Part shown: positions 1 through 64,000 of the stretch, piece after piece
Position numbering within the stretch: position 1 is the first letter of the stretch
Layout of the letters: every line of letters begins with the position of its first letter
NCBI RefSeq assembly: GCF_013362815.1
Contig: NZ_JABFVK010000016.1
Location: 1-64,000, forward strand
Direction of reading: 5' to 3'
Source: Hamadaea sp.
GTDB taxonomy: Bacteria; Actinomycetota; Actinomycetes; Mycobacteriales; Micromonosporaceae
DNA: 64,000 nt
Program-made: the position numbers and the translations under genes
Notes under the pieces: generated by a model
Told to the model about the DNA's origin: nothing
The model's database searches: none
The model's input: the letters and a program-made list of their open reading frames with translations, nothing else

Positions 1-53
1 CGTACGAGGCCCTCGCGGAGCAGCACGGAGTCCTCGCCGATCACGACTCGCAC
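1..53 (-). CDS. NarL/LuxR-type response regulator, N-terminal fragment
   Basis: Only the first 17 codons lie in the window. They read VRVVIGEDSVLLREGLVR from a GTG at position 53, which is the usual start of a NarL/FixJ receiver domain with its acidic pair (ED). The start overlaps the last 13 bases of the upstream kinase gene, so the two are translationally coupled. It should be the cognate regulator of that kinase. The same 13-base overlap is seen for the pair at 60442-62297, whose regulator starts MRIVIAEDLLLLRDGLVR. Confidence 0.8.
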   Translation of the reverse strand, partial: MRVVIGEDSVLLREGLV

Positions 54-1174
54 GGCAACTCCACCTCGATCACGGTCGGGCCGCCGGCCGGGCTGCTCAG
101 TCGCAGAGTGCCGTCGACCGAGCCGACGCGCTGGGCGAGGCCGCGCAGGCCGGTGCCGTGGGCGGGATCGGCCCCGCCCCGACCGTCGTCGGCGATCACC
201 ACCGACAGCCGGTCGCCGGCTCGGCCGATCGTGACGGTGATCGAGGACGCGTCGGCGTGCTTGGCCACGTTGGCCAGCGCCTCCGCCACCACGAAGTACG
301 CCACCGCCTCGATCGTCCGGGATGGACGGTTGGGGACGGCGACGGTCAGGCGTACGGGGACGGGGGAGCGCGCGGCGATTCCGGACAGCGCCGCGTCCAG
401 CCCTCGGTCGTCGAGCACTGCGGGATGCAGTCCGCGCACGAGCTGCCGGAGTTCGGTGAGCGCGAGTTTGGCCTCGTCATGGGCGTCGGTGAGGGCCTGG
501 GTCACCCGGGGATCGGCGTCGGTCAGCGTCGCCCGGGCCAGTCCGAGGTTCATCGCCAGCGAGACGAGCCGCTGCTGCGCGCCGTCATGCAAGTCTCGTT
601 CGATCCGGCGTCGTTCCGCGTCGGCGGCGTCGACGACTTCCGCGCGGCTCTCGGCCAGCGCGTCTACGCGTACCGAGAGGGTTTCGGCCCGGCTCGCCTG
701 GAGCATCACCTCGGCCAGCCGGAGTTCCAGCCGGGCGAACTGGCGCGCGACGACGAGTCCGAGAATCAGCAGCAGGCTGGCGGCGACAGCCACCGACGTC
801 GTCACGAACGAGTCGTCGTACTGCAGCCAACCGGTCGAGCCGCGGGGCACGACCCATCCGAAACTCAGCCAGATCGCGCCGAGCATCGCCACCGACCAGC
901 ACAGGATCACCGCCGCCGCCGAGATCACCGACAGCGGCGCGACGATCAGCCCGAAGACGATTTGGCGGCGCACTCCTTGGCCCGGCGCGGGCGGCACCAG
1001 GCGTACGCCGAGCAGGGCCGCATAGCGCTGCCGATGCCAACTCGCCACCAGCGAGCCGATCGCGCGCGGCCAGAACGCCCCCGCGACCGCGATCACCAGC
1101 AGCCCGGCCAGGCTGATCGGGGGCCCGGTGACGGCGAGGACGGCCGACCGCCAAGCCCTCAGGAGTGCGCGCAT
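41..1174 (-). CDS. NarL-family sensor histidine kinase (HisKA_3)
   Basis: This 377-residue membrane histidine kinase should autophosphorylate and pass phosphate to the regulator whose gene it overlaps (1-53). Hydrophobic segments fill roughly residues 15-40 and 75-145. A linker helix leads to the HisKA_3 motif RRRIERDLHDGAQQR with the phospho-acceptor at about His196, then an HATPase_c domain with the N box AEALANVAKHA and G box DDGRGG. I chose the ATG at 1174 because the protein then begins MRALLRAW just before the first membrane segment. An in-frame ATG at 1276 would run into the start of the divergent acetyltransferase gene. The signal sensed is unknown. It is similar in plan to the kinase at 61062-62297. 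Confidence 0.87.
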   Translation of the reverse strand: MRALLRAWRSAVLAVTGPPISLAGLLVIAVAGAFWPRAIGSLVASWHRQRYAALLGVRLVPPAPGQGVRRQIVFGLIVAPLSVISAAAVILCWSVAMLGAIWLSFGWVVPRGSTGWLQYDDSFVTTSVAVAASLLLILGLVVARQFARLELRLAEVMLQASRAETLSVRVDALAESRAEVVDAADAERRRIERDLHDGAQQRLVSLAMNLGLARATLTDADPRVTQALTDAHDEAKLALTELRQLVRGLHPAVLDDRGLDAALSGIAARSPVPVRLTVAVPNRPSRTIEAVAYFVVAEALANVAKHADASSITVTIGRAGDRLSVVIADDGRGGADPAHGTGLRGLAQRVGSVDGTLRLSSPAGGPTVIEVELPCES

Positions 1175-1274
1175 GCGACCACGGTAGAGATCGGGTGCTT
1201 CGGGCGCGATGGCGTAGACCACCGCTCGGGGGGTGAGGACAACCCCACCCCGGTAGCGGCTTAGCGTGACAGCC

Positions 1275-1724
1275 ATGACCGATGTCGAGATCCGGACGGC
1301 TCAGGAAGACGACGTGCCTGCCGTGGTGGCGGCCTACGAATGGCTGTTCGCCCCGCCCGGATCGCCGCCGCCGAGCTGGAATCCCGAGATTGCGGCCGAC
1401 CGCGTACGGCATGCGATCGCTTCGGACGACAGCACCGTCCTGATCGCCGTCGACTCGGAGGTCGTCGGACTCTGCACTGCGTACTTGGACATCCTGTCGG
1501 TCCGGTTCGGCCGGCGCTGCTGGGTCGAAGACCTCGCCACGCATCCAGACCGGCGATCGCAGGGGCTGGGGACGCTGTTGCTGGACGCCGCCTGCTCCTT
1601 TGCGCGTACTCGTGGGGCGACTCATATCGAGCTGGACTCCGGCGATGCGCGAGTGCGCGCGCATCGTTTCTACGAAGCGCGGACACCGAGTTGGACGGCC
1701 CGGAGCTTCGGCTGGGTGCTGTAG
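1275..1724 (+). CDS. GNAT family N-acetyltransferase
   Basis: A 149-residue GNAT-fold acetyltransferase that should transfer an acetyl group from acetyl-CoA to an amine. The acetyl-CoA pyrophosphate loop is visible as THPDRRSQGLGTLLLDAA (the Q/R-x-x-G-x-G/A motif), preceded by the beta-4 segment CWVEDLA and followed by the beta-5 segment THIELDSG. The C-terminal RFYE element is also typical. I used the ATG at 1275; an in-frame GTG sits nine bases upstream. It is divergent from the kinase gene and its last base touches the first palindrome of the next regulatory site. The substrate cannot be told from sequence. Confidence 0.85.
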   Translation: MTDVEIRTAQEDDVPAVVAAYEWLFAPPGSPPPSWNPEIAADRVRHAIASDDSTVLIAVDSEVVGLCTAYLDILSVRFGRRCWVEDLATHPDRRSQGLGTLLLDAACSFARTRGATHIELDSGDARVRAHRFYEARTPSWTARSFGWVL

Positions 1725-1772
1725 TCAACTTTGGTTGACGGTCGAACATGTGTCAACTACGGTTGACACATG
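1724..1772 (+). promoter_or_regulatory. Two palindromic operators overlapping a leaderless-type promoter
   Basis: Two inverted repeats share the half site GTCAAC/GTTGAC. One is at 1724-1739 (spacer TTTG). The other is at 1747-1772, with 11-base arms CATGTGTCAAC and GTTGACACATG around TACG. The second includes the start codon of the DUF998 gene (ATG at 1770). A plausible promoter lies on the same bases: -35 TTGACG at 1735-1740, a 17-base spacer, and -10 TACGGT at 1758-1763. Transcription would then begin at or next to the ATG, giving a leaderless mRNA. No regulator gene lies beside it, so the binding protein is unknown. Confidence 0.6.
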
Positions 1773-2468
1773 ACGACGACCCTCACGCTCGTCGGCGCGG
1801 CCACCCCGGAACGCCCGCCCGTGCCGCCGAACCGTCTGCTGATCCTCGGCCTGGTCACCGGCCCGCTGTTCATCGTCGCCTTCCTACTCGAAGGCTGGTT
1901 CCGCGACGGCTACGACCCGATGCGGCATCCGGTCAGCTCGCTCGCCCTCGGGCCGGGCGGCTGGCAGCAAACCCTTAACTTCCTGATCTGCGGCTTTTTG
2001 ACGCTGCTGTTCGCGGTCGGTCTGCGGCGCAGCCTCCGCCCGGGTCCCGGTGCGCTCGCCGGCCCACTGCTCGTCGGACTCTGGGGACTCGGGCTGATCG
2101 GCGCGGGACTCTTCACGACCGACCCGGTCAGCGGCTACCCCACGGCCGCGAGCCCCCACACCTGGCACGGAACACTCCACGACGTGCTCTCGGTCGCGGC
2201 CTTCGCCGGCCTCGCGTTCGCCATGCTCTTCTTCGGGTACGCCTATTGGCGCCGTCGATCCCGTGCGTTGGCCGTCTACTCCGTGCTCAGCGGAGTGGCC
2301 TTCATGGTGCTGTTCTTCGTGTCCGGTGCGGGATTCGGGCAAGATCCGTCGCTTGTGGATACCGCCGGGTCGTGGCAGCGGTTGTCGATCGGAGTCGGCT
2401 GGCTCTGGGTGTTCCTGCTGGCTAAGCGTTGCTCAGGTATGCGAGCACCTCGTCGCACCACGCGTTGA
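1770..2468 (+). CDS. DUF998 family integral membrane protein
   Basis: A 232-residue protein with about six hydrophobic segments and the DUF998 hallmarks: the DGYDPMRHPVSSLALGPGGW loop after the first helix and the GLFTTDPVSGYP loop in the middle. Function in the family is unsettled. These small membrane proteins often sit beside MarR or TetR regulators, but none is adjacent here. The start ATG lies inside a 26-base palindrome and about seven bases downstream of a -10-like box, suggesting tightly repressed, leaderless expression. Its last 47 bases overlap the convergent serine hydrolase gene. Confidence 0.8.
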   Translation: MTTTLTLVGAATPERPPVPPNRLLILGLVTGPLFIVAFLLEGWFRDGYDPMRHPVSSLALGPGGWQQTLNFLICGFLTLLFAVGLRRSLRPGPGALAGPLLVGLWGLGLIGAGLFTTDPVSGYPTAASPHTWHGTLHDVLSVAAFAGLAFAMLFFGYAYWRRRSRALAVYSVLSGVAFMVLFFVSGAGFGQDPSLVDTAGSWQRLSIGVGWLWVFLLAKRCSGMRAPRRTTR

Positions 2469-3381
2469 ACGCCGGCCGCGTGTCCCGACGCGGGTGGATC
2501 CGGTTGCTGAGGATGACCACCCCATACCCGTACGCGGGCTCGAACCAGATGCGGTGACCGACGAACCCAGAACAGCCGTAGGAGCCGGGGCCCGGGCGCG
2601 GTCCGCCGAGTCCCCGCGTCGGGGGCAGCCACCAGCCGAGCCCGAACCGTTCGCCGGCGGCATTCGTCCCCCAGGGGTGGCGGACGGCGTAATGCAGTTC
2701 CGGATTCACGACGGCGTCGGCGAACCAGGCCCGGGCGGCTGCCGTCACGAGGTCGATCGTGCCGAAGGCGCCAGCGTGCCCGGCCACCCCGCCCATCGCG
2801 TACGCGTTCTCGTCGTGCACTTCGCCCACGATGATCCGCTGCCGCCACGGGCAGTCTTCGGTGGCTACCGCCGGTTCGCCTCCACTGACAGGCCCGAATC
2901 GCAGTCCGGATCGGGCGGCCGCCATTGCCGGTAGGTCGGGTCCGAGGGCTGCGCCGAGCAGCAGGAAACCCAGGTCGCTGTAGACCGCCTCCGTCCCAGG
3001 TGGACGGTCGAGCGGAGCCGCCAGCGCCTGTGCCACGACGTCGGAGTCGGTGCGGTAGAAGGGAACGGTGGCTGGCAGTCCCGCTGTGTGGCACAGCAAT
3101 TGGCGTACGCTCGCCGCCCCCACCGGAGAGCCGACCGCCCGCGGCCACACCGACGACAGCGGTGCGTCGAGATCGAAGCGCGCGAGCACCTCCGGCAAGG
3201 TGACCAGCGTCTTCGTCAGGCTGGCCAGATCCCACCACGTGTCGGCGGTGACCGGGCGGCCGGTGGTCAGATCGGCCACTCCGCGTACGCGCCGGTAGCG
3301 CACGGAATCGGCGTCGAAGACCGTCATCGCCACGGCCGGCATCGGGGCCGCCGCCAGCAGGCGGTCGAGCTGTTCGTCCAT
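2422..3381 (-). CDS. Beta-lactamase-fold serine hydrolase
   Basis: A 319-residue member of the serine beta-lactamase/penicillin-binding fold (class C-like, PF00144). The nucleophile motif is S53-L-T-K56, the second motif is Y133-S-D, and the fold-typical segments RQLLCHTAGLP and FGLGWW are present. The usual third motif near the C-terminus (H/K-T/S-G) may correspond to CSGFVGHRIW. There is no signal peptide, so it is probably a cytosolic esterase or peptidase-like enzyme rather than a resistance enzyme. Its ATG overlaps the stop of the DUF4132 gene (TGATG), so it is the third gene of that operon. Confidence 0.82.
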   Translation of the reverse strand: MDEQLDRLLAAAPMPAVAMTVFDADSVRYRRVRGVADLTTGRPVTADTWWDLASLTKTLVTLPEVLARFDLDAPLSSVWPRAVGSPVGAASVRQLLCHTAGLPATVPFYRTDSDVVAQALAAPLDRPPGTEAVYSDLGFLLLGAALGPDLPAMAAARSGLRFGPVSGGEPAVATEDCPWRQRIIVGEVHDENAYAMGGVAGHAGAFGTIDLVTAAARAWFADAVVNPELHYAVRHPWGTNAAGERFGLGWWLPPTRGLGGPRPGPGSYGCSGFVGHRIWFEPAYGYGVVILSNRIHPRRDTRPAFNAWCDEVLAYLSNA

Positions 3382-5903
3382 CAGCGCAACGCGAGCTGAC
3401 GAGTGATGGTGGGATCGGTGATCTTGGTGTCCTTGGCGAGCATCAGCGCCTTGCTGAGGATGACCGCGAGCACCCGATCGCCCTCGAACGGCAGGAACAC
3501 GTCGGTCGGACCGCCCGCCGCCTGTTTCGGCACGATGCAGAGGTACTGATCGTTCGGCGTCATCAGGATGTTTCCGGAACCGAGGTGGATCTTGTAGCTG
3601 CGCAGGTCGCCGCGTACCACCAGGAAGCGGCCGTCGACATGGGCGCGGTCGGCGATCGCCAGCCGGGGCACGAGGCGTTCGAGCATGTCTCGGCGGGTCT
3701 GCGCGGTGCCACTCAGCTCGCCGAAGCTGTAGGACTCCCAGTACTCCCGGAACCGCCCTTCGGGGCCGCCGTCGGACCAGGTCGGGTCGTTGCCGACGCT
3801 CGCGACACCGACGAACAGGTCGACGTCGCGCAACACCTCGCTCAGCACGAGCGGCGGAATGTCAGCCAGCGGCAGCGGCTCGGTCGGCCGCGCGTCCTGA
3901 TGAACCCACTGTTCGTAGCCGCCGCCACCGGCGTGCGCGTGGTTCGCCGGCGCGCCCGTCGGATAGAACCGCACCTGATCGGTGGCCAGCCGCAAGTACG
4001 CGCCCGCCTCGGTGGTGTCGGTCTCCCAGTTCTCCCCGGCGCCCTCGACCCAGAACTCCGCGCGCAGACCCCAGTGCGGCAGCTCGCGACGAGCGGGTTC
4101 GTAGGTGTCGTCGACCATCATGCGCAGCTGGTTGCGCCAGCCCCGCGCCGCGGTCAACGCGTGGAACTGGTGCTGCCGCAGGATGTGCGCGGCGAATCGG
4201 TTGGAGTAGACCCGCGTGTTCTCCTCAGCCGCGGTCAGCAGATAGACCTCGCGGTGCGCCTGCTTGAACGGCTGGGTCACCCGCCGCGCCTCCAGCCAGG
4301 CGCGCCACGCCAGCACCTCGTCCACGTCACGGCCGATCGGATGCCACAGCCGCACCTGCTCACCGGTGGTCACTGTCTTGTCTTCAAGCGTACGCAGAGA
4401 GCCGTCCGCGAATCCGCAGGGCACGTCGTCGACCACCCAGATCAGGCGACGGGCCAGCGTTCCGACGAGGGGATGGTCGAGATAACGTTCGCGCCATGCC
4501 TCGAACGGCCACACCCGCCGGGCGAGGAACTGACGATCCAGCCGCTCGGCTTGGGCCGACAGCATCTTGTCGACGTCCTTGACGGCCGCCTTGAATTCGG
4601 CCAGCTCCTCGGGGTACTCCGCCTTCACGGTGGCCGGCGGGGACTTCACCGGCTTCCCGGCGGCGTTGAGCCAGGTCACCGTGCCGGTGGCAGCGTCCAA
4701 TGTGGCCGATGCGTCGCCGAACTTCTCGACGCGTACGCCGACGTCGGTGAGGCCGTAGGTCGGCACGGCCAGCTCCTCGACCTCTTCGCGGGTCAGGTTC
4801 AACGCCTTGGCGCGGTTGTCCAACGCGGCGTTGAGCTCCTTGAGCGTGCCCTTGTAGGTGACCCGCGACGCCAGCCGGGCGATCTGGGCGAGGGTGGCCT
4901 CGGACGGGATGCGGGACAATGCGTACACCGCGGCGTTGGCGACCTTCGGATTACGCGGGCCGATGCCAGGTGCCTTCTTCAACGCCGTCTCGACCAGAGC
5001 GGCGAGCACGCGGGCGGTCTCCGCCTCTCCGGCGTCGGCGTCGAGAGCGACGAACCAGATGAGGCCGCGCAGAACGTTCGCGTTGTACGGGTCGAACGCT
5101 TCGTTGACGTCGGGATCCCACTGCGAACGGGCGAGCCGGATCGTACGCGCCCGGCCCACCAAGGCCAGCCAGGTCCGCAGCTGCCGACCGGGGTGGTCGA
5201 GAGCGCTCAGTAGCTTGTGGGCCGCCGTCTCCCACTTCGCGGAGGGCTTGGCGCTCGTCGCGGCGGCCGCGTGACGGAACAAGGCGTACCAGTGGTCCGC
5301 TTCGGCTGCTGGGAGCGCGGCGACGTCGGCCAGTGCCCGGTCGGCCCACGGTTCGCCGACGTTCAACGCCGGGAGCTCGGTGAGCTGCTTCAGGAGGGGA
5401 GCCAACTCCTGGGCGGAGTTCCAGTAGCCGTGCACCGTCGAGCGCCGGATGACCGCGAGAGCGTCCGGCGCGAGGGGCCGTCCGGCGGCGAGCACTCGCT
5501 CGGCCAGCTCCCGCAGCTCACCGCCGCCGAAATAGGTCAGGTGCTTCGCGCCGAAGCGGAGGGCGATCTCGGCGTCGTCGGGATCGTTGCTGACCGTGTA
5601 CGGCTTGACCAGCTCGTGGAGAAGCGTGGCGAGGATGCCGCGTTGACCGCCGTCGGACACCTCGACCGACCGATCTAGCAGCGTCATCAACAGAGTCGGC
5701 ACCTGCTCCGGGGCGAGCCGCCGTAACGACTGCCGGGCGTCGGCTTGGCGCTGTGCCCGGTGCTTGCCTCGGCGGTCGTCGTCGGCCTCGGCGAGGCGCG
5801 CCGACCAGGCCATCGTCTCGTCGGCGAGCGCGTCCACGTCGCCTCCGCGGGCCAGTTCCCGCAGCCGCTCTACGTGGGCGACGAGATCAACCACGGCCGA
5901 CAT
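3381..5903 (-). CDS. DUF4132 domain protein (MolR/YehI-like)
   Basis: An 840-residue soluble protein. The middle part (about 540-720) carries the DUF4132 pattern: RLIWVVDD, a charged middle ending in LWHPIG, and VTQPFKQAHREVYLLT. The C-terminal third, with IPPLVLSEVLRDVDLFVGVA and GNDPTW, is the module usual in this family. The N-terminal half is helical and HEAT-like. The family's biochemical role is unproven; related proteins were once linked to molybdate regulation in E. coli. I chose the ATG at 5903 because it overlaps the stop of the upstream 130-codon gene (TGATG). The frame stays open further upstream, but only as a shadow of that gene. Confidence 0.8.
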   Translation of the reverse strand: MSAVVDLVAHVERLRELARGGDVDALADETMAWSARLAEADDDRRGKHRAQRQADARQSLRRLAPEQVPTLLMTLLDRSVEVSDGGQRGILATLLHELVKPYTVSNDPDDAEIALRFGAKHLTYFGGGELRELAERVLAAGRPLAPDALAVIRRSTVHGYWNSAQELAPLLKQLTELPALNVGEPWADRALADVAALPAAEADHWYALFRHAAAATSAKPSAKWETAAHKLLSALDHPGRQLRTWLALVGRARTIRLARSQWDPDVNEAFDPYNANVLRGLIWFVALDADAGEAETARVLAALVETALKKAPGIGPRNPKVANAAVYALSRIPSEATLAQIARLASRVTYKGTLKELNAALDNRAKALNLTREEVEELAVPTYGLTDVGVRVEKFGDASATLDAATGTVTWLNAAGKPVKSPPATVKAEYPEELAEFKAAVKDVDKMLSAQAERLDRQFLARRVWPFEAWRERYLDHPLVGTLARRLIWVVDDVPCGFADGSLRTLEDKTVTTGEQVRLWHPIGRDVDEVLAWRAWLEARRVTQPFKQAHREVYLLTAAEENTRVYSNRFAAHILRQHQFHALTAARGWRNQLRMMVDDTYEPARRELPHWGLRAEFWVEGAGENWETDTTEAGAYLRLATDQVRFYPTGAPANHAHAGGGGYEQWVHQDARPTEPLPLADIPPLVLSEVLRDVDLFVGVASVGNDPTWSDGGPEGRFREYWESYSFGELSGTAQTRRDMLERLVPRLAIADRAHVDGRFLVVRGDLRSYKIHLGSGNILMTPNDQYLCIVPKQAAGGPTDVFLPFEGDRVLAVILSKALMLAKDTKITDPTITRQLALR

Positions 5904-6295
5904 CAGCCACCGACCAGCGGCACGAGCTTGAGAAAGGTGATCTGCGTGCCCCGCGACAGCTCGACCATCGCGTCCTGGTCCTCGACATGGCGGTCGTCGA
6001 CCAGAACGACGAAACCGTTGCGGGAGAACGCCTCCAGCGCCTTGGCGGCCTGCTCCTCCGGGTCGACCCGGCGCGGCTGCTTGAGCTTGAAGCCGTTGAG
6101 CGTCTGCTCGGCGCCGGTCGGCTGGACGAGGCCTCGGAAGACGTCGCCGCCCTTGGCGTTGTGCTCGGCCACCTCCTGGAACACCCGGCGGCGGATGACT
6201 TCGCGCAGCGGCAACCGCTCCTCGAAGATCTCCAGGTGCCACGCCGTGCTGCGGTCGCCCGCGGTCGTCTCGTCGACGAAACTCACCATCGCCAT
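5903..6295 (-). CDS. Small conserved partner of the DUF4132 protein
   Basis: A 130-residue protein starting MAMVSFVDETTAGDR; an alternative ATG lies at 6289. It has no membrane segment. Visible features are a charged helix EERLPLREVIRRRVFQEV, a central LNGFK and RRVDPEEQ stretch, the beta segment GFVVLVDDRHVED, and the ending FLKLVPLVGG. I recognise this arrangement as a recurring small gene upstream of DUF4132 genes but know no function. Its stop overlaps the DUF4132 start, so the products are probably made in fixed ratio and may form a complex. Confidence 0.7.
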   Translation of the reverse strand: MAMVSFVDETTAGDRSTAWHLEIFEERLPLREVIRRRVFQEVAEHNAKGGDVFRGLVQPTGAEQTLNGFKLKQPRRVDPEEQAAKALEAFSRNGFVVLVDDRHVEDQDAMVELSRGTQITFLKLVPLVGG

Positions 6296-6329
6296 GGGCC
6301 CGAAGTGTAGAAGGCCCCACCGACAAAAG

Positions 6330-6362
6330 GCCGGAGACCCTCCACTTCGGAGGATCCCCGGC
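6330..6362 (-). terminator. Hairpin downstream of the chitinase gene
   Basis: A nested stem: the outer arms GCCGG (6330-6334) and CCGGC (6358-6362) enclose an inner CCTCC/GGAGG stem with loop ACTTC. It lies 23 bases past the chitinase stop and before the next gene in the same direction, as expected for an intrinsic terminator. Confidence 0.6.
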
Positions 6363-6384
6363 TCGTGGATCAGCGGATCAGCAA

Positions 6385-7806
6385 TCAGCGGCCTTGCAGC
6401 GACTTCACGTTGTCGCCGAAGGTCCAGCCCTTCGAACCGTCCCAGTTGATAGACCAGGTCATCAGGCCCTTGAGCCCGCTGACGCTGTTCCAGCACTGGG
6501 AGACCGAGGACGGCGCCATGTAGCCGCCGCCCGCGCCGGACTGAGCCGGCAGACCTGGCACCTGCTTGTCATAGGGCACCCGAATGGTCGTGCCCTGGAT
6601 GACGAGGCCGGTGTTGAGGCACTGCGTCTGCACGGTGAAGCCCTGCACGGTCCCGGCCGAGTAGGAGTCGCCGGAGCAGCCGTACATGCTGCCGTTGTAG
6701 TACTGCATGTTCAGCCACCACAGGCGGCCGTTGTCGACATACTTCTTGATGATCGGCAGGTACGCCCCCCAGATGGAGCCGTAGGTGACGCTGCCGCCGG
6801 TCACGTACGCCGTCTCGGGCGCCATGGTGAGCCCGAAGTTGGCCGGCATCGCGGCCAGTACGCCGTCGATGATGCGGATGAGGTTGGCCTGCGACGTCGA
6901 CAACGTGGCGATGCTGCCGCTGCCGGTCAGCCCGGTCTCGATGTCGATGTCGATCCCGTCGAAGTTGTACGCCTTGAGGATCGGCACGATCGTCGCGATG
7001 AACCGGTCGGCGACCGTGGAGGAGCTGAGATCGATGCCGGCGGCCGCGCCACCGATCGACAGCAGCAGGGTGGCACCGGCGGCCTTGGCGGCGCACATCT
7101 CGGCCGGGGTCGACACCTTGACCCCGGCGTCCATGCCGTCCTCCCACAGCGCGGTGCCGTCCGACCGGATCACCGGGAACGCCGCGTTGATGACGTTGTA
7201 GCCGTGGGCGGCGATTCGCGAGTCGGTGATGGGAATCCAGCCCATCCCGGGATGTACGCCGTTCGAAGCGCCGTCCCAGTTCTCCCAGTACCCCTGGAGC
7301 ACCTTGCCTGCGGGGCGGGATTTCACCGCGCACGTCGATCCGGTCGACGACGGCGTGGGGCTGGGGGAGGTGCTCTTCGTCGGCGAAGCGCTGGGCGACG
7401 CCGTACGCGAAGGAGAAGCCGATGGAGAAGCCGACGGCGAGGTGGTCCGCGAGGGTGACGCCGAGGCCGACGGGCTGGTGGTCGAACCGGAGCAGGTGCC
7501 GAGGTCCTTCCACAGCGACGGAGTCGCCGCCGGGTTCCACCCCGCGCCGACGTACGCCGTGTGCCCGACAAGTGCTTCGTATAGGTGGCCGGAGTAGGTG
7601 ACCTTGTCACCGGTCTTGTACGTGGTGCCCTCGGCCCACGCGGCGTACCCGGCGCAGGAGACCGAAGTGGTCTCGGCCGCCTGGCCGGTGGGGACGATGA
7701 CCACTGCGGTGACCAGGGTGGTCGCCAGGGAGATGGCGAGAGCGAGCAACAGCCGCCCCCGGGGGGAGCGCACCGAGCGGCGCGCGGGAAGCGAGTCGTT
7801 CCACAT
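6385..7806 (-). CDS. Secreted GH18 chitinase with chitin-binding module
   Basis: A 473-residue exported endo-acting chitinase candidate that cleaves beta-1,4-GlcNAc links with retention. It has an N-terminal signal peptide (a basic stretch, a hydrophobic core LLLALAISLATTLVTAVVIV, and a likely cut after GQAA at about 44). A CBM5/12-type module follows (about 50-105, with AWAEGTTYKTGDKVTY and the ending LWKDLGTC), then a Ser/Pro/Thr linker (106-158) and the GH18 barrel. The catalytic motif DGIDIDIE ends at about Glu290, the proton donor. The other barrel marker, LLLSIGG, is intact. It is transcribed alone, divergent from a methyltransferase gene, from an AT-rich region with a palindrome. Confidence 0.93.
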   Translation of the reverse strand: MWNDSLPARRSVRSPRGRLLLALAISLATTLVTAVVIVPTGQAAETTSVSCAGYAAWAEGTTYKTGDKVTYSGHLYEALVGHTAYVGAGWNPAATPSLWKDLGTCSGSTTSPSASASPSRTTSPSASPSASPSRTASPSASPTKSTSPSPTPSSTGSTCAVKSRPAGKVLQGYWENWDGASNGVHPGMGWIPITDSRIAAHGYNVINAAFPVIRSDGTALWEDGMDAGVKVSTPAEMCAAKAAGATLLLSIGGAAAGIDLSSSTVADRFIATIVPILKAYNFDGIDIDIETGLTGSGSIATLSTSQANLIRIIDGVLAAMPANFGLTMAPETAYVTGGSVTYGSIWGAYLPIIKKYVDNGRLWWLNMQYYNGSMYGCSGDSYSAGTVQGFTVQTQCLNTGLVIQGTTIRVPYDKQVPGLPAQSGAGGGYMAPSSVSQCWNSVSGLKGLMTWSINWDGSKGWTFGDNVKSLQGR

Positions 7807-7816
7807 CCCGTAATTA

Positions 7817-7835
7817 TTAAGAAAGCTTACTTTAA
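7817..7835. promoter_or_regulatory. AT-rich palindrome upstream of the chitinase
   Basis: The 19-base element TTAAGAAAGCTTACTTTAA is an imperfect palindrome centred on AGCTT. It lies 11 bases before the chitinase ATG, in one of the few AT-rich spots of the window. It resembles the palindromic boxes found before carbohydrate-active enzyme genes in related actinomycetes. A repressor site for the chitinase is the simplest reading, but the binding protein is not encoded nearby. Confidence 0.45.
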
Positions 7836-7903
7836 ATGTCTATCTCTTCGAGAGTGCCAATATCGCTGGCGTTCCGAGTGGGCGCTCGGGCAAGCTCTCC
7901 GGC

Positions 7904-8683
7904 ATGTCCAAGACAACGGGGATCGTGGACCTGTTCGACCGGTTGGCGGGGGAGTACGACGAGGTCGTGCCGTTCTTCGCCACCTTCGCCGGGCAGCTGC
8001 TGGACTGGGTCGGCGTACGCCCCGGTGACCGGGTGCTCGACCTCGGCTGCGGCCGCGGCGCGCTCGCTCTCGAGGCCCAGCGCCGGGGAGCCGAGGTCAT
8101 GGCGGTCGACGCCGCTCCGGGCATGGTGCGAGAGCTGACCACCCGCCACCCGGAGATCGACGCCCAGGTGATGGACGCGCATCGGCTGGACTTCGCCGAC
8201 GCCTCGTTCGATCTGGTCGTGAGTGGATTCGTGGTGCACCTGCTCGCCGACTCCGTGGCCGCGGCGGCCGAGGTCCACCGGGTGCTGGCCCCGGGCGGCC
8301 GGTTCGCCTTCTCGTGGCCGGGCCCGTCGTCGGGCGACGACCGCTGGGCGTTCGCCCGCGACCTGAATCGCGAGTACACCGCCTATGCCCAGCGGGAACG
8401 GAACAACGGCAACGACGACGAAGCCGAGGACATCCTGGCCGGCTTCGTCGAGGTCAGCTCGACGACGGCCGAGGTGAGCCTGCCGATCCCGGATGCCGAC
8501 ACCTACTGGGCGTGGGCCTGCTCGCACGGATCACGGGCCTTCATCGACGCCCTGCCCGAAGACCGGCGGGCCGAATACCGCGCGCGGCTGTCGGCCGGGG
8601 TCGCGCGGCTCGATCCGATGACGATCGACCGTGGCGCGGAGTTCTGGCAGGCACGGAAGCCGTCGCCGCCGCTAGCGCCTTGA
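7904..8683 (+). CDS. Class I SAM-dependent methyltransferase (first of pair)
   Basis: A 259-residue cytosolic methyltransferase. Motif I is VLDLGCGRGALA (about residues 45-56), followed by the acidic end of beta-2 (VMAVDAAPGMV), motif II/III DASFDLVVSGFVVH, and the motif IV/V region VLAPGGRFAFSWPG. The C-terminal 90 residues form a cap-like substrate region, as in UbiE/Coq5-like enzymes. The substrate is unknown. Another methyltransferase gene starts two bases after its stop, so the two are probably co-transcribed. Confidence 0.85.
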   Translation: MSKTTGIVDLFDRLAGEYDEVVPFFATFAGQLLDWVGVRPGDRVLDLGCGRGALALEAQRRGAEVMAVDAAPGMVRELTTRHPEIDAQVMDAHRLDFADASFDLVVSGFVVHLLADSVAAAAEVHRVLAPGGRFAFSWPGPSSGDDRWAFARDLNREYTAYAQRERNNGNDDEAEDILAGFVEVSSTTAEVSLPIPDADTYWAWACSHGSRAFIDALPEDRRAEYRARLSAGVARLDPMTIDRGAEFWQARKPSPPLAP

Positions 8684-8685
8684 TC

Positions 8686-9330
8686 ATGGAGACGCAGACC
8701 TGGCTGGCCGACACCCGCACTTCCTACGACACGGTCGCGGAGAGCTACTACGACTTCGTCCGGGATTCGCTGACGGACAAGCCCTTTCTGCAGGGTGCGC
8801 TGACGCTCTTCGCCGACCTCGTACGCACCACCGACGGCGGACCCGTCGCGGATGTCGGCTGCGGTCCGGGGCACGTGACGGCGTACCTGCGAGGTTTGGG
8901 GCTGGACGCGTTCGGGGTGGACCTTTCCCCGGGGATGATCGAGGTTGCCCGGCGAGAACACCCGGGACTGCGGTTCGACGTCGGCTCGATGACGGACCTG
9001 CCGCTCGCCGACGACTCCGTGGCCGGGCTGCTCGCGTTCTGGTCGGTGATCCACGTTCCGGATGACCAGATTCCGACGGTGTTCGCGCAGTTCCGGCGGG
9101 TGCTGCGGCCGGGCGGCCCGGTTTTGGTCGGCTTCCATGTGGGTCAGGGAGACCGGCTGAAGACCGAGGGATACGGCGGGCACCCGATGAACGTGCACGT
9201 CTACCGCCGCCAGCCCGACCAAGTGGCGGAATGGTTGCGGGAGGCCGGATTCACCGTCGAGGCGAGCCTGACGGTGAGCCCGTACGCCGAGGTCCCCGGC
9301 GGCCTCGTGTACGCCCGCCGGGCGGACTAA
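8686..9330 (+). CDS. Class I SAM-dependent methyltransferase (second of pair)
   Basis: A 214-residue methyltransferase with motif I VADVGCGPGHVTAYL, acidic beta-2 end FGVDLSPGMIEVAR, the Asp of motif II in MTDLPLADDSVAG, and the post-motif RRVLRPGGPVLVGFHVG. It starts at the ATG two bases after the previous stop. It has the compact Methyltransf_11 form without the extra cap of its neighbour, so the two are not a simple duplication. Its stop overlaps that of the convergent MarR gene. The substrate is unknown. Confidence 0.85.
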   Translation: METQTWLADTRTSYDTVAESYYDFVRDSLTDKPFLQGALTLFADLVRTTDGGPVADVGCGPGHVTAYLRGLGLDAFGVDLSPGMIEVARREHPGLRFDVGSMTDLPLADDSVAGLLAFWSVIHVPDDQIPTVFAQFRRVLRPGGPVLVGFHVGQGDRLKTEGYGGHPMNVHVYRRQPDQVAEWLREAGFTVEASLTVSPYAEVPGGLVYARRAD

Positions 9331-9857
9331 GGAACGTCGCCGAACGCGACGAGAAGCTTGCGCAGCATGGCTTCCAGCTCGGCGCGCTCCGCCGGGCCGA
9401 GTGCGGCGAGCATCCGTTCCTCGTTCGCCATGTGCCCGCCGAGGATCGTGTCGACCGTCTTGCGGCCCTCCGAGGTGAGCCGGATCAGCACCGTACGCCG
9501 ATCGCCCGGATCGCTGCGGCGCTCGACCAGCCCTCGGGCTTCCAGGCGGTCGATGCGGTTCGTCATCGCCCCCGACGTCACGAGCGCCATCTTGAGCAGC
9601 GCACCCGCGCTCAACTCGTACGGCTTACCGGATCGGCGCAGGGTCGCCAGCACGTCGAACTCCCACCGCTCGAGGTCGTAGCCGGCGAAGTGCGTCTTCA
9701 GGGCCCGTTCGAAATGACGCGACAGCCGGGAGATGCGACCGACGATCTTCATCGGCGAGACGTCGACCTCGGGACGTTCGGCGGCCCACTGGCCGATGAC
9801 GGCGTCGACCGCATCGACGGCTTCCGGCTCGCGGGCCGGTTTATTCCGGGTGCTCAC
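9327..9857 (-). CDS. MarR family transcriptional regulator
   Basis: A 176-residue winged-helix regulator. After a 40-residue N-terminal arm come the dimerisation helix and the MarR DNA-binding core. The recognition helix lies in LKMALVTSGAMTNRIDRLEARG and the wing in VERRSDPGDRRTVLIRLTSEG. It is divergent from the NAD-dependent epimerase gene. The 94-base gap carries perfect palindromes, so the regulator probably controls both itself and the epimerase, responding to a small phenolic or electrophilic ligand as is usual for the family. Confidence 0.88.
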   Translation of the reverse strand: MSTRNKPAREPEAVDAVDAVIGQWAAERPEVDVSPMKIVGRISRLSRHFERALKTHFAGYDLERWEFDVLATLRRSGKPYELSAGALLKMALVTSGAMTNRIDRLEARGLVERRSDPGDRRTVLIRLTSEGRKTVDTILGGHMANEERMLAALGPAERAELEAMLRKLLVAFGDVP

Positions 9858-9869
9858 ATGACGAGTATC

Positions 9870-9930
9870 TCAACGTTGAACTACTTGACGTCAAGGGACT
9901 GCCGCTGTTCGATTATCTCAACGTTGAGAT
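9870..9930. promoter_or_regulatory. MarR operator cluster
   Basis: Three palindromes lie between the divergent genes: TCAACGTTGA at 9870-9879, CTTGACGTCAAG at 9884-9895, and the perfect 16-mer ATCTCAACGTTGAGAT at 9915-9930. The first and third share the core TCAACGTTGA, giving one site near each start. The epimerase start is preceded by an AAGAAAGAGG ribosome-binding site at about 9935-9944. Confidence 0.7.
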
Positions 9931-9951
9931 TCTCAAGAAAGAGGAATCACG

Positions 9952-10803
9952 ATGAAGGTATTGGTGATCGGCGCGACCGGGTACATCGGCTCCGCCGCCG
10001 CTCGCAAGCTGCGCGAACGAGGCCACGAGGTGGTGGCGCTGGCCCGCGAGGCGGCTGCCGGCAGTGCGTACGAGGTGCGGATCGGCGACCTGACGAAGCC
10101 GGCCACGGTGGCCGCCGCCATCGGTGACGACATCGAAGCGGTGGTCAACCTCGCGACGCTCAGCGGCGACCAGGCCGTCGATCAGGCGGCCACCGCTGCG
10201 CTGGTCGACGCGCTGGCCGGGCGCGTACTGGTGCAGACGAGCGGGATCTGGGTGCTGGGCCGGACCGGCCGGGAAGCGGTGGACGAGAGCGCGCCGACCG
10301 ACGCGCTGCCGATCGTCTCCTACCGGCCGCTGATCGAGCAGCAGGTGCTGGCCGCAGCCGAGCGAGGCGTGCGATCTGTCGTGATCCGGCCGGGCATCGT
10401 CTACGGCAACGGCGGCGGCATTCCGGCGATGCTGCTGGACCTCGCCCGCAAGCACGGCGTCGGGCGCTACTTCGGCGGCGTCGAGACGCGCTGGCCCATG
10501 GTCCACGTCGACGACCTGGCCGAGCTGTACGCGCTCGCGGTCGAATCCGCGCCGGCGGGAACGCTCCTGCATGGCGTAGACGAGCCTGCCGTGTCGCTCG
10601 TCGCGATGGCGGCCGCGACCGACCTGGCCGCGGGCGGCACCGGGCGTGCCGAGCCCTGGCTGAACCCGGAGGCGACGGCCGCGTTCGGCGACCCCTTCGC
10701 CGAGGCGCTCGCCCTGGACCAGGCGGTGAGCGGACAGCGGGCGCGCGACCTGCTCGGCTGGCAGCCCGCCGACCGGAATGCGGTACGCGACCTGCACCGC
10801 TGA
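9952..10803 (+). CDS. NAD(P)-dependent epimerase/dehydratase-like protein
   Basis: A 283-residue extended-SDR or NAD(P)-binding protein. The dinucleotide motif GATGYIG is at residues 8-14. The segments VVNLATLSG and VVIRPGIVYGNGGG follow the epimerase family pattern, and the substrate region contains RWPMVHVDDLAELY. The classic catalytic YxxxK appears altered: YRPLIEQQ stands where Tyr-x3-Lys is expected, so catalysis may differ or be lost. It is divergent from and probably repressed by the MarR protein at 9327-9857. Confidence 0.8.
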   Translation: MKVLVIGATGYIGSAAARKLRERGHEVVALAREAAAGSAYEVRIGDLTKPATVAAAIGDDIEAVVNLATLSGDQAVDQAATAALVDALAGRVLVQTSGIWVLGRTGREAVDESAPTDALPIVSYRPLIEQQVLAAAERGVRSVVIRPGIVYGNGGGIPAMLLDLARKHGVGRYFGGVETRWPMVHVDDLAELYALAVESAPAGTLLHGVDEPAVSLVAMAAATDLAAGGTGRAEPWLNPEATAAFGDPFAEALALDQAVSGQRARDLLGWQPADRNAVRDLHR

Positions 10804-10853
10804 CGAAGAGCTAGCCACGCGGGCTAGCCCGCTCCGAGCGGCCGTCACGCTAG

Positions 10854-10917
10854 CCGCTGGATCAGGGATCTCGGTCGTATTCCGGCCAAGATTCGACCCA
10901 GAACCCTGATCCAGCGC
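10854..10917. repeat. Long palindromic repeat, copy 1 (imperfect), between convergent genes
   Basis: The arms are 10854-10883 and 10888-10917, 30 bases each with a GGCC loop; about 24 of 30 positions pair. The right arm is identical over all 30 bases to the right arm of the copy at 48112-48176. It lies between the convergent epimerase and MFS genes, so it can act as a two-way terminator. Directly after it, the 12-base unit CAGAACCAGCGC is repeated in tandem up to the MFS stop codon. The gap also contains the palindrome GGGCTAGCCC at about 10821-10830. Confidence 0.75.
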
Positions 10918-10940
10918 CAGAACCAGCGCCAGAACCAGCG

Positions 10941-12197
10941 CTACGCGGAGACCGTCTCTAGTGGACGGTCGGCGGCCGGCTCCTCGTCGTGTGCGATCTG
11001 GGTGAGCTGCCGCCACAGCGCCACGACGAACACCGCCGAGCCCGCGAAGGCGAACCAGAACGGCGCGGTCACCCCGAATCTCGTCGCGAGCAGACCGCCG
11101 ATCGCGGAACCGACGACCAGGCCGCCGTACACGCAGATCGTGTAGACGCCGCCCACGCGTCCTTGCAGCTCACGGGGGACGGCGCGCTGGCGTACCGTGA
11201 TCGAGGTCGTGCCCCAGATGAAGGCGTGCGCGCCGAACAGGAAGAAGATCCCCGCGGCCACCCAGGGTGAACGGGTCAGCGCCAGGCCCAGGTGGGTCAA
11301 GGTCTCGATGATCAGGCCCACGCGCATGATGCCGCCGAGGCTCACCCGCCGCGTGATCCAGCCGTACAGGCCCGTCCCGGCCAAGCCGCCGACCGCGCCG
11401 ACCGTGGTCATCAGGCCGAAACCCACCGCGCCCAGGCCGAGGCGATCTTGCGCGTACAGCACCAGCACGGACCAGGCCGCGCCGAAGGTCACGTTGAAGA
11501 TCAAAATCGTCAAGCCAAGGGTACGCACAGCGGCGTGGGACAGCGTCCACCGGAACCCGGCCGCCAGGTCCTTGCGCAGATCCCGGGTTTCCTTTCCCTC
11601 CGCCTCCTGCCCGTGTGGTGGCAGAACCACCCGGGAGACGAGGAGCGTACCGGCGATGACGAGGAGCGTCTGGCCGAGGAAGGGCCAGGCCATACCGGCG
11701 GCGAACAGTGTCGCACCGAGCGGGGGACCGGCCAGCTGGTTGAGGGTGATGAACCCGGTCTGAATCCGGGAGTTGGCGATCGCCAGGTCGTCCCGGGAGA
11801 CGAGCATCGGCGTCAACGTGCCGGTCGTGTTGTCGGCGAACACCTCCGCCGTCGCCAGCAGACCCAACCCGGCCAGCGCCACGGCGACCGTCGCGGTCTC
11901 GGTGGCGATCGTCGTCACCAGCACCGCCAGGATCAGCACGCGTACGGCGTTGGCGATCAGCACGATCCGCCGGCGGTTGTGCCGATCCGAGAGCACTCCG
12001 GCGTACAAGCTGAACACCAGCGGGGGCGCCCAGCCCAGCAACGCGGCGACGGAGATGAGGAACGGCTCGTCGGTCAGCGAGGCGACCAGCAGCGGCCCGG
12101 CCGCCATCGCGATGCCGTCACCGAAGTTGGTCGTCCACGACGACGCCAGCAGCCAGCGGAAATTTGTCCCCAGCCGGGCTGGCACGAGCTTTTCCAT
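10941..12197 (-). CDS. MFS transporter (drug-exporter type)
   Basis: A 418-residue major facilitator protein with about 12 membrane helices. It begins MEKLVPARLGTNFRWLLASS and has the family signatures: the loop 2-3 motif LYAGVLSDRHNRRRIVL (motif A, G-x3-D-R-x-x-R/K) and the TM5-like segment NQLAGPPLGATLFAAG. It belongs to the actinomycete MFS_3 (enterobactin-exporter/macrolide-efflux-like) group by its overall pattern. The ATG at 12197 leaves 60 bases to the divergent gene. An upstream in-frame ATG at 12263 would overlap that gene. The substrate is unknown. Confidence 0.85.
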   Translation of the reverse strand: MEKLVPARLGTNFRWLLASSWTTNFGDGIAMAAGPLLVASLTDEPFLISVAALLGWAPPLVFSLYAGVLSDRHNRRRIVLIANAVRVLILAVLVTTIATETATVAVALAGLGLLATAEVFADNTTGTLTPMLVSRDDLAIANSRIQTGFITLNQLAGPPLGATLFAAGMAWPFLGQTLLVIAGTLLVSRVVLPPHGQEAEGKETRDLRKDLAAGFRWTLSHAAVRTLGLTILIFNVTFGAAWSVLVLYAQDRLGLGAVGFGLMTTVGAVGGLAGTGLYGWITRRVSLGGIMRVGLIIETLTHLGLALTRSPWVAAGIFFLFGAHAFIWGTTSITVRQRAVPRELQGRVGGVYTICVYGGLVVGSAIGGLLATRFGVTAPFWFAFAGSAVFVVALWRQLTQIAHDEEPAADRPLETVSA

Positions 12198-12257
12198 CAC
12201 AAGATCCGAACCTACGTGCGGCGACCCTGCCGGGCCAAACCGTTTACCCTTCTGATC

Positions 12258-12803
12258 ATGCACCGGAACAGATGGCTGATGTCGGCGCTGGTCGCGCTCG
12301 GGCTCGTCGCGCTCTTCGGCGTCTTCATCGCCGTCCGGGACGACACGGCGCTGATCAGCGCGTTGTCGGCGGCGGGGACGGTGGCTGCGGGCGTGTTCGC
12401 GGCGGTGGCCGCGTTCGGTTCACTGCGCGCGGCGGCCGCCAGCAACGCATCCGCCGAGCGGGCTCGGGAAGCGATGGTCCGCTCGGTACGCCCGAACGTC
12501 GAACCGTCGGTGTCGGCCGTCGACACCACCCTGATCGGCACGCTCACCTGCACCGGGTACGCCGCGATCGACATCACCGTCGTCTGGACGCTGACCGACG
12601 GTGAGGTCATCACGGAGACTGTGGCGCGGCTGGCCCCGGGCGAGGATCCGCTGACCTCGACCCTGCCGCAGCCGGTCGAGATGGTCTGGCTCTCGTTCAC
12701 CGACGAGGGCCGGGTCGGCAAGTGGCAGGACACCTGGCAGATGGGGCAGGAGCCGCACAATCTCGGTCGGCTGACGCTGATCGAGTCGCGCCTCGCCGAC
12801 TGA
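12258..12803 (+). CDS. Hypothetical membrane-anchored protein
   Basis: A 181-residue protein of no family I recognise. Two adjacent hydrophobic segments (about residues 8-25 and 33-55) are followed by an alanine-rich coil (about 55-75) and a soluble C-terminal domain. That domain has alternating beta strands such as IDITVVWTLTDG and PVEMVWLSFTDEGRVG, consistent with a small beta sandwich. It starts at the ATG at 12258, divergent from the MFS gene, and ends at a hairpin shared with the convergent SRPBCC gene. No function is inferred. Confidence 0.65.
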   Translation: MHRNRWLMSALVALGLVALFGVFIAVRDDTALISALSAAGTVAAGVFAAVAAFGSLRAAAASNASAERAREAMVRSVRPNVEPSVSAVDTTLIGTLTCTGYAAIDITVVWTLTDGEVITETVARLAPGEDPLTSTLPQPVEMVWLSFTDEGRVGKWQDTWQMGQEPHNLGRLTLIESRLAD

Positions 12804-12807
12804 ACCG

Positions 12808-12833
12808 CCCCGCAGGGCCGAAGCCATGCGGGG
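12808..12833. terminator. Bidirectional hairpin between convergent genes
   Basis: The 7-base arms CCCCGCA (12808-12814) and TGCGGGG (12827-12833) sit five bases after the stop of the upstream gene and 15 bases before the stop of the convergent SRPBCC gene. Confidence 0.6.
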
Positions 12834-12847
12834 CTCGATTCAGGCGG

Positions 12848-13282
12848 TCAGTGCCAGTTGCTGATCTGGACGTCGTGCGGCGCAGGCTCGCCCTTGCCGG
12901 TCTCGACGAACCGCTTCATGCTCATCAGGAACGTCGCCCACTTGGTGCTGCAGTGGTACATGAACTCCACCGGCTCGGCCCAGCCCTCATGGCGGAAGAG
13001 CACGATGGTGAAGTCGTCCTCCTGCTTCAGGTCGAACCGGACGTGCGTGCCGAGCCATTCCTCGGGTCCTTCGACGACCTCCCAGAGGACGAGCGCATCC
13101 GGGCGCACGTCGACGACCTTCATGTCGAACCCGCCGGGGATGAACCGGAACTTCAGTACGCCGTCCGCGTCGGCCGTGGTGTCCTCGGTCCACCAGGCGG
13201 CCAGTCCGTCGACCGTGGTCAGGGCGGAGTAGACCGCGCTGGGCGAGGCGATGACGCCGACTCGGTGCAGAATGTCAACCAT
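12848..13282 (-). CDS. SRPBCC (AHSA1-like) domain protein
   Basis: A 144-residue START/AHSA1-fold protein. Typical features are the first strand MVDILHRVGVIASPSAVYSALT, the loop TVDGLAAWWTEDT, the strand LKFRFIPGGFDMKVVDV, and the long C-terminal helix with CSTKWATFLMSMKRFVETG. Such proteins bind hydrophobic ligands. In actinomycetes they commonly sit with ArsR regulators, as here: an ArsR gene and a second SRPBCC gene lie just upstream on the same strand. A 108-base gap separates it from the ArsR gene, so it may have its own promoter. Confidence 0.82.
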   Translation of the reverse strand: MVDILHRVGVIASPSAVYSALTTVDGLAAWWTEDTTADADGVLKFRFIPGGFDMKVVDVRPDALVLWEVVEGPEEWLGTHVRFDLKQEDDFTIVLFRHEGWAEPVEFMYHCSTKWATFLMSMKRFVETGKGEPAPHDVQISNWH

Positions 13283-13390
13283 TTCTCATTCTCCTTAGCT
13301 GGGCTTTCTGGGCGCGCGGCCGTATTCGGGCGCGCGGCATCGGCGTCCCGGCGAGGACGCTGAGCCGTGCGATTACTGGATGGGAAAAGT

Positions 13391-13720
13391 TCAGTCGAGC
13401 TGGCGTTGCAGGGCAGCCAGCGGCCCGTCCCAATCGCGGGCGAGTGCCCCGAGGAACTGCTGCGCGATCTTCATCGGCGCGGAGTCCAGCCGATAGCGGA
13501 CGCGACGCCGTTCACCGGGTTCGGCGACGACCAGGCCGGCCTCGGCGAGGAGCGCGAGGTGCTTGGCGATCGCCTGCCGGGTGATCGGCAGGCGGGCCGC
13601 CAGGTCGGTCGCGGTGGCCGGACCGCTGGCCGCGAGCGTGGCGAGGATGCTGCGCCGGCTCGGGTCGGCCAGGGCGGTGAAGACCTCTTGCGCCACCGCC
13701 TCCAGGTCAGAGAGTTCCAT
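13391..13720 (-). CDS. ArsR family transcriptional regulator
   Basis: A 109-residue winged-helix repressor. The core reads FTALADPSRRSILATLAAS, then the recognition helix ITRQAIAKHLALLAEAGLV and the wing EPGERRRVRYRL. The metal-site ELCVC motif of true metal sensors is absent. This fits the SRPBCC-linked ArsR group, thought to sense other signals. Its start overlaps the end of the upstream SRPBCC gene by 14 bases, so the two are co-translated, and the palindromes before that gene are its likely operators. Confidence 0.88.
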   Translation of the reverse strand: MELSDLEAVAQEVFTALADPSRRSILATLAASGPATATDLAARLPITRQAIAKHLALLAEAGLVVAEPGERRRVRYRLDSAPMKIAQQFLGALARDWDGPLAALQRQLD

Positions 13721-14141
13721 CGAGGTACGCGACGAGCTCGCCGAGTTCGCTCGTCCACCCCTCGTTGTTGGCCGAGTACGCCTTGGCGTATTCGCCGTCG
13801 GGAAGCTGCGCGAATCCGGTCTCCACCATGGTGAGCGTAGTGCCGGTCGCGCTCGGCTCCAAGGTGAACTCGACGTAGGTGCGGCGCGGGTCGTCGGCCG
13901 GCAGACCGTAGATCATCCAGGTGTAGCCGAAGACGTGGGGCGGCTCGACCCGCTCGATGGTGAGCGTGGCGACGTCGCCGCTGTCCCAGGTGAGCTTGGC
14001 CTGGCCGCCGACCCGGAGGTCGACCTCGGCCTGCTGGCCGAACCAGGTGCCGAGCCCCTCGGCGGTGGTCAACGCCTGCCAGACCCGCTCCGGCGAGTGC
14101 TTGATCTCAAGGGTGCGTTCGATGCGGTCGGGGAATGCCAT
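13707..14141 (-). CDS. SRPBCC (AHSA1-like) domain protein
   Basis: A 144-residue AHSA1-fold protein, first gene of the ArsR operon. Visible markers are IERTLEIKHSPERVWQALTT, the loop GLGTWFGQQAEVDLRVGG, VEPPHVFGYTWMI and the helical end NNEGWTSELGELVAYLDG. It probably binds a hydrophobic ligand; whether it is enzymatic is unknown. It is clearly related to, but divergent from, the SRPBCC protein two genes downstream. Confidence 0.85.
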   Translation of the reverse strand: MAFPDRIERTLEIKHSPERVWQALTTAEGLGTWFGQQAEVDLRVGGQAKLTWDSGDVATLTIERVEPPHVFGYTWMIYGLPADDPRRTYVEFTLEPSATGTTLTMVETGFAQLPDGEYAKAYSANNEGWTSELGELVAYLDGTL

Positions 14142-14169
14142 GACGATCTACCTCCACGAGAAGCATATA

Positions 14170-14216
14170 TAGCAACTACTCAGTTGCTACTTACGTTATA
14201 GCAACTGAACGGTTGC
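14170..14216. promoter_or_regulatory. Putative ArsR operator pair
   Basis: A perfect palindrome TAGCAACT-ACTC-AGTTGCTA at 14170-14189 lies 29 bases upstream of the SRPBCC start. It is followed by a second site with arms GCAAC (14201-14205) and GTTGC (14212-14216). On the minus strand the stretch TATATATG just downstream of the first site could be a -10 region. The shared half site AGCAACT/AGTTGCT fits an autoregulating ArsR dimer. Confidence 0.65.
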
Positions 14217-14367
14217 GTCAACCTGGTCGGGGAACTGAAAACTTTCGGTACGTGACTCAGCACTTTCGATACCGTTTTCCGTAACCCGAGCGGGAGATAC
14301 TGTGGCGCATCGACAAATATGCGCGCGAGGACAACGGCGTCCTTGGCCACCTGACGAGGGGCTAGCC

Positions 14368-15609
14368 ATGATCGACGCTATCGGAACGCCGAAGGTGTCC
14401 GTCGTCATCCCGACCTACAACCGGGCCGCGCTGATGCGCCTCATGCTGGCGCAACTGGCCCGGCAGACGTTGCCGCCGTCGGACTTCGAGGTCGTCGTCG
14501 CCGACGACGGATCGTCCGACGAGACCGCCCAGGTCGTGGCCGAGTTCGCCGACCGGCTCCGGCTCAAGTACTTCTTCCAGGAGGACGTCGGCGACCGGGT
14601 CAGCCGGGCGCGGAACGAAGGCGCCCGGCTGGCCGAAGCGGAGGTGCTGATCTTCCTCGACTCGGGCGTGATGATCTCCCCCGAGCTGGTGGAGCGGCAT
14701 CTGGCGTGGCACGAGGACGGCAAGCCGCTGTTCGTGTGCGGGTACGCCTGGGGCTACGATCCGCGGTTCCCGCCGATCGAGGATCTGCATACGATGCTGG
14801 CCGCCGAGCCGCCCGAAGCCGTGCTGGACCGGTTCCGCGACGATCCGGCGTTTCGCGACGTACGCCATGAGGCCCTCGTGACCTGGGACTTCGACATGAA
14901 TGCCATGCCGTTGCCGTGGCAGCTCGTGTTCGGGCTCAACATCTCGATGTCGGCCGAGGTGTTCCACCGCGTCGGCGGCTTCAACGAGGACATGACCGAG
15001 TGGGGCTGCGAAGACCTGGAGATCGGATTCAAGGCGCAGCGCGCCGGGGTTCCGTTCCAGTTCGCGATGGACGCCTGGGTCATCGAATGGCCGCACGAGC
15101 GAGACATGTCCACCCGCTGGCCGCAGATGGTGGCCAACATGGCGAAGTTCCTGGTGGCGTACCCGGAACCGGTGATCGAGATCGGTTATGTCCTGTGCGC
15201 TGCGAACGAGTATTGGCGCTGGGAGGAGACCTGGCTCGAACTCGGGCGCTGGACTCGGCAGGCGGCGACGATCGACGTCGCGGACGAGGTCGCCCGAGCG
15301 CTGGAAACCGTCGGCCCGGACGATCGGGTGGCGGTCTTCGGCGCGGGTGGCACGTTGCCGCACGGCCTGCGCCGGGCGGTCGTGGTGGACTTCGACGCCG
15401 ACCTGTTGCAGCAGGCCACCCGGGGTACGCCGCACATCGCTTCGCACGCCGTCGGCGTGCGTACGGTGTTGCCGGATCAGTCGGTCGACACGGTTCTGGT
15501 GACATCCCGGCTGACCGGGTTGTGGCCGACCTGGCAGACGCACATCCTCGCCGAGGCCAACCGGATCGGCCGCCGGGTCGAGGTGCTGCTGAACCCGGCG
15601 GCCGGTTGA
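14368..15609 (+). CDS. Family 2 glycosyltransferase with C-terminal Rossmann-like extension
   Basis: A 413-residue GT-A fold transferase. The N-terminal domain has VSVVIPTYNRA, the nucleotide-binding VVVADDGSSDET, and a second acidic site IFLDSGVM where a DxD is usual. The acceptor-side segment GGFNEDMTEWGCEDLEIG carries the ED motif. The last 110 residues (from about 300) include RVAVFGAGGTLPHG, resembling a degenerate methyltransferase or Rossmann fold, an unusual fusion. The ATG at 14368 puts the GT domain at the N-terminus; an in-frame GTG lies at 14302. It converges on an ABC-exporter operon containing a second GT2 and may share its pathway. The acceptor is unknown. Confidence 0.8.
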   Translation: MIDAIGTPKVSVVIPTYNRAALMRLMLAQLARQTLPPSDFEVVVADDGSSDETAQVVAEFADRLRLKYFFQEDVGDRVSRARNEGARLAEAEVLIFLDSGVMISPELVERHLAWHEDGKPLFVCGYAWGYDPRFPPIEDLHTMLAAEPPEAVLDRFRDDPAFRDVRHEALVTWDFDMNAMPLPWQLVFGLNISMSAEVFHRVGGFNEDMTEWGCEDLEIGFKAQRAGVPFQFAMDAWVIEWPHERDMSTRWPQMVANMAKFLVAYPEPVIEIGYVLCAANEYWRWEETWLELGRWTRQAATIDVADEVARALETVGPDDRVAVFGAGGTLPHGLRRAVVVDFDADLLQQATRGTPHIASHAVGVRTVLPDQSVDTVLVTSRLTGLWPTWQTHILAEANRIGRRVEVLLNPAAG

Positions 15610-15625
15610 CGACTGGCCGGCTCGC

Positions 15626-17410
15626 TCAGCTGTACGCCCTCGCCTGGAGGTCGAACAGCTCGGCGTAGAGACCCCGGTTCGCCATGAGCGTGGCGTGGTC
15701 GCCGACCTCGGCGATCACGCCGTCGTTCAGGACGACGATCAGGTCGGCCATGCGTACGGTGGAGAAGCGGTGCGACACGAACACCGTGATCGCCCCCGAC
15801 TCCCGCGCGACCCGGCCGGCCTGATCGGCGTACCGCTCGAACAGGGCGTGCTCGGCCGCCGGGTCCAGCGCCGACGCCGGCTCGTCGAGCACCAGCAGCA
15901 ACGGTTGCCGGCGCATCATCGCCCGGCCCAGCGCCAGCCGTTGCCACTGACCTCCGGACAGTTCGGCGCCGTCGGTCCAGCTGCGGCCGAGTTGCGAACC
16001 GAGGCCGTCGGGCAGGTGGTCGATCACCGGAATCGCCTGCGCCCGGTCCAGCGCGTCCAGGACGTGCTCGTCGGAGGCGAGGTTCGGCAGGTCGCCGACG
16101 CCGACGGTATGCCGCGCGTCGAACTCGTACCGTGCGAAGTCCTGGAAGCCGACGGAGATGCGTTGCCGCCACGTCTGGACCGGAACTCCGGCGAGATCGA
16201 CGTCGTCGACCAGGATCTGCCCGGACGACAGGGGATAGAACCCGCACAGCAGCTTGACCAGCGTCGTCTTGCCCGCGCCGTTCTCGCCGACGATCGCCAC
16301 CCGGGAACCGGCCGGGAGGGTCAGTGTGACGTCCCGGAGCGCCGCCCGTTTCGCGCCGGGATATCGGAACGACACGTCGCGCAGGGTGATGCCGCGGCCG
16401 AACCGCGGCGGCGGATCGTGCCGCGGCCCGGTGAGCGCGGGCGGCGTGACCTGCTCACGTAGCGTCCGGAGCCGCTGGTACGCGCTGCCCATCCGTTGCA
16501 GCGTCTCCATGAGGCTGACGGCCAGCGTCACCTGCTGATTGACCTGCACGGCGAGGACGATCACCAGGACGACGTCGCCGATCGCGCCGTGGCCCGCGAT
16601 CGCCTGACGGACCACGAGGAGGACGGCGGCGACGTAGGAGAGCGCGAACACCAGTTGCCCGGCCGTATGCACCATCGTGGCGAGGAAATGCCCGCGTGCC
16701 AGCCCTTTCGTGGCCGCCGCCCAGTTCCGGCGATGCCGATCCAGGAGCTCCCGGCCGAGCCGGAAGACGCGCAGCTCCCCGGCGACGGTGACCGAAGTGG
16801 ACAGATGGACCAGGTTCAACGCCACCCGGGTCGGCTCGGCGGTGCGCGTACGCGCCCGGTCCCGGAACCGTTCAGCCCGGCGTCCGGCGATCAGGGGCGG
16901 CAACGCCGCGACCGGAAGCAGGAGCAGCAACGGATCGACCCGGGCGAGCAGCACCGCCGTGATGGCCATGGCGACCACCAGTCCGACCCCGTTCATCAGG
17001 GCGTCCATGGCGTTCTCGAACTGGCGGCCCTCCTGGCGCAGGATGGTGATCGCGTCGGCCTGCTCGGGCTGCTCGTGGTGCTCGATGCCCGGCGTGCCGT
17101 TGGACACCTCCATGAGCTGGGCGTCGAAGTCTTCCTCGGCCATCTCCGCCAGCTCGAAGTAGGCGATGTGGGCGAAGTGCGAGAAGGTAAGCATCGCGAT
17201 CGCCAGCGCGCCTGCGATGCCACCCGCGACTGCGGCCGCAGTGCCGTCGCGGTCGGCCAAGGCGTCGGTCATCCGGCCGAGGGCGTACGCCATCAGCGGC
17301 GCGGCCGCCGCTCCGCCGAGCATCAGCGCGACCGCGGCGGCGGCACGCCGGCGGTCCAACCGCCAGGCGGTCACCAGGATGCGCCAGGAAGCCGCCAACG
17401 CCTCGATCAT
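15626..17410 (-). CDS. ABC exporter half-transporter (TMD-NBD fusion)
   Basis: A 594-residue type IV ABC exporter subunit. Six membrane helices occupy about residues 20-310. The ATPase domain has Walker A GENGAGKTTLVKLL, signature LSGGQWQRLALGRA, Walker B LLLVLDEPASALD and the switch His in VSHRFSTVR, so the site looks active. Its ATG overlaps the stop of the upstream exporter gene (ATGA), which suggests a heterodimer with that product. The sequence style resembles transporters from peptide natural-product loci, but no precursor or core synthase is visible. Confidence 0.87.
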   Translation of the reverse strand: MIEALAASWRILVTAWRLDRRRAAAAVALMLGGAAAAPLMAYALGRMTDALADRDGTAAAVAGGIAGALAIAMLTFSHFAHIAYFELAEMAEEDFDAQLMEVSNGTPGIEHHEQPEQADAITILRQEGRQFENAMDALMNGVGLVVAMAITAVLLARVDPLLLLLPVAALPPLIAGRRAERFRDRARTRTAEPTRVALNLVHLSTSVTVAGELRVFRLGRELLDRHRRNWAAATKGLARGHFLATMVHTAGQLVFALSYVAAVLLVVRQAIAGHGAIGDVVLVIVLAVQVNQQVTLAVSLMETLQRMGSAYQRLRTLREQVTPPALTGPRHDPPPRFGRGITLRDVSFRYPGAKRAALRDVTLTLPAGSRVAIVGENGAGKTTLVKLLCGFYPLSSGQILVDDVDLAGVPVQTWRQRISVGFQDFARYEFDARHTVGVGDLPNLASDEHVLDALDRAQAIPVIDHLPDGLGSQLGRSWTDGAELSGGQWQRLALGRAMMRRQPLLLVLDEPASALDPAAEHALFERYADQAGRVARESGAITVFVSHRFSTVRMADLIVVLNDGVIAEVGDHATLMANRGLYAELFDLQARAYS

Positions 17411-19263
17411 GCGGTCACCTCGGTTTCGGTCAGGGCTTCGGGGCCGTCGACGAAGCGGTCCGCCTGCAAGGAGAACAGCTCGGCGTACCGGCCGTCGTGA
17501 GCCATCAATTCGTCGTGCGCGCCTCGTTCCAGCACGGAACCGGCTTCGAGCACGACGATCTGATCGGCTCGCCGGACGGTGGAGAAACGATGCGAGATGA
17601 GCAGCGTGGTCGCACCCCGGGTCAGGGCGGCGAACTCGTCGAAGAACTGCGCCTCGGCGCGTACGTCGAGGCTGGCGGTGGGTTCGTCGAGGATCACGAC
17701 GGCCGTCCCGTGACGCAGGGCGAACAGCGCCCGCGCCAGCGCGATGCGTTGCCACTGCCCGCCGGACAGGTCCACCCCGCCCGACAGGTGCCGGGCCAGC
17801 GGAGTGTCGAGTCCTTTCGGGAGCGAGTCGATCAGCGGGCTCAGCCCGATGGCGTCGGCCGCCTGGCGTACGCCGGCCCGATCGTGCTTGGCGGCGACCG
17901 CCCCGAACGCGATGTTGTCCGCGACCGACGCCTCGAACCGGGCGAAGTCCTGGAAGATGACGCCGAGCCGGGCCCGCCACTCCTCCGGGTGATACGCGCG
18001 GATGTCGATTCCGTCGGCGAGGATCGCACCGCTAGTCGGCTCGTACAGCCGGGTGAGCAGCTTGACGACGGTCGTCTTGCCGGCTCCGTTGAGCCCGACG
18101 AGCGCCGTGCACTGTCCAATGGGGATGGTGAGCGACAGCCCGTCCAGAACCGGGGAGGCTTGGCCCGGATAGCGGAACGTGACGTTCTCGAAGCGGATCT
18201 CGGCGACAGGCGCGGGGGCGGCTCCCGAGGCCGCCGGTCCCGGCTCGTCGATCCGGTCGGTGAACCGGCGGAGCGCCTCGTAGCCGTACATGCCCACGCA
18301 GGTCTGCGAGTCGGCCTCCGCGTAATACTCCGACAGCCGCAGCGCACCGAGGATCGACTGCACGACCAGGACGAACTCGGTGAGCGAGAGACCGGCCACC
18401 GCCGTCGTCCCGAAGGCCGCGAAAACCGCGACGGTCACCGCCAGACCCCACAGCGAGGCCCAGATGAACGGCCACAGGTAGACGCGCCGCCGCGCGGTGC
18501 GCACGTCTCGCAACAGCAACTCGTACGCCTCTCGCAGCTGTTGCCGCAGCCACAGGAGTAGTCCGAAGACCCGGATTTCCTTGCCCGCGTCGCTGTCTAC
18601 GGCGAGCCCGCGGACGTAATCGAGTTTGCGGTGCGCGCCGACGGTGTCGAACCGCACCTTGACGTATTTGCGCAGCCCACCGCGTTGGCAGTAGCGGAAG
18701 ACCAGCACCGCGGCCACCAATGCGACGGCGGCGAGCCAGGAGAACACCGTCCCGACTACGGCCGCGAACCCGGTCAGCGCCGTGTACCGGGCGACGAGGG
18801 CGAACAGACCGGGCACCGCCTGGCCCGGGCTCTGGAAGCCGAACTCCAGCTGCCGGGCGGCGTTGCGGAGATCGTCGAGAGTGGACTGATCTTCGAGTAT
18901 GCCGATGCCGGGACTGCGTAGCGATGCCTCCATCAGATCCTCGAGGAGCAGTCCGTCGACCCGGCGCGCGGTCAGCTCCCGGAGCAACGTGACGACGGGG
19001 GCGAGTAGTTGCTGCAGAACGAAAGCGACTGCGCCCAAGAGGAACACCCGAAGCAAGCCGGTCCACTCGGCGGACGGCAACCCGGCTTCGACGGCCGCGG
19101 GCACCCGGCCGATGACGACACCGGTCGCGACGACGAACGCCACCGGCAGTATGCCGAGCAGCACGTTGATCAGCAGGAGGCCGGTGACCAGCCCCGGCCC
19201 GGCCCGTCCGGCGAGACGGACGATCTTCCAGCGTTCGGCGACTCGCTGCCGGAACCAGTTCAT
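17407..19263 (-). CDS. ABC exporter half-transporter (TMD-NBD fusion)
   Basis: A 618-residue ABC exporter subunit, the likely partner of the neighbouring one. The membrane domain covers about residues 20-330. The ATPase part has Walker A GLNGAGKTTVVKLL, signature LSGGQWQRIALARA, Walker B AVVILDEPTASLD and LISHRFSTVR. Both partners keep a catalytic Glu after Walker B, so neither ATP site is obviously degenerate. Its start overlaps the stop of the glycosyltransferase gene upstream (ATGA), making a three-gene operon GT2-ABC-ABC. Confidence 0.87.
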   Translation of the reverse strand: MNWFRQRVAERWKIVRLAGRAGPGLVTGLLLINVLLGILPVAFVVATGVVIGRVPAAVEAGLPSAEWTGLLRVFLLGAVAFVLQQLLAPVVTLLRELTARRVDGLLLEDLMEASLRSPGIGILEDQSTLDDLRNAARQLEFGFQSPGQAVPGLFALVARYTALTGFAAVVGTVFSWLAAVALVAAVLVFRYCQRGGLRKYVKVRFDTVGAHRKLDYVRGLAVDSDAGKEIRVFGLLLWLRQQLREAYELLLRDVRTARRRVYLWPFIWASLWGLAVTVAVFAAFGTTAVAGLSLTEFVLVVQSILGALRLSEYYAEADSQTCVGMYGYEALRRFTDRIDEPGPAASGAAPAPVAEIRFENVTFRYPGQASPVLDGLSLTIPIGQCTALVGLNGAGKTTVVKLLTRLYEPTSGAILADGIDIRAYHPEEWRARLGVIFQDFARFEASVADNIAFGAVAAKHDRAGVRQAADAIGLSPLIDSLPKGLDTPLARHLSGGVDLSGGQWQRIALARALFALRHGTAVVILDEPTASLDVRAEAQFFDEFAALTRGATTLLISHRFSTVRRADQIVVLEAGSVLERGAHDELMAHDGRYAELFSLQADRFVDGPEALTETEVTA

Positions 19264-20171
19264 CGCGCCGCGACCCGCCCCTCGAACTCGTCGCAGCTCG
19301 GCAGCCCACGCTCGCGGATGACGTCGTTGATGTTGAACGGGTGGACGTCCAGGCTTTCGAACTCGCGCAGTAGCGCGGTGATCGGCGTGCCGTACTTGGC
19401 GGCCAGGTACTCGTAGTTGGAACCTTCGCCCTGCTTGGACTCCCGTTCGTGCGGAACGTGCAGGGCGGCGGCAGCCCGATTCACCGCGAAGTACGCACCC
19501 GCCCGATACAGGCGGTAACCGACGTCCAGATCCTCGCCGCCCCAAGTGCGCAGGGACTCGTCGAACATCCCGATTTCTCGCAACAGCGCCGTCGGAGCCG
19601 AGACGTTGCAGGTCCAGTAGATCGCCCAGGGTGCGGGCTGCCGCCCGAAGTCTTCGCCGTACTTCGCGTAGTACTGGTCGCGGATGTCCGGCCAGCGCCC
19701 GTTCGCCCGCAGCAGGCCGATCGAGCGGTCGACGTCGTCGAAGTCGAGCGTCGCGTTCATCTCGGCCGCGCCCTCGGGATCAGGGTTGATCATGAGGCAG
19801 TAGACGTAGCCGATCAGCGCCAACGGCCCGGTCGCACTCGCATGACTGTCCACATGCGCCTGCAGCAGGCCCGAATGCGGGAGTACGCCGCAGTCCAGCA
19901 GGACGCAGGTTTCCCCGCGAGCCGCCCGGATGCCGAGGTTCCGGGCGGACGAGGCTCCGAAGCCTTCCCGCTTCTCCTGGTGGAAGTACCGGATGGGCAG
20001 CCTGCCGGCGAACTCGTCGACGACCGTACGCGTCTCGTCGGTCGACCCGTCGTCGCAGACCAGCACCTCGAACTCGGCGGCCGGGAGGGTCTGCCGGGCC
20101 AGCGCCTGCAACGTGAAGCGCAGCAGACGGTCGCGGTTGTAGGTCGGAATGACGACGCTGCATCTCAGCAT
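19260..20171 (-). CDS. Family 2 glycosyltransferase
   Basis: A 303-residue GT-A transferase, first gene of the operon with the two ABC exporters. It has CSVVIPTYNRDRLLRF, the nucleotide site VLVCDDGSTDETRTVVDEF, and the acceptor-side motif MFDESLRTWGGEDLDVGYRL. The second acidic site is again atypical (VLLDCGV). It is clearly related to the first 260 residues of the glycosyltransferase at 14368-15609 but lacks its C-terminal extension. The ATG at 20171 places VVIPTYNR at residue 6. The sugar donor and acceptor are unknown. Confidence 0.83.
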   Translation of the reverse strand: MLRCSVVIPTYNRDRLLRFTLQALARQTLPAAEFEVLVCDDGSTDETRTVVDEFAGRLPIRYFHQEKREGFGASSARNLGIRAARGETCVLLDCGVLPHSGLLQAHVDSHASATGPLALIGYVYCLMINPDPEGAAEMNATLDFDDVDRSIGLLRANGRWPDIRDQYYAKYGEDFGRQPAPWAIYWTCNVSAPTALLREIGMFDESLRTWGGEDLDVGYRLYRAGAYFAVNRAAAALHVPHERESKQGEGSNYEYLAAKYGTPITALLREFESLDVHPFNINDVIRERGLPSCDEFEGRVAAR

Positions 20172-20428
20172 GGCGACTCCTGCTTCTCGGGCGGTGCCGC
20201 CCCCGTGGGGGAGGATCGGCGGCGGCAACGAGCGCGGAGCCCGGCGCGGCCCCGCTATAGCTGAGTCGAAGCAGCGGTGGGTGTTTTCGACATCCGGCGA
20301 CCGCAATCTGCCGAACCGCCGGGTTGATTGTGTGGAAAGGCGAGTTCAGACCCCTCGGCCGAGCGCATGCTGAAGGCGTACGCGGTAACCGACGGCAGCC
20401 GCCGCCACAATCACGAAGGGGGAGACGG

Positions 20429-20677
20429 ATGCCCACGTTCATGGACGTGCATACCGGGTTCGTCAACGCCACCGCGGACGACCTGCGCAAGGCACACGAG
20501 GCCGACCTCGCGATCGAGGCCGACGAGATGGTCCACTTCGAGAAGGCCTGGCTGGATCCGGTCTCCGGCAAGGCGTTCTGCCTGTCGACCGGCCCGGACA
20601 AGGCGGCGGTGATGCGGGTGCACGAGAAGGCCGGGCACCCCACCTCCGAGGTCTACGAAATCCCGATCGAAGTCTGA
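20429..20677 (+). CDS. DUF4242 small protein (SCO4226-like nickel-binding family)
   Basis: An 82-residue protein starting MPTFMDVHTGFVNATADDL with a strong GAAGGGGGAG ribosome-binding site. The pattern (short beta strand, helix DLRKAHEADLAIE, VHFEKAWLDPVSGKAFCLSTGPD, and the ending VYEIPIEV) is that of the DUF4242 ferredoxin-like family, whose Streptomyces member SCO4226 binds nickel. The His, Glu and Asp residues near the middle could be ligands. It is monocistronic, ended by a strong hairpin, and divergent from the glycosyltransferase operon. Confidence 0.8.
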   Translation: MPTFMDVHTGFVNATADDLRKAHEADLAIEADEMVHFEKAWLDPVSGKAFCLSTGPDKAAVMRVHEKAGHPTSEVYEIPIEV

Positions 20678-20696
20678 ACTCGCACACTGATCGGCG

Positions 20697-20731
20697 GACC
20701 GGCTCCCGGAAAAGAATTCCGGGGGCCGGTC
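20697..20731. terminator. Strong intrinsic hairpin after the DUF4242 gene
   Basis: The outer arms GACCGGC (20697-20703) and GCCGGTC (20725-20731) enclose an inner stem CCCGGAA/TTCCGGG with a short AAGAA loop. It lies 20 bases after the stop. Confidence 0.75.
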
Positions 20732-20796
20732 ACATTCTCGTTCCGCGGCTCGTCAGAAGGATGAACGACGCGATGAGAATGAGACAGGAGCCGATC

Positions 20797-21552
20797 ATGA
20801 CGACGATTCTGGTCACCGGGGGCACGGGGACGCTGGGCCGCCAGGTGGTGCCGTTGCTGCGCGAGACGGGCGCGAAGGTGCGCGTGCTCAGCCGGCAGGC
20901 GCGTACGGGGGACGAGGGTGTGGAGTATGCCGTCGCCGACCTGCTCACCGGCGAAGGAGTGGAAGCGGCGGTCGACGGGGCGGAGATCGTCGTCCACCTG
21001 GCGGGCGGGCAGAAGGGCGACGATGTCGCCACGCGTACGCTGGCCGCGGCCGCCCGCAAGTTCGGCGTACGCCATCTCGTCTACATCTCGGTGATCGGCG
21101 TCGGCCGCGTTCCGCTGGGCTGGCTGCGGATGAAGGAGGCGGCCGAGCAGGCGATCGAGGACTCGGGCGTGCCGTGGACGACGTTGCGCGCCGCGCAGTT
21201 CCACGACCTGGTCCTCAAGACGCTCCAGGGGATGACGAAGTCGCCGGTCGTGCCGGTGCCGGGTGGTATGCGCTTCCAGCCCGTGGACACCCACGACGTC
21301 GCGGTCCGCCTCGTGGAACTGGCCCTCGGCGAGCCGGCCGGACTCGTGCCCGACCTGGCCGGGCCGCAGGTCTACGAGATGCGCGACCTGATCACGGGCT
21401 ATCTCCGGGCGACCGGCAAGCGGCGTCTGCTGCTGCCGATCCGGGTGCCCGGCGCGGCGGGGAAGGCGTATCGGGACGGGGCGAACCTGACCGTCACCGG
21501 AGCCGATCTCGGTACGCGTACCTGGGAGCAGTTCGCGGCGACCGCGGCTTAG
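20797..21552 (+). CDS. Atypical SDR / NAD(P)H-binding protein
   Basis: A 251-residue NmrA-like protein. The dinucleotide motif is TGGTGTLG at residues 8-15, followed by VRVLSRQAR, which has the NADP-type Arg. VVHLAGGQKGDD and HLVYISVIGVGRVPLGWLRMKEAAEQ are typical of the atypical SDR5/7 group. The active-site Tyr-x3-Lys is replaced by WLRMK, so it may act as a redox sensor or a non-classical reductase. The ATG at 20797 is preceded by GACAGGAG. Its end overlaps that of the convergent TetR gene by four bases. Confidence 0.82.
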   Translation: MTTILVTGGTGTLGRQVVPLLRETGAKVRVLSRQARTGDEGVEYAVADLLTGEGVEAAVDGAEIVVHLAGGQKGDDVATRTLAAAARKFGVRHLVYISVIGVGRVPLGWLRMKEAAEQAIEDSGVPWTTLRAAQFHDLVLKTLQGMTKSPVVPVPGGMRFQPVDTHDVAVRLVELALGEPAGLVPDLAGPQVYEMRDLITGYLRATGKRRLLLPIRVPGAAGKAYRDGANLTVTGADLGTRTWEQFAATAA

Positions 21553-22178
21553 AGCGTCAATGCCGGCAGGAGCGCGCGCACATACCGTTCCGCGGCTCGT
21601 TCGGAGGCTGACTGCACTCCTGGCGGCTCACGCAAGCGTTCCCCGGTGCGCTCGATCGCACCACCTTGGTAGTGGCGGAGGAACGCGTGCTGGAAGCAGC
21701 AGCCCATCAGCAGGTCGGCCAGCGCGGCGGCGTCGGCGTCGGCGCGTACGCGGCCGGCCTGCTGCTCGCGCTGGAGGTAACCCGCGACGGCCTGATTGAC
21801 CTTGTGGGGACCGGCGCCCTTCTGAGTCAGCCGCGTCCGGTGCGTCTCGAAGACTCGCCGCTCAGCGAAGATCGAGCCCAGGAGCGGGAAGTTCTCGTGG
21901 TAGAACGCCATTGCGGCGGTCGCGATCGCCACCAAGTTGCCCTCGACGGTTCCCGCGCCGGGTGCCACCGCCAGCGCGGCCTGCAACGGCGGAAAGCCTG
22001 GCGAGCGTTCCTGCAGGACGCCGAGGAAGATCTCCTCCTTGTCCGCGAAGTGCTTGTAGAGCGCCGCCTCCGAGAACCCGGCCTCCTGGGCGATCGCCTT
22101 GGTGGTGGCCTTGCCGAGGCCTCGCTCGCGGATCACGGTGAGCGCCGCGTCGAGGATCACGTCCCGGGTCTGGGCCAC
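21549..22178 (-). CDS. TetR family transcriptional regulator
   Basis: A 209-residue regulator from a GTG start. The N-terminal HTH reads ILDAALTVIRERGLGKATTKAIAQEAGFSEAALYKHFADKEEIF in sequence (about residues 8-51), with the recognition helix ending in ALYKHF. The C-terminal ligand domain is helical. It is divergent from the SDR-like gene at 22298 and almost certainly controls it through the large palindrome between them; it may also regulate the convergent gene at 20797. Confidence 0.9.
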   Translation of the reverse strand: MAQTRDVILDAALTVIRERGLGKATTKAIAQEAGFSEAALYKHFADKEEIFLGVLQERSPGFPPLQAALAVAPGAGTVEGNLVAIATAAMAFYHENFPLLGSIFAERRVFETHRTRLTQKGAGPHKVNQAVAGYLQREQQAGRVRADADAAALADLLMGCCFQHAFLRHYQGGAIERTGERLREPPGVQSASERAAERYVRALLPALTL

Positions 22179-22230
22179 GAAGCGCCTCCAGTTCTCGGTT
22201 GACGGTGCGTCAAACCTTGCGGGTTGACAG

Positions 22231-22272
22231 GTGAGTGTTCACTAACCATCATAGTGGTTAGTAAGCACTCAC
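22231..22272. promoter_or_regulatory. TetR operator, 18-base arms
   Basis: The arms GTGAGTGTTCACTAACCA (22231-22248) and TGGTTAGTAAGCACTCAC (22255-22272) match at 16 of 18 positions around TCATAG. A further half site CACTAACC follows at about 22270. It is centred between the TetR gene and the SDR-like gene. A smaller inverted repeat TTGAC-GGTGC-GTCAA lies at 22199-22213 near the TetR start. Confidence 0.7.
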
Positions 22273-22297
22273 TAACCAGGGGCTTGGGGGAAGAACC

Positions 22298-22930
22298 ATG
22301 AAGATCACCGTTCTCGGGGCGACCGGGCGGATCGGCCAGGAGCTCGTGAAACGGGCGCTGGCCGAAGGGCACGACGTGACCGCGATCGTCCGGCAGCCGA
22401 GCCGGCTGCCGATTCGGGCCGATCGCCTGGACGTCGTGGTGGCCGACGTCTTCGACGGCGAGGCGATCGCACCTGCGGTCAAGGGGCGCGACGCCGTTCT
22501 CTCGGCCGTCGGCCCCCGTCCGGACGGGCCCACCACGGTGTGCAGCGACACCGCGGCTGCCCTGCGCTGGGCGATGCGGGAGACGGGCGTACGCCGACTG
22601 CTGGTGGTTTCGGCCTCGGGGCCCTATGTGGACAGTGGCGACGATCCGCTGACCAGGTACGCCGTCAAGCCGATCCTGCGCCGGGTGCTGCGCGAGGGCT
22701 GGGCCGATCTGCAGCGTGCCGAAGAGATCGTGCGGGCGAGCGGGCTGGACTGGACGATTCTGCGGCCGTCCCGGCTGACCGACCAGCCCGCCACCGGCCG
22801 CGTACGCCGCCGCCTGGATCGCAATCTGCCGTTGGGCATGTTCACCCCACGGGCCGAGGTCGCCGTCGAGATGCTCCGGGTGCTCCGGGATCCCACCACG
22901 TTCGGGCACTCGATCGCGCTCGCCCGCTAA
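22298..22930 (+). CDS. NAD(P)H-binding atypical SDR
   Basis: A 210-residue SDR-a protein (NAD(P)-binding, BVR-B-like). It has GATGRIGQEL at residues 7-16, the NADP-binding VTAIVRQPSRL, AVLSAVGPRPDGPTT, and RLLVVSASGPY. It lacks a YxxxK catalytic pair, as is normal for this group, whose members act as flavin/quinone reductases or sensors. The ribosome-binding site GGGGGAAG lies six bases upstream. It is controlled by the divergent TetR regulator. Confidence 0.85.
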   Translation: MKITVLGATGRIGQELVKRALAEGHDVTAIVRQPSRLPIRADRLDVVVADVFDGEAIAPAVKGRDAVLSAVGPRPDGPTTVCSDTAAALRWAMRETGVRRLLVVSASGPYVDSGDDPLTRYAVKPILRRVLREGWADLQRAEEIVRASGLDWTILRPSRLTDQPATGRVRRRLDRNLPLGMFTPRAEVAVEMLRVLRDPTTFGHSIALAR

Positions 22931-22937
22931 GCGGGGG

Positions 22938-22970
22938 GTGCGCGCACGGCCCAGGCTGCCGTGCGCGCAC
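22938..22970. terminator. 13-bp perfect stem between convergent genes
   Basis: The arms GTGCGCGCACGGC (22938-22950) and GCCGTGCGCGCAC (22958-22970) enclose a 7-base loop. It lies between the stop of the SDR-like gene and the stop of the convergent secreted-protein gene, so it serves both strands. Confidence 0.75.
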
Positions 22971-22978
22971 GAACCCGG

Positions 22979-24043
22979 TCAGAGGATCGAGCTGGCGCTC
23001 ACGAGGAAGCCGTTGCTGGACGGCGCACCGGCCGAGGTGAAGCAGATGACGTCGCGGACGACGGTGTCCGGTCCGGCCCCGAAGTTCGCCCAGAACGTGT
23101 TCAGCCCGCAGAAGTCCGGGCTCGGCCCGTACGCCGTCACCTGCACGGTGTTCTGCGGGAACCCGATGCGGGGGAAGGTCACCAGGGACAGGCCGGCTCC
23201 GGCCGGTGCGATCGTGTTCACACCCAGGCCGCCGACCGAGTTGAAGTTGGTCGTCGGCGGGCCGATCGGCGGTCCGTTCAGGATGTAACCGAAGTACTTC
23301 GGCGGATATGACGAGCCGTAGAGCGACACCTTGTACTGGTAGGTCACGGTGAACGCGGTGTTCATGAACGCGCCGGCAGAGTTGAAGCAGTAGACGAGCA
23401 CGTCCTGACCGGCCGCGGTCGACGACCACTTGGCGATCTTGCAGCGGGCCCCGGTTCCCGAGTTGACCGCCGTCGCCTGCAGGCTGCCGTCGAGCGGACC
23501 GCCCGTGACCAGGCCGGAGAACTTGACGAGGTATTGCCCGACGGGTCCCGGAGTCACGGTGTTGGCTGCCCCGGACGAGTTGTACTGATTGAGTACCGCG
23601 CCCGCTGCACTGCTGTAGGCGTACCCGTATGGTCCGAAGGCCCCGAGCCCCGAGGAGCTGGTGAAGAACGCGCTGAAGCTGGTGGGATCGAGGATCCCGC
23701 CGAGTTTGTAGCAGCGCAGGATGACGATTTCATCGGCCACCGAGATGCCCCAGGCCTCGACCTGGCACCAATGCGGCGACGCGTTGATCGCCGTGACGTG
23801 GACGACGCCGCCGGGCGCGGCCTGGCCGGGGAAGCGGACCTGGTAGCGGCCCGCGGGCGCGAGGGGCGTGACGGTCGTGGCGGCCGGCCAGGTGCCGAAC
23901 GCGACGGTGCTCGCGCCGGGGGCGTTATAGAGCACCCAGCCCTTGCGATCGGGGACCGCGGCCTGGCTGGGCGCGGTGCTGACGGTGACGAGTGCGAGCG
24001 TGGCGAGCAGGGTGGCTGCCAGCCGTGACAGTGTGCGCTTCAT
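22979..24043 (-). CDS. Secreted triple-repeat beta protein, function unknown
   Basis: A 354-residue exported protein with signal peptide MKRTLSRLAATLLATLALV ending near SQAA at about residue 29. The mature part consists of three diverged repeats of about 100 residues. Each starts with an aromatic strand (GWVLYNAP, GYAYSSAA, GYILNGPP), continues with TVTP/TIAPAG and a strand such as YQVRFPG or YLVKFSG, then V-T-A and a pair of cysteines 18-25 residues apart. The spacing implies one disulfide per repeat. I do not recognise the family. It has its own promoter just upstream and no linked genes. Confidence 0.72.
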   Translation of the reverse strand: MKRTLSRLAATLLATLALVTVSTAPSQAAVPDRKGWVLYNAPGASTVAFGTWPAATTVTPLAPAGRYQVRFPGQAAPGGVVHVTAINASPHWCQVEAWGISVADEIVILRCYKLGGILDPTSFSAFFTSSSGLGAFGPYGYAYSSAAGAVLNQYNSSGAANTVTPGPVGQYLVKFSGLVTGGPLDGSLQATAVNSGTGARCKIAKWSSTAAGQDVLVYCFNSAGAFMNTAFTVTYQYKVSLYGSSYPPKYFGYILNGPPIGPPTTNFNSVGGLGVNTIAPAGAGLSLVTFPRIGFPQNTVQVTAYGPSPDFCGLNTFWANFGAGPDTVVRDVICFTSAGAPSSNGFLVSASSIL

Positions 24044-24049
24044 GAAAGC

Positions 24050-24079
24050 ACATCTATATAACGAACAGATGTCCGTCAA
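24050..24079 (-). promoter_or_regulatory. Promoter of the secreted repeat protein with inverted repeat
   Basis: On the minus strand a -35-like TTGACG (24079-24074) is followed after 15-17 bases by the AT-rich block TATATAG, which ends about 12 bases before the ATG. An inverted repeat ACATCT/AGATGT (24050-24055 and 24067-24072) brackets the -10 region and could be an operator. The 5' leader would be very short. Confidence 0.5.
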
Positions 24080-24094
24080 TGTTAATGTCGCGAT

Positions 24095-24760
24095 TCAGTC
24101 TGTCGGCAGATCGGCGTAGGTCGACGCCCGCTCCTGCTGGGACAGCTTCGCGATCGTGTCCATGATGTCGTCGGTGACGACGCGGCGAGCCTGGTTCGGG
24201 GTCTTGCCCTCGGAACCGTCGAAGTACAACGGGTGTCCGAATCGGACGGTGACCCGGCCGAAGCGGGGCAGCTTCGCGCCGACGGGCAGGATGCGATCGG
24301 TGCCGAGGACGGCGACGGGGACCACAGGCGACCCGGATTCCAGCGCGAGCCAGGCCACTCCCGTACGCCCGCGGTAGAGGCGGCCGTCGCGGGACCGGCT
24401 GCCCTCGGGATGGATGCCGAACGCGCCGCCCTTGGCGAGCAGTGCGCGGGCCGCGTCGAGCGAGCCCAGCGCGGCTCGGGACTGCGTGCGGCTGACCGGG
24501 ATCGCGTCGATGCCGTGCATGACGGTACGCAGGATCTTGCCGCCCAAGCCCTTGCGCTCGTAGTACTCGCTTTTCGCGAGGAACGCGACCCGGCGCGGTG
24601 ACAACGGGGAGATCAGGAAACTGTCCAGTGCAGAGATGTGGTTCACGGCGAAGATCACGGGGCCGCGGCGCGGCACGTTCTCGCGGCCCTCGACGATCGG
24701 CCAGAACGCCGCTCTCAGCAGGGCGGTGGCCAGCGGGCGTACGGCGGATTGCAGCAGCAC
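24095..24760 (-). CDS. 1-acylglycerol-3-phosphate acyltransferase (PlsC-like)
   Basis: A 221-residue membrane-associated acyltransferase of phospholipid synthesis. The catalytic HX4D motif is NH41-I-S-A-L-D46. The substrate-binding motif IHPEGSRS follows near residue 117, and the third block is VPVAVLGTDRILPVG. An amphipathic N-terminal helix precedes the catalytic motif. It ends 51 bases before the start of the secreted-protein gene and follows a TetR gene by one base on the same strand, so the TetR regulator and PlsC form an operon, perhaps tuned to fatty-acid status. Confidence 0.88.
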   Translation of the reverse strand: MLLQSAVRPLATALLRAAFWPIVEGRENVPRRGPVIFAVNHISALDSFLISPLSPRRVAFLAKSEYYERKGLGGKILRTVMHGIDAIPVSRTQSRAALGSLDAARALLAKGGAFGIHPEGSRSRDGRLYRGRTGVAWLALESGSPVVPVAVLGTDRILPVGAKLPRFGRVTVRFGHPLYFDGSEGKTPNQARRVVTDDIMDTIAKLSQQERASTYADLPTD

Positions 24761-24761
24761 G

Positions 24762-25352
24762 TCAGGCTCCCAGCTCGCTCAGGTTCTTCGCTGAATCCGT
24801 CACGCCGACGTGGGCGTGGATCGCGATTCGCAGGAGGCTGTCGACGTCGTCGGAGCCCGCTGCCAGCTCCAAGCTGTCCCAAAGATGCAGCTGGGCGATG
24901 CCCTGGAGGTTGGCCCAGAGCGCCGCCGCTCGTTGGCGGGCCGGTTTCGCGCCCGCTCGCTCGGTGAGGCGTACGAGGACGTCGAAGAGGGCCAGGCTGT
25001 CCTGCCGCAGTCCGATCTCGTTGCCCCGCAGCAGATCGTGCCGGAACATCAGCTCGAACATGCCGCGGTCGGACTCGGCGAAGGCCACGTAAGCCCGGCC
25101 GATCTGGAAGAGCTGCTCCGCCGGATCTCCACCGGCCGACGCGACCACGCTGATCCGGCGATCCATCTCCCGGTAGCCCTCCCGGGCGATGGCGCCCAGC
25201 AGCCGCTGATGGGTCGGGAAGTAGCGGCGCGGGGCGCCATGGGAGACGCCGGCCCGCCGGGCGATCTCCCGCAACGACAGCGCTGCCACGCCTTCCTGAC
25301 GCAGCAGGTCGACGCCGGCCTGGACGAGGCGATCCGGCAGGTTGTCATGCAT
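24762..25352 (-). CDS. TetR family transcriptional regulator
   Basis: A 196-residue regulator. The HTH region includes LVQAGVDLLRQEGVAALSLR and GVSHGAPRRYFPTHQRLLGA. The ligand domain resembles the TetR_C_33/WHG-type C-terminal domain (HDLLRGNEIGLRQDSL). The ATG at 25352 is the first base after the left arm of a perfect operator begins, so the mRNA is either leaderless or initiated within the operator. A GTG six bases upstream is an alternative. It is co-transcribed with plsC downstream. Confidence 0.88.
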   Translation of the reverse strand: MHDNLPDRLVQAGVDLLRQEGVAALSLREIARRAGVSHGAPRRYFPTHQRLLGAIAREGYREMDRRISVVASAGGDPAEQLFQIGRAYVAFAESDRGMFELMFRHDLLRGNEIGLRQDSLALFDVLVRLTERAGAKPARQRAAALWANLQGIAQLHLWDSLELAAGSDDVDSLLRIAIHAHVGVTDSAKNLSELGA

Positions 25353-25388
25353 AGACACTGTCTACCACGAGTCGGTAGACAGTGTCTA
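25352..25388. promoter_or_regulatory. Perfect 15-base-arm TetR operator
   Basis: TAGACACTGTCTACC (25352-25366) and GGTAGACAGTGTCTA (25374-25388) pair perfectly around ACGAGTC. The left arm contains the nested palindrome AGACACTGTCT. Because it touches the TetR start codon, it should give tight autorepression. Confidence 0.8.
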
Positions 25389-25501
25389 CTCGGGGGTCGG
25401 CTCGATGGTGGCGTCCCTCGTTCGTGGACGGTGACACATTAGGTGCCTTCTAGGGGTGATCCCGCGCCCCGTCAGGGGTGCTCGGGGCATACCTTGGACG
25501 C

Positions 25502-26395
25502 ATGGACACACTGGCAGACGCGGAGGGACGGATCGCCGTCGCCTGCGGTGTGAGCCCCGTCGCGTACGCCGTCGAGATTCCCGATGTGAGTCTGCGGGCT
25601 CGGGTGCTGGAGTGCGGTTCCGGGCCTGCCATCGTCTTGCTGCCTGACCTGGGAATGGCGGCCTCGACGTGGCTGCCGCTCATGGCCGAGCTCGACGGTC
25701 ACCGGGTGATCGCTGTCGATCTGCCCGGCTTCGGGCAGGCCGGGCCCATGGACTATCGCACCGTATCCGACCTGCGCGAATTCGCCGTCGCTTACGTCCA
25801 CGGCCTGCTGTCGGTGTTGGGCCTCGACACTGTCACGCTTGCCGGGAACGGGGTCGGCGGGCTGTGGGCCCTGTGGACCGCCGCCGACCGGGCCGAGCGC
25901 GTACGCACCGTCGCACTGCTCGGCGCGCCAGCGTGCACGGCTGGCACTTCGGTCTCGAAACTCCGTCGGGTCGGCTGGCAGGGCCATCTTTGGCCCCGGC
26001 TCGGCCACCCGACCGTGCCCGGCGGCTGGGCTGAACTCGCCCACGCCGTGCAGGCTCAGCCCGGGTATACGACTGCGTTCCGGACCCTGGCGCGGGCGGT
26101 CGCAGCCAGTGGCGGCTTCGGCGCGACCGACCTCGGCCGGTTGGCGCAACCGGTCTGCCTGCTTCTGGGCGAACGCGATCCGCTGGCTCGGCTCGACACA
26201 CTCGGCACCATCGCCGACGTCATCGGCGGGCCCGCGATCTTCGCCGGCTCCACCGGGCATCTTCCCTGGCTGGACAACGCTTCCGCTACTGCTGAGGTGC
26301 TTCGCGCGTACGCCGTTACCTCCCCGCCTATTCCGGCGCCTCGGTCCGGTGCGCGCTCCGCTGACTCTGCGGGGACGCCTCGGCCTCCCGGGTGA
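25502..26395 (+). CDS. Alpha/beta-hydrolase fold protein lacking the nucleophile
   Basis: A 297-residue alpha/beta-hydrolase fold protein. It has VIAVDLPGFGQAG, the acid position GERDPLARLD and the terminal GSTGHLPWLDN with the His. The nucleophile elbow reads AGN-G117-VGG where the family has G-x-S-x-G, so the Ser/Cys/Asp nucleophile is replaced by Gly. It is probably a pseudo-enzyme or uses a different chemistry. The Pro/Arg-rich tail after residue 275 looks unstructured. The ATG at 25502 was preferred over one at 25478. It is divergent from the TetR/plsC operon. Confidence 0.78.
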   Translation: MDTLADAEGRIAVACGVSPVAYAVEIPDVSLRARVLECGSGPAIVLLPDLGMAASTWLPLMAELDGHRVIAVDLPGFGQAGPMDYRTVSDLREFAVAYVHGLLSVLGLDTVTLAGNGVGGLWALWTAADRAERVRTVALLGAPACTAGTSVSKLRRVGWQGHLWPRLGHPTVPGGWAELAHAVQAQPGYTTAFRTLARAVAASGGFGATDLGRLAQPVCLLLGERDPLARLDTLGTIADVIGGPAIFAGSTGHLPWLDNASATAEVLRAYAVTSPPIPAPRSGARSADSAGTPRPPG

Positions 26396-26407
26396 CGGCT
26401 CGGGAGT

Positions 26408-26495
26408 TTCGCGTTTGGTTGGCGCTTGGGGGGTGGGCGGGCGTTCGGCGCTTCGCGTTCGCTTGGCGCTTGGGGGGCGGGTGGGCGTTCGGCGC
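26408..26495. repeat. 44-bp tandem repeat, two copies
   Basis: Units 26408-26451 and 26452-26495 both start TTCGCGTT and end GGGCGTTCGGCGC, with a few differences; eight bases of a third unit follow. They contain runs of six G and several GGG blocks, so a G-quadruplex is possible on the plus strand. They lie just after the alpha/beta-hydrolase stop codon. Confidence 0.7.
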
Positions 26496-26498
26496 TTC

Positions 26499-26708
26499 GC
26501 GTTATCCCGGGATATCGCGGCTATTTCTGCGCGGAAGGCCGCGTTATGCCGGATAACGCGATGGGCCCGCGGGCGGCCGCGGATGCAGATAGGGGCGGCG
26601 GGCAGCACGGGGTGGTGCAGTTGCCACGTGGTCGTCGTGGGGCGGTGCGTTATCCCGGGACATCGCGGCTATTCGCGCGAGATAAGCAGCGTTATGCCGG
26701 ATAACGCG
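26499..26708. repeat. Two 62-bp direct copies of a palindromic element
   Basis: Copy A (26499-26560) and copy B (26647-26708) are both exactly 62 bases. Each begins GCGTTATCCCGGGA and ends GCGTTATGCCGGATAACGCG. They differ mainly in the central 17 bases. Within each copy, GCGTTATCC at the start is complementary to GGATAACGC at the end, and the last 20 bases are themselves palindromic. The 86 bases between the copies contain no gene. The pair precedes the SDR gene at 26777. They could be operators or the ends of a small non-autonomous element. Confidence 0.75.
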
Positions 26709-26776
26709 CGCACCGGGCCCGTATCGGGGCGCGCGTACGGTCCGCATCCGGTAGAACCGAGGGCGGAGGTGGTGAC

Positions 26777-27538
26777 ATGTATGAGGACCTTCGCGGCCGC
26801 GTCGTCCTGATCACGGGCAGCTCCCGGGGCATCGGGGCGGCCATGGCGGTCGCGTTCGCCGGGGTGGGCGCGCGAGTCGTGGTGCATGGGCGCGACCAGG
26901 CCGCGCTGGAGAGTTCGCGAAAGCGCGTCGAGCAGGCGGGAGCCGAGGTGCTGGCGGTGACCGGTGACGTCACTCGGTCGGCCGACTTGGCTGCGATGCG
27001 CGAACGGATCAACGCCGAGTTCGGCCCGGTCGACGTGCTCGTGACGAGCGCGGGGAGCAGCAAGAGCCGGCCGATGCCGATCGAAGAGATCGACGAGGAA
27101 GACTGGCGAGCCGACGTCGAACGCAACTTGACCTCTACATTCCTGACCGTCAAATGCTTCCTCCCCGACATGAAGAGCCGAGGATCGGGCGTCGTCCTCA
27201 CGCTCTCGTCCGCCGCCGGACGCCGGGCGAGCGCGCGCACGCTGGTGGCGTACGGGGCGGCGAAGGCGGGCGTGCAGATCTTCACGCAGGATCTGGCCGC
27301 CCAGGTCGGACCGGCCGGCGTACGGGCGAACTGCATCGCGCCGGAGACGATTCTCACCGAGACCAACGAGAAGTGGATTCAGGGCGAGCAGCGGCAGATG
27401 CTGATCGACATGCACCCGATCCGCCGTCTCGGCACGGTCGATGACGTCGCGCGGGCTGCATTGTTCCTCTCCTCCGAGGAGTCCGGCTGGATCAGCGGGG
27501 TGGTGCTCGACATCGCGGGCGGAGCGACCCTCGTCTGA
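26777..27538 (+). CDS. Classical SDR oxidoreductase (FabG-like)
   Basis: A 253-residue classical short-chain dehydrogenase. It has TGSSRGIGAAMA at residues 14-25, the cofactor-selecting VVVHGRDQAALE (Arg suggests NADP), VLVTSAGSS, the catalytic Ser region VVLTLSSAAG, and Y159-G-A-A-K163. All catalytic residues are present. The C-terminal GWISGVVLDIAGGATL is typical of 3-oxoacyl-ACP reductase-like SDRs. The substrate is unknown. The gene lies 68 bases after the second palindromic repeat and has no obvious operon partner. Confidence 0.9.
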   Translation: MYEDLRGRVVLITGSSRGIGAAMAVAFAGVGARVVVHGRDQAALESSRKRVEQAGAEVLAVTGDVTRSADLAAMRERINAEFGPVDVLVTSAGSSKSRPMPIEEIDEEDWRADVERNLTSTFLTVKCFLPDMKSRGSGVVLTLSSAAGRRASARTLVAYGAAKAGVQIFTQDLAAQVGPAGVRANCIAPETILTETNEKWIQGEQRQMLIDMHPIRRLGTVDDVARAALFLSSEESGWISGVVLDIAGGATLV

Positions 27539-27577
27539 CGCGTTCCGGCGGTCAGGGTCCAGACGGTGAAAGGGACG

Positions 27578-27686
27578 TCAAGATCCAGTGCCCCTGGTAT
27601 GCCGATCCGCGGCCGGGTTCTTGGTCAAGTTCCCGTCGTATGCGCTGATCGGCCGCTGAGCGCATACCACTGGAACTCGATCTTGA
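27578..27686. repeat. Imperfect inverted repeat between co-directional genes
   Basis: The arms 27578-27602 and 27662-27686 (25 bases each) pair at 21 positions; they begin TCAAGATC and end GATCTTGA. The 59-base centre contains GCGGCCG and CGGCCGC blocks that can extend the structure. It occupies most of the 204-base gap between the SDR gene and the next hydrolase and may be a terminator, a folded leader or a small mobile remnant. Confidence 0.6.
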
Positions 27687-27742
27687 AATCAGGCGTCCGG
27701 GCGCAGACCCAGGGAACGTGATCATGACGAGGGGAGATCGCA

Positions 27743-28630
27743 ATGGCGGAGACGATGGTGGCGGTCGGGGACGTGCAGTTGTGCGCCGAGGAGTTCGGCG
27801 ACTCGGCGTACCCGTCGATCCTGCTGATCGGCGGCGCGTCGGGGTCGATGGATTGGTGGGACGCGGAGTTCTGCCGCCGTCTCGCGGAAACGCCCGACGG
27901 CCTGGGCGGACGGCACGTCATCCGCTACGACCACCGGGACACCGGCCGGTCGGCGGCTTGTCCGCCCGGCAAGCCGGACTACTCCTCGCGAGATCTGCTG
28001 GAAGACGCGACCGCGTTGATCGATCGCCTGGCGGCGGGTCGGGCGCACGTGGTCGGTGTGTCGATGGGTGCCGGGCTCGCCCAGGATCTGGTGCTGCGTC
28101 ATCCCGAGCGGGTCGCCTCGCTGACGCTGATCTCCACCAGCCCGATCGCCCGGCGTGATCCGAGCGCCCCGTTGCCGCCCATGGCCGAGCGGCTCAGCCG
28201 GTTCGAGGTCGCCGATCCGGAATGGTCCGACCGCGAATCCGTGGTGCGGTACTTCCTCGCGCTGGAAGAGGCGTACGCCGGACCGGAGTCGTTCGACGCC
28301 GAGTTCACCCGCCGGGTCGCCGAACGGGCGTTCGACCGGTCCATCGACGTCGAGTCCAGCGTGAAGAACCACTGGATCGTGATCGCTGCGGACGACGAGG
28401 ACGTGCCGGGTGACCTCGGGACGGTGACCGTGCCGACAATGGTCGTCCACGGCAGCGCCGATCCGATGTTTCCTCTCGCCCACGGCGAGGCGCTGGCCGC
28501 CGAGATTCCCGGTGCGCGGCTGCTTGTCCTCGCCGGTGGTGGGCATCAGTATCCGCCGCCGGCCACTTGGGACATCGTCGTGCCGGCAATTCGCAGGCAC
28601 ACCGGCACACCCGGAGCACCTACCGCCTGA
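27743..28630 (+). CDS. Alpha/beta hydrolase
   Basis: A 295-residue hydrolase with an intact triad: nucleophile in VVGVS107MGAG, acid in VVHGSADPMFP, and His in LAGGGHQYPPP. The oxyanion region is LLIGGASGSMDWW and the beta-4 loop is IRYDHRDTGRSA, the pattern of the RdmC/aclacinomycin methylesterase-like group. The start follows a GAGGGGAG ribosome-binding site. It is monocistronic between two palindrome-containing gaps. A methylester or lactone is a likely substrate class, but this is inference. Confidence 0.85.
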   Translation: MAETMVAVGDVQLCAEEFGDSAYPSILLIGGASGSMDWWDAEFCRRLAETPDGLGGRHVIRYDHRDTGRSAACPPGKPDYSSRDLLEDATALIDRLAAGRAHVVGVSMGAGLAQDLVLRHPERVASLTLISTSPIARRDPSAPLPPMAERLSRFEVADPEWSDRESVVRYFLALEEAYAGPESFDAEFTRRVAERAFDRSIDVESSVKNHWIVIAADDEDVPGDLGTVTVPTMVVHGSADPMFPLAHGEALAAEIPGARLLVLAGGGHQYPPPATWDIVVPAIRRHTGTPGAPTA

Positions 28631-28743
28631 CGGTGGCCACCGGACCGGTTGGACTGCGGATTTCCCGGCTTCCTAGGGACACAGTCCCGTGCGTTCGGGA
28701 TACCGCCGGGATGACCATGGGAGTGGGTACCACGCCGACTGAA

Positions 28744-28787
28744 AGTCGACAGCTGTCGACTCTCGGATGTTGTCGGGTATCTATATT
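28744..28787 (+). promoter_or_regulatory. 18-bp perfect palindrome and -10 region before the two-gene proline-rich locus
   Basis: AGTCGACAGCTGTCGACT at 28744-28761 is a perfect palindrome. It is followed 20 bases later by an AT-rich block with a -10-like TATATT (28782-28787). The palindrome would overlap or precede the -35 region, as expected for a repressor site. It is the only strong palindrome in the 191-base gap upstream of 28822. Confidence 0.55.
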
Positions 28788-28821
28788 ACCTGGTTGCCTA
28801 GGTTGTCGAGGCGGAATCATC

Positions 28822-29550
28822 ATGGCTCATATGACCGATCCGCAATCCATGGCGGCGCAGCGCGCCAAGTGGCGGAAGTACTTCGAGCAGATCATCACCG
28901 GTCCGGACGGCGAGGTCGAGGCGGCTGCAGACGGAGCCATGGAGGCCATCGCCCGGCGAGCCGATCAAGCCGGAGTGATCGCCGCCGGCCGGGCTGCGGC
29001 TGCCGAGTACCGGGCCAACGGCGGGCGGCGCAAGCCGTCGATGCCGCCGCCTGCGGCGCAGCCCCGGCCGGCCGCTGCCGCACCGCCATCCCGACCGCAG
29101 GCGGGCCCGGCTTACGCGTACGCCCAGCCCGCGGCGGCACCCACGGCCCGACCGGCCGCCGCGCCGAACGCCCGCTCGGTGGGCAACGGGCGCAGCGGGG
29201 TCGTGACCGGGCTCCAGCAGCGCCAGGAGATGGCCGGTCGGACGTACTTCCAGGTCTGGAACTTCCGCCTGGAGCGCCGGGACGCCCAGGGCGGTCCGCT
29301 GCCTCCGGTGCCGGTCGAGATGCGAGCCCGGTCGTTCCGGGGTCAGATCGCCAACGGCGACGTGGTCGAGATCCCCTCGTCGAGCCGCCCGATGCGGCTG
29401 AAGAATCTGACGACGGGTGCGACGGTGAAGGCGCGTGGACGCCCGCACCCGTTCCTGCGTGGTGTCGGCCTGACGTTGTTCCTGATCCTCTTCGTGTGCG
29501 TCGCGATCTTCATCGTCGCGAACATCATCGAGATCCAGGGCTCGCGATGA
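28822..29550 (+). CDS. C-terminally membrane-anchored protein with a recurrent beta domain
   Basis: A 242-residue protein. It has an N-terminal helical, charged region (about 1-70, MAHMTDPQSMAAQRAKWRKY), a Pro/Ala-rich linker (72-128), then a compact beta domain (about 130-205) with TYFQVWNFRLERRD, PVPVEMRARSFRGQIANGD and NLTTGATV. One membrane helix LFLILFVCVAIFIVANII lies close to the C-terminus. The topology suggests a tail-anchored protein with its bulk in the cytosol. I recognise the beta domain as recurrent in actinomycete proteins but cannot name it. Its stop overlaps the next start (ATGA), so it is made together with the large proline-rich protein. Confidence 0.68.
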   Translation: MAHMTDPQSMAAQRAKWRKYFEQIITGPDGEVEAAADGAMEAIARRADQAGVIAAGRAAAAEYRANGGRRKPSMPPPAAQPRPAAAAPPSRPQAGPAYAYAQPAAAPTARPAAAPNARSVGNGRSGVVTGLQQRQEMAGRTYFQVWNFRLERRDAQGGPLPPVPVEMRARSFRGQIANGDVVEIPSSSRPMRLKNLTTGATVKARGRPHPFLRGVGLTLFLILFVCVAIFIVANIIEIQGSR

Positions 29551-32063
29551 CCGACCCGTTCGGCGGGATGCCGCCACCCATGCCACCGCCGGAGCCGCAT
29601 CATCCGGATCCGCCGCCCCCGCCGTCACCGGATCCGGGCATGGTGCCGCCGCCGATGCCGCCCGACCCGGGCCATCACGATCCCGGTTTCTTCGACCCGG
29701 GGTTCCACGATCCCGGCTACAACCCGGCGTTCGATCCGAACACGATGACGCCGCAATACATGCCTGATCCCAACATCGGCTACGCGCCGCTCGACCCACC
29801 CGCATACTTCCCCGATCCGCCTGCGTACGCGCCTGATCCGCCCGGTTACTTCCCGGATCCGCCTGCGTACGCGCCCGATCCGCCGGCGTACTTCCCGGAC
29901 CCGCCACCGGTCGACAATGGGCTGGCCGGACTCGGCGACCCGTACGCACCACCGGAGCCGCCGGGCTTCGAGCCGTATATCCCGCCCGAGCCGCCGGGGT
30001 TCGCGGACTACGTCCCGCCCGAGCCGCCAGGGTTCGCGGAGTACATCCCGCCCGAACCGCCGGGGTTCGCGGACTACATCCCGCCCGAACCGCCGGGCTT
30101 CGAGCCTTACACACCTCCCGAGCCACCCGGGTTCGCGGACTACGCTCCGCCGGAGCCACCCGGGTTAGACATCGAGTCAGGGGACGCTCGGGACGCGTTC
30201 GCGCCGACGGCTGCGGCCGGTGGTGGGCAGGCTTCGCCGATCCTGAACTTCGGCATTCCGGAACATCACGCCGAGGAGACGATCACGTCCGTGAGCTATC
30301 AAGCTTCGGACTTCCAGCCGCAGCGCGACGGCTCCCCGACGACCAGGATCGTCGAGATCAACGACGGCCCGAACCACTACACGGCGTACATCACGTCGTC
30401 GCTGGACCCGACGGGACAGGTCATGACGATCTCGATCACCATGGGTGGCGAGGCCGCCACGGTCGTGATCCCGGCGGCAGCCGCTCACGACGTCACCATC
30501 ACCGTCGAGCATTCCCACGATCAGGGGAAGGCGGCCGACGTCATGGTGTCGGCTCCGTTCCCGGTGGCGATGGACGTCCACAGCAGCAAGGATGTGACGG
30601 TCATCCCGAACATGCCGTCGGGTCCACCCGCGCCACCAGATCATCAGCCGGCCGGGCCACCGGCCGATCATCACGACAGTCACCACGGTGGTCAACACCA
30701 CGGAGCCGCCGAGCCGAAGCCGGACGACCATCAGCCCGAGAAACCGGCTGAACCCAAACTGACGCCGCAGCCCGAGCAGCCGCCGGCCCAGCCGAATCAG
30801 CCGCCGCAGCCAGAGCAGCCGCCGCATCCGGCGAACCCGCCGCAGCCAGAGCAGCCGCCGCAGCCGGCGAACCCGCCGCAGCCCGAGCAGCCGCCGCAGC
30901 CCGGGAGTCCGACACAACCGACGCAGCCCGCGCCGGACCAGCCCGGGATCGACCCGAGCCTGCTGCCGCCGATGCCGCACCCGGCCGACCCGAACATGCC
31001 GAGCCTGTCGGACCTGTTGCGGCCCGACCCGCCCAAGACCGGTTTCGAGGGTCAGCTGGCTCAGGGCCACCCGTTCGAGGTGCCGGTCCGCGTACACTCC
31101 GATGTGGACGTAAGTCGGATCACCTGGCTCAATCACGCGCCTGCGGACCTGCACCGTACGCGGTTCGAAGTGGTCGGAGATCCATCGGCGCACGTCACCG
31201 CGGACGAGCCGACCTATCGGCTGACGGTAGATCCCGCCGCGATCATGCCGGTACGCGATCCGCAGACCAAGGAGCTGTTGGGCTATCGGATGCGACGCGG
31301 CGACACGATGTTCTCGTTCGATCGCAACGGCCGGCTGACCAACGCCGGGAACCGTGAGTCGCCGCTCATGGCGCCCAAGGCGGACCCGATCGACGTCATG
31401 ATGATCGCCGTCGACCTCGGCCCGATCGCTGCGAAGGGGTTGGCCGCGAGTGCCGAGGCCATCGCCGCCACGTTCGCCAAGCAGGCTCCGAAGGTCGCCG
31501 GTGAGTTCGTGCGAGGCCCGACGATCGCCCGCTTCGGCGCGGATGAGGTCGAACTGCTCAGCGAGTACTGGGAGGGCCGGCTGGCCAAGGAGACCGATGC
31601 CGACCTGCGCCATCAAGCGGAGCAGGCGCTCAAGGCCCTCAACGAACGTGGCCGCGTACGCGACTGGAGTCAGTCGGAGCAGGAGGTCGCGCACATCTAC
31701 CAGCAGATCGGCGGCAAGGGTGAGAGCGCCGAGATGTACCAGGCGGCGGATGGAACCTGGAAGGTCACCAAACCCGACTTCTCCGGGCCCAACGTCCGAG
31801 GGGAGGTCAAGAACTGGGAGACGGTCCACATCAAGTCCGAAGACAGCGCGAACAAGCTGATCGACCGGCTCGCTGCGCAGGTCAAGGCACGCAACAATCT
31901 GCCGGGACCGGCGAACATCCCCGGGCGTACACAGCAGACAGTGGTGCTCGACCTGCGTGGTCAGGCACTGTCCGAGGACAACCTGCAGACGATCGGGCAC
32001 GTGCTGGCCGAGCGTACCGGGCTCCCGGTGGAGAACATCCAGCTCATCGTGTGGGACAAGTAG
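29547..32063 (+). CDS. Large proline-repeat protein with putative C-terminal nuclease-like domain
   Basis: An 838-residue protein without a signal peptide. Residues 1-130 are Pro/Asp/His-rich with DPPAYFPDPPAYAPDPP-type repeats; 135-207 hold six or seven PPEPPGFxxYx repeats of about 11 residues. A beta-rich domain covers about 230-358. A His-rich stretch and PQPEQPPQPANP repeats follow (360-480), then a second beta domain (about 495-605). A helical segment leads to a C-terminal domain (655-838) ending QLIVWDK. That domain has D744-x8-E753-V-K755 and DLRGQ, resembling a PD-(D/E)xK nuclease core, as in polymorphic toxins. No immunity-like gene follows. The function is unproven. Confidence 0.65.
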   Translation: MTDPFGGMPPPMPPPEPHHPDPPPPPSPDPGMVPPPMPPDPGHHDPGFFDPGFHDPGYNPAFDPNTMTPQYMPDPNIGYAPLDPPAYFPDPPAYAPDPPGYFPDPPAYAPDPPAYFPDPPPVDNGLAGLGDPYAPPEPPGFEPYIPPEPPGFADYVPPEPPGFAEYIPPEPPGFADYIPPEPPGFEPYTPPEPPGFADYAPPEPPGLDIESGDARDAFAPTAAAGGGQASPILNFGIPEHHAEETITSVSYQASDFQPQRDGSPTTRIVEINDGPNHYTAYITSSLDPTGQVMTISITMGGEAATVVIPAAAAHDVTITVEHSHDQGKAADVMVSAPFPVAMDVHSSKDVTVIPNMPSGPPAPPDHQPAGPPADHHDSHHGGQHHGAAEPKPDDHQPEKPAEPKLTPQPEQPPAQPNQPPQPEQPPHPANPPQPEQPPQPANPPQPEQPPQPGSPTQPTQPAPDQPGIDPSLLPPMPHPADPNMPSLSDLLRPDPPKTGFEGQLAQGHPFEVPVRVHSDVDVSRITWLNHAPADLHRTRFEVVGDPSAHVTADEPTYRLTVDPAAIMPVRDPQTKELLGYRMRRGDTMFSFDRNGRLTNAGNRESPLMAPKADPIDVMMIAVDLGPIAAKGLAASAEAIAATFAKQAPKVAGEFVRGPTIARFGADEVELLSEYWEGRLAKETDADLRHQAEQALKALNERGRVRDWSQSEQEVAHIYQQIGGKGESAEMYQAADGTWKVTKPDFSGPNVRGEVKNWETVHIKSEDSANKLIDRLAAQVKARNNLPGPANIPGRTQQTVVLDLRGQALSEDNLQTIGHVLAERTGLPVENIQLIVWDK

Positions 32064-32084
32064 CCCGGCCGGCACGCGTGTCCG

Positions 32085-32402
32085 TCATGCGTTCCGGGCG
32101 CGGGCCAAGGCCAGCCCGCCGGTCACCGTCGCGATCAGGCCGATCGCGAGCGCGGCCCAGCCGCCGACCACGCCATATCCCGTGCCGGGCCCGCCCTTGG
32201 CCAGCCCGACCACGAACCCGCCGACGATCAGCCCCAGAATTCCCGTGGCCAGGGCTGTCGTCGCGCGGCGCCGGGCCGGTCGACGCAAGGCGAGAACGCC
32301 CAGCACCGCGCCTGCCAGCGCCAGGAGCGCGGCTGCCGTGCCGAAGAGTCGTCCAGTCGTCAACGTGTACGCCGCGACGGCGGTCGTCATATGTGTGTTC
32401 AT
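32085..32402 (-). CDS. Small DUF6223-like membrane protein
   Basis: A 105-residue protein with three or four hydrophobic segments and short basic loops (LRRPARRRATTALATG). The glycine-rich helices GILGLIVGGFVVGLAKGG and GGWAALAIGLIATVTGG fit the small DUF6223 membrane family. The ATG at 32402 was chosen because it places a short polar N-terminus before the first helix. It ends 21 bases from the convergent stop of the proline-rich gene. Nothing suggests it is an immunity protein for that gene, but its closeness makes this worth testing. Confidence 0.6.
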   Translation of the reverse strand: MNTHMTTAVAAYTLTTGRLFGTAAALLALAGAVLGVLALRRPARRRATTALATGILGLIVGGFVVGLAKGGPGTGYGVVGGWAALAIGLIATVTGGLALARARNA

Positions 32403-32588
32403 GACCTGAGCATCCCGTCGTCGGAGGGTCACGTCGTCCGGCGTACGCAGACTGTTGGCACTGCGGCATCGGCGTCAGCCGACTGCTGCGTACGCGGTAT
32501 GCCGTCGTCGGGCTACTGCGTACGCAGCAGGCCGAAGGTCCGTCCCATGGAGGGTTCCGCAGCCGTGGCTCCCGGCTACAGTTCCGCC
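32403..32588. other. Gene-free gap with GCGTACGC-type repeats
   Basis: This divergent gap lies between the DUF6223 gene and the sensor kinase gene and holds promoters for both. It contains three copies of the 8-mer core within 75 bases (GGCGTACGCAG, TGCGTACGCGG, TGCGTACGCAG) and the related strings GCCGTCGTCGGGC and CCGTCGTCCGG. I see no coding sequence in it. Confidence 0.5.
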
Positions 32589-33710
32589 ATGGGTACCCGA
32601 CGCTCTCGCATTCCAGCCGGTGTCACCGACTGGGCGATCGCGGTCGGAGTCGCGGTGACGTTGCTGATCGCGGCCAGGTCGATTGAGCATCCGGCCGGTG
32701 TACTCGGCAATGTTCTGCTGGCGGTGAGCGGCCTGGCTCTCGCCGTACGCCGTCGTCAGCCGATCGCCGTGCTCGTGGTGACCGGGCTCTGTGCCCTCGG
32801 GTATCAAGCTCTCGGGGTCGACGTCGCGGCGATCGCGTTCCTCTTCGCCGTGTACGCCGCCGTCCGGGCCGGCCACCGGCTCGTCACGATCGTGGCGGCC
32901 GTCCTGATGCTGGTGACCCTGCCGATCGCCGTCCTGCTGACCGCGCCCGATCTGCGCGTGAGCGACGCGTTGGCCCAATCGCGGGGTGCGCTAGAGATCG
33001 CCTGGCTGATCGCGGCCGGAGCCGCCGGGGAGGCGCTGCGTCAGGCGGAGGCCCGCGCGGACGAAGCCGAGCGTACGCGGGAGGAAGCCGCACTGCGCCG
33101 GGCGAACTCCGAACGGCTGCACATAGCGCGTGAACTGCACGATTCGCTCACACATCAGATCTCGGTCGTCACCGTGCAGGCCACCGTCGCAGTCCACCTC
33201 GCTCGGAAGCGGGGCGAGCCGGTGCCCGACGCCCTGGTCGCGATCGAACAGGCCGGCCGGGAGGCGGCCCGGGAACTACGGGCGACACTGGAGGCGTTGC
33301 GAGACGACGGCAAGGTGACGGCCCACGGTCTTGATCAGGTGCCCGAGCTGGTGGAACGCGCTCGGACGACGGGCTTGGCCGCGACGCTGACCGTCGAAGG
33401 ACAGCCCCGGAGCCTGCCCGTCGCGGTGGACCGCACGGCGTACCGGATCGTGCAGGAGTCGCTGACGAACGTCGCCCGGCACGCCGGAGCCGCCACCGCC
33501 TCGGTACGCATCGGCTACCGGCCGGGCGCCCTCGCGATCCAGGTCGACGACGACGGCAAGGCGATGCCGTCCGCGCCGCCGACTCCGGGCGTGGGCCTGC
33601 TCGGGATGCGCGAACGGGTCAGCGCGCTCGGTGGGCGGTTACGAGCGGAACCTCGCGGCGAAGGCGGGTTCACCGTCGAGGCCGAATTGCCCGTCGACCA
33701 TGCCACGTGA
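32589..33710 (+). CDS. NarL-family sensor histidine kinase
   Basis: A 373-residue kinase. Five hydrophobic helices lie in about residues 15-125 (no large extracellular domain), then a coiled linker ALRQAEARADEAERTREEA. The HisKA_3 motif is RELH184DSLTHQISVVTVQ, followed by HATPase_c with VQESLTNVARHAG and a G box in VDDDGKAM and GVGLLGMRERV. It resembles the DesK-like intramembrane-sensing kinases. The ATG at 32589 begins MGTRRSRIPAG. It is followed after 10 bases by its response regulator. Confidence 0.88.
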   Translation: MGTRRSRIPAGVTDWAIAVGVAVTLLIAARSIEHPAGVLGNVLLAVSGLALAVRRRQPIAVLVVTGLCALGYQALGVDVAAIAFLFAVYAAVRAGHRLVTIVAAVLMLVTLPIAVLLTAPDLRVSDALAQSRGALEIAWLIAAGAAGEALRQAEARADEAERTREEAALRRANSERLHIARELHDSLTHQISVVTVQATVAVHLARKRGEPVPDALVAIEQAGREAARELRATLEALRDDGKVTAHGLDQVPELVERARTTGLAATLTVEGQPRSLPVAVDRTAYRIVQESLTNVARHAGAATASVRIGYRPGALAIQVDDDGKAMPSAPPTPGVGLLGMRERVSALGGRLRAEPRGEGGFTVEAELPVDHAT

Positions 33711-33720
33711 GGGAGCCGGC

Positions 33721-34395
33721 ATGACGGTACGCGTCCTCCTCGCCGACGATCAGCCGCTGATCCGCAGTGGCTTCCGGGCGTTGCTGGAGGCCGAAGACGA
33801 CATCGTCGTGGTGGCCGAAGCGGCGGACGGCGCGGAGGCGCTGGCGTTGGTGCGGGACTGCCGTCCCGACATAGCGCTGGTCGACGTGCAGATGCCCGGC
33901 ATGGACGGCATCGAGGTGACCCGGCGGATCGCGGCCGACCCGGAGCTGGCCGGAGTGCACGTGGTCATCCTGACGAACTACGGCCGCGACGAGTACGTCT
34001 TCGACGCGTTGCGAGCCGGTGCGGCGGGCTTCCTCGTCAAGGACATCGAACCCGAGGACTTCCTGCACTCGATCCGGGTCGCGGCCCGAGGTGACGCGCT
34101 GCTGGCCCCGTCGATCACGCGCCGCCTCATCGACCGATACGTCACCGAGCCACCCCGTCGAGAGGCTGACGCGACGTTGAAATGGCTGACCAACCGGGAA
34201 CGCGAGGCAGTCCTCTTCGTCGCGAAGGGACTGTCGAACGACGAGATCGCCGATCGCATGGTGATCAGTCCGGTGACCGCGAAGACTCACGTCAACCGGG
34301 CGATGACGAAACTGCACGCCCGCGACCGCGCACAGCTCGTGATCATCGCGTACGAGACGGGCTTGGTCACTCCGCGTACGGTCGGTTTCGAGTAG
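33721..34395 (+). CDS. NarL/LuxR-type response regulator
   Basis: A 224-residue regulator. The receiver domain starts MTVRVLLADDQPL, with the phosphorylation site at D55 in IALVDVQMPG, the Thr-type switch in VVILTNYGRDEY and Lys in GFLVKDIEPEDF. A LuxR HTH (NREREAVLFVAKGLSNDEIA and VSPVTAKTHVNRAM-like recognition region, here VISPVTAKTHVNRAMTKL) lies at about 160-215. It is co-transcribed with the kinase upstream. Its 3' end overlaps the convergent PrsW-like gene by 29 bases. Confidence 0.92.
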   Translation: MTVRVLLADDQPLIRSGFRALLEAEDDIVVVAEAADGAEALALVRDCRPDIALVDVQMPGMDGIEVTRRIAADPELAGVHVVILTNYGRDEYVFDALRAGAAGFLVKDIEPEDFLHSIRVAARGDALLAPSITRRLIDRYVTEPPRREADATLKWLTNREREAVLFVAKGLSNDEIADRMVISPVTAKTHVNRAMTKLHARDRAQLVIIAYETGLVTPRTVGFE

Positions 34396-35488
34396 GGAGA
34401 CGGTGTGGGGTCCAGCCCCGGCTGACGCGTCCGACCAGTTGCGGGGGAGTCGACTTGCGCGCCATCGCCCGGAACAGCAGGTACATCGCGATGAAGAGAA
34501 TCCAGCGTCCCAGCTGAAGCAGCAGCGTCACGCTCGGCTTTCCACAGCCGAGGGTGGCGGACGTGTCGTTCAGCGAATGGATGACCATCACCATGGCGAT
34601 CGCTGCGATGCCGCCCCAGAGTCCCTTGCGGCCGATGCCCTTCTGGTCGGCGTACAAGTGCCAAAGCCGCCAGGCGATTGCCGCCGCGATGCCGGTCCAG
34701 AACCAGTGCAGCGGTGAGACGGTGAAGATGCGCGTGATCTGGGCGGCGACGACGGAGTTCACGGTGGGCGTCGCGGTGTCGTCGCCACAGAAGTCCGGAC
34801 CGGACGCGTTCGCCGTCGCGAAGGCGTACTGCGTGGTCTCCGCGATGGCGAAGCCGAACCCGGCGGCGAGGCCGATGGCTATGCCCGCTCGCGGATCGCG
34901 GTATTTGCCGAGCGCGAAGAGCGCGAGCGGGACGAGCAGCTTGGTGCCCTCTTCCACGAAGCCGACGGTCTTCGTGGCGAGGCCGGTGCCGGCGGCGTCG
35001 ATGAGCCAGCTGTTGATGTTGGCGGCGAGCACGAGCGTCGCGCCGCCGACCGCCGCCGCCACGGCGGCGACCTGGCCGAGGCCGATGACGTCGTCGAGCG
35101 CGAGCTGGCGGGCGACGAAGCGGTAGAACGCCCAGCACACGCCGGTCATCGCGAGGAAGCTGACGACCGCGATGACGCCGGTCGACTCCGACGCCCGGTA
35201 CGCGACCACGCCGAGCCCGAGCACGACCAGGGCGGCGAGCGCGATCCAGGCCCATCGTCCCCAGAATCGGCCGCGGAACCAGCGTCCCCGATCGGCGGCG
35301 ACGTCACCCGGTTGCGTCTGCGCGGTCCAGGCGCGCTCGTCCCACCTGCGCGATCGAGCCTTCGCGTACGCCGGGTCGGGGAACCATCCGGCGGGCGGCG
35401 TTCCCGGCCGATCGGGTGCGATCCGGTACGCCACCAGCAGTCCTACCGCCAGCAGCAGGAGGCCGAACGCGTCGACGAGGTACGCCAT
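34367..35488 (-). CDS. PrsW-like glutamic intramembrane protease with DUF2510-type N-terminus
   Basis: A 373-residue membrane protein with about nine helices. The PrsW/CAAX-like motifs are in order: VEEGTKLLVPL (the double Glu), GFAIAETTQY, HWFWTGIAAAIAW, and HSLNDTSA, which are the presumed active-site Glu and His residues. Near the N-terminus the cytosolic segment GWFPDPAYAKARSRRWDERAW matches the short DUF2510 motif, common in actinomycete membrane proteins. PrsW proteases cut membrane-bound anti-sigma factors. No anti-sigma gene is near, so its target is unknown. Confidence 0.85.
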   Translation of the reverse strand: MAYLVDAFGLLLLAVGLLVAYRIAPDRPGTPPAGWFPDPAYAKARSRRWDERAWTAQTQPGDVAADRGRWFRGRFWGRWAWIALAALVVLGLGVVAYRASESTGVIAVVSFLAMTGVCWAFYRFVARQLALDDVIGLGQVAAVAAAVGGATLVLAANINSWLIDAAGTGLATKTVGFVEEGTKLLVPLALFALGKYRDPRAGIAIGLAAGFGFAIAETTQYAFATANASGPDFCGDDTATPTVNSVVAAQITRIFTVSPLHWFWTGIAAAIAWRLWHLYADQKGIGRKGLWGGIAAIAMVMVIHSLNDTSATLGCGKPSVTLLLQLGRWILFIAMYLLFRAMARKSTPPQLVGRVSRGWTPHRLPTRNRPYAE

Positions 35489-35561
35489 GCGTTGATCATC
35501 GCGTCAGGCAGGCCGATTCGGGTGGCGAAATGCCGGAATTGGCGTACGCCCGACGCGCTGA

Positions 35562-36827
35562 TCAACGACGGGAGGTCGGGTAGCGGGCGGCGTCGCCCAG
35601 CTCCTCCTCGATCCGGATCAGCTGGTTGAACTTGCTCGTCCGGTCGCTGCGCGACAGCGATCCGGTCTTGATCTGCCCACAGGACAGGCCGACGGCCAGA
35701 TCGGCGATGGTGGTGTCCTCGGTCTCGCCCGAGCGGTGCGACATCACGACGCCGTAGCCCGCCTCCTGGGCGATGCGTACGGCCGACACCGTCTCGGTCA
35801 GCGTGCCGATCTGGTTCACCTTCACGAGGACGGCGTTGGCGATGCCGTCGGCGATGCCCTGGCGTAGCAGCGCGGGGTTGGTGCAGAAGACGTCGTCGCC
35901 GATCAGCTGGCAGTGGTCGCCGAGGGTACGGGTCAGCTCGGTCCAGCCCGCGAAGTCATCCTGCGCGACACCGTCCTCGATGGACACGATCGGGTACGCC
36001 CCGGCCAGTTCAACCAGGTACGCGACGTGCTCCTCCACCGTGCGTACGCGATTCTCCCCGGCGTACGCGTATACGCCGTCGCGGTAGAACTCGGAGGCGG
36101 CCGGGTCGAGGGCGATCGCGATGTCGACGCCGGGTTTGTAGCCGGTGTCGGCGATCGCCTGCGTGACGAAGGTCAGCGCTTCTTCCGCCGTACGCAGATC
36201 GGGGGCGAAGCCGCCCTCGTCGCCGACGTTGGTGTTCTGGCCGGCCTTCTTGAGCGCGCCGCGCAGAGTGTGGAAGACCTCCGACCCCATGCGTACGGCG
36301 TCGAAGAAGGACTCCGCGCCGATCGGGGCGATCATGAATTCCTGGAAGTCGAGCGGGTTGTCGGCGTGCGCTCCGCCGTTGACGATGTTCATCAGCGGCA
36401 ACGGCAGCAGCGTCGCGTCGGCGTCGAGATACCGGTAGAGCGGCTGCCGCCTGCTCGCCGCAGCGGCTTTGACGACTGCGAGGGATACGCCGAGAGTGGC
36501 GTTCGCACCGAGACGGGCCTTCGTCGGAGTGCCGTCGAGTTCGATGAGGATCCGGTCCACCTCAGCCTGGTCGAGCGCGTCCACTCCGCGTACGGCAGCG
36601 AGGATCTCGCCGTTCACCGCTTCGACCGCCCGGCGTACGCCCTTGCCGTGGAAGCGGTCCGCTTCGCCGTCGCGCAGTTCGACGGCTTCCCGCGTACCAG
36701 TGGATGCTCCGGAAGGGACCGCGGCCCGGCCGAACGATTCGTCGTCGAGCCGGACGTCGACCTCGACGGTGGGGTTGCCGCGGCTGTCGAGGACCTCGCG
36801 GGCGTGGACGGTGCTGATCGTGGGCAT
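35562..36827 (-). CDS. eno: Enolase (phosphopyruvate hydratase)
   Basis: A 421-residue cytosolic enolase catalysing 2-phosphoglycerate to phosphoenolpyruvate. Signature segments are intact: [17 protein letters not shown], the loop [18 protein letters not shown], the Mg ligands in [24 protein letters not shown] and IGDDVF, the catalytic LVKVNQIGT, and [15 protein letters not shown] with GQIKTGS. The ATG at 36827 has a CTGGAGGAG ribosome-binding site. In most actinomycetes the housekeeping eno sits with a FtsB-like septum gene. Here it stands alone, so it may be a second copy. Confidence 0.95.
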
Positions 36828-36901
36828 GCGTCTCCTCCAGAAACCGGATCGCGAACCGGATGGCAGACGTGGTCGACCGCGTTGTCGGTCACGAAGAGTC
36901 A

Positions 36902-36916
36902 GTTCCCGAGGGGAAC
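36902..36916 (-). terminator. Short hairpin downstream of the winged-helix regulator gene
   Basis: GTTCCC (36902-36907) and GGGAAC (36911-36916) form a six-base stem with loop GAG. It lies seven bases beyond the regulator's stop and upstream of eno on the same strand, separating the two genes. Confidence 0.5.
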
Positions 36917-36922
36917 CTATGA

Positions 36923-37474
36923 TCATTCGCCGGCCGGCTCGGCGGGCGGCTCTGCGGTCGGGAACTGCACGAGGCTGATGAGCCGGGGGTGACGGCCTGG
37001 ACCCGGTTCGTGCTGGGCCAACGGCGCGATGACGGTCTGCAGCTGCGTCGTGAGCGCGCTGAACTCCTCGTCGGTGAGCCAGAAGATGCCCTGGCGATAG
37101 CCCACGCGATCGGCGTACGGGTCGGCTCCGGGGCGGTCGAGGTAGGCGTTGAACTCCGCATGGACGGCTGCCATCCCGGCGGCGAAACCCTGCCGGTGGT
37201 CGTCCAGCGTCATCGACTTACCGCTGTCGGCGCTAAGCCTCGGCCGATCCCGGCGCAGGCGGTAATAGCGTTCGACCGCGCCGCGTACGCGGTGTTCGTC
37301 GGCCACTTCGACGACGCCGCCTTCGATCAGGTGCGCCACGTGCCGGTAGACCGACGCCTTCGGCACGTCCGGCACGCTCTCGCAGAGCTCAGCGGTCGTG
37401 CGTACGCGATCACCCGACAGCGCGTACACGAGGCGCAGCCGCACCGGGTGGAGCAGCAGGTCCAGGGTGTCCAT
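36923..37474 (-). CDS. Winged-helix (ArsR/DUF4180-like) transcriptional regulator
   Basis: A 183-residue regulator. The N-terminal winged helix is [20 protein letters not shown], then [27 protein letters not shown], with the recognition helix KASVYRHV. The C-terminal half is helical ([21 protein letters not shown]) and ends in a DEEF-x-LTTQLQ segment; it is likely a ligand or dimer domain. It is divergent from the erythromycin-esterase-like gene with a 57-base gap that contains a 13-base-arm palindrome, so it is the likely regulator of that enzyme. Confidence 0.83.
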
Positions 37475-37496
37475 AGCGTCAACGATCTCATATCTG

Positions 37497-37524
37497 CTAC
37501 CGTTAGCAAAATTGCGAAAGGTAG
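37497..37524. promoter_or_regulatory. Operator between regulator and esterase genes
   Basis: CTACCGTTAGCAA (37497-37509) and TTGCGAAAGGTAG (37512-37524) pair at 11 of 13 positions around AA. The right end lies eight bases before the esterase ATG, overlapping its AAAGGTAGG ribosome-binding region, so bound protein would block expression of the esterase. Confidence 0.65.
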
Positions 37525-37531
37525 GTGTCTC

Positions 37532-38782
37532 ATGCGGTCTCTGGACGACCTGGGCTGGCTGGACGACGTGATCGGCTCCGCCCGGGTGGTGGCCATCGGG
37601 GAGAGCGCGCACTACAACGCCGAGTCCTACGAGCTGCGGCATCGAGTGCTGCGCCATCTCGTCGAACACCACGGCTTCACCGCGTACGCGATGGAGTCGG
37701 GCTTCCCCGAGGGCTGGCGAGTCGACGACTGGGTACGCGGAGGGCCCGGCGAAGTCGGTGAAGTGCTCGCGACGGGCACGACGTCTTTGATGGGCCTGTG
37801 GCAACCGATGCGCGCCCAGCTGGAGTGGATGCGGGCGCACAATGCGACGGCGCAGCGCCCGGTCGGCTTCTACGGAATCGACCTCGGCGGATCGAACGCG
37901 TCGCTGGTGCCGGGGCTGGACGCTGTAACGGCGTACTTGGCGGTGGCGGATCCCGGATACGAAGTCGATCCGAAGCTGCGGGAGACCGCGGCCGCCTTCG
38001 GAGCCGCGTCGCCGTTCTCCATGATGCAAGCGGTCGGAGCGCTGCTCAGCCTGCCTCAGGAGATCCGCGACGCGATGACGGCCAACCTGGCCGAGCTGAC
38101 CGGCCGCGTGGTCGGCCGCCGGCTCGTCTACGTCGAGCGGACCGGCGTCGAGGCGTACGAGCGAGTGCTCCACACGCTGCGGCTCACCGCGGCGCTCGAC
38201 GTCGCCGCCCGCGGTCTGGCCCGAGGCGACCAGCAGTCGGTGATGTACGCACGCGAAGCCGCGCAGGCCGACACGGTCGAATGGATCCTGCGCCGGGAGG
38301 ATCGCGTCGTACTGGCTGCCCACAATGGACACGTGCAGCGCGCGTCGATGGTGATGCCGGGCTTGCCGCCGACGACATCGCTCGGGCTTCAGCTGGCCGA
38401 CCGCCTCGGCGACGACTATCGAGTCATCGCGATGACGACTGGAGTCGGGCAGACGCTCAACACCGAGCCCGACTTCTACGCCGGAAAGCTCTTCGTCGAG
38501 CAGGGTCCGGCCGAGCCCGGCAGCCTAGACGCCGTCCTGGACGCACGCGCGGACGTCGCGTACGCGGTCGACCTGCGACGTATGTCCACTGAGGAGGATG
38601 CAGTGCTCCGGGGCGTGACCCGGCAGCGCTTCGGCTCCTTCTACGAAGAACTGGACCCGCTGACGGCGTACGACGTGATCGTGCACCTGCCGAAGGTGAC
38701 GGCTGCGATCCCCGACGCCGACGCAGTGGCCGCCTCACCTGAGGATGTCCGGGCGGCGTACGCGGCCTGGGCTCGGTATTAG
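37532..38782 (+). CDS. Erythromycin-esterase family hydrolase
   Basis: A 416-residue member of the erythromycin esterase (Ere) fold. The catalytic start motif is VVAIGE24SAH27YNAESYEL, matching the GE-x-x-H signature in which Glu and His activate water. YAMESGFPEGWRVDDWV, GFYGIDLGGS and the late His segment VVLAAHNGHVQRA are also family marks. Ere enzymes open the macrolide lactone, but most environmental members have unknown substrates. Co-control with a divergent regulator would suit an inducible detoxification gene. Its end overlaps the convergent antiporter gene by four bases. Confidence 0.87.
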   Translation: MRSLDDLGWLDDVIGSARVVAIGESAHYNAESYELRHRVLRHLVEHHGFTAYAMESGFPEGWRVDDWVRGGPGEVGEVLATGTTSLMGLWQPMRAQLEWMRAHNATAQRPVGFYGIDLGGSNASLVPGLDAVTAYLAVADPGYEVDPKLRETAAAFGAASPFSMMQAVGALLSLPQEIRDAMTANLAELTGRVVGRRLVYVERTGVEAYERVLHTLRLTAALDVAARGLARGDQQSVMYAREAAQADTVEWILRREDRVVLAAHNGHVQRASMVMPGLPPTTSLGLQLADRLGDDYRVIAMTTGVGQTLNTEPDFYAGKLFVEQGPAEPGSLDAVLDARADVAYAVDLRRMSTEEDAVLRGVTRQRFGSFYEELDPLTAYDVIVHLPKVTAAIPDADAVAASPEDVRAAYAAWARY

Positions 38783-40485
38783 TTCTCCTCGACGAACCGG
38801 GTGACCCGGGCCTCCTCGGTGTCGATCGCCTCCTGTGCCCGGTTCAGGACGCGGGAACTGTACGCGCCGAGGGTCCGGGCCTCCAGCAGCTCCTGCCGTT
38901 CGGCGCGGAGGATCTCCGTCCGCAGCTGGACGTACTGTTCCCGCAGTCCGACCAGATTCGCCGCAGCCGGGCGGGTCTGGCGTACGGAGAGTTCTTCGCG
39001 GGCCCGGTCGAGGATCTCCGGCGAGTACGCCGTCCCGTCCGGCATACGCAGATCGGGGTCGTCGACGTGCTCCAGGGCCGCCGAGGACAGGCGAGTCAGC
39101 AGGTCGCCGAACTCCGCCCGATCGGCCGCCGGATCGTCGCCGGGCACCTTCGTCGTGCGGATCACCCAAGGCAGGGTCAGGCCTTGGAGCAGCAACGTCG
39201 TGATGGCCACGACGAACGCGATGAGCTGCAACTGGGGGCGGTAAGGCGTACCGGACGGAAGGGTCTGCGCGGCGGCGACGGTGACTGCGCCGCGCATACC
39301 CGACCAGGCGAGCACCACGCCACCACGCCAGCCGAAGCTCTCCGCGACCTTGAAGCGCAGATCGCTCTTGCGCTGAGTGAACCGGACGGTGAAGCGCCGC
39401 TTCTGTCCCTCGGAGAGTTCGTCGTTCTGGATCATCTCGTCGAGCCGGGCCTGCACGGCCTCCACCCGTGGTCGCGCCGCTTCGGCCCGGCTGGCGTCCC
39501 GGCGCTGCGAGGCGACCAGGGGAACGACGTAGAGCATCCGCGCGGCGATCGCGAGCAGCGCGGCGAGCAGGCCGATCCCGATCGTCGTCGCGACGGACGG
39601 ACCCGAGGCGTGCGCGCCGTCCAGGACCGTCTTCAATTGCAGGCCCATGAGCAGGAACAGGCCGCTCTCCAGGAGGAACGACACGGTGCTCCAGTTGATC
39701 GCCTCGGTGACCCGATCGGCCGCCCGCACATAGCGGGGACTCTGGTGACCGGTGACGACGCCGGTCACGACCACGGCCAGGACGCCTGAGGCATGGATCG
39801 CCTCGGCCGGGATGTATGCGACGAAGGGCAGCACGAAGGAGATCGCCGTGTTGAGGACCGAGTCCTTCAGGCCGGCGCGGACGCGTACGTTGAGCTGGCC
39901 GATCAGTATGCCGACGACGGTCGCCGCGGCTACGGCGTACAGGAAATCGAGGCCGATCGCCCAGAAACTGACCGCCGCCGTCGTAGCCGAGATCGCCGAA
40001 CCGAGCAGGACCAGCGAAGACGCGTCGTTGACCAGGCCCTCGCCTTCGAGGATCGTCAGCAGCCGGGAGGGCAGCCCGAGCCGACGGCCCACCGACGTCG
40101 CCGCGACCGCGTCGGTCGGGCTGATGATCGCGCCCAGCGCGAAGGCGTACGCGAGACCGAGCCCCGGAAGCATCGCGTTGAAGAGGAAACCCGCGCCCAC
40201 CGTCGTCAGCACGACGAGAACGACGGCGAGCCCGGCGATCGACTTGAAGTCGCGTCGGAAGTCGTGAGCGGGCATCCGCACCGCGGCGGCGTACAACAGC
40301 GGAGGCAGGACCCCGGCGAGCACGAGCTCCGGCTCGATCACGACGTGCGGGACACCCGGCAGGAAGCCCAACGCCGTGCCCACGACGACCTGGCTCAGCG
40401 GCGCGGCGACGCCGATCTGCCGGGAGAACGCCGCGACGACGACGATGCTGACGATCCCGGCGACGGCGACCAGGGTGAGTTCCAT
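38779..40485 (-). CDS. CPA1-family Na+/H+ antiporter
   Basis: A 568-residue monovalent cation/proton antiporter with about 12 helices in residues 1-430, followed by a cytosolic helical tail. Characteristic segments are LPPLLYAAAVRMPAHDFRRD, the ion site GAIISPTDAVAATSVGRR (the ND/TD-type motif) with EGEGLVNDASSLVLL, and WSGMRGAVTVAAAQTLP. The pattern matches the bacterial Na+/H+ antiporter (NhaP/YjcE-like) group. The ATG at 40485 begins MELTLVAVAGIVSI. It is probably monocistronic and used for pH or sodium homeostasis. Confidence 0.9.
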   Translation of the reverse strand: MELTLVAVAGIVSIVVVAAFSRQIGVAAPLSQVVVGTALGFLPGVPHVVIEPELVLAGVLPPLLYAAAVRMPAHDFRRDFKSIAGLAVVLVVLTTVGAGFLFNAMLPGLGLAYAFALGAIISPTDAVAATSVGRRLGLPSRLLTILEGEGLVNDASSLVLLGSAISATTAAVSFWAIGLDFLYAVAAATVVGILIGQLNVRVRAGLKDSVLNTAISFVLPFVAYIPAEAIHASGVLAVVVTGVVTGHQSPRYVRAADRVTEAINWSTVSFLLESGLFLLMGLQLKTVLDGAHASGPSVATTIGIGLLAALLAIAARMLYVVPLVASQRRDASRAEAARPRVEAVQARLDEMIQNDELSEGQKRRFTVRFTQRKSDLRFKVAESFGWRGGVVLAWSGMRGAVTVAAAQTLPSGTPYRPQLQLIAFVVAITTLLLQGLTLPWVIRTTKVPGDDPAADRAEFGDLLTRLSSAALEHVDDPDLRMPDGTAYSPEILDRAREELSVRQTRPAAANLVGLREQYVQLRTEILRAERQELLEARTLGAYSSRVLNRAQEAIDTEEARVTRFVEEN

Positions 40486-40545
40486 CGGTCCTGATTGTCC
40501 GGCTGATCCGGGTCGGCGGTCGGGCGCGACACACGGCTCTCGGCT

Positions 40546-40607
40546 TTCAGCGGCTCCTTGGCGGGTCGCGCGTTCAGTGGCTCTTCGGCGGGTCGCGCTT
40601 TCAGTGG
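40546..40607. repeat. 27-bp tandem repeat, two copies plus part
   Basis: Units 40546-40572 and 40573-40599 both start TTCAG, contain GGCTC, and end GGCGGGTCGCGC. Eight bases of a third unit, TTCAGTGG, reach into the stop region of the small HTH gene at 40601. The repeat lies between that gene and the antiporter start. Confidence 0.6.
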
Positions 40608-40852
40608 TGACCTGCGGCGAGCTTGCAGACGGTGGCCGCGTCGGCGGGGGAGAGGTCGAGGTGGCGGGCGAGCCACGCGGGCGAATGGCCGTCGCAGGCC
40701 ATCGTCCAGGCGACGAACGCCGTGGAGGCGGGCAGATGGGCGAGCTGATCACGGGCACTGGGCGGCAGGCGCTCGCGGAGATCGTCCGATGCCGGATCCG
40801 CCTCGAGCGGCCGGCGGGGCGGGGGAATGCGCGCGCCCGGTGAGGCGAACAC
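40601..40852 (-). CDS. Small HTH-like hypothetical protein
   Basis: An 83-residue protein if read from the GTG at 40852; an earlier in-frame GTG could add about 14 residues. The N-terminal part is Pro/Arg-rich. The C-terminal half has a plausible helix-turn-helix, AWTMACDGHSPAWLARHLDL then SPADAATVCKLAAGH, like the ends of sigma-70 region 4 or LuxR HTHs. Codon position bias fits coding. It is divergent from ltrA. No family assignment is made. Confidence 0.5.
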   Translation of the reverse strand: MFASPGARIPPPRRPLEADPASDDLRERLPPSARDQLAHLPASTAFVAWTMACDGHSPAWLARHLDLSPADAATVCKLAAGHH

Positions 40853-40988
40853 AAGCGGGTACCTGTGCAGCGTGTACGTGTGCCAGAGGGCGACCACGAT
40901 CTGAGCGTAGGGCCGCGGAGCGCCGAAGGCGACCAGCGACGCCGGCCTGAGCGGTTGTCGCAGGCCGGCCGGTCGGCATACTTGCTCG

Positions 40989-42176
40989 GTGACGAGCAAC
41001 ACGACGCCGCTGCGCGAGCGTACGCACGAACAGGATCGGGTGACGTTCACCGAGCTGTTCTTCGACCTGGTCTACGTCTTCGCCGTGACGCAGCTGTCGC
41101 ATCTGCTGCTCAGCAACCTGACCTGGGCCGGCGCTCTCCAGACCGCCATGCTGCTCGTGGCGGTCTGGTGGGCTTGGCAGTACACGACGTGGTTCACGAA
41201 CTTCTTCCACCCCGACCGCCGACCGGTACGCCTAGTCCTGTTCGGCGTGATGCTGGCCGGACTGGTCATGGCGGCGATGCTGCCGAACGCGTTCGGCGAG
41301 CACGGCGCGGACCGGGGACTCGCCTTCGCGGTCGCGTACGCGGTGATCCAGGTCGGCCGGACTGGGGCGGCGGTGTACTTCTTCCGCGGAATGCCGGTGC
41401 AGCACGCGAACTTCATCCGCATCCTCTTCTGGAACGCGCTGGCCGCGTCGGTGTGGATCGTCGGCGGCTTCGCCCACGGCAACGCCCGGTACGCACTCTG
41501 GCTGGTCGCGATCGTCCTCGACCTCGCCGGGCCGCCGCTGCTGTTCCCGACGCCGATCCTCGGCCGGTCGAGGACGGCCGAGTGGGACATCTCCGGTACG
41601 CATTTCGCCGAACGCTGCCAGCTGTTCCTGATCATCGCGCTGGGCGAGTCCATTCTGGTCACCGGGGCCACCTTCAGCGCGCTGCCGTTCACCTGGGATC
41701 GCCTGGCCGCGCTGGTGATCGCGTTCGGCGGCGCGGTCGCCTTCTGGTGGGTCTACTTCGACCGCAACGCCGAACTGGGCAGCGCCGTGATCTCGCATTC
41801 GACTGACCCGGGAGCGTTGGGCCGCAACGCGTTCACCTACTTCCACCTGCCGATCGTGGCGGGCGTCATCGTGAGCGCGGTCGGCGACGAGCTCGTCATC
41901 GCGCATCCCGCCGGACATCCGACCTGGCCGGCGATCGCGACCATCCTCGGTGGCGCAGCGCTGTTCCTCGGCGGGCACGCGCTCTACAAGTGGGCGCTGT
42001 CGCGCCGGGTCTCGCGTACGCGGCTGGTGGCCTGCGGCGTACTCGTCGCACTCGTGCCGGCTGGCCCGTATCTGCCGCCGATTCTGCTGACCGCGCTGGC
42101 CACGGCGATCGTCGCCGCCGTGGCCGTACGCGACAAGCTGACTGTCAGCGGGTTCGGTGGGGCGCCAGGATCATGA
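40989..42176 (+). CDS. ltrA: Low temperature requirement protein A (LtrA) family membrane protein
   Basis: A 395-residue protein with about 11 helices, from a GTG start. The family's opening motif is present: [20 protein letters not shown], with [18 protein letters not shown] after helix 2. [12 protein letters not shown]-like and [19 protein letters not shown] are also conserved; the last is the GE(S/T) motif of the family. The molecular role is unknown; the name comes from a Listeria mutant. Its last 32 bases overlap the convergent infC gene. Confidence 0.88.
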
Positions 42177-42708
42177 CCATGTTGCGGCCGTCCTGGCGGG
42201 GTTCGGCTTCGACGACTCCGTCGTCGGCGACCTCCCCGGCCAGCCGGGTGAGCACCTTCAGCCCGAGTTCGGGCCGGAACCGCTCGCGTCCGCGGAACCA
42301 GATGGTCACGCGGACTTTGCTGCCGCCGCGGAGGAACCGCTGGACGTGGCCCTTCTTCGTCTCGAAGTCGTGCGGGTCGATCTTCGGCCGGAAGTTCATC
42401 GCCTTGACGGTGGTCTGCTGCTGATTGCGGCGAGCTTCGCGCGCTTTGACGCCGGCGTCGTACTTGTACTTGCCGTAGTCGACGAGCCTGCACACGGGCG
42501 GCTGGGCCTGCGGCGCGACTTCGACCAGGTCGAGGCCGACCTCGGTGGCCACTTCCAGAGCCCTGGCCAGCGCGACGACGCCGATCTGCTCACCCTCCGG
42601 CCCGACGAGGCGTACCTCGGGCGACCGGATCTGGTCGTTGACACGTGGTTCGGCGACGGCATTCATCCGGCGTCGGTCGTCGGTCTTCCCAAAACGGGAA
42701 CGATCCAA
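42145..42708 (-). CDS. infC: Translation initiation factor IF-3, stand-alone copy
   Basis: A 187-residue IF-3, which binds the 30S subunit and checks start codon and initiator tRNA. The N-domain reads [20 protein letters not shown], then [25 protein letters not shown]; the C-domain has [19 protein letters not shown] and [19 protein letters not shown] chose the TTG at 42708 because AAGGAG lies seven bases before it. IF-3 discriminates against non-AUG starts, so a TTG fits autoregulation. The usual downstream rpmI and rplT are absent; ltrA converges instead. A leader peptide and hairpin precede it. It may be a second IF-3. Confidence 0.93.
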
Positions 42709-42718
42709 GGGAAAACTC

Positions 42719-42754
42719 CTTCTCGCTCACGGGTACGGGTGCCCGGGCGAGAAG
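42719..42754 (-). promoter_or_regulatory. Leader hairpin masking the infC ribosome-binding site
   Basis: On the minus strand CTTCTCGC (42754-42747) pairs with GCGAGAAG (42726-42719), with an inner five-pair stem. The GAAG of the 3' arm is part of the GAAGGAG ribosome-binding site for the TTG start at 42708, and the arm is followed by a TTTT run. The structure could therefore act as a translational attenuator, or as an intrinsic terminator. Confidence 0.65.
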
Positions 42755-42761
42755 CGCTGGA

Positions 42762-42818
42762 TCACACCTGCGACATCTGATCGGAGGCGGCGCCCGGGCG
42801 AATCTGATCGCGACTCAC
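42762..42818 (-). CDS. 18-codon leader peptide upstream of infC
   Basis: A short frame GTG...TGA encodes MSRDQIRPGAASDQMSQV (reading GTG as Met). It is preceded by a near-perfect ribosome-binding site AGGAGGTGA with seven-base spacing, far stronger than most in this window. Its stop lies eight bases before the hairpin that covers the infC ribosome-binding site. Ribosome position on this frame could decide whether the hairpin forms. Such leader frames are known before antibiotic-responsive and ribosome-related genes in actinomycetes. Confidence 0.6.
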   Translation of the reverse strand: MSRDQIRPGAASDQMSQV

Positions 42819-42887
42819 GGCGTCACCTCCTCTCTCTGGTCGAGTCACCGGCAACGCTAAACCGGCGCGCTCGGAGCTGTCCACCGG

Positions 42888-43685
42888 TTAACGAACGGAC
42901 ACGCTCGCTTCCGCGGTGAGCGCCAGGAAGGTCAGCGATTCCTGGAGATACAGCTCGATCACGTTGGCGTCGTGCGCGAGATACCCGATGGCCAGATCCT
43001 GACCGAGGTGCAGCTCATAGTCACCGCCGCGAGTGGACACCAGCAACGCGCCTTCGAGCGCGGGAGCCCAGATGATCTCGCCGTCCTTCAGCAGCCGGGC
43101 CAAGTGCTGGTGAATGGGGTACCCATGATCGGTGGTCTCGGCGACCGCCGTGTACGCCTCAGCCGACAGCAGCAGGCTGTAGGGACCGGCGACCCCGGCC
43201 AACCGCAGCGCACTCATCGCCCGGGCCACGGTGTCGGGGAACTCACGGACGTCCTCGGGCATCGGCAGCGGTGCGTTCGAGCTGAACGGTCCGATGCCGA
43301 CGATCCCGGCCGCATCCGATCCGTCGAAGATGGTCCGGTCCTCGGCGAATCCGATGCGCTTCGCGGCATCCTTGACGGGCTGCCAGTCGGAGTCCTTCGC
43401 GCCTCGTTCGACGTCGTCCACGGCCTGGCGAGTGACGGTGAACGGGACGCGCAGCTCGACGACGGGCTGGTTCAGCCGCTGCCGGACGCGTACGCCCTCC
43501 ACGTGCGCGTCGAGCTCGCGAAGGTGGCCGGTTCCCACGGCGGACAACGTCACACCGGACGGCCCGACGACGTCGACCACCCGGCGTCCGCCGACGTTCC
43601 GGGTGAAGGTGCGACGCGCCTCGTCCTCGATCTCCGCCCACGCTGCCTCGGAGATCGGAGCGAGTTCCCGATGCAGGTTGTTCAT
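42888..43685 (-). CDS. Encapsulin shell protein (linocin M18 family)
   Basis: A 265-residue HK97-fold shell protein that self-assembles into a protein nanocompartment. The family's start MNNLHRELAPISEAAWAEIEDEARRTF is present (residues 1-27), followed by RRVVDVVGPSG, the E-loop region and KRIGFAEDRTIFDG. The axial segment SAEAYTAVAETTDHGYPIHQHL and the ending FLALTAEASVSVR are also typical. Its ATG overlaps the stop of the peroxidase gene (ATGA), the classic cargo-shell arrangement. It belongs to the type 1 encapsulins of about 265-270 residues, usually T=1. Confidence 0.95.
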   Translation of the reverse strand: MNNLHRELAPISEAAWAEIEDEARRTFTRNVGGRRVVDVVGPSGVTLSAVGTGHLRELDAHVEGVRVRQRLNQPVVELRVPFTVTRQAVDDVERGAKDSDWQPVKDAAKRIGFAEDRTIFDGSDAAGIVGIGPFSSNAPLPMPEDVREFPDTVARAMSALRLAGVAGPYSLLLSAEAYTAVAETTDHGYPIHQHLARLLKDGEIIWAPALEGALLVSTRGGDYELHLGQDLAIGYLAHDANVIELYLQESLTFLALTAEASVSVR

Positions 43686-44764
43686 GGTTGTCCGCTCCCT
43701 TTCAGGCTCCCGATCGCGAGCGATCCCGCGGCCGATCCTGTTGCCGGCGCCGCGACCGAGGCGGCTGATCCCGTTGCCGGTGCACCGATCGAGGCGGCCG
43801 GATCCGCGACGCCTTCGGCGATCGTGGTTCGCAGAGCCAGGCGAGCGGGTGGATCCTCGAGGAACTCGGCAGTGGGGACAAAAAACAGGTTCCCGGTGAC
43901 CGCGGTCGAGAAGTCGAGGATGCGGTCGTGGTTGCCGGGCGGGTCACCGATGAACATGTTCCGCAACATCTGCTCGATCACGTCCGGCGTGGCGGCGTAC
44001 CCGATGAAGTAGGTGCCGAACTCGCCCTTGCCGACCGAGCCGAACGGCATGTTGTCCCGGACGATCTGCCGCTCGGTCCCGTCGGGATCGGTGATCGTGT
44101 TCAGGGCGACGTGTGAGTTCGCCGGTTTCACCGCGTCGGGCAGCTCGATGTCGCTCAGCTTCCGGCGGCCGATCACGCGTTCCTGCTCCTCGACCGGCAG
44201 ACGCTCCCAGGTCGCCAAGTCGTGCAGGTACTTCTGCACGACGACATAGCTGCCTCCGGCGTACTCGGGGTCCTCGTCGCCGATCGTCACGGCGGCGACC
44301 GCCGCCGATCCGACGGGGTTCTCGGTGCCGTCGACGAATCCGAGGAGGTCGCGCTCGTCGAAGTAGCGGAAACCGTGGACCTCGTCCACGACGTCGGCGT
44401 ACGCGGCGAGGCGGAGCATGATCTGCCGGGCCAGCTCGAAACACAGGTCCAAGTGCCGGGCCCGCAGGTGGAACAGCAGGTCGCCCGGGGTCGACACGGC
44501 GGTATGCACGCTGCCGGTCAGCGCGGGGAACGGATGCAGCCCGACCGGCCGGGTCAGCCCGTACGCACGGTCCCAGAAGTCCGCGCCCACCCCGACGACG
44601 CAGCTCAACCCGTCGTCCGGTACGCGAAACCCGACCGCGCGGGTCAGCCCGGCGACGTCGGCGAGCACATCGCGTACTTCGTCTTCGGCCCCGGCTCGCA
44701 CGGTGACGACGAGGAAGACGGCCGCCTTCGCCGGCGGCGCCAGGACGTTCTGCGGCTCCAGCAT
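43682..44764 (-). CDS. DyP-type peroxidase, encapsulin cargo
   Basis: A 360-residue haem peroxidase of the dye-decolorising family. The distal motif GFVD145GTENP and proximal haem ligand NSH218VAL are intact, with the distal Arg expected in VRDNMPFG. The C-terminal 35 residues are an Ala/Gly/Pro linker with the repeat GAPATGSAA, ending in SLAIGSLKGSGQP. That is an encapsulin targeting peptide of the L-x-I-G-S-L-K type. The ATG at 44764 begins MLEPQNVLAPPAK. It would be packed inside the shell encoded by the next gene, protecting against peroxide. Confidence 0.95.
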   Translation of the reverse strand: MLEPQNVLAPPAKAAVFLVVTVRAGAEDEVRDVLADVAGLTRAVGFRVPDDGLSCVVGVGADFWDRAYGLTRPVGLHPFPALTGSVHTAVSTPGDLLFHLRARHLDLCFELARQIMLRLAAYADVVDEVHGFRYFDERDLLGFVDGTENPVGSAAVAAVTIGDEDPEYAGGSYVVVQKYLHDLATWERLPVEEQERVIGRRKLSDIELPDAVKPANSHVALNTITDPDGTERQIVRDNMPFGSVGKGEFGTYFIGYAATPDVIEQMLRNMFIGDPPGNHDRILDFSTAVTGNLFFVPTAEFLEDPPARLALRTTIAEGVADPAASIGAPATGSAASVAAPATGSAAGSLAIGSLKGSGQP

Positions 44765-44916
44765 CTGATCACCCTCGGCCAGCCTATCGGCGCTCGGCCG
44801 GTTCAGCGGGCGAATGCCGGACGACACCGGTCCCTGAGGAACGGGCAGGTCGAACGAGTCCACCGGATAGCGATTGGCGCCTGCCCGGGGTGGACGCTGC
44901 GCCGTACGGTGGAATC

Positions 44917-45564
44917 ATGATCTTCGCGCACGTCGGCGACACCCATTTCGACGGCGGCGAACGGGCCCGGCTGCGCGCCCGGCGCGTGATGACCTGGCTG
45001 CGGCCGATGCCGCTGGACGCGATCGTGGTCAGCGGAGACATCGCCGATCACGGGGCGATCGAGGAGTACGAGGAGGCCCGCGCGGAACTCGTCGCGCCGG
45101 TTCCGGTGCTGATGCTGCCCGGCAACCACGACGTACGCGCGGCGTACCGCAAAGTGCTGGGCGAGGACTCGGGCGACGGGCCGATCAACAGCGTGCACCG
45201 CGTGGGCGGGGTTCTGTTCGCGCTGTGCGATTCGAGCATTCCGGGTCGTCACGACGGCTTGCTCGCCCCGGGCGTCGTCTCGACGACCCGCTTGCCATGG
45301 ACCACGCCGGAGGAGCTGACCCGCGGCGGCGTTGATCATGGCGGTATGGGATTGATCAGGGTGGTGTGGACTCGACACGCCGATCGATCACGCCCGATAG
45401 TTCATGATCACGCGGAAAGGGCGGGGGCCGCGCGGAAAGGGCGCGGAAAGGGCGGGGGCCGCGCGGAAAGGGCGCGGAAAGGGCGGGGGCCGCGCGGAAA
45501 GGGCGGGGGCCGGGCGCCCGTTCGTAGGGCGCCCGGGCGAGTCAGCCTCAGGCCGGCATCGTGA
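44917..45564 (+). pseudogene. Metallophosphoesterase, truncated and run into tandem repeats
   Basis: The first 130 residues are a normal calcineurin-like phosphoesterase: MIFAHVGDTHFDGG (first metal site), VVSGDIADHGAIEEYEEA, LMLPGNHDVR, and INSVHRVGGVLFALCDSSIPG. After residue 135 the sequence stops resembling the family. The C-terminal metal-binding histidines (HHP and GH motifs) are missing. The frame runs on into a repeat tract and ends at 45564 as an Arg/Gly-rich tail. The normal length is about 260-280 residues. The gene has lost its second half and is likely inactive. It is divergent from the peroxidase gene. Confidence 0.75.
45412..45512. repeat. Three perfect 31-bp tandem repeats plus a partial copy
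   Basis: The tract is built from two blocks, A (GCGGAAAGGGC, 11 bases) and B (GGGGGCCGC, 9 bases), in the order ABA-ABA-ABA-B from 45412 to 45512. It is followed by two GGGCGCCCG copies separated by TTCGTA, which form a hairpin. The period of 31 is not a multiple of three, so the tract is not selected as protein. There are no unique spacers, so it is not a CRISPR array. Confidence 0.85.
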
Positions 45565-45705
45565 ACCTCCTCTTGCTGCGGCGGACGGCCGGATGCCGTC
45601 CCGCGAGGCCAACGAGCCCGGCGAGCAGGGGAGACATGGTCCACGATGGAGATCACCCGCACGCGCCGCGTGACGCGGCCCATGATCGGGCGATCGGGTG
45701 ACGCG

Positions 45706-46020
45706 TCAGGCCTCCGGATTCGGGTGACCACGCGGCCGCCGCATCCGGCGCGTCGCGGGCTTGCTGACGGCGCCCGAGCGGGCGAGATGGTCGTAGATGG
45801 CGTCCCGGTACGCGACGACGGCCACGACCAGGTCGGAGGCGAGTTCCAGATCCGCCTTCGTCAGTTCGCCGCCTTCGCTGGCGGCGAACGGGGTGAGCAT
45901 GATCTCGGTCAGCCCGGAGCGGATCCACAGCATCGGGGGGCCGCCGTCCTCGGTGTCGGTCCGGATGATCGCTTCTGAGCCGAGGCGGAGCACCACCTCC
46001 AGGGCTGATGGCTCACGCAC
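45706..46020 (-). CDS. Hypothetical protein, 104 residues
   Basis: This is read from a GTG at 46020 with GGAGGG four bases upstream; the frame is open further upstream without a better start. Features are a small mixed domain VVLRLGSEAIIRTDTEDGG, then PMLWIRSGLTEIMLTPF, a helix KADLELASDLVVAVVAYRDAIYDHLA, and a basic tail TRRMRRPRGHP. The basic tail could bind nucleic acid. No family is recognised. It is divergent from the HTH-TPR regulator gene. Confidence 0.5.
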   Translation of the reverse strand: MREPSALEVVLRLGSEAIIRTDTEDGGPPMLWIRSGLTEIMLTPFAASEGGELTKADLELASDLVVAVVAYRDAIYDHLARSGAVSKPATRRMRRPRGHPNPEA

Positions 46021-46187
46021 GGTGCCCTCCGCTGAAGCTGTCGTTCCCAATGAAGCCGGTGTCACGGTGACCAGCCAACCAGGTACGCCGCTCCACCGAC
46101 ACGGTGACAACGTCGCAGAAAGGTGGCATCGGCGTTGCACGGGCTGTCCTGATCTGCGTAAATATGCAAGACGGTTGGGGGTGGACG

Positions 46188-47525
46188 GTGAAGCGCCGGG
46201 CGCTGGCGGAGCGACGCAAGACGATGGGGTTCAGTCAGGAGGACCTGGCGGCCGAACTCGGCGTCGACCGCACCACCGTCATCCGCTGGGAATCCGGCGA
46301 GACCGAGCCCCAGCCGTGGCACCGTCCCCGGCTGGCGAAAGCGTTGCGGCTGCCCGTCGAAGACCTCGCCGACCTGCTCAGCGGCCCGGGGTCGGCGTAC
46401 GCCCCGGCTCCGCCGGCCGGCCCGGCTCTGTCCTGGGAGGACGGTCCGGCACGGGAACTCTACCGGCGCGGATACGGCCTGCTCGGGCACGACGACCGGC
46501 AGGGGATCGAGGCCGCCGCGGCCCTGCTCGAACGGGCGGTCGACCACGATCCCACGTTCGCGGGTGCGATCGCCGCCCGCGGCTACACCCGGTGGCGCAA
46601 GTACTTCGCGGGCTGGCCGGACTCCGGTGAGGCGCTGCAACGGGCGTTGCGCGACGTGGAAGCGGCGCTCGAAGCCGATCCCGGTTCGGTGATCGCGCAC
46701 GTCACCTTCATCCGGGCCTGCTGGGACATGGGCTGGCACGAGCACGCGCTGCGCGCCGGTCGCTCGGTCTACTTGCGTCACCCGGACAGCCTCGACGCCT
46801 CGGCCGCGTTCGCCCGCGCGCTGACCAACGCCGGGCTCGCCGACGTCGCCCTGCCGCTCGTCGAGGCGGTGCTGGCGACCGACCCCACCGATCTGGCCGC
46901 GCAGAAACTGCGGATCTGGTGCCTGATGCTGCTCGGCCGCCACGAAACCGCGGTGCGGACCGCCGGGGCGTACCTGATCAGTCATCCCACCGACGCGAAC
47001 ACGCGCTGGGCGGTCGCGCTGGCGGCGTACCACATGGAAGATCGCGGCCTCGCGGCGCGCGTGGCCCGCGAGGCCGTCACGGCCGATCCCGAAGACATGA
47101 CAGTGTGGACACTCCTCGGCTATCTGGACCCCGGGACCTGGGGCGAGGCGCTGGATCGGCTGAGCGCGAGCGAGCCGAACAGCCGGACCGCCGCCTGGCT
47201 CGCGAACATCCACGCGGCGGCCGGGCAGGTGGAGACGGCCCGGCGGCTGGCGGACGAGCTCCGCGCCGCGCATCCGGCCAACGGCTACATCACCTATCGA
47301 TTGGCCCACGTGTACGCACAACTGGGGCAGTCCGAGCTCGCATTGGGGTGTCTGCGCACCGCGATCGAGCTGGGTTTCCTGTCGGCGCAGTTGTTGCGGC
47401 GGGAACAGGATTTCGGCCTCGCCTCGCTGCGTGGACTGAGCGGCTATGAGACGCTTCTCCAGCAGCTCGACGACAATGTGGAGCGATGCCGGCGCTTGTA
47501 TGTTCCGTGGGGAGCCGCGAGATGA
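46188..47525 (+). CDS. XRE-type HTH regulator with TPR domain
   Basis: A 445-residue protein: the N-terminal Cro/C1-type HTH (VKRRALAERRKTMGFSQEDL, then LGVDRTTVIRWESGETEP) is followed by a short linker and about seven tetratricopeptide-like helix pairs from residue 85 to the end (for example ALLERAVDHDPTFAGAIAAR). Similar proteins sense peptides or partner proteins through the TPR part. The GTG at 46188 places the HTH at the N-terminus; an ATG at 46164 is possible. Its stop overlaps the start of the deformylase gene (ATGA), an unusual coupling of a regulator to a translation-maturation enzyme. Confidence 0.8.
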   Translation: MKRRALAERRKTMGFSQEDLAAELGVDRTTVIRWESGETEPQPWHRPRLAKALRLPVEDLADLLSGPGSAYAPAPPAGPALSWEDGPARELYRRGYGLLGHDDRQGIEAAAALLERAVDHDPTFAGAIAARGYTRWRKYFAGWPDSGEALQRALRDVEAALEADPGSVIAHVTFIRACWDMGWHEHALRAGRSVYLRHPDSLDASAAFARALTNAGLADVALPLVEAVLATDPTDLAAQKLRIWCLMLLGRHETAVRTAGAYLISHPTDANTRWAVALAAYHMEDRGLAARVAREAVTADPEDMTVWTLLGYLDPGTWGEALDRLSASEPNSRTAAWLANIHAAAGQVETARRLADELRAAHPANGYITYRLAHVYAQLGQSELALGCLRTAIELGFLSAQLLRREQDFGLASLRGLSGYETLLQQLDDNVERCRRLYVPWGAAR

Positions 47526-48097
47526 GCTTGGCCAAGAGCGACCGCGGCTGGATGTCCGGCATCGCCGGCGAAGGCCTGGTCACGATCGGCGACCCTCGGC
47601 TGAAGGCGCCCGTCGCGCTGATCGATCCCGTCTCGGCGGCGGAGAATCTGCTGGACGCGATGGTCGCGCGACTGCGTTCGCTCAACGGCGCCGGGCTGGC
47701 CGCGCCGCAGGTCGGGGTGTCCGCCCGGGTCGTGGTCATCGAGGTACGCAAGACCGACGTGTTCCCCGATCGGCCCGAGACGCCGCTCGTCGAGATGGTC
47801 AACCCCGTGATCGTCCAGCGCACCCCGGCCGACGTGCTGGGCTGGGAGGGGTGTTTCAGCGTACCGGGGATCATGGGGGTCGTTCCCCGCTCGTTCTCCG
47901 TCGTCGTCACTTTCGCCGGGCGTGCCGGCACGGTCGTGAACCAGGAGTTCACCGGGTACGCCGCCCGCGTCGTCCAGCATGAGGTCGACCACCTCGACGG
48001 CTTCGAGTTCGTCGACCGGATGGAGTCGATGGCGAGCCTGACGACGGTGCAGAACTACCTCGACCATCGGCGGGACGACCCCTCCTGGGTCTCCTGA
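47522..48097 (+). CDS. def: Peptide deformylase
   Basis: A 191-residue metallo-amidase that removes formyl groups from nascent proteins. All three family motifs are present: GAGLAAPQVG (motif 1), EGCFSVPG (motif 2, with the metal-binding Cys), and H153-EVDH with LDG after it (motif 3, HExxH). Glu and both His ligands are intact. The N-terminus has an extra 20 residues (MSLAKSDRGWMSGIAGEG) before the usual ILTIGDPRL-like strand. Co-expression with the HTH-TPR protein suggests an inducible second copy rather than the housekeeping enzyme, which often lies next to fmt. Confidence 0.92.
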   Translation: MSLAKSDRGWMSGIAGEGLVTIGDPRLKAPVALIDPVSAAENLLDAMVARLRSLNGAGLAAPQVGVSARVVVIEVRKTDVFPDRPETPLVEMVNPVIVQRTPADVLGWEGCFSVPGIMGVVPRSFSVVVTFAGRAGTVVNQEFTGYAARVVQHEVDHLDGFEFVDRMESMASLTTVQNYLDHRRDDPSWVS

Positions 48098-48111
48098 CGC
48101 TTCTCCTTTGG

Positions 48112-48176
48112 GCGCTGGATCAGGGTTCTGGGTCGAATCTTGGGAGAAGATTCGACCCAGAACCCTGATCCAGCGC
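48112..48176. repeat. Long palindromic repeat, copy 2 (perfect), bidirectional terminator
   Basis: Two 30-base arms, 48112-48141 and 48147-48176, pair perfectly around GGGAG. The arm begins GCGCTGGATCAGGG. The right arm is identical over 30 bases to that of the copy at 10854-10917. It fills the gap between the stop of def and the stop of the convergent HbpS-like gene. The hairpin is much longer than a normal terminator, so it is best seen as a REP-like dispersed element used as one. Confidence 0.88.
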
Positions 48177-48186
48177 CTTACAAGGG

Positions 48187-48723
48187 TCAGCGGAGTGCGG
48201 CCGCACCGGCGGCGGCGTACTTCTCGTCCAGGTCGCCGCTAGGAGCGCCGCCCACGCCTATGCCGGCGATCGGCGCACCGTCGACGACGACGGGAACCCC
48301 GCCACCCAGGAACAGCGTGCCCGGGATGTCGCGGATGGACGGTCCGTCGCCACCGGCCCGGGCGGCGAGCGCCGAGGTGGCCTGGCCGAAGGAGACGGCG
48401 GTGAACGCCTTCTGCTCGGCCGACTCGTCGGTCTGCGGGCCGGCCCCGGTGCTGTGCAGGGCGATGCGGACGACGCCCGACCGGTCCATCACCACGACGG
48501 ACACCTTCTGGCCGTCCTTGGTGGCGGCGGCGAGTGCGGCCTGCGCGGCGCGCATGACGGCGTCGTCGGTCAGCGTACGCACCTCGACGGTGGAGCGGAC
48601 GGACACGGCGGGAGTGGCGGTGACGGCGGCGGCAGTCGTCGCGGGCAGCGCGATCCCCAGGGCACCCGCAGCGGTCAGGGCGCCTGCTCCGACGGTGAGG
48701 GCGAGACGGCGGCTCATCTGCAT
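48187..48723 (-). CDS. Secreted GlcG/HbpS-family haem-binding-type protein
   Basis: A 178-residue exported protein. The start MQMSRRLALTVGAGALTAAG has a twin Arg and a hydrophobic core with a likely cut after TTAAA near residue 32. The mature part is the GlcG/HbpS fold: LTDDAVMRAAQAALAAATKDG, VSVVVMDRSGVVRIAL, KAFTAVSFGQATSALA, GGGVPVVVDGAPIAGIGVGG. In Streptomyces reticuli the homologue HbpS binds haem and, outside the cell, controls the SenS/SenR pair. Here the gene is divergent from exactly such a kinase/regulator pair, 135 bases away. Confidence 0.85.
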   Translation of the reverse strand: MQMSRRLALTVGAGALTAAGALGIALPATTAAAVTATPAVSVRSTVEVRTLTDDAVMRAAQAALAAATKDGQKVSVVVMDRSGVVRIALHSTGAGPQTDESAEQKAFTAVSFGQATSALAARAGGDGPSIRDIPGTLFLGGGVPVVVDGAPIAGIGVGGAPSGDLDEKYAAAGAAALR

Positions 48724-48857
48724 GATCTCTTTCCTTTCAAGCGGCTGATGGAATCGAGTCTTGCCGGGAAAACAGGCCCTCACTTGGTGCGGGAGATCGA
48801 CGGCGGCATCCATCGAATGGTTGATGGCGGCGCTCCCGGCGGCCTTAGGGTTGGATC

Positions 48858-49916
48858 ATGCGCGTTTGGATGCATGCCGGGTTCTACCTGCTGCTCGCCT
48901 CGTCGGCGGCCAGGTATGTGGCCCGGCATGGCTGGAACGCGCCGGTGCTCGGGCTCGCCGCCCTCCTGGCGATCGCGTACGCCCTGACGATGGTGTGGCA
49001 GCCGCGCCGGATGGGGCTGATCCTCGTCGCCGTCGTATGGCTGGCCATCGTCCTGATCGCGCCCAGCTTCGCCCTGTGCGCTGTGCCACTCGTCTTCGTC
49101 GCGCTGGATGACTACTCCCCGCGTACGGCGATCACGATCATCGCCGTGCTCACCGCGGTGGTGGTGCTCTCCTTCGTCCGGCTCAACGGGTGGCATCCCG
49201 ATCTCGGGCTGGTCGCCGGTCCGGCCGGGGTGGCGATCATCACCACGGCGGCGTACCTGCAGCTCGCCCGGACCAGCCAGGCGCTCGCCGAGAGCCGCCG
49301 TCGCGCGGGGGCCCTGGAGGAACGGGCCCGGCTCGCCCGGGACCTGCACGACACCGTCGCCCAGGGCATGTCCAGCGTGAACCTGCTGCTCCAGGCGGCC
49401 GACCGGGCGTGGCCGGCCGATGCCGCCCAGGCGAACCTCCGGCAGGCGATGACGGTCAACCGCGAGACCCTCGGCGACATCCGTACCGTCGTCATGGATC
49501 TCAATTCGTTGCAGGGGCGCAGCCTGGAGCAGGCGATCGCCGACGTATGCGCATCGACGCCGACGCCGCAGGTCCGGTTCGCCGTGGACGGCGAGCGCTA
49601 TCCGCTCCCCGAGACGACGACGATGACGCTGCTGCGGATCGCCCAGGGTGCGCTCGCCAACGTGACCGAGCATGCCCAGGCGCAGGCAGCCGCGGTCACC
49701 TTGAGTTACCTGCCCGATGAAGTTCGGCTCGATGTGGTGGATGACGGGATCGGCTTCGATCCGACTCAGCCCGCCGCCGGTCCGGGCCGAGGCTTCGGCC
49801 TGGAGGCGATCGCCCGGCGGGCCGAACTGGCCGGTGGCCGGGTCACCGTCGAGTCCGAACCGGGCCGGGGCACGGCGATCGCGGTGGCGATCCCGACGGA
49901 GGGAGTCTCCTCATGA
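48858..49916 (+). CDS. NarL-family sensor kinase, SenS-like
   Basis: A 352-residue kinase with five hydrophobic helices in about residues 8-135. The HisKA_3 motif RARLARDLH164DTVAQGMSSVNLLLQ follows a short coil, then HATPase_c with LLRIAQGALANVTEHAQA and the G boxes VDDGIGFD and GFGLEAIARRAEL. The membrane plan and small extracytoplasmic loops match SenS, and the neighbouring HbpS-type gene strengthens this. Its stop overlaps the start of the response regulator (ATGA). Confidence 0.88.
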   Translation: MRVWMHAGFYLLLASSAARYVARHGWNAPVLGLAALLAIAYALTMVWQPRRMGLILVAVVWLAIVLIAPSFALCAVPLVFVALDDYSPRTAITIIAVLTAVVVLSFVRLNGWHPDLGLVAGPAGVAIITTAAYLQLARTSQALAESRRRAGALEERARLARDLHDTVAQGMSSVNLLLQAADRAWPADAAQANLRQAMTVNRETLGDIRTVVMDLNSLQGRSLEQAIADVCASTPTPQVRFAVDGERYPLPETTTMTLLRIAQGALANVTEHAQAQAAAVTLSYLPDEVRLDVVDDGIGFDPTQPAAGPGRGFGLEAIARRAELAGGRVTVESEPGRGTAIAVAIPTEGVSS

Positions 49917-50545
49917 GGCTGATGCTGGTCGACGATCACGTGGTCGTCCGGGCGGGACTCCGCGCGCTGCTGGAGTCCCAGCCGGGCGTCGAGGTGGTCG
50001 CCGAGACGGGCACCGGCGAACAGGCGGTGTCGCTGGCCGCCGCGTTGCAACCCGAGGTCGTCCTCATGGACCTCCAGCTCGGGTCGGGCATCGACGGCGT
50101 CGAAGCGACCCGGCGACTGCTGGAGCTCGACCCGTCTCCGCGCGTGCTTGTACTGACCACTTACGACAGTGACGCGGACGTGGTCCGTGCGATGGCGGCC
50201 GGTGCGGTCGGCTACATCCTGAAGGACATCGCGCCGGACGCCTTGTTCCGCGCGATCGAGGACGCGGCCGCGGGGCGTACCGCGCTGTCGGCTGCGGTCG
50301 CGGGACGGCTCGCTCGTCAGGTGCACCAGCCGGGCGTCGCGCTGTCGGCCCGGGAGACCGAGATCGTCACCCTGCTCGCCGAGGGGCTGACCAATCAGCA
50401 GATCGCCCGCCGCCTGCTGATCAGCGAGGCCACCGTCAAGACCCACCTCGTGCACATCTTCGGCAAGCTCGGCGTCGATTCGCGTACCGCGGCGGTCACG
50501 GAAGCGGTCAACCGCCGCCTGATCACCCTGCGAGGTCGTCCATGA
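49913..50545 (+). CDS. NarL/LuxR-type response regulator, SenR-like
   Basis: A 210-residue regulator. The receiver has MRLMLVDDHVVVRAGLRALL, phosphorylation site D53 in VVLMDLQLGSGIDG, and Lys in GYILKDIAPDALF. The LuxR HTH spans about 145-200 (SARETEIVTLLAEGLTNQQI, then ISEATVKTHLVHIFGKLGV). It is the second gene of the operon kinase-regulator-ankyrin. By analogy with SenR it may control peroxide or haem-related genes; the DyP-encapsulin operon 5 kb away is a conceivable target. Confidence 0.92.
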   Translation: MRLMLVDDHVVVRAGLRALLESQPGVEVVAETGTGEQAVSLAAALQPEVVLMDLQLGSGIDGVEATRRLLELDPSPRVLVLTTYDSDADVVRAMAAGAVGYILKDIAPDALFRAIEDAAAGRTALSAAVAGRLARQVHQPGVALSARETEIVTLLAEGLTNQQIARRLLISEATVKTHLVHIFGKLGVDSRTAAVTEAVNRRLITLRGRP

Positions 50546-51210
50546 AGCGCCGTCTCATCGTGCTGTTCGCGGTCCTCGCGGCCGTGCTGTCCATCACCGT
50601 CGTCGCCTTGCAGAAAGAGAAGCCCGCCATGCCCTCCGCCGAAACCTTGCTGTCCGCGGCTTCTTCCGGTGACACCGCGACGGTACGCCGAGAGCTGGCG
50701 GCCGGCGTGCCGGTCGACGTACGCGACGGCAACCGGCGTACGCCGTTGCTGCTGGCGGCGCTCAACGATCACGTCGACACCGCGAAGGTGCTACTGGCGG
50801 CGGGGGCCGACGTCGACGCGCAAGACGACCGGGACGACAGCCCATGGCTGGTCACCGGCGTCACGGGCAGCGTGGCCATGCTGGAGGCGCTGCTTCCGGC
50901 CGAGCCCGACCTGAACCTGCGCAACCGGTTCGGCGGCATCTCGGTGATCCCGGCCAGCGAACGCGGTCACGTCGACTACGTACGCCGAGTGGTGCAGACC
51001 GGCATCAACGTGAACCACGTGAACGACCTGGGCTGGACCGCCATGCTGGAGGCGATCATCCTCGGCGACGGCACCCAGCCGTACGTGGACATCGTCCAGA
51101 TCCTCCTGAACGCCGGGGCAGACCCGGGCATCGGCGACAAGAACGGCGTCACTCCGGTGCAGCACGCCAAGGAGCGCGGCTACACCGAGATCGCGGCGTT
51201 GCTCGCCTAG
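50542..51210 (+). CDS. Ankyrin-repeat protein with N-terminal membrane anchor
   Basis: A 222-residue protein whose start overlaps the regulator's stop (ATGA). A hydrophobic N-terminal segment (LIVLFAVLAAVLSITVVAL) is an uncleaved anchor or signal peptide. It is followed by five ankyrin units, for example RRTPLLLAALNDHVDTAKVL and LGWTAMLEAIILGDGTQP, which end in a normal capping helix. Such proteins mediate protein-protein contacts. Bacterial ankyrin genes of this size are linked to catalase/peroxide defence in other genera (AnkB). Placement in an HbpS/SenS/SenR-like operon supports an oxidative-stress role. Confidence 0.83.
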   Translation: MKRRLIVLFAVLAAVLSITVVALQKEKPAMPSAETLLSAASSGDTATVRRELAAGVPVDVRDGNRRTPLLLAALNDHVDTAKVLLAAGADVDAQDDRDDSPWLVTGVTGSVAMLEALLPAEPDLNLRNRFGGISVIPASERGHVDYVRRVVQTGINVNHVNDLGWTAMLEAIILGDGTQPYVDIVQILLNAGADPGIGDKNGVTPVQHAKERGYTEIAALLA

Positions 51211-51214
51211 GAGA

Positions 51215-51799
51215 TCAACTACGGGCCAGCGCTTTGCCGATCTCGGTCAGCGAGGCGTTGAGCGCCTCGTACTCCCGATCGCCGACGGCACCTTCGCGGT
51301 GGAAGCTGCGGAGGTGCCGGGACGCGTCGCTCAGGTTGCCCCATGCTCGCCGGGAGTTGCCGTCGGCGACGTCACGAGCAAGGTCCCGCAGATCCTCCGT
51401 CAGCGTTGCGGCGGCATCGCCCTTGATCCGCCCGGCGCGTACGTAGGAGTCCAGCAGCGCACGGGCGGACGCGACGAGCTGGGTAGCGGACTTCCGCGTC
51501 GGAGTCGGTGACGGCTTGCGAGTCGGCGACGGGGACGCCGTCGTCGCCTCCGGGGTCGGTTCGAGCGTCTCCTCGGCCGTCGGCTCGGCAGTTGCAGTCG
51601 GACCGGCAGCAGTGGACTGCTTCGGCTTGGAACCGCCGCCGGAAAACAGCAGACCGGCGAGGATGCCGAGCACGATCGCCAGCACGGCGCCGCCGCCGAT
51701 CACCCCGAAGAGCCACCGGTTGGGCGAGACCGGCGCGGCGTGCCGTCCCGGCTGGGTGGTCGGCAGCATCTGCGTCGGCGGATCCTGGTCGTACGCCAT
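51215..51799 (-). CDS. Single-pass membrane protein with FIMAH-like domain
   Basis: A 194-residue protein. It has a cytosolic Pro-rich start (MAYDQDPPTQMLPTTQPG), one helix WLFGVIGGGAVLAIVLGILA, an Ala/Thr/Glu/Pro/Ser spacer including SPSPTRKPSPTPTRK, and a C-terminal helical domain (about 120-194) with ARALLDSYVRAGRIKGDAAA and REYEALNASLTEIGKAL. The last part resembles the FIMAH helical module that follows secreted enzymes. Function is unknown. It is convergent with the ankyrin gene. Confidence 0.7.
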   Translation of the reverse strand: MAYDQDPPTQMLPTTQPGRHAAPVSPNRWLFGVIGGGAVLAIVLGILAGLLFSGGGSKPKQSTAAGPTATAEPTAEETLEPTPEATTASPSPTRKPSPTPTRKSATQLVASARALLDSYVRAGRIKGDAAATLTEDLRDLARDVADGNSRRAWGNLSDASRHLRSFHREGAVGDREYEALNASLTEIGKALARS

Positions 51800-51889
51800 C
51801 GGCAGATCATGCCTGGTGAGGCCGGATCGTGGCGTCCCGTGACACGGGGCCGTCCACACGAGTCGTCCACCCGGCCGGGCAGGTATGCG

Positions 51890-52300
51890 TCAGCGGCTCA
51901 CTCGTAGCGCGCGCAGGAACGGGGCGGAGTCCTCGGCGGTGTCGAGCGCTTCGGTCAGTGTCTCGGCGTAGTCCGGGCGGGCCTTCGTCTGCTTCGCCCG
52001 CCCGGCCGCCGTGATCACGGCGTACGCACCGCGCTTGTCTTCGGGGCAGGTGTCGCGATCGGCGTATCCGGCGGCGATCAGGCGGCCGAGCAGTCGCGTC
52101 ATTGTGCTCTGCGTCAGACCGAGCAGATCGGCGAGCTCGGTCATCCGCAGCTCGCCGCCGTCGGCCCCGGCGAGGTGACTGAGCGCACGGTATTCGGACA
52201 GCCCCAATCCGTGCCGGCGTTGGAGCATCGCCCCCAACCGGTTCTCGACGTGCGAATACATCCCCAGTACGCCCGCCCACAGCTGTTCGTCGTGATCCAC
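51890..52300 (-). CDS. MarR family transcriptional regulator
   Basis: A 136-residue MarR protein from a GTG start, with an AGAGGA ribosome-binding site. The core is SEYRALSHLAGADGGELRMT, then LLGLTQSTMTRLLGRLIAAG and the wing ADRDTCPEDKRGAYAVITAAG. The dimerisation helices are short but complete. It is divergent from a pair of small multidrug resistance genes. The gap carries two copies of a 14-base palindrome, so it is the likely repressor of the efflux pair and of itself. Confidence 0.9.
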   Translation of the reverse strand: MDHDEQLWAGVLGMYSHVENRLGAMLQRRHGLGLSEYRALSHLAGADGGELRMTELADLLGLTQSTMTRLLGRLIAAGYADRDTCPEDKRGAYAVITAAGRAKQTKARPDYAETLTEALDTAEDSAPFLRALRVSR

Positions 52301-52316
52301 GCCGCCGTCCTCTCGT

Positions 52317-52376
52317 CTTGACAAGAGCTTACTTGTACATACAAGCTTTGTCCCGGCAAGTACTTGTACATACAAG
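52317..52376. promoter_or_regulatory. MarR operator repeats before the SMR pair
   Basis: CTTGTACATACAAG occurs at 52332-52345 and again at 52363-52376; the centres are 31 bases apart, about three helical turns. A shorter palindrome CTTGACAAG lies at 52317-52325, next to the MarR start. The second site ends 17 bases before the first SMR start. Confidence 0.72.
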
Positions 52377-52393
52377 CAATGCGGAGGCGCGTC

Positions 52394-52729
52394 ATGGCCT
52401 GGATCTACCTGCTCATCGCCTCGGTCTTCGAGGTCGTCTTCGCGTTGGCGACCAACGCCACCGAGGGCTTCACCCGGCTGGGACCGTCGCTGCTCACCAT
52501 CGTCGCCGCGGCGGCGGGAATCTTCTTCCTCAGCCTCGCCTTGCGAACGCTCGACGTCAGTGTCGGCTACACCGTGTGGACCGGGATCGGCTCGGTCGGC
52601 ACGGTCGTGCTCGGCACGCTGATCTTCGAGGAGTCGCTCAACGCCGGGAAGATCATCGCGTTCTTCCTGATCATCGGCGGCGTCCTCGGCCTCAAGCTGG
52701 CCGACCGGCCCGCTGCATCCACCCATTGA
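52394..52729 (+). CDS. Small multidrug resistance (SMR) exporter subunit 1
   Basis: A 111-residue four-helix membrane protein. The family Glu lies in ASVFEVVFALATNATEGFTR (residue 13-14 region), and the helix 3 motif is GYTVWTGIGSVGTV. The GF-TRL-x-PS pattern after helix 1 and WTGIG are closer to the SugE/Gdx guanidinium-exporter branch than to EmrE. An upstream ATG at 52364 lies inside the operator and was rejected. It is paired with a second, similar gene 14 bases downstream, suggesting a heterodimeric pump. Confidence 0.9.
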   Translation: MAWIYLLIASVFEVVFALATNATEGFTRLGPSLLTIVAAAAGIFFLSLALRTLDVSVGYTVWTGIGSVGTVVLGTLIFEESLNAGKIIAFFLIIGGVLGLKLADRPAASTH

Positions 52730-52743
52730 TCGCGGAGGAAGTC

Positions 52744-53064
52744 ATGTCCTGGATCTATCTCGCCGTCGCGGTCGTCTTCGAGATCGCGTTCGCCTTGGGA
52801 ACCAATGCCACCAAGGGTTTCACTCGACTGTGGCCGTCGGTCTTCACCCTGCTGGCCGCGGCCGGCGGCGTCTTCTCGCTGAGTCTCGCGCTACGCACCA
52901 TCGAGGTCGGGGTCGGGTACACGATCTGGACCGGCATGGGGTCGATCGGCACGGTCGTGTTCGCCTCATTGGTCTATCGGGAGAAGCTCACCCTGCCCAA
53001 GCTGCTCAGCTTCCTCTCCATCATCGCGGGAGCCGTCACGCTCCGGCTGTCGTCCGGGGCCTGA
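52744..53064 (+). CDS. Small multidrug resistance (SMR) exporter subunit 2
   Basis: A 106-residue four-helix SMR protein, strongly similar to the preceding gene (MSWIYLAVAVVFEIAFALGT, TKGFTRLWPSVFT, VGYTIWTGMGSIGTV). The conserved Glu in helix 1 is present. Pairs of this kind (for example YkkCD) work as heterodimers that export cationic or guanidinium-type compounds. The ribosome-binding site GGAGGAAG lies five bases upstream. A strong hairpin follows the gene, closing the operon. Confidence 0.9.
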   Translation: MSWIYLAVAVVFEIAFALGTNATKGFTRLWPSVFTLLAAAGGVFSLSLALRTIEVGVGYTIWTGMGSIGTVVFASLVYREKLTLPKLLSFLSIIAGAVTLRLSSGA

Positions 53065-53066
53065 GG

Positions 53067-53115
53067 GGGAGCGTCGCCTTGTCGGGTTAGTCCCGTTGTG
53101 CCGGGCGACGCTCCC
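53067..53115 (+). terminator. 12-bp stem after the SMR operon
   Basis: GGGAGCGTCGCC (53067-53078) pairs perfectly with GGCGACGCTCCC (53104-53115). The 25-base interior holds a further CGGG/CCCG stem. Confidence 0.75.
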
Positions 53116-53131
53116 GCCCTACCGTTCATTC

Positions 53132-53689
53132 ATGGAGAAAACGCCGCTATCCCCCAAATTGGATGCCGCTTTCGACCAGATCGACACCGCGCGCCGGGGC
53201 ACGATCGACCGGGCCGCGATTCTGCAGCAGGCCGGGCGCGTACTGGGCGCCTTCGGGCAGGAGACCTCCACCGCGCGCGGCCGGGAGACGGTCAGCCTCT
53301 ACGGGTGGTACTGGGACTGCCTCTGCTCCCAGGCCGGAGTCTCCCGCGACGGACGCATGACGCGAGAGGAGTTCGGCGCGGCCTTCCAGGGCGCGTTCAT
53401 CGACGGCGAGAAGTTCGCCGCCGTCTACACGCCGATGGCGCTCGCCACGATCCGGCTCGCCGACGGCGACAACGACGGCTATCTCGCCCCGGCCGAACTT
53501 GCCCGGCTTTGGCGGGCGATCGGGTCCTCAGTGGACGACATCACCGGCGCGTTCACCGCGGTCGACACCGACGGCGACGGCCTGCTGTCGGTGCTCGAAG
53601 TGCTCGACGCCATCCGGGACTTCTACACCAGCGACGACCCCGATTCGCCCGGAAACCTGCTCTACCGGCAGGTGGCTCCGACGGCCTGA
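53132..53689 (+). CDS. EF-hand calcium-binding protein (calerythrin-like)
   Basis: A 185-residue cytosolic protein with four EF-hand positions. Two are intact: ADGDNDGYLAPAEL (about 115-128) and VDTDGDGLLSVLEV (about 149-162), both with the D-x-D-x-D-G-x6-E spacing. The first (DTARRGTIDRAAI) and second (SRDGRMTREEF) are degenerate. The layout matches calerythrin and the Streptomyces CabC group, which buffer or sense calcium. The ATG at 53132 begins MEKTPLSPK. It stands alone between two hairpin or operator regions. Confidence 0.88.
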   Translation: MEKTPLSPKLDAAFDQIDTARRGTIDRAAILQQAGRVLGAFGQETSTARGRETVSLYGWYWDCLCSQAGVSRDGRMTREEFGAAFQGAFIDGEKFAAVYTPMALATIRLADGDNDGYLAPAELARLWRAIGSSVDDITGAFTAVDTDGDGLLSVLEVLDAIRDFYTSDDPDSPGNLLYRQVAPTA

Positions 53690-53712
53690 GTTCTGCCGAC
53701 CTGGAAAGCACG

Positions 53713-54225
53713 TCATCGCCAGAGATCCGTCTGGACGTGATGGTTGTCGTAGAGCTCCTGGGTCTGCAACACGTCCTCCCAGCTCGCCTCGCCCGAGTGC
53801 AACCGGTCCAGCAGCCGGAAGTAGTCGGCGCGGGGCGTACCAGGGGTGAAGACGCACAGGAAGTCGGCGTCATGGCCGGCCTCGGGCTTGAACGCGTGCG
53901 GCATGTACGGCGGCACGAGCAGCAGATCGCCCTCGTCCAGCGTCACGATCTCCTCGCCGACCAGTAGCCGCAACCGGCCTTCCAGCACGAAGAAGAGTTC
54001 GTCGCCGTGCGCATGGAAATGCGGTGGGGCGCCTGGATTCCCGTCACGCAGGGTCGACCGATGGCTGGTGAGTACCCCGCCGGTCGCTTCCGCATCGGCG
54101 AGCAGCCGGATGACGCTGGACGGGTCGCTCTTCAGCACCTCCGCGTCGGCGGCGCGGCTGAGCAGACCGCCGCGAAGCCGGGCGGACCCACGGAGCTGGG
54201 TGAATTCGGACACGAGGACCTCCAT
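53713..54225 (-). CDS. Cupin-domain protein
   Basis: A 170-residue single-domain cupin. The metal-binding motif 1 is PPHFHAHGDELFFVLEGRLR (two His, Glu pattern H-x-H-x4-E), and motif 2 is GDLLLVPPYMPHAFKPE with the third His. All ligands are present, so it should bind a metal. The function may be a dioxygenase or an isomerase; it is unknown. The ATG at 54225 was chosen close to the operator region. It is divergent from a TetR gene and probably controlled by it. Confidence 0.85.
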   Translation of the reverse strand: MEVLVSEFTQLRGSARLRGGLLSRAADAEVLKSDPSSVIRLLADAEATGGVLTSHRSTLRDGNPGAPPHFHAHGDELFFVLEGRLRLLVGEEIVTLDEGDLLLVPPYMPHAFKPEAGHDADFLCVFTPGTPRADYFRLLDRLHSGEASWEDVLQTQELYDNHHVQTDLWR

Positions 54226-54235
54226 AGACAAGAGA

Positions 54236-54308
54236 CGAGACGGTCTGTCTCGCGCTGAACTGTGCCCGGCAACGCTCGTCTTGTCAAGACGAGACGTTTC
54301 GCCTCGCG
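54236..54308. promoter_or_regulatory. TetR operator cluster between cupin and regulator genes
   Basis: Three palindromes are present: CGAGAC-GGTCT-GTCTCG (54236-54252), CTCGTCTTG-T-CAAGACGAG with perfect nine-base arms (54275-54293), and an imperfect GAGACG-TTT-CGCCTC immediately after it. The shared word GAGAC/GTCTC appears in each, and copies lie near both start codons. Confidence 0.7.
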
Positions 54309-54327
54309 ACGGGTAAGGTGGTTCCCC

Positions 54328-54918
54328 ATGAGCCGTCAACCCGACCCGAACCGGCGCAATGAGCAGTCGCGGCAGGCCATCCTCACCGCCGCCGCCGACC
54401 TGTGCGCCGAGGTCGGCTACGCCGCCGTCACGATCGAGGCGATCGCCGCCCGGGCCGGCGTGGGCAAGCAGACGATCTATCGATGGTGGCCGTCGAAGGC
54501 GGCGGTGCTCCTCGAATACATGCAGCGCATCCGGGAGGAGCAGGCCGGCTTCCCCGACACCGGCGATCTGATGGCGGATCTCCTCACTCAGACGACCGCG
54601 ATCCAGCGGCTGTTCAGCTCCGACGCCGGTGCGGTCTGGCGGGGGCTGCTGATCGCCGCGCAGTCCGACGACGCTGCGGCCGACGGCGTACGCGATCTGC
54701 TGGAACGGGCGATCGTCGAGGCCACGGAACGGCTCGCCAAGGCGCAGAAGACCGGTGAGTTGCGCGAGGACGCCGACCTCGAGACCACCGTCGAGATCGT
54801 CTTCGGCCCGTTGTACCACCGCTGGCTTCTCCGGTCCCGCCCGCTGCCCAAGGCGTACATGCGAGACGTGCTGAAGCTGGTGTTCGACGGCCTGAAGCCG
54901 GCCCCGGAAGGCCGCTGA
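54328..54918 (+). CDS. TetR family transcriptional regulator
   Basis: A 196-residue regulator. The HTH covers about residues 14-60: SRQAILTAAADLCAEVGYAA, then IAARAGVGKQTIYRWWPSKA, with the typical YRWW of the AcrR/TetR_C_11 branch. The C-terminal ligand domain includes LFSSDAGAVWRGLLIAAQSD and VEIVFGPLYHRWLL. The ATG at 54328 was chosen; one at 54262 would begin inside the operator. It probably represses itself and the divergent cupin gene. Confidence 0.9.
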   Translation: MSRQPDPNRRNEQSRQAILTAAADLCAEVGYAAVTIEAIAARAGVGKQTIYRWWPSKAAVLLEYMQRIREEQAGFPDTGDLMADLLTQTTAIQRLFSSDAGAVWRGLLIAAQSDDAAADGVRDLLERAIVEATERLAKAQKTGELREDADLETTVEIVFGPLYHRWLLRSRPLPKAYMRDVLKLVFDGLKPAPEGR

Positions 54919-55006
54919 CGACGGCAGTGTGGCGGTCCCGACCAGATCCCATGACGGATCGATGACAGCCGTCCACCAGCGACAGAACCGCGGTTAGCGT
55001 GCTCGC

Positions 55007-55570
55007 GTGTGGCAGCATTCCCGGCTCAGCGTGCCGTCGGCGCCCGGAGCGCCGAGGCACGCGCGGCCGCCCTTCGCGGTTCTGACCGCCACGGTGCTCC
55101 TCGACCGGATCGTGCGTGCGCGTCCACAGCCGACAAGCCTGCTCGACGTCGGTTGCGGTGCGGGACAACTGTTGCGGCTCGCGTTGCGCTTCTTCCCGGG
55201 TACGCGCATGACGGGAGTCGACGAGGATGTGCGAGTGCTGCCGGAGGCGGCGGCCAACGCCCGTCACGCGCGCTTCGTCCGCGGTATGCCGACCGCCCTG
55301 CCGATGCCGACCGCCGGTGTGGAGGTCGTTACGTGCCGGCAGCGTACGCCGAGCGCGGCGTGGCCGGTGGAGCTGCCGGAACTGCGCCGGGTGATCGCCC
55401 CGGGCGGACTGCTCGGGCTGGCCGGAATCGCCACTCCGTCACCGGGAACGCTGGTGGCGTACGGGTTCGCGATCGTCGACACCCAATTCGTCCCGGCGAC
55501 TCCGACCGAACCGGGGTTCAGCGTGCTGCTCGCGCGGGCGGTCGGCTACCCGCCCAACAGCCTGCTGTAG
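55007..55570 (+). CDS. Class I SAM-dependent methyltransferase-like protein
   Basis: A 187-residue protein from a GTG start. Motif I is SLLDVGCGAGQLLRLA, the beta-2 acidic residue is in MTGVDEDVRVLPEA, and the late part is RRVIAPGGLLGLAGIA. Motif II (the Asp of PxxDVV) is weak: AGVEVVTCRQRTP. The C-terminal region is short compared with active small-molecule methyltransferases, so the substrate cap is missing. Its last 25 bases overlap the convergent lipoprotein gene. Confidence 0.7.
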   Translation: MWQHSRLSVPSAPGAPRHARPPFAVLTATVLLDRIVRARPQPTSLLDVGCGAGQLLRLALRFFPGTRMTGVDEDVRVLPEAAANARHARFVRGMPTALPMPTAGVEVVTCRQRTPSAAWPVELPELRRVIAPGGLLGLAGIATPSPGTLVAYGFAIVDTQFVPATPTEPGFSVLLARAVGYPPNSLL

Positions 55571-56115
55571 TCGTCGGCGGTCAACGGCCCCTCCGACAGC
55601 GAGCCGTCCCCACGCGGTACGCCGACCGGGCTGCCGTCCCGGGTGAACACCACGTCCTGGATGTCGGCATGGGCGGTCAGCGTGCAGACGAGTTGGGCGT
55701 ACGCCAACGCCTCGTCGGCCCGGCCGCTTCCCTCGACGGGGGCGGCCAACGCCAGCTCGACGCGGCTGCCGCTGATCGAGACCGCTGCGACGACGTCCGT
55801 TCCACCGAGGGCGGTGGTGAGTCCGGCTTCCCGCTCGGTGGGGGCCGGCCCGGCGCGCAACGCGCTGATCAGCTCGGTCACCGACGGCTGGAGGTCGACT
55901 CGGCGGGTCACCGGGACGAGTCTGCCGGCGAGGATGAAGTACAGGACTTCGTCGATGCGACCGGTCGCCGCCGTCGCGGGAGCGGACGGCCGGGGCGAGG
56001 TGAGCCCGGCGAACGGGCCCGGTGGCGGTGAGACGCCACGTGGGTCGGACTCGGTCGACACGCCGCATCCGGCTACCAGCAGGACCGCGGCCAGCAATAC
56101 GTTTCGCCACTTCAT
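55546..56115 (-). CDS. GerMN-domain lipoprotein
   Basis: A 189-residue lipoprotein. The signal peptide MKWRNVLLAAVLLVAGC ends in the lipobox LVAGC with the lipid-bearing Cys17. A Pro/Ser-rich spacer precedes a GerMN domain from about residue 50 (VLYFILAGRLVPVTRRV, then VELALAAPV and LVCTLTA). It resembles the N-terminal part of LpqB but lacks the large C-terminal domain. It is the third gene of an operon regulator-kinase-lipoprotein (ATGA overlap with the kinase), where it probably modulates the kinase at the membrane. Confidence 0.85.
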   Translation of the reverse strand: MKWRNVLLAAVLLVAGCGVSTESDPRGVSPPPGPFAGLTSPRPSAPATAATGRIDEVLYFILAGRLVPVTRRVDLQPSVTELISALRAGPAPTEREAGLTTALGGTDVVAAVSISGSRVELALAAPVEGSGRADEALAYAQLVCTLTAHADIQDVVFTRDGSPVGVPRGDGSLSEGPLTADDYSRLLGG

Positions 56116-57485
56116 GCGGATTCACCGTCCGTGGCCAGGCTGAACTCGACCCGGAATCGGGCGCCGCCGCCCGGCCGGTCACCGGCGTACGCGTGCCCGC
56201 CGTGGGCGACGGCGTGCTGCATGACCAGGGCCAGTCCCAATCCGGTGCCGTCGGTGTCGGCTCGGGCGTTGGCCGCCCGGCCACGGACGAACCGGTCGAA
56301 GATCGTCTCCCGGTCGGCGGGCGGTACGCCGGGCCCCTCGTCGTCGACTTCGAGCCAGCCGATTCCGTCGTCGTGGCCGAGGCGTACCGCGACGGGTCCG
56401 CCGCCGTGGCGTACGGCGTTGTCGATCAGGTTGGCGATGATCTGCTCGAACCGCCGCGGGTCGACCGGCCAGACGAGCTCGCCCGGTTCGGCGGTGACGA
56501 GTGCCTGGTTGAAACCCTTGCGGGACACGACTTGCCGGGCCAGCTCGGCGACTTCGGTGGGACGCCGGTCGGCCGGCTGATCGGCCCGGGCGAGTTCGAG
56601 CAGATCGGTCACGAGCGTCTGGAAGCGGTCGACCTCGTCGGCCACCAACGAGGCGGCCTGAGCGCTCCTCGTGTCGAGCTGGTCGCGGCGGCGAGACAGT
56701 ACACTCGCCGCTGCGGCGAGCGTCTGCAACGGCGAGCGCAGCTCGTGGCTGACGTCGGCGGCGAACCGGCGATCCCGTTCCAGCCGGGCGGCGAGCTGGT
56801 CGACCATGCGGTTGAACGACGTCGTGAGCCGTTCGAGGTCCGGTTCGGTGGCCGGGTCGAGCCGCGCGGTCAGGTCGCCACCGGCGATGTCTCGGGCGGC
56901 GTCGGCCACCACTCGCATCGGGCGCAGGACTCGGCGGCTCGCGTACGCCCCGAGGGCTGCGCCGGCTGCCGTCGTGGCGGCTGCCACCAGCGCCAGCACC
57001 AGCGACATCACCCGTAGCGTCTGGTCGAGCTCGCTCATCGAGTCGATGATGTAGAAGCGGGTGCCGTCGGGCAGGGGTATGCCGATCGCCAACGCGGCTC
57101 CGCTGTCGGTGCGTACGCGTTGCACGGCGGCTTGGCCGGACCCGACAAGCGTCTGGAGATCGGGGGAGACCGCCTTGGTGTAACCGGCGTCGGCGGTGCG
57201 GGCGTAGAAGTCGCCGTCGCGGTAGATGATCGCGTGCCGGGTGCTGCCGGTGTCCAGCGATCGCAGCAGCTCCCGGACGTCGGGATCGTCGTCGCCGAGC
57301 CCGGCGTTGACCACGTTCGCGTCGAAGTACGCCGCCCGCAGGGCCGAGCGCTCCCGACCGGCCAGCAACGTCTGCCGGGTGATCTCGAAGGAGGCGATCG
57401 CGACGGTGGCCGAGATGGCGAGCGCACCCAAGGCGAACGCCGCCGTCACGCGTACGCGGAGACCAGGTTGCCGGAGCCGTCTCAT
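56112..57485 (-). CDS. HAMP-type sensor histidine kinase
   Basis: A 457-residue kinase. Two membrane helices (about 10-32 and 158-180) flank an extracytoplasmic sensor of about 125 residues. HAMP follows (RRVLRPMRVVADAARDIAGG), then HisKA with DVSH247ELRSPLQTLAAAA and HATPase_c with NLIDNAVRHGGGP and DEGPGVPPADRETIFDRF. The plan resembles MtrB and related actinomycete kinases. It is co-transcribed with the OmpR-type regulator upstream and the GerMN lipoprotein downstream, both with four-base overlaps. Confidence 0.92.
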   Translation of the reverse strand: MRRLRQPGLRVRVTAAFALGALAISATVAIASFEITRQTLLAGRERSALRAAYFDANVVNAGLGDDDPDVRELLRSLDTGSTRHAIIYRDGDFYARTADAGYTKAVSPDLQTLVGSGQAAVQRVRTDSGAALAIGIPLPDGTRFYIIDSMSELDQTLRVMSLVLALVAAATTAAGAALGAYASRRVLRPMRVVADAARDIAGGDLTARLDPATEPDLERLTTSFNRMVDQLAARLERDRRFAADVSHELRSPLQTLAAAASVLSRRRDQLDTRSAQAASLVADEVDRFQTLVTDLLELARADQPADRRPTEVAELARQVVSRKGFNQALVTAEPGELVWPVDPRRFEQIIANLIDNAVRHGGGPVAVRLGHDDGIGWLEVDDEGPGVPPADRETIFDRFVRGRAANARADTDGTGLGLALVMQHAVAHGGHAYAGDRPGGGARFRVEFSLATDGESA

Positions 57486-58156
57486 CGTTGCAGCTTGTAG
57501 CCCAGTCCCCGGACGGTCACCAGATGCCGGGGCGCCGACGGCTCGACCTCGATCTTCTGCCGCAGCCGCCCGACGTGCACGTCCACCAGGCGTTCGTCGC
57601 CGAAGTCGTACTCCCAGACCCGTTCGAGCAGCTGCTGCCGGGACAGCACCATGCCGGGGTGCTCGGCCAGCTCACAGAGCAGCCGGAACTCCGTACGCGT
57701 CAGCGCGACCGGCTCACCGTTCAAGGTGACCTCGCCGGCCAGCGGCAGGATCGTCAGCTCGCCGAAGGTCAGCGTCGGCATGGCGGTCGCGGCGGCCCGC
57801 GCGCGTCGTCGCAGCGCGCGCAGCCGGGCGGTCAACTCCTTGATCGCGACCGGTTTGACGAGGTAATCGTCCGCGCCCGCCTCCAGCGCGGCGACGATGT
57901 CGTGGGTGTCGCTGCGAGCGGACACGACGACGATCGGCACGTCGTCGGCCCGGCGCAGTTCGCGGATGGTGTCGAAGCCGTCCAGACCGGGCAGCATGAG
58001 GTCGACCAGGACGGTGTCGGCCGGGCTCTTGCGCTGCCGGGCCAGCCCTTCTTCGGCGGTCGCGGCGCCCTCGGCGACATAGCCCTCGTCTTCGAGGGCC
58101 AGCACCAGCGACAGCCGGATCCGGTCGTCGTCTTCAATCACCAGCACCGAGGCCAT
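57482..58156 (-). CDS. OmpR/PhoB-type response regulator
   Basis: A 224-residue regulator. The receiver has SVLVIEDDDRIRLSL, phosphorylation site D52 in VLVDLMLPGLDGF, and Lys in DDYLVKPVAIKEL. The C-terminal winged helix has LTRTEFRLLCELAEHPGMVL, RVWEYDFGDERLVDVHV and TVRGLGYKL. The ATG at 58156 begins MASVLVIEDD; ATGs at 58165 and 58174 are alternatives. It is the first gene of the three-gene operon and is divergent from the STAS gene across a 168-base gap, where I see no clear operator. Confidence 0.93.
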   Translation of the reverse strand: MASVLVIEDDDRIRLSLVLALEDEGYVAEGAATAEEGLARQRKSPADTVLVDLMLPGLDGFDTIRELRRADDVPIVVVSARSDTHDIVAALEAGADDYLVKPVAIKELTARLRALRRRARAAATAMPTLTFGELTILPLAGEVTLNGEPVALTRTEFRLLCELAEHPGMVLSRQQLLERVWEYDFGDERLVDVHVGRLRQKIEVEPSAPRHLVTVRGLGYKLQR

Positions 58157-58324
58157 GTCGGCCATCATGCCCATCGCTCGCGCCGCTGACCAGCGACGAA
58201 GGGGGCGTATGCCGCCCGATCGGCGGTTTGTCACGAGACTGTCATGGTTTGGGGCCGGGGTCGCCACATCCGTTTTCCATGGTCAGGGTTCTCAAGCGTC
58301 GGACGCTCGGATGGAGGTGGGACG

Positions 58325-58744
58325 ATGGCGCGCACGTCGGTGAGCCGCATACCCGTCGTCGAGCTCGTGATCACCGAGGAACTGGACCTCTGGGCCCTGT
58401 CCCGGCTGACCAGGCTGCTGGACGACGCGCTGGCCGTCTCGCCCGTCGAGATCGTCCTCGACCTGGAGCAGTGCCCGTTCCTGGATGCCGCCGCGATAGG
58501 TGTGCTGCTGGAAGCCCATCGCCGCGCGCGCCTCGACGGCGGGCTGCTGACCCTGCGCTCGCCCTCGGAGCGGCTGCGGCGCAACCTGCGGCTCGCCCGG
58601 GCGGATCGAGTCCTGCACGTCGTGCCACCCGATCCCGGTGAGCAACCGGCGACTCCCGGCGAGCAACCGGCCGCGACTCTCGGTGGGCCGCCGGTCACTG
58701 CGGAGCAGCCGGTCACTGCGGAGGTGCCCGATGTCTCGGCCTGA
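58325..58744 (+). CDS. STAS-domain protein without the phosphorylatable serine
   Basis: A 139-residue anti-sigma-factor-antagonist-like protein. The STAS domain (about 10-100) has ELDLWALSRLTRLLDDAL and VEIVLDLEQCPFLDAAAIGVLL. At the site where SpoIIAA-type proteins have Asp-Ser-Ser this protein has D54-A55-A56, so it cannot be phosphorylated in the usual way. The tail after residue 100 is Pro/Glu/Thr-rich with the repeats PGEQPAT and PVTAEQ. It overlaps the OtsA-like gene by 14 bases, so the two are co-translated. Confidence 0.82.
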   Translation: MARTSVSRIPVVELVITEELDLWALSRLTRLLDDALAVSPVEIVLDLEQCPFLDAAAIGVLLEAHRRARLDGGLLTLRSPSERLRRNLRLARADRVLHVVPPDPGEQPATPGEQPAATLGGPPVTAEQPVTAEVPDVSA

Positions 58745-60164
58745 CACCTTCGGCCTGGTCACGCTGGCCCACGCACTGCCGGCCGAGCTGGTCGAGCGTA
58801 CTGAGCCGGGCAGTGGGGGCTGGCGGCTCAAGCGGCGGCCCGCCGATCCGACGGCCGACTTCGCGATGGCGACCGGCCGACGCGGTGGGGCCTGGCTGGC
58901 CCTCCACGACATGCTTTCCCGCGACGCTCAGGTCGCCGGGGCCTGGCTCTACGGGCTGTTCGCGCCGAGCGTCGACGTCGCCGAGTACTACCTGGGCCAG
59001 TGCCGGGAGACCCTGCTGCCGCTCATGCACGACGGCGGCCCGTCGCCGCAGTTCCATCAGCCGTGGCAGGGGGCCTATCGCCGGGTCAACCACCGGTACG
59101 CCGTCGCGGCGGCCCGGCTCGCCGCACCGGAAGCCACCGTATGGCTTCACGATTACCACTTGATGCTGGTGGCGGGTTATCTGCGGCGGCCGCGGCCGGA
59201 TTTGCGGATCGGCGTACAGCTCCAGGTTCCGTTCCCGCCCGTCGAGCGGTTCCTGCGGCTGCCCATGCGCGACAAGGTGATGCGCGGGCTGCTCGGGGCG
59301 GATCTGCTCGGCCTGCCCGACGCTCGATCGGCGGCGAACTTCCTGGCGGCGGCGCACGAGCTGACCGGCTTGCGGCGAGGAGACCGGCTCCTGCTGGCCG
59401 ACGGGCGCATGGTGGTCGCGACCGCCTTCCCGCCTTCGGTCGACGCCGCTCGGTTCGCCCGGCTCGCCGCCGACCCGGCCGTGCGGGATCGCGTACGCGA
59501 ACTCCGGGAGAGCCTCGGCGACCCGGAAACGGTGCTGCTCTCCATCGGCGCACTCGACGAGCACGAGGGCGTGGAGCAGCGCCTCGACGCGTACGCGCAA
59601 CTCATCGCCGAAGGCCGGGTCGACCCGCTCACGACGGTGTTGGTGCACGTGGCGGCGGCCGGTTCGGAGGCGGCCCACCCGGCCGGCGTACAGGAGCGGG
59701 TGGACCGCCAAGTGGCGCAGATCAACGGGATGTTCTCAAGGCTCGGCCATCCCGTCGTCCACTATGTACGCCACGAGCTCGATCCGGTCGAGCTCACCTC
59801 GCTGTATCTGGCCGCCGACGTGCTGCTGGCGTTGCCGTCCCGGCAAGGGGCGACGCTCGCCGCCAAGGAGTACGCCGCCACCCGGTTGGACGACACCGGC
59901 CGGATCGTGCTCTCGGAGTTCTCCGGCACCGCGGCCGACCTGCCGGAGGCGACCGTCGTGAACCCCGAAGACCTGGTCGAGGTGAAGGATGCGATCTGCG
60001 CCGCGATCGAGCTGCGGGCCAAGCCCGACGACGGCATGGCGGCGATGCGGTCGCGCATCCACGCCGCCGATGCGGCCAAATCGACCGAGTCGTTCCTCGA
60101 CACCGTCGACGTCGTGACGGCGTACCGGTACGCGAATCGAGGGCAAGCCGCGTGCGTCAAGTGA
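58731..60164 (+). CDS. Trehalose-6-phosphate synthase-like protein with lost catalytic residues
   Basis: A 477-residue GT20 (OtsA) fold protein. The acceptor loop motif VWLHD141YHLM and VPFPPVERFLRLPMRDKVMRGLLGADLLGL are well kept. But the UDP-phosphate-binding Arg and Lys of E. coli OtsA (262 and 267, RLDYSK) are replaced by A274 and E279 in GALDEHEG. The loop RDG (Asp361) reads R371-Q372-G, and the N-terminal SNR/GGL loop is not recognisable. Glu380 of AAKEY remains. It is probably not an active trehalose-phosphate synthase. It may be a binding or regulatory protein working with the STAS protein. Confidence 0.82.
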   Translation: MSRPDTFGLVTLAHALPAELVERTEPGSGGWRLKRRPADPTADFAMATGRRGGAWLALHDMLSRDAQVAGAWLYGLFAPSVDVAEYYLGQCRETLLPLMHDGGPSPQFHQPWQGAYRRVNHRYAVAAARLAAPEATVWLHDYHLMLVAGYLRRPRPDLRIGVQLQVPFPPVERFLRLPMRDKVMRGLLGADLLGLPDARSAANFLAAAHELTGLRRGDRLLLADGRMVVATAFPPSVDAARFARLAADPAVRDRVRELRESLGDPETVLLSIGALDEHEGVEQRLDAYAQLIAEGRVDPLTTVLVHVAAAGSEAAHPAGVQERVDRQVAQINGMFSRLGHPVVHYVRHELDPVELTSLYLAADVLLALPSRQGATLAAKEYAATRLDDTGRIVLSEFSGTAADLPEATVVNPEDLVEVKDAICAAIELRAKPDDGMAAMRSRIHAADAAKSTESFLDTVDVVTAYRYANRGQAACVK

Positions 60165-60445
60165 TGCGGCGGCTGCTCGCCGGGGTAGGGTCGGTGATGC
60201 TTCCGTACGCCGCGGACGACAAGCTGCCCAAGGAACTCGCCATCGCGAGGGCGATCGCCGTCGTGCCGCACCCCGGCGGAGGTGTTCGCGAGTGGACATA
60301 CGCCGACGCCACGCACGCGCACGGCTGGTGGCTGGTGGTCCTCGAAGAACCGCGTTCGGTCCACGTCGTCGAGGTATGCGCCCGGACCGGAGACGCCCGC
60401 GTGGTCACCTCGCGTGGCAGCATCCCCAGCCAGGGCGGCTCCTAG
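60164..60445 (+). CDS. Small hypothetical protein of the STAS/OtsA-like operon
   Basis: A 93-residue protein from an ATG that overlaps the OtsA-like stop (TGATG). It begins MRRLLAGVGSVMLPYAADDK, then has strands ARAIAVVPHPGGGVREWTYA, GWWLVVLEEPRSVHVVEVCA and RTGDARVVTSRGSIP: an all-beta fold of about five strands. No family is recognised. Its last codon overlaps the convergent regulator gene. A GTG at 60152 is an alternative start. Confidence 0.6.
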   Translation: MRRLLAGVGSVMLPYAADDKLPKELAIARAIAVVPHPGGGVREWTYADATHAHGWWLVVLEEPRSVHVVEVCARTGDARVVTSRGSIPSQGGS

Positions 60446-61074
60446 CCGTTCAAGTACGCCAGAACCGCCAGCACCCGTCGATGTGAGTCGTCCGACGGAG
60501 GCAGCCCGAGCTTGGCGAAGATGTTGCCGATGTGCTTCTCCACCGAGACCGGGGCGAGCACGAGCGCCGCGCAGATCGCCGAGTTCGACATGCCCTGGGC
60601 GACGAGGTCGAGCACCTCGCGTTCCCGGGGAGTGAGCGCGGCGACGCCCTGGTTCTGGGCGTTGCGGGCGAACAACTGGCGGACGACTTCCGGGTCCATC
60701 GCGGTGCCGCCCGCCGCGACGCGTTCCACCGCGTCGAGGAAGTCGTCCAGCGCGGTCACCCGGTCCTTGAGCAGGTATCCCACCGCGCCTTTGCCGTCGG
60801 CGAGCAGTTCGGCGGCGTACGTGCGCTCGACGTATTGCGACAGGATCAGGACCGGCGCCGGGCGGAGCTTCACCGCAGCCCGGATGCCTTCGTCGCGATA
60901 GGACGGCGGCAAGCGCACGTCCACGATGGACAGATCAGGCTGGTGCTCGGCGACCGCTTCGAGCAACGCGTCGGCGCTGTCCACCGCGGCCACCACCTCG
61001 TGGCCGGTGCCCGTCAGGATGCGGACCAGGCCGTCACGGAGCAACAGCAGGTCTTCGGCGATCACGATGCGCAT
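60442..61074 (-). CDS. NarL/LuxR-type response regulator
   Basis: A 210-residue regulator. Features are MRIVIAEDLLLLRDGLVRIL, phosphorylation site D52 in LSIVDVRLPPSYRDEG, GYLLKDRVTALDDF, and the LuxR HTH (TPREREVLDLVAQGMSNSAI, then VLAPVSVEKHIGNIFAKLGL, about 145-195). The receiver loop PPSYRDEG and the HTH ending are the form seen in the subfamily paired with large sensor-domain kinases. Its start overlaps the kinase stop by 13 bases. It is a close relative of the partial regulator at 1-53. Confidence 0.93.
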   Translation of the reverse strand: MRIVIAEDLLLLRDGLVRILTGTGHEVVAAVDSADALLEAVAEHQPDLSIVDVRLPPSYRDEGIRAAVKLRPAPVLILSQYVERTYAAELLADGKGAVGYLLKDRVTALDDFLDAVERVAAGGTAMDPEVVRQLFARNAQNQGVAALTPREREVLDLVAQGMSNSAICAALVLAPVSVEKHIGNIFAKLGLPPSDDSHRRVLAVLAYLNG

Positions 61075-62297
61075 GGGATCTCCGCTCTCAGACGGGTCGG
61101 CCCGCCATTCGGACTGATGACGGTGAAGGTGCCGTCGAGCGCCTCGATCCGGCGGCGTAGGCCGTCGAGCCCGGAACCGCCCGGATCAGCACCGCCGGCA
61201 CCGTCGTCGACGACCTCGGTGACGAGGCGATCCCCGGCGGACATGGTCACCCCGCAGGAGGTGGCTCCGGCGTACTTGACCGCGTTGGCCAGGCCCTCGG
61301 CGACCACGAAGTACGCCGCCGACTCGACCGCCGGGGGCAGCCGCTCGGGCACCTCGATCGAGACCGCCACCGGGACCGGGCTGTCCCCGGCGAGCGCGCT
61401 CACGGCCGCGGCTAGTCCCCGGTCGGTCAGGATCGGCGGGTGTATGCCGCGGACGAGCCGCCGTAGCTCGGCCAACGCCTCGTCGAGCTGACGGCGGGCC
61501 GTCGCCACGTCATCGGCGATGTCGGCGTTTCCGTGCCGTGCCCGGCGTTCGGCCAGCGCCAACGTCATTCCGGCGGCGACGATGCGGGCCTGCGCGCCGT
61601 CGTGCAGGTCCCGTTCGATCCGGCGCAGCTCGGCCGCTTGGGCGTCGACCACCCGAGCCCGGGTCACGGCCAGCTCTTGGGCTCGCCGGACGAGCCGGCC
61701 GTGCTCGCCCGGGGCGAGCAACGCGACCGCCACCCGGACCTGCGCCGACGCCAACTGCCGCAGCAGCCACATGACGATCGGGATCAAGGCGATGCCGACC
61801 GCCGAGATCAGCAGACGGCCGCTGTGCGTACCCATGGCTTGCTGGACGAGAGGATGCGCGCGGCGCTCCGGAACCGACCAGGCCCAGGCCGGGGCGATGA
61901 CGGCGGCCGCCGTGACGACGGCCGTGACCACCGCGATGATGCCCAGGGTGAGACCGAGCGGGAAGAGTACGGCGAACCATGCCATGTCCCGCCAGGTCGC
62001 GGGCTGAGCCGCGAGCCGGCGGGCCTGGCCTTTCCCGCTGACCGGCAGGTAGGGCGAGGCGATCGCCGTGCCCAGGACCCAGGCGGCCCGGCGGCGTTCG
62101 AGCTGGGCCAGGTGGCGGTCGGCCCAGGCGACCGCGAGGAAGACCGGCGCGCCCAGGGCGGTGACCGCGCCGACCGCCATCAGCACCGTGGTCGCGAGCG
62201 TCCAGACAAACCCGATCGGACCGGCCACGAGGCTTGTCGCCAGGTAGGCGAAGGATCGGGCGGTACGCACGAGGCGGAGTCTAGCTCGGATGATCAT
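61062..62297 (-). CDS. NarL-family sensor histidine kinase with putative sensor domain
   Basis: A 411-residue kinase. The N-terminal sensor domain has four hydrophobic segments (about 20-55 and 115-175) with the cytosolic stretch AWADRHLAQLERRRAAWVLG. Then come ELRRIERDLH232DGAQARIVAAGMTLA, a HATPase_c domain with VAEGLANAVKYAGA and DDGAGGADPGGSGLDGLRRR, and the C-terminal AEIPCAS. It is similar in order, motifs and even the last residues (AEIPCAS against VELPCES) to the kinase at 41-1174. The ATG at 62297 was chosen. It is likely to control the adjacent ABC permease operon. Confidence 0.9.
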   Translation of the reverse strand: MIIRARLRLVRTARSFAYLATSLVAGPIGFVWTLATTVLMAVGAVTALGAPVFLAVAWADRHLAQLERRRAAWVLGTAIASPYLPVSGKGQARRLAAQPATWRDMAWFAVLFPLGLTLGIIAVVTAVVTAAAVIAPAWAWSVPERRAHPLVQQAMGTHSGRLLISAVGIALIPIVMWLLRQLASAQVRVAVALLAPGEHGRLVRRAQELAVTRARVVDAQAAELRRIERDLHDGAQARIVAAGMTLALAERRARHGNADIADDVATARRQLDEALAELRRLVRGIHPPILTDRGLAAAVSALAGDSPVPVAVSIEVPERLPPAVESAAYFVVAEGLANAVKYAGATSCGVTMSAGDRLVTEVVDDGAGGADPGGSGLDGLRRRIEALDGTFTVISPNGGPTRLRAEIPCAS

Positions 62298-62362
62298 TGC
62301 GCCGGCCGGCCGCTTTCGGGCTGCTGGGAAGGCGTCCGACCGGCGCATGATCTTTCCTGGGC

Positions 62363-64000
62363 TCAGATCGGGCGGATCGAGCGCAGCACCAGCCGGGCGG
62401 GCAGCGTTCCCGCCGCCAGACCGAGCAGGCCGACCACCCCGAGCAGACCCCCGTACGCGACCGGATCGACGATCAGCCGCAGGTTCCCGTCCTGGGCGGC
62501 GCTGAACGCCCCGACGACGATCGTGGTGACCACCACGCCGAGGGTCAGCCCGACCGCGACGGTCACGACGGCCTCCCGAGCGGTCATCCGGCGGATCTGC
62601 CCCGGCGTCGCACCCAGCAGGCGCAGCTGAGTGAGCTGGGCGCGGCGGGCGGCGGCGGCCACGGCGAACGTGTTGATCACAGCGATCGCGGTGAATCCCA
62701 GCGAGACGGCGATCATGATCTCCCAGGCGCCCTGGCGCTCGTCGGCGTCGCCGGCAGCCGCCGCTTGCGGCGGACGGACCTGCATGCCCGGCAACACCAA
62801 CGCTCCGTGAAACGCGACCGAGGTGACCACGCCGCGCGGATCGTGGGCGGCGACCAGATCGGCCGGAGCCACGAGGTCGCCGAACCCGCGGTTGTTCGTG
62901 AAGATCCCGGTCAGCTTCAACTCGGTCGGGTAACCGTCGGGCAGCCACACCTGCACGGTGTCGCCGACCTGCCAGCCGTTGGCTCGCGCCAGGTACTCGC
63001 TCGCCGAGAGCCCGGTCCCGCTGCCGTCGGTGTATCCCAGGTCCAGCACGGGCGCGCCCCGTTGCAGTACGCCGAAAGCCGCGTAGTCCTCGGGCTTGCC
63101 GCCCTCGTCGACGATCAACCGCGTCGGCAGGATCGCCGTGTAGTCACCGTCGTCGGGCAGCGCCGACAACGGCAGGACACCTGTGGCGACGGCCGCTGTC
63201 CCGGTTCGCCGCGCCTCCTGATCCGCCGCGAGATCGGCGGACAGCGCGCTGTTGATCAGCATCGGCGCGTTGATCGCGACCATCAGCGCCAGCGGCACCG
63301 CGACCGAGGTGACCCGGCGGTTCTCGGCTCGGGTGAACGCGCCGGCCAGCCAGCCCGCGATCCCGGTCAGCCCGGCGACCCGCGACAGCAGCCCGCCCAG
63401 CACCTTCACCAGCAGCGGACCGGCCGCGCCGACCGCGCTCAGCAGCAGCGCGCTGGAGATGAACGTCATGCCCATGCCGAACGGGCCGTCCAGCGGCACC
63501 ACGGCCAGGATCACGAACGCGCCCGTTGTGCATACGACGGCGGCCAGGGTTCGGAACACCCACCCGGTCCGCCCCTCGACCAGGGTCTCCTGCAACGCCT
63601 GCGCCGGGGCGATCCGGATCGCGCGACGGGCCGCCAACCGGGCACTGACCTGCGCGACTGCGACCGTGACGGCGATCGCGGCCAGCAGTACGCCGACGTT
63701 GACGCCGACGGTGAACTGCGGCGGTACCGCGCCCAGATCCCGGAAGCGGGTGGCGATCACCTCGGCGACGACGATGCTCAGCGGGCCGCCGACCACTGCC
63801 GCGGCCAATGTGATGAACAGGGTCTCGGCGCTCAGCAACCGCCACAGCTGACGGGGCGTCGCGCCGGTGGCCCGCAGCAACGCCAGTTCCCGCAAGCGCT
63901 GCCGGACCGTCAGCGCGACCGTCCCGGTCAGCACGAACACCGTGGCGAACGAGGTGATGCCGATGACGAACCCGAAGATGGAGATCGCCCCGATGTAGTC
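62363..64000 (-). CDS. FtsX-type ABC transporter permease, partial
   Basis: The C-terminal 545 residues of a large MacB/FtsX-fold permease; the frame is open to the window edge. It has repeated four-helix FtsX modules: the first has LRELALLRATGATPRQLWRL, the second AQLTQLRLLGATPGQIRRM, both with the coupling helix pattern (LLGAT). A soluble extracytoplasmic region lies between them. Permeases of this type (about 800 residues) act with a separate ATPase in antimicrobial-peptide or lipid export. The ATPase gene should lie beyond 64000. The nearby kinase pair probably controls it. Confidence 0.88.
   Translation of the reverse strand, partial: DYIGAISIFGFVIGITSFATVFVLTGTVALTVRQRLRELALLRATGATPRQLWRLLSAETLFITLAAAVVGGPLSIVVAEVIATRFRDLGAVPPQFTVGVNVGVLLAAIAVTVAVAQVSARLAARRAIRIAPAQALQETLVEGRTGWVFRTLAAVVCTTGAFVILAVVPLDGPFGMGMTFISSALLLSAVGAAGPLLVKVLGGLLSRVAGLTGIAGWLAGAFTRAENRRVTSVAVPLALMVAINAPMLINSALSADLAADQEARRTGTAAVATGVLPLSALPDDGDYTAILPTRLIVDEGGKPEDYAAFGVLQRGAPVLDLGYTDGSGTGLSASEYLARANGWQVGDTVQVWLPDGYPTELKLTGIFTNNRGFGDLVAPADLVAAHDPRGVVTSVAFHGALVLPGMQVRPPQAAAAGDADERQGAWEIMIAVSLGFTAIAVINTFAVAAAARRAQLTQLRLLGATPGQIRRMTAREAVVTVAVGLTLGVVVTTIVVGAFSAAQDGNLRLIVDPVAYGGLLGVVGLLGLAAGTLPARLVLRSIRPI

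What the first reader, a model, noticed from the sequence alone, without database searches (positions are those of the whole stretch)
28744..32063. Two-gene locus: tail-anchored protein plus 838-residue proline-repeat protein ending in a nuclease-like domain
Seen: an ATGA-coupled gene pair behind an 18-bp perfect palindrome. The large product has two kinds of proline repeats, two beta domains and a C-terminal domain with D744-x8-E753-V-K755 and DLRGQ. Known: many polymorphic toxins carry variable C-terminal nuclease domains after repeat regions, and D...ExK is the PD-(D/E)xK nuclease core. Inferred: this is a toxin-like effector or a surface/cell-pole scaffold with a nuclease tip. It lacks a signal peptide, a known export tag and an evident immunity gene, so it does not fit the described classes.
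Basis: partly seen in the sequence, partly recalled or inferred. Interest (0 to 1): 0.72.

Follow-up and report, generated by a model that had tools for sequence, protein, structure and literature searches.

The report
Membrane-paired proline-repeat nuclease toxin gene
An actinobacterium carries a gene pair in which one protein ends in a nuclease domain known from toxins that bacteria use on each other, and its partner is a small membrane protein whose relatives often sit beside motor-like ATPase genes and other toxin-like genes, hinting at a toxin system that has not been described.

Summary
The gene pair is real. A tail-anchored protein (28822-29550) overlaps by ATGA with an 838-residue protein (29547-32063). 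The C-terminus of the large protein is homologous (22-row alignment, six phyla) to toxin ends of LXG/type VII effectors of Bacillus and Listeria. The pre-toxin plus nuclease cassette (residues 487-838) recurs in Catellatospora vulcania (74%) and, behind an eCIS_core domain, in a contractile-injection toxin of a Bryobacteraceae MAG (about 50%): the N-terminal end is exchanged. Catellatospora has the same pair in reversed order. Relatives of the small protein lie directly upstream of HerA/DUF87 ATPase genes in seven other actinobacterial loci; in six of these the gene after the ATPase encodes a repeat-rich protein. The window's genome and Catellatospora lack a detectable HerA homologue. Best reading: a polymorphic-toxin effector with an unusual membrane partner. 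How it is delivered and how the producer is protected are not settled. New variant of a known kind.

The parts
28744..28761 (.). 18-bp perfect palindrome upstream of the pair; possible operator, not above chance
28822..29550 (+). small gene: 242-residue tail-anchored protein
28840..29016 (+). small protein residues 7-65: three-helix domain (confident part of the model)
   Evidence: profile match in G024 proteins, (pairwise match weak)
29191..29439 (+). small protein residues 124-206: beta domain shared with proteins beside HerA ATPases
29449..29544 (+). small protein residues 210-241: C-terminal membrane helix
29547..32063 (+). large gene: 838-residue effector
29793..29897 (+). residues 83-117: five 7-residue DPPxYxP repeats
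29949..30167 (+). residues 135-207: seven 11-residue PPEPPGF repeats
30234..30626 (+). residues 230-360: beta-rich segment by sequence, conserved in Catellatospora (39%)
   Evidence: no structure modelled
30684..30986 (+). residues 380-480: second proline-rich tract
31005..31505 (+). residues 487-653: pre-toxin region shared with Catellatospora and a Bryobacteraceae eCIS_core toxin
31506..31661 (+). residues 654-705: arm before the nuclease, shared only with the two closest homologues
31662..32060 (+). residues 706-838: C-terminal nuclease domain of Tox-REase-10 type

Best explanation
The large gene encodes a polymorphic-toxin-type effector. A disordered proline-repeat N-terminus and a beta-rich segment precede a pre-toxin region and a C-terminal PD-(D/E)xK nuclease of the Tox-REase-10 family, expected to cut DNA or RNA in a competing bacterial cell. 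The small gene encodes a partner fixed in the cytoplasmic membrane by a C-terminal helix, with its three-helix and beta domains in the cytosol. The most likely mechanism is that the partner binds the repeat or N-terminal part of the toxin at the inner face of the membrane, keeps it there, and hands it to an export step or a triggered release. Shown: gene pair, homology, conserved catalytic residues, conserved partnership, exchange of the N-terminal end. Inferred: nuclease activity, binding between the two proteins, topology, target. Unknown: export route and self-protection.
For: C-terminus homologous to LXG toxin ends followed by Imm70; all Tox-REase-10 motifs kept in 22 sequences; same pair in Catellatospora in the other order; purifying selection; same pre-toxin and nuclease behind eCIS_core in L021; relatives of the partner upstream of HerA and repeat-rich proteins.
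Against: No known export domain, signal peptide or immunity gene found; Imm70 search gave nothing, but its controls gave nothing either. Structure model of the nuclease is weak and no solved relative was found. The exact pair is known from two species, and the toxin end is conserved between them rather than variable.
Confidence: 0.6

Rival explanations
1. Internal defence: the nuclease stays in the producer, is held inactive at the membrane by the small protein, and is released on phage infection or membrane damage to kill or arrest the cell (abortive infection).
For: No export signal or immunity gene; membrane partner; HerA ATPases near relatives of the partner match HerA models of a defence library.
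Against: Neither window protein matches the defence library; the pre-toxin and toxin cassette otherwise occurs in an exported-toxin setting.
Confidence: 0.22
2. Cargo of a contractile injection system: the toxin is loaded into the CIS encoded elsewhere in this genome.
For: The genome has sheath, CIS_tube, hub and baseplate genes on contig C99; the same cassette is in an eCIS_core toxin; eCIS toxins often lack immunity genes (PMC8213781).
Against: The toxin lacks eCIS_core and lies on another contig; in Catellatospora the CIS genes are at least 250 kb from the toxin on the same contig; a CIS does not explain the membrane partner.
Confidence: 0.12
3. The small protein is a dedicated immunity protein or antitoxin for the nuclease.
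For: Always adjacent in the two known cases; made first by translational coupling in the window and placed directly after the toxin in Catellatospora.
Against: Its beta-TM family stands beside HerA and unrelated repeat proteins elsewhere, so it is not specific to this nuclease; it does not resemble Imm70.
Confidence: 0.12
4. The toxin is processed or exported by the PrsW peptidase encoded downstream (34367-35488, minus strand).
For: PF13367 match E 3e-17 about 2.3 kb downstream; PrsW is a described toxin-processing peptidase.
Against: Separate gene on the opposite strand beyond a two-component system, whereas the described cases are fusions; none noticed beside the Catellatospora copy (ORFs read by eye).
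Confidence: 0.03

Closest known systems
Tox-REase-10 toxin domain (Zhang et al. 2012, PMC3482391)
   Same: C-terminal position; conserved E, [DE], ExKN, Q, R, DxRG; direct homology to Imm70-linked members
   Different: Actinobacterial host not in the published list; W instead of Y after ExKN; no Imm70/Imm54; no T2SS, T5SS or T7SS end
LXG type VII effectors of Bacillus and Listeria
   Same: Homologous C-terminal nuclease domain (26-30% identity)
   Different: No LXG domain; proline repeats instead; partner is a membrane protein, not an immunity protein
eCIS_core (DUF4157) toxins of contractile injection systems, example L021
   Same: Pre-toxin region and nuclease homologous over residues 480-838
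   Different: No eCIS_core domain; not located with CIS genes
Small TM protein - HerA/DUF87 ATPase - repeat protein loci of actinobacteria (no name found in the papers searched)
   Same: Homologous beta-TM small protein beside a repeat-rich effector-like protein
   Different: HerA ATPase present there, not detected in the window's genome; other C-termini

Membership tests
Tox-REase-10 | Conserved E, Q, [DE], ExKNY, R, DxRG | tested here: met
   E711, D744, E753-V-K755-N756-W757, Q778, R782, D802-L-R804-G805 in a 22-row alignment; W in place of Y
Tox-REase-10 | Sequence homology to Imm70-linked members | tested here: met
   tblastn E 2e-5 to LXG toxins that are followed by Imm70
Tox-REase-10 | Restriction-endonuclease fold | tested here: inconclusive
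   Element order fits, mean pLDDT 56, no significant fold match
Tox-REase-10 | Neighbouring Imm70 or Imm54 gene | tested here: inconclusive
   No Imm70 found in the window's genome or Catellatospora, but controls were silent; Imm54 not searched
Tox-REase-10 | Nuclease activity | not testable with these tools
   Needs expression
LXG/T7SS effector | N-terminal LXG or WXG domain | tested here: not met
   No Pfam match; LXG found in L011 as a positive case
eCIS toxin | eCIS_core domain in the protein | tested here: not met
   None in the window protein; present in L021
eCIS toxin | CIS genes in the genome | tested here: met
   Sheath, tube, hub and baseplate on contig C99, unlinked
PrsW-dependent toxin | PrsW domain fused to the toxin | tested here: not met
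   Separate gene on the opposite strand
Small TM protein - HerA - repeat protein loci | Beta-TM small protein next to a repeat-rich protein | tested here: met
Small TM protein - HerA - repeat protein loci | HerA/DUF87 ATPase gene | tested here: not met
   No homologue of P0008 in G000 or G123, while G024 and G005 match

The most novel reading that the evidence does not exclude
The pair is a motor-less branch of an undescribed actinobacterial polymorphic-effector system: a tail-anchored beta-domain protein, usually a HerA-type ATPase, and a repeat-rich effector with exchangeable C-terminal toxin domains, which holds toxins at the inner membrane and exports or releases them.
Probability: 0.3. 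Interest if true: 0.8.

Novelty: new variant of a known kind. Interest (0 to 1): 0.55.

Why it matters
It places a toxin nuclease family, for which no assayed member was found in the papers searched, in Actinobacteria behind an unrecognised N-terminal end, and shows one pre-toxin/toxin cassette shared between a contractile-injection toxin and a membrane-paired protein. The partner protein leads to a set of actinobacterial loci (TM protein, HerA ATPase, repeat protein) that look like a toxin-delivery or defence system not named in the papers searched, and that can be tested by expression and deletion.

Tried and rejected
Pfam and NCBIfam on whole proteins and on the C-terminus: nothing above cut-off. 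PADLOC and PHROGs on the two proteins: nothing useful. PDB sequence search with two alignments: none. Foldseek on the weak model: no match better than E 0.05, not used. Viral-contig scan with the first alignment: none. Weak matches of the whole-protein search (L002-L004) were not followed; the L007 match overlaps an esterase frame and was taken as chance. Palindrome as a special regulator site: not above chance. PrsW as partner: opposite strand, not seen near the homologue. A first conclusion that this genome has no contractile injection system, from a missing Pvc16_N, was wrong: sheath, tube, hub and baseplate genes are on contig C99. YxiD (Ntox50, BECR RNase, PMC12700104) was considered as a characterised relative and rejected: different fold and residues. 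For the pBS32 LXG toxin, the passages read of PMC8321402 report nuclease results for chromosomal toxins only.

Full report
WHAT IS THERE. Two plus-strand genes overlap as ATGA: a 242-residue protein (28822-29550) and an 838-residue protein (29547-32063). Base composition by codon position matches the neighbouring genes. The palindrome is exact, but simulated sequence of the same dinucleotide make-up gives on average 1.3 such palindromes per window.

RELATIVES OF THE WHOLE PAIR. In the whole-genome searches (251 family genomes with the sequence, 399 order genomes with a profile) one other genome carried a full homologue. A scan of one genome for each of 84,980 species with degenerate C-terminal patterns named it as Catellatospora vulcania (Micromonosporaceae). 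There the large gene (822 aa, 59% identical) is followed 137 bp later by the small gene (51% identical): same partners, reversed order. The last 350 residues are 74% identical with dN/dS 0.22, while the repeat-rich N-terminus is much less conserved.

THE C-TERMINUS. tblastn against plasmid records found LXG type VII toxins of Bacillus and a Listeria record (E 1e-6 to 5e-4). The Bacillus toxin is an LXG plus PT-TG protein followed by Imm70. Zhang et al. 2012 define Tox-REase-10 by E, Q, [DE], ExKNY, R, DxRG and pair it with Imm70 or Imm54. An alignment of 22 sequences from Bacillota, Bacteroidota, Pseudomonadota, Spirochaetota, an acidobacterial MAG and Actinomycetota keeps these positions; the window has E711, D744, E753-V-K755-N756-W757, Q778, R782 and D802-L-R804-G805-Q806. 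Two or three partial rows do not reach the first E. The published phyletic list has no Actinobacteria. The structural test is inconclusive: mean pLDDT is 56, although the element order (helix, four strands, helix, strand, helix, strand) puts D744 just before a strand, E753 and K755 on the next strand and Q778 in the following helix, as in PD-(D/E)xK enzymes. Foldseek found nothing significant.

THE CASSETTE IS SHARED. In a Bryobacteraceae MAG (L021) residues 480-838 recur at about 50% identity behind an eCIS_core domain (E 2.8e-30), next to genes for a CDC48-like AAA ATPase, an AHH nuclease, a second eCIS_core protein and a Pvc16 protein. The unit 'pre-toxin plus nuclease' therefore has at least two N-terminal ends, as is typical of polymorphic toxins. 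The window's genome does have a compact contractile injection locus (sheath, CIS_tube, GPD hub, baseplate J) on contig C99, but the toxin is on contig C123 and lacks eCIS_core, so CIS delivery is possible, not shown. eCIS toxins often lack immunity genes (PMC8213781), which would fit the missing immunity gene here.

THE SMALL PROTEIN. The model has a confident three-helix N-terminal domain, a disordered linker, a low-confidence beta domain and a membrane helix. The beta-TM part has relatives in Streptomyces, Embleya and Rhodococcus plasmids and in other actinobacterial genomes. In seven loci (L042, L043, L044, L045, L062, L063 and the contig-end fragment L016/L051) it lies directly upstream of a HerA/DUF87-type ATPase gene, about 1,050 codons where complete. 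In six of them the next gene encodes a repeat-rich protein. In L063 that protein ends in what reads as a GIY-YIG-type nuclease (by motif only, no Pfam match); in L044 it ends in an unidentified globular-looking segment. L062 and the gene after next in L045 share another middle domain (41% identity). In G024, of the window's own family, two contigs carry TM proteins whose N-terminus matches that of the small protein by profile (E 1.7e-6 and 7e-4; the pairwise match is not significant), followed by HerA-type genes and proline-rich proteins; one of these shares a domain with the second eCIS_core toxin of L021 (E 3e-16). A HerA query found no homologue in the window's genome or in Catellatospora. 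Other contexts without HerA also exist (L064, L065, L073). In f8-family genomes of the window's order the beta domain sits inside Ser/Thr kinases just before a TM helix, consistent with a cytosolic position.

MECHANISM. Most likely the large protein is a polymorphic-toxin-type nuclease effector and the small one its inner-membrane partner. Shown: homology, motif conservation, partnership in two genera in both orders, cassette sharing. Inferred: nuclease activity, physical interaction, membrane topology, target. The small protein is unlikely to be a dedicated immunity protein, because its family accompanies other, unrelated third-gene proteins. The main rivals are an internal abortive-infection nuclease and CIS cargo.

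LIMITS. The exact pair is known from two species; both structure models are weak; the HerA loci were found by sampling, not by a census; the C-termini of third-gene proteins were read by eye. PrsW near Catellatospora's copy was looked for only by reading ORFs. Immunity genes of unknown families would be missed. The literature searched is open-access only, so absence of a description there is not proof of novelty.

Noticed in passing
L042:7016-11731, L043:7007-12388, L044:6968-12176, L045:6686-14297, L062:8278-13800, L063:5000-10966: Recurrent order: beta-TM small protein, HerA/DUF87 ATPase of about 1,050 residues, repeat-rich protein with a differing C-terminus. No description was found in the papers searched.
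   Followed up: partly
L049:1414-9184 and L050:1220-9176 (G024, same family as the window): Two loci with a two-TM protein, a HerA-type ATPase and proline-rich proteins; one shares a domain with an eCIS_core toxin (E 3e-16), the other ends in a D..EVK segment that looks like a PD-(D/E)xK core.
   Followed up: partly
L021:2652-11753: Bryobacteraceae MAG eCIS neighbourhood with two eCIS_core toxins, an AHH nuclease, a CDC48-like ATPase and a Pvc16 protein.
   Followed up: partly
G000:C99:114323-125964 (L078, L079): Compact contractile injection locus in the window's genome (sheath, CIS_tube, hub, baseplate J), with two near-identical neighbouring ORFs starting MTTEWAVVPLAEQFTLNAENTGELKFSVTNPGA.
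   Followed up: partly
L057:859-2985(-), L060:436-2352(+): The beta domain of the small protein occurs inside Ser/Thr kinases just before their TM helix.
   Followed up: no
L064:2035-5189, L065:8905-13412: Beta-TM small proteins near PP2C-like, von Willebrand A-like and kinase-like genes and proteins with repeated SVDP motifs.
   Followed up: no
window 34367-35488 (-): PrsW-family intramembrane protease gene (PF13367, E 3e-17) with a DUF2510-like segment.
   Followed up: partly
NZ_CP030101.1 (L012) and NZ_CP108785.1 (L073): Records of 2.9 Mb (Listeria) and 5.7 Mb (Embleya) are held as plasmids but have the size of chromosomes.
   Followed up: no
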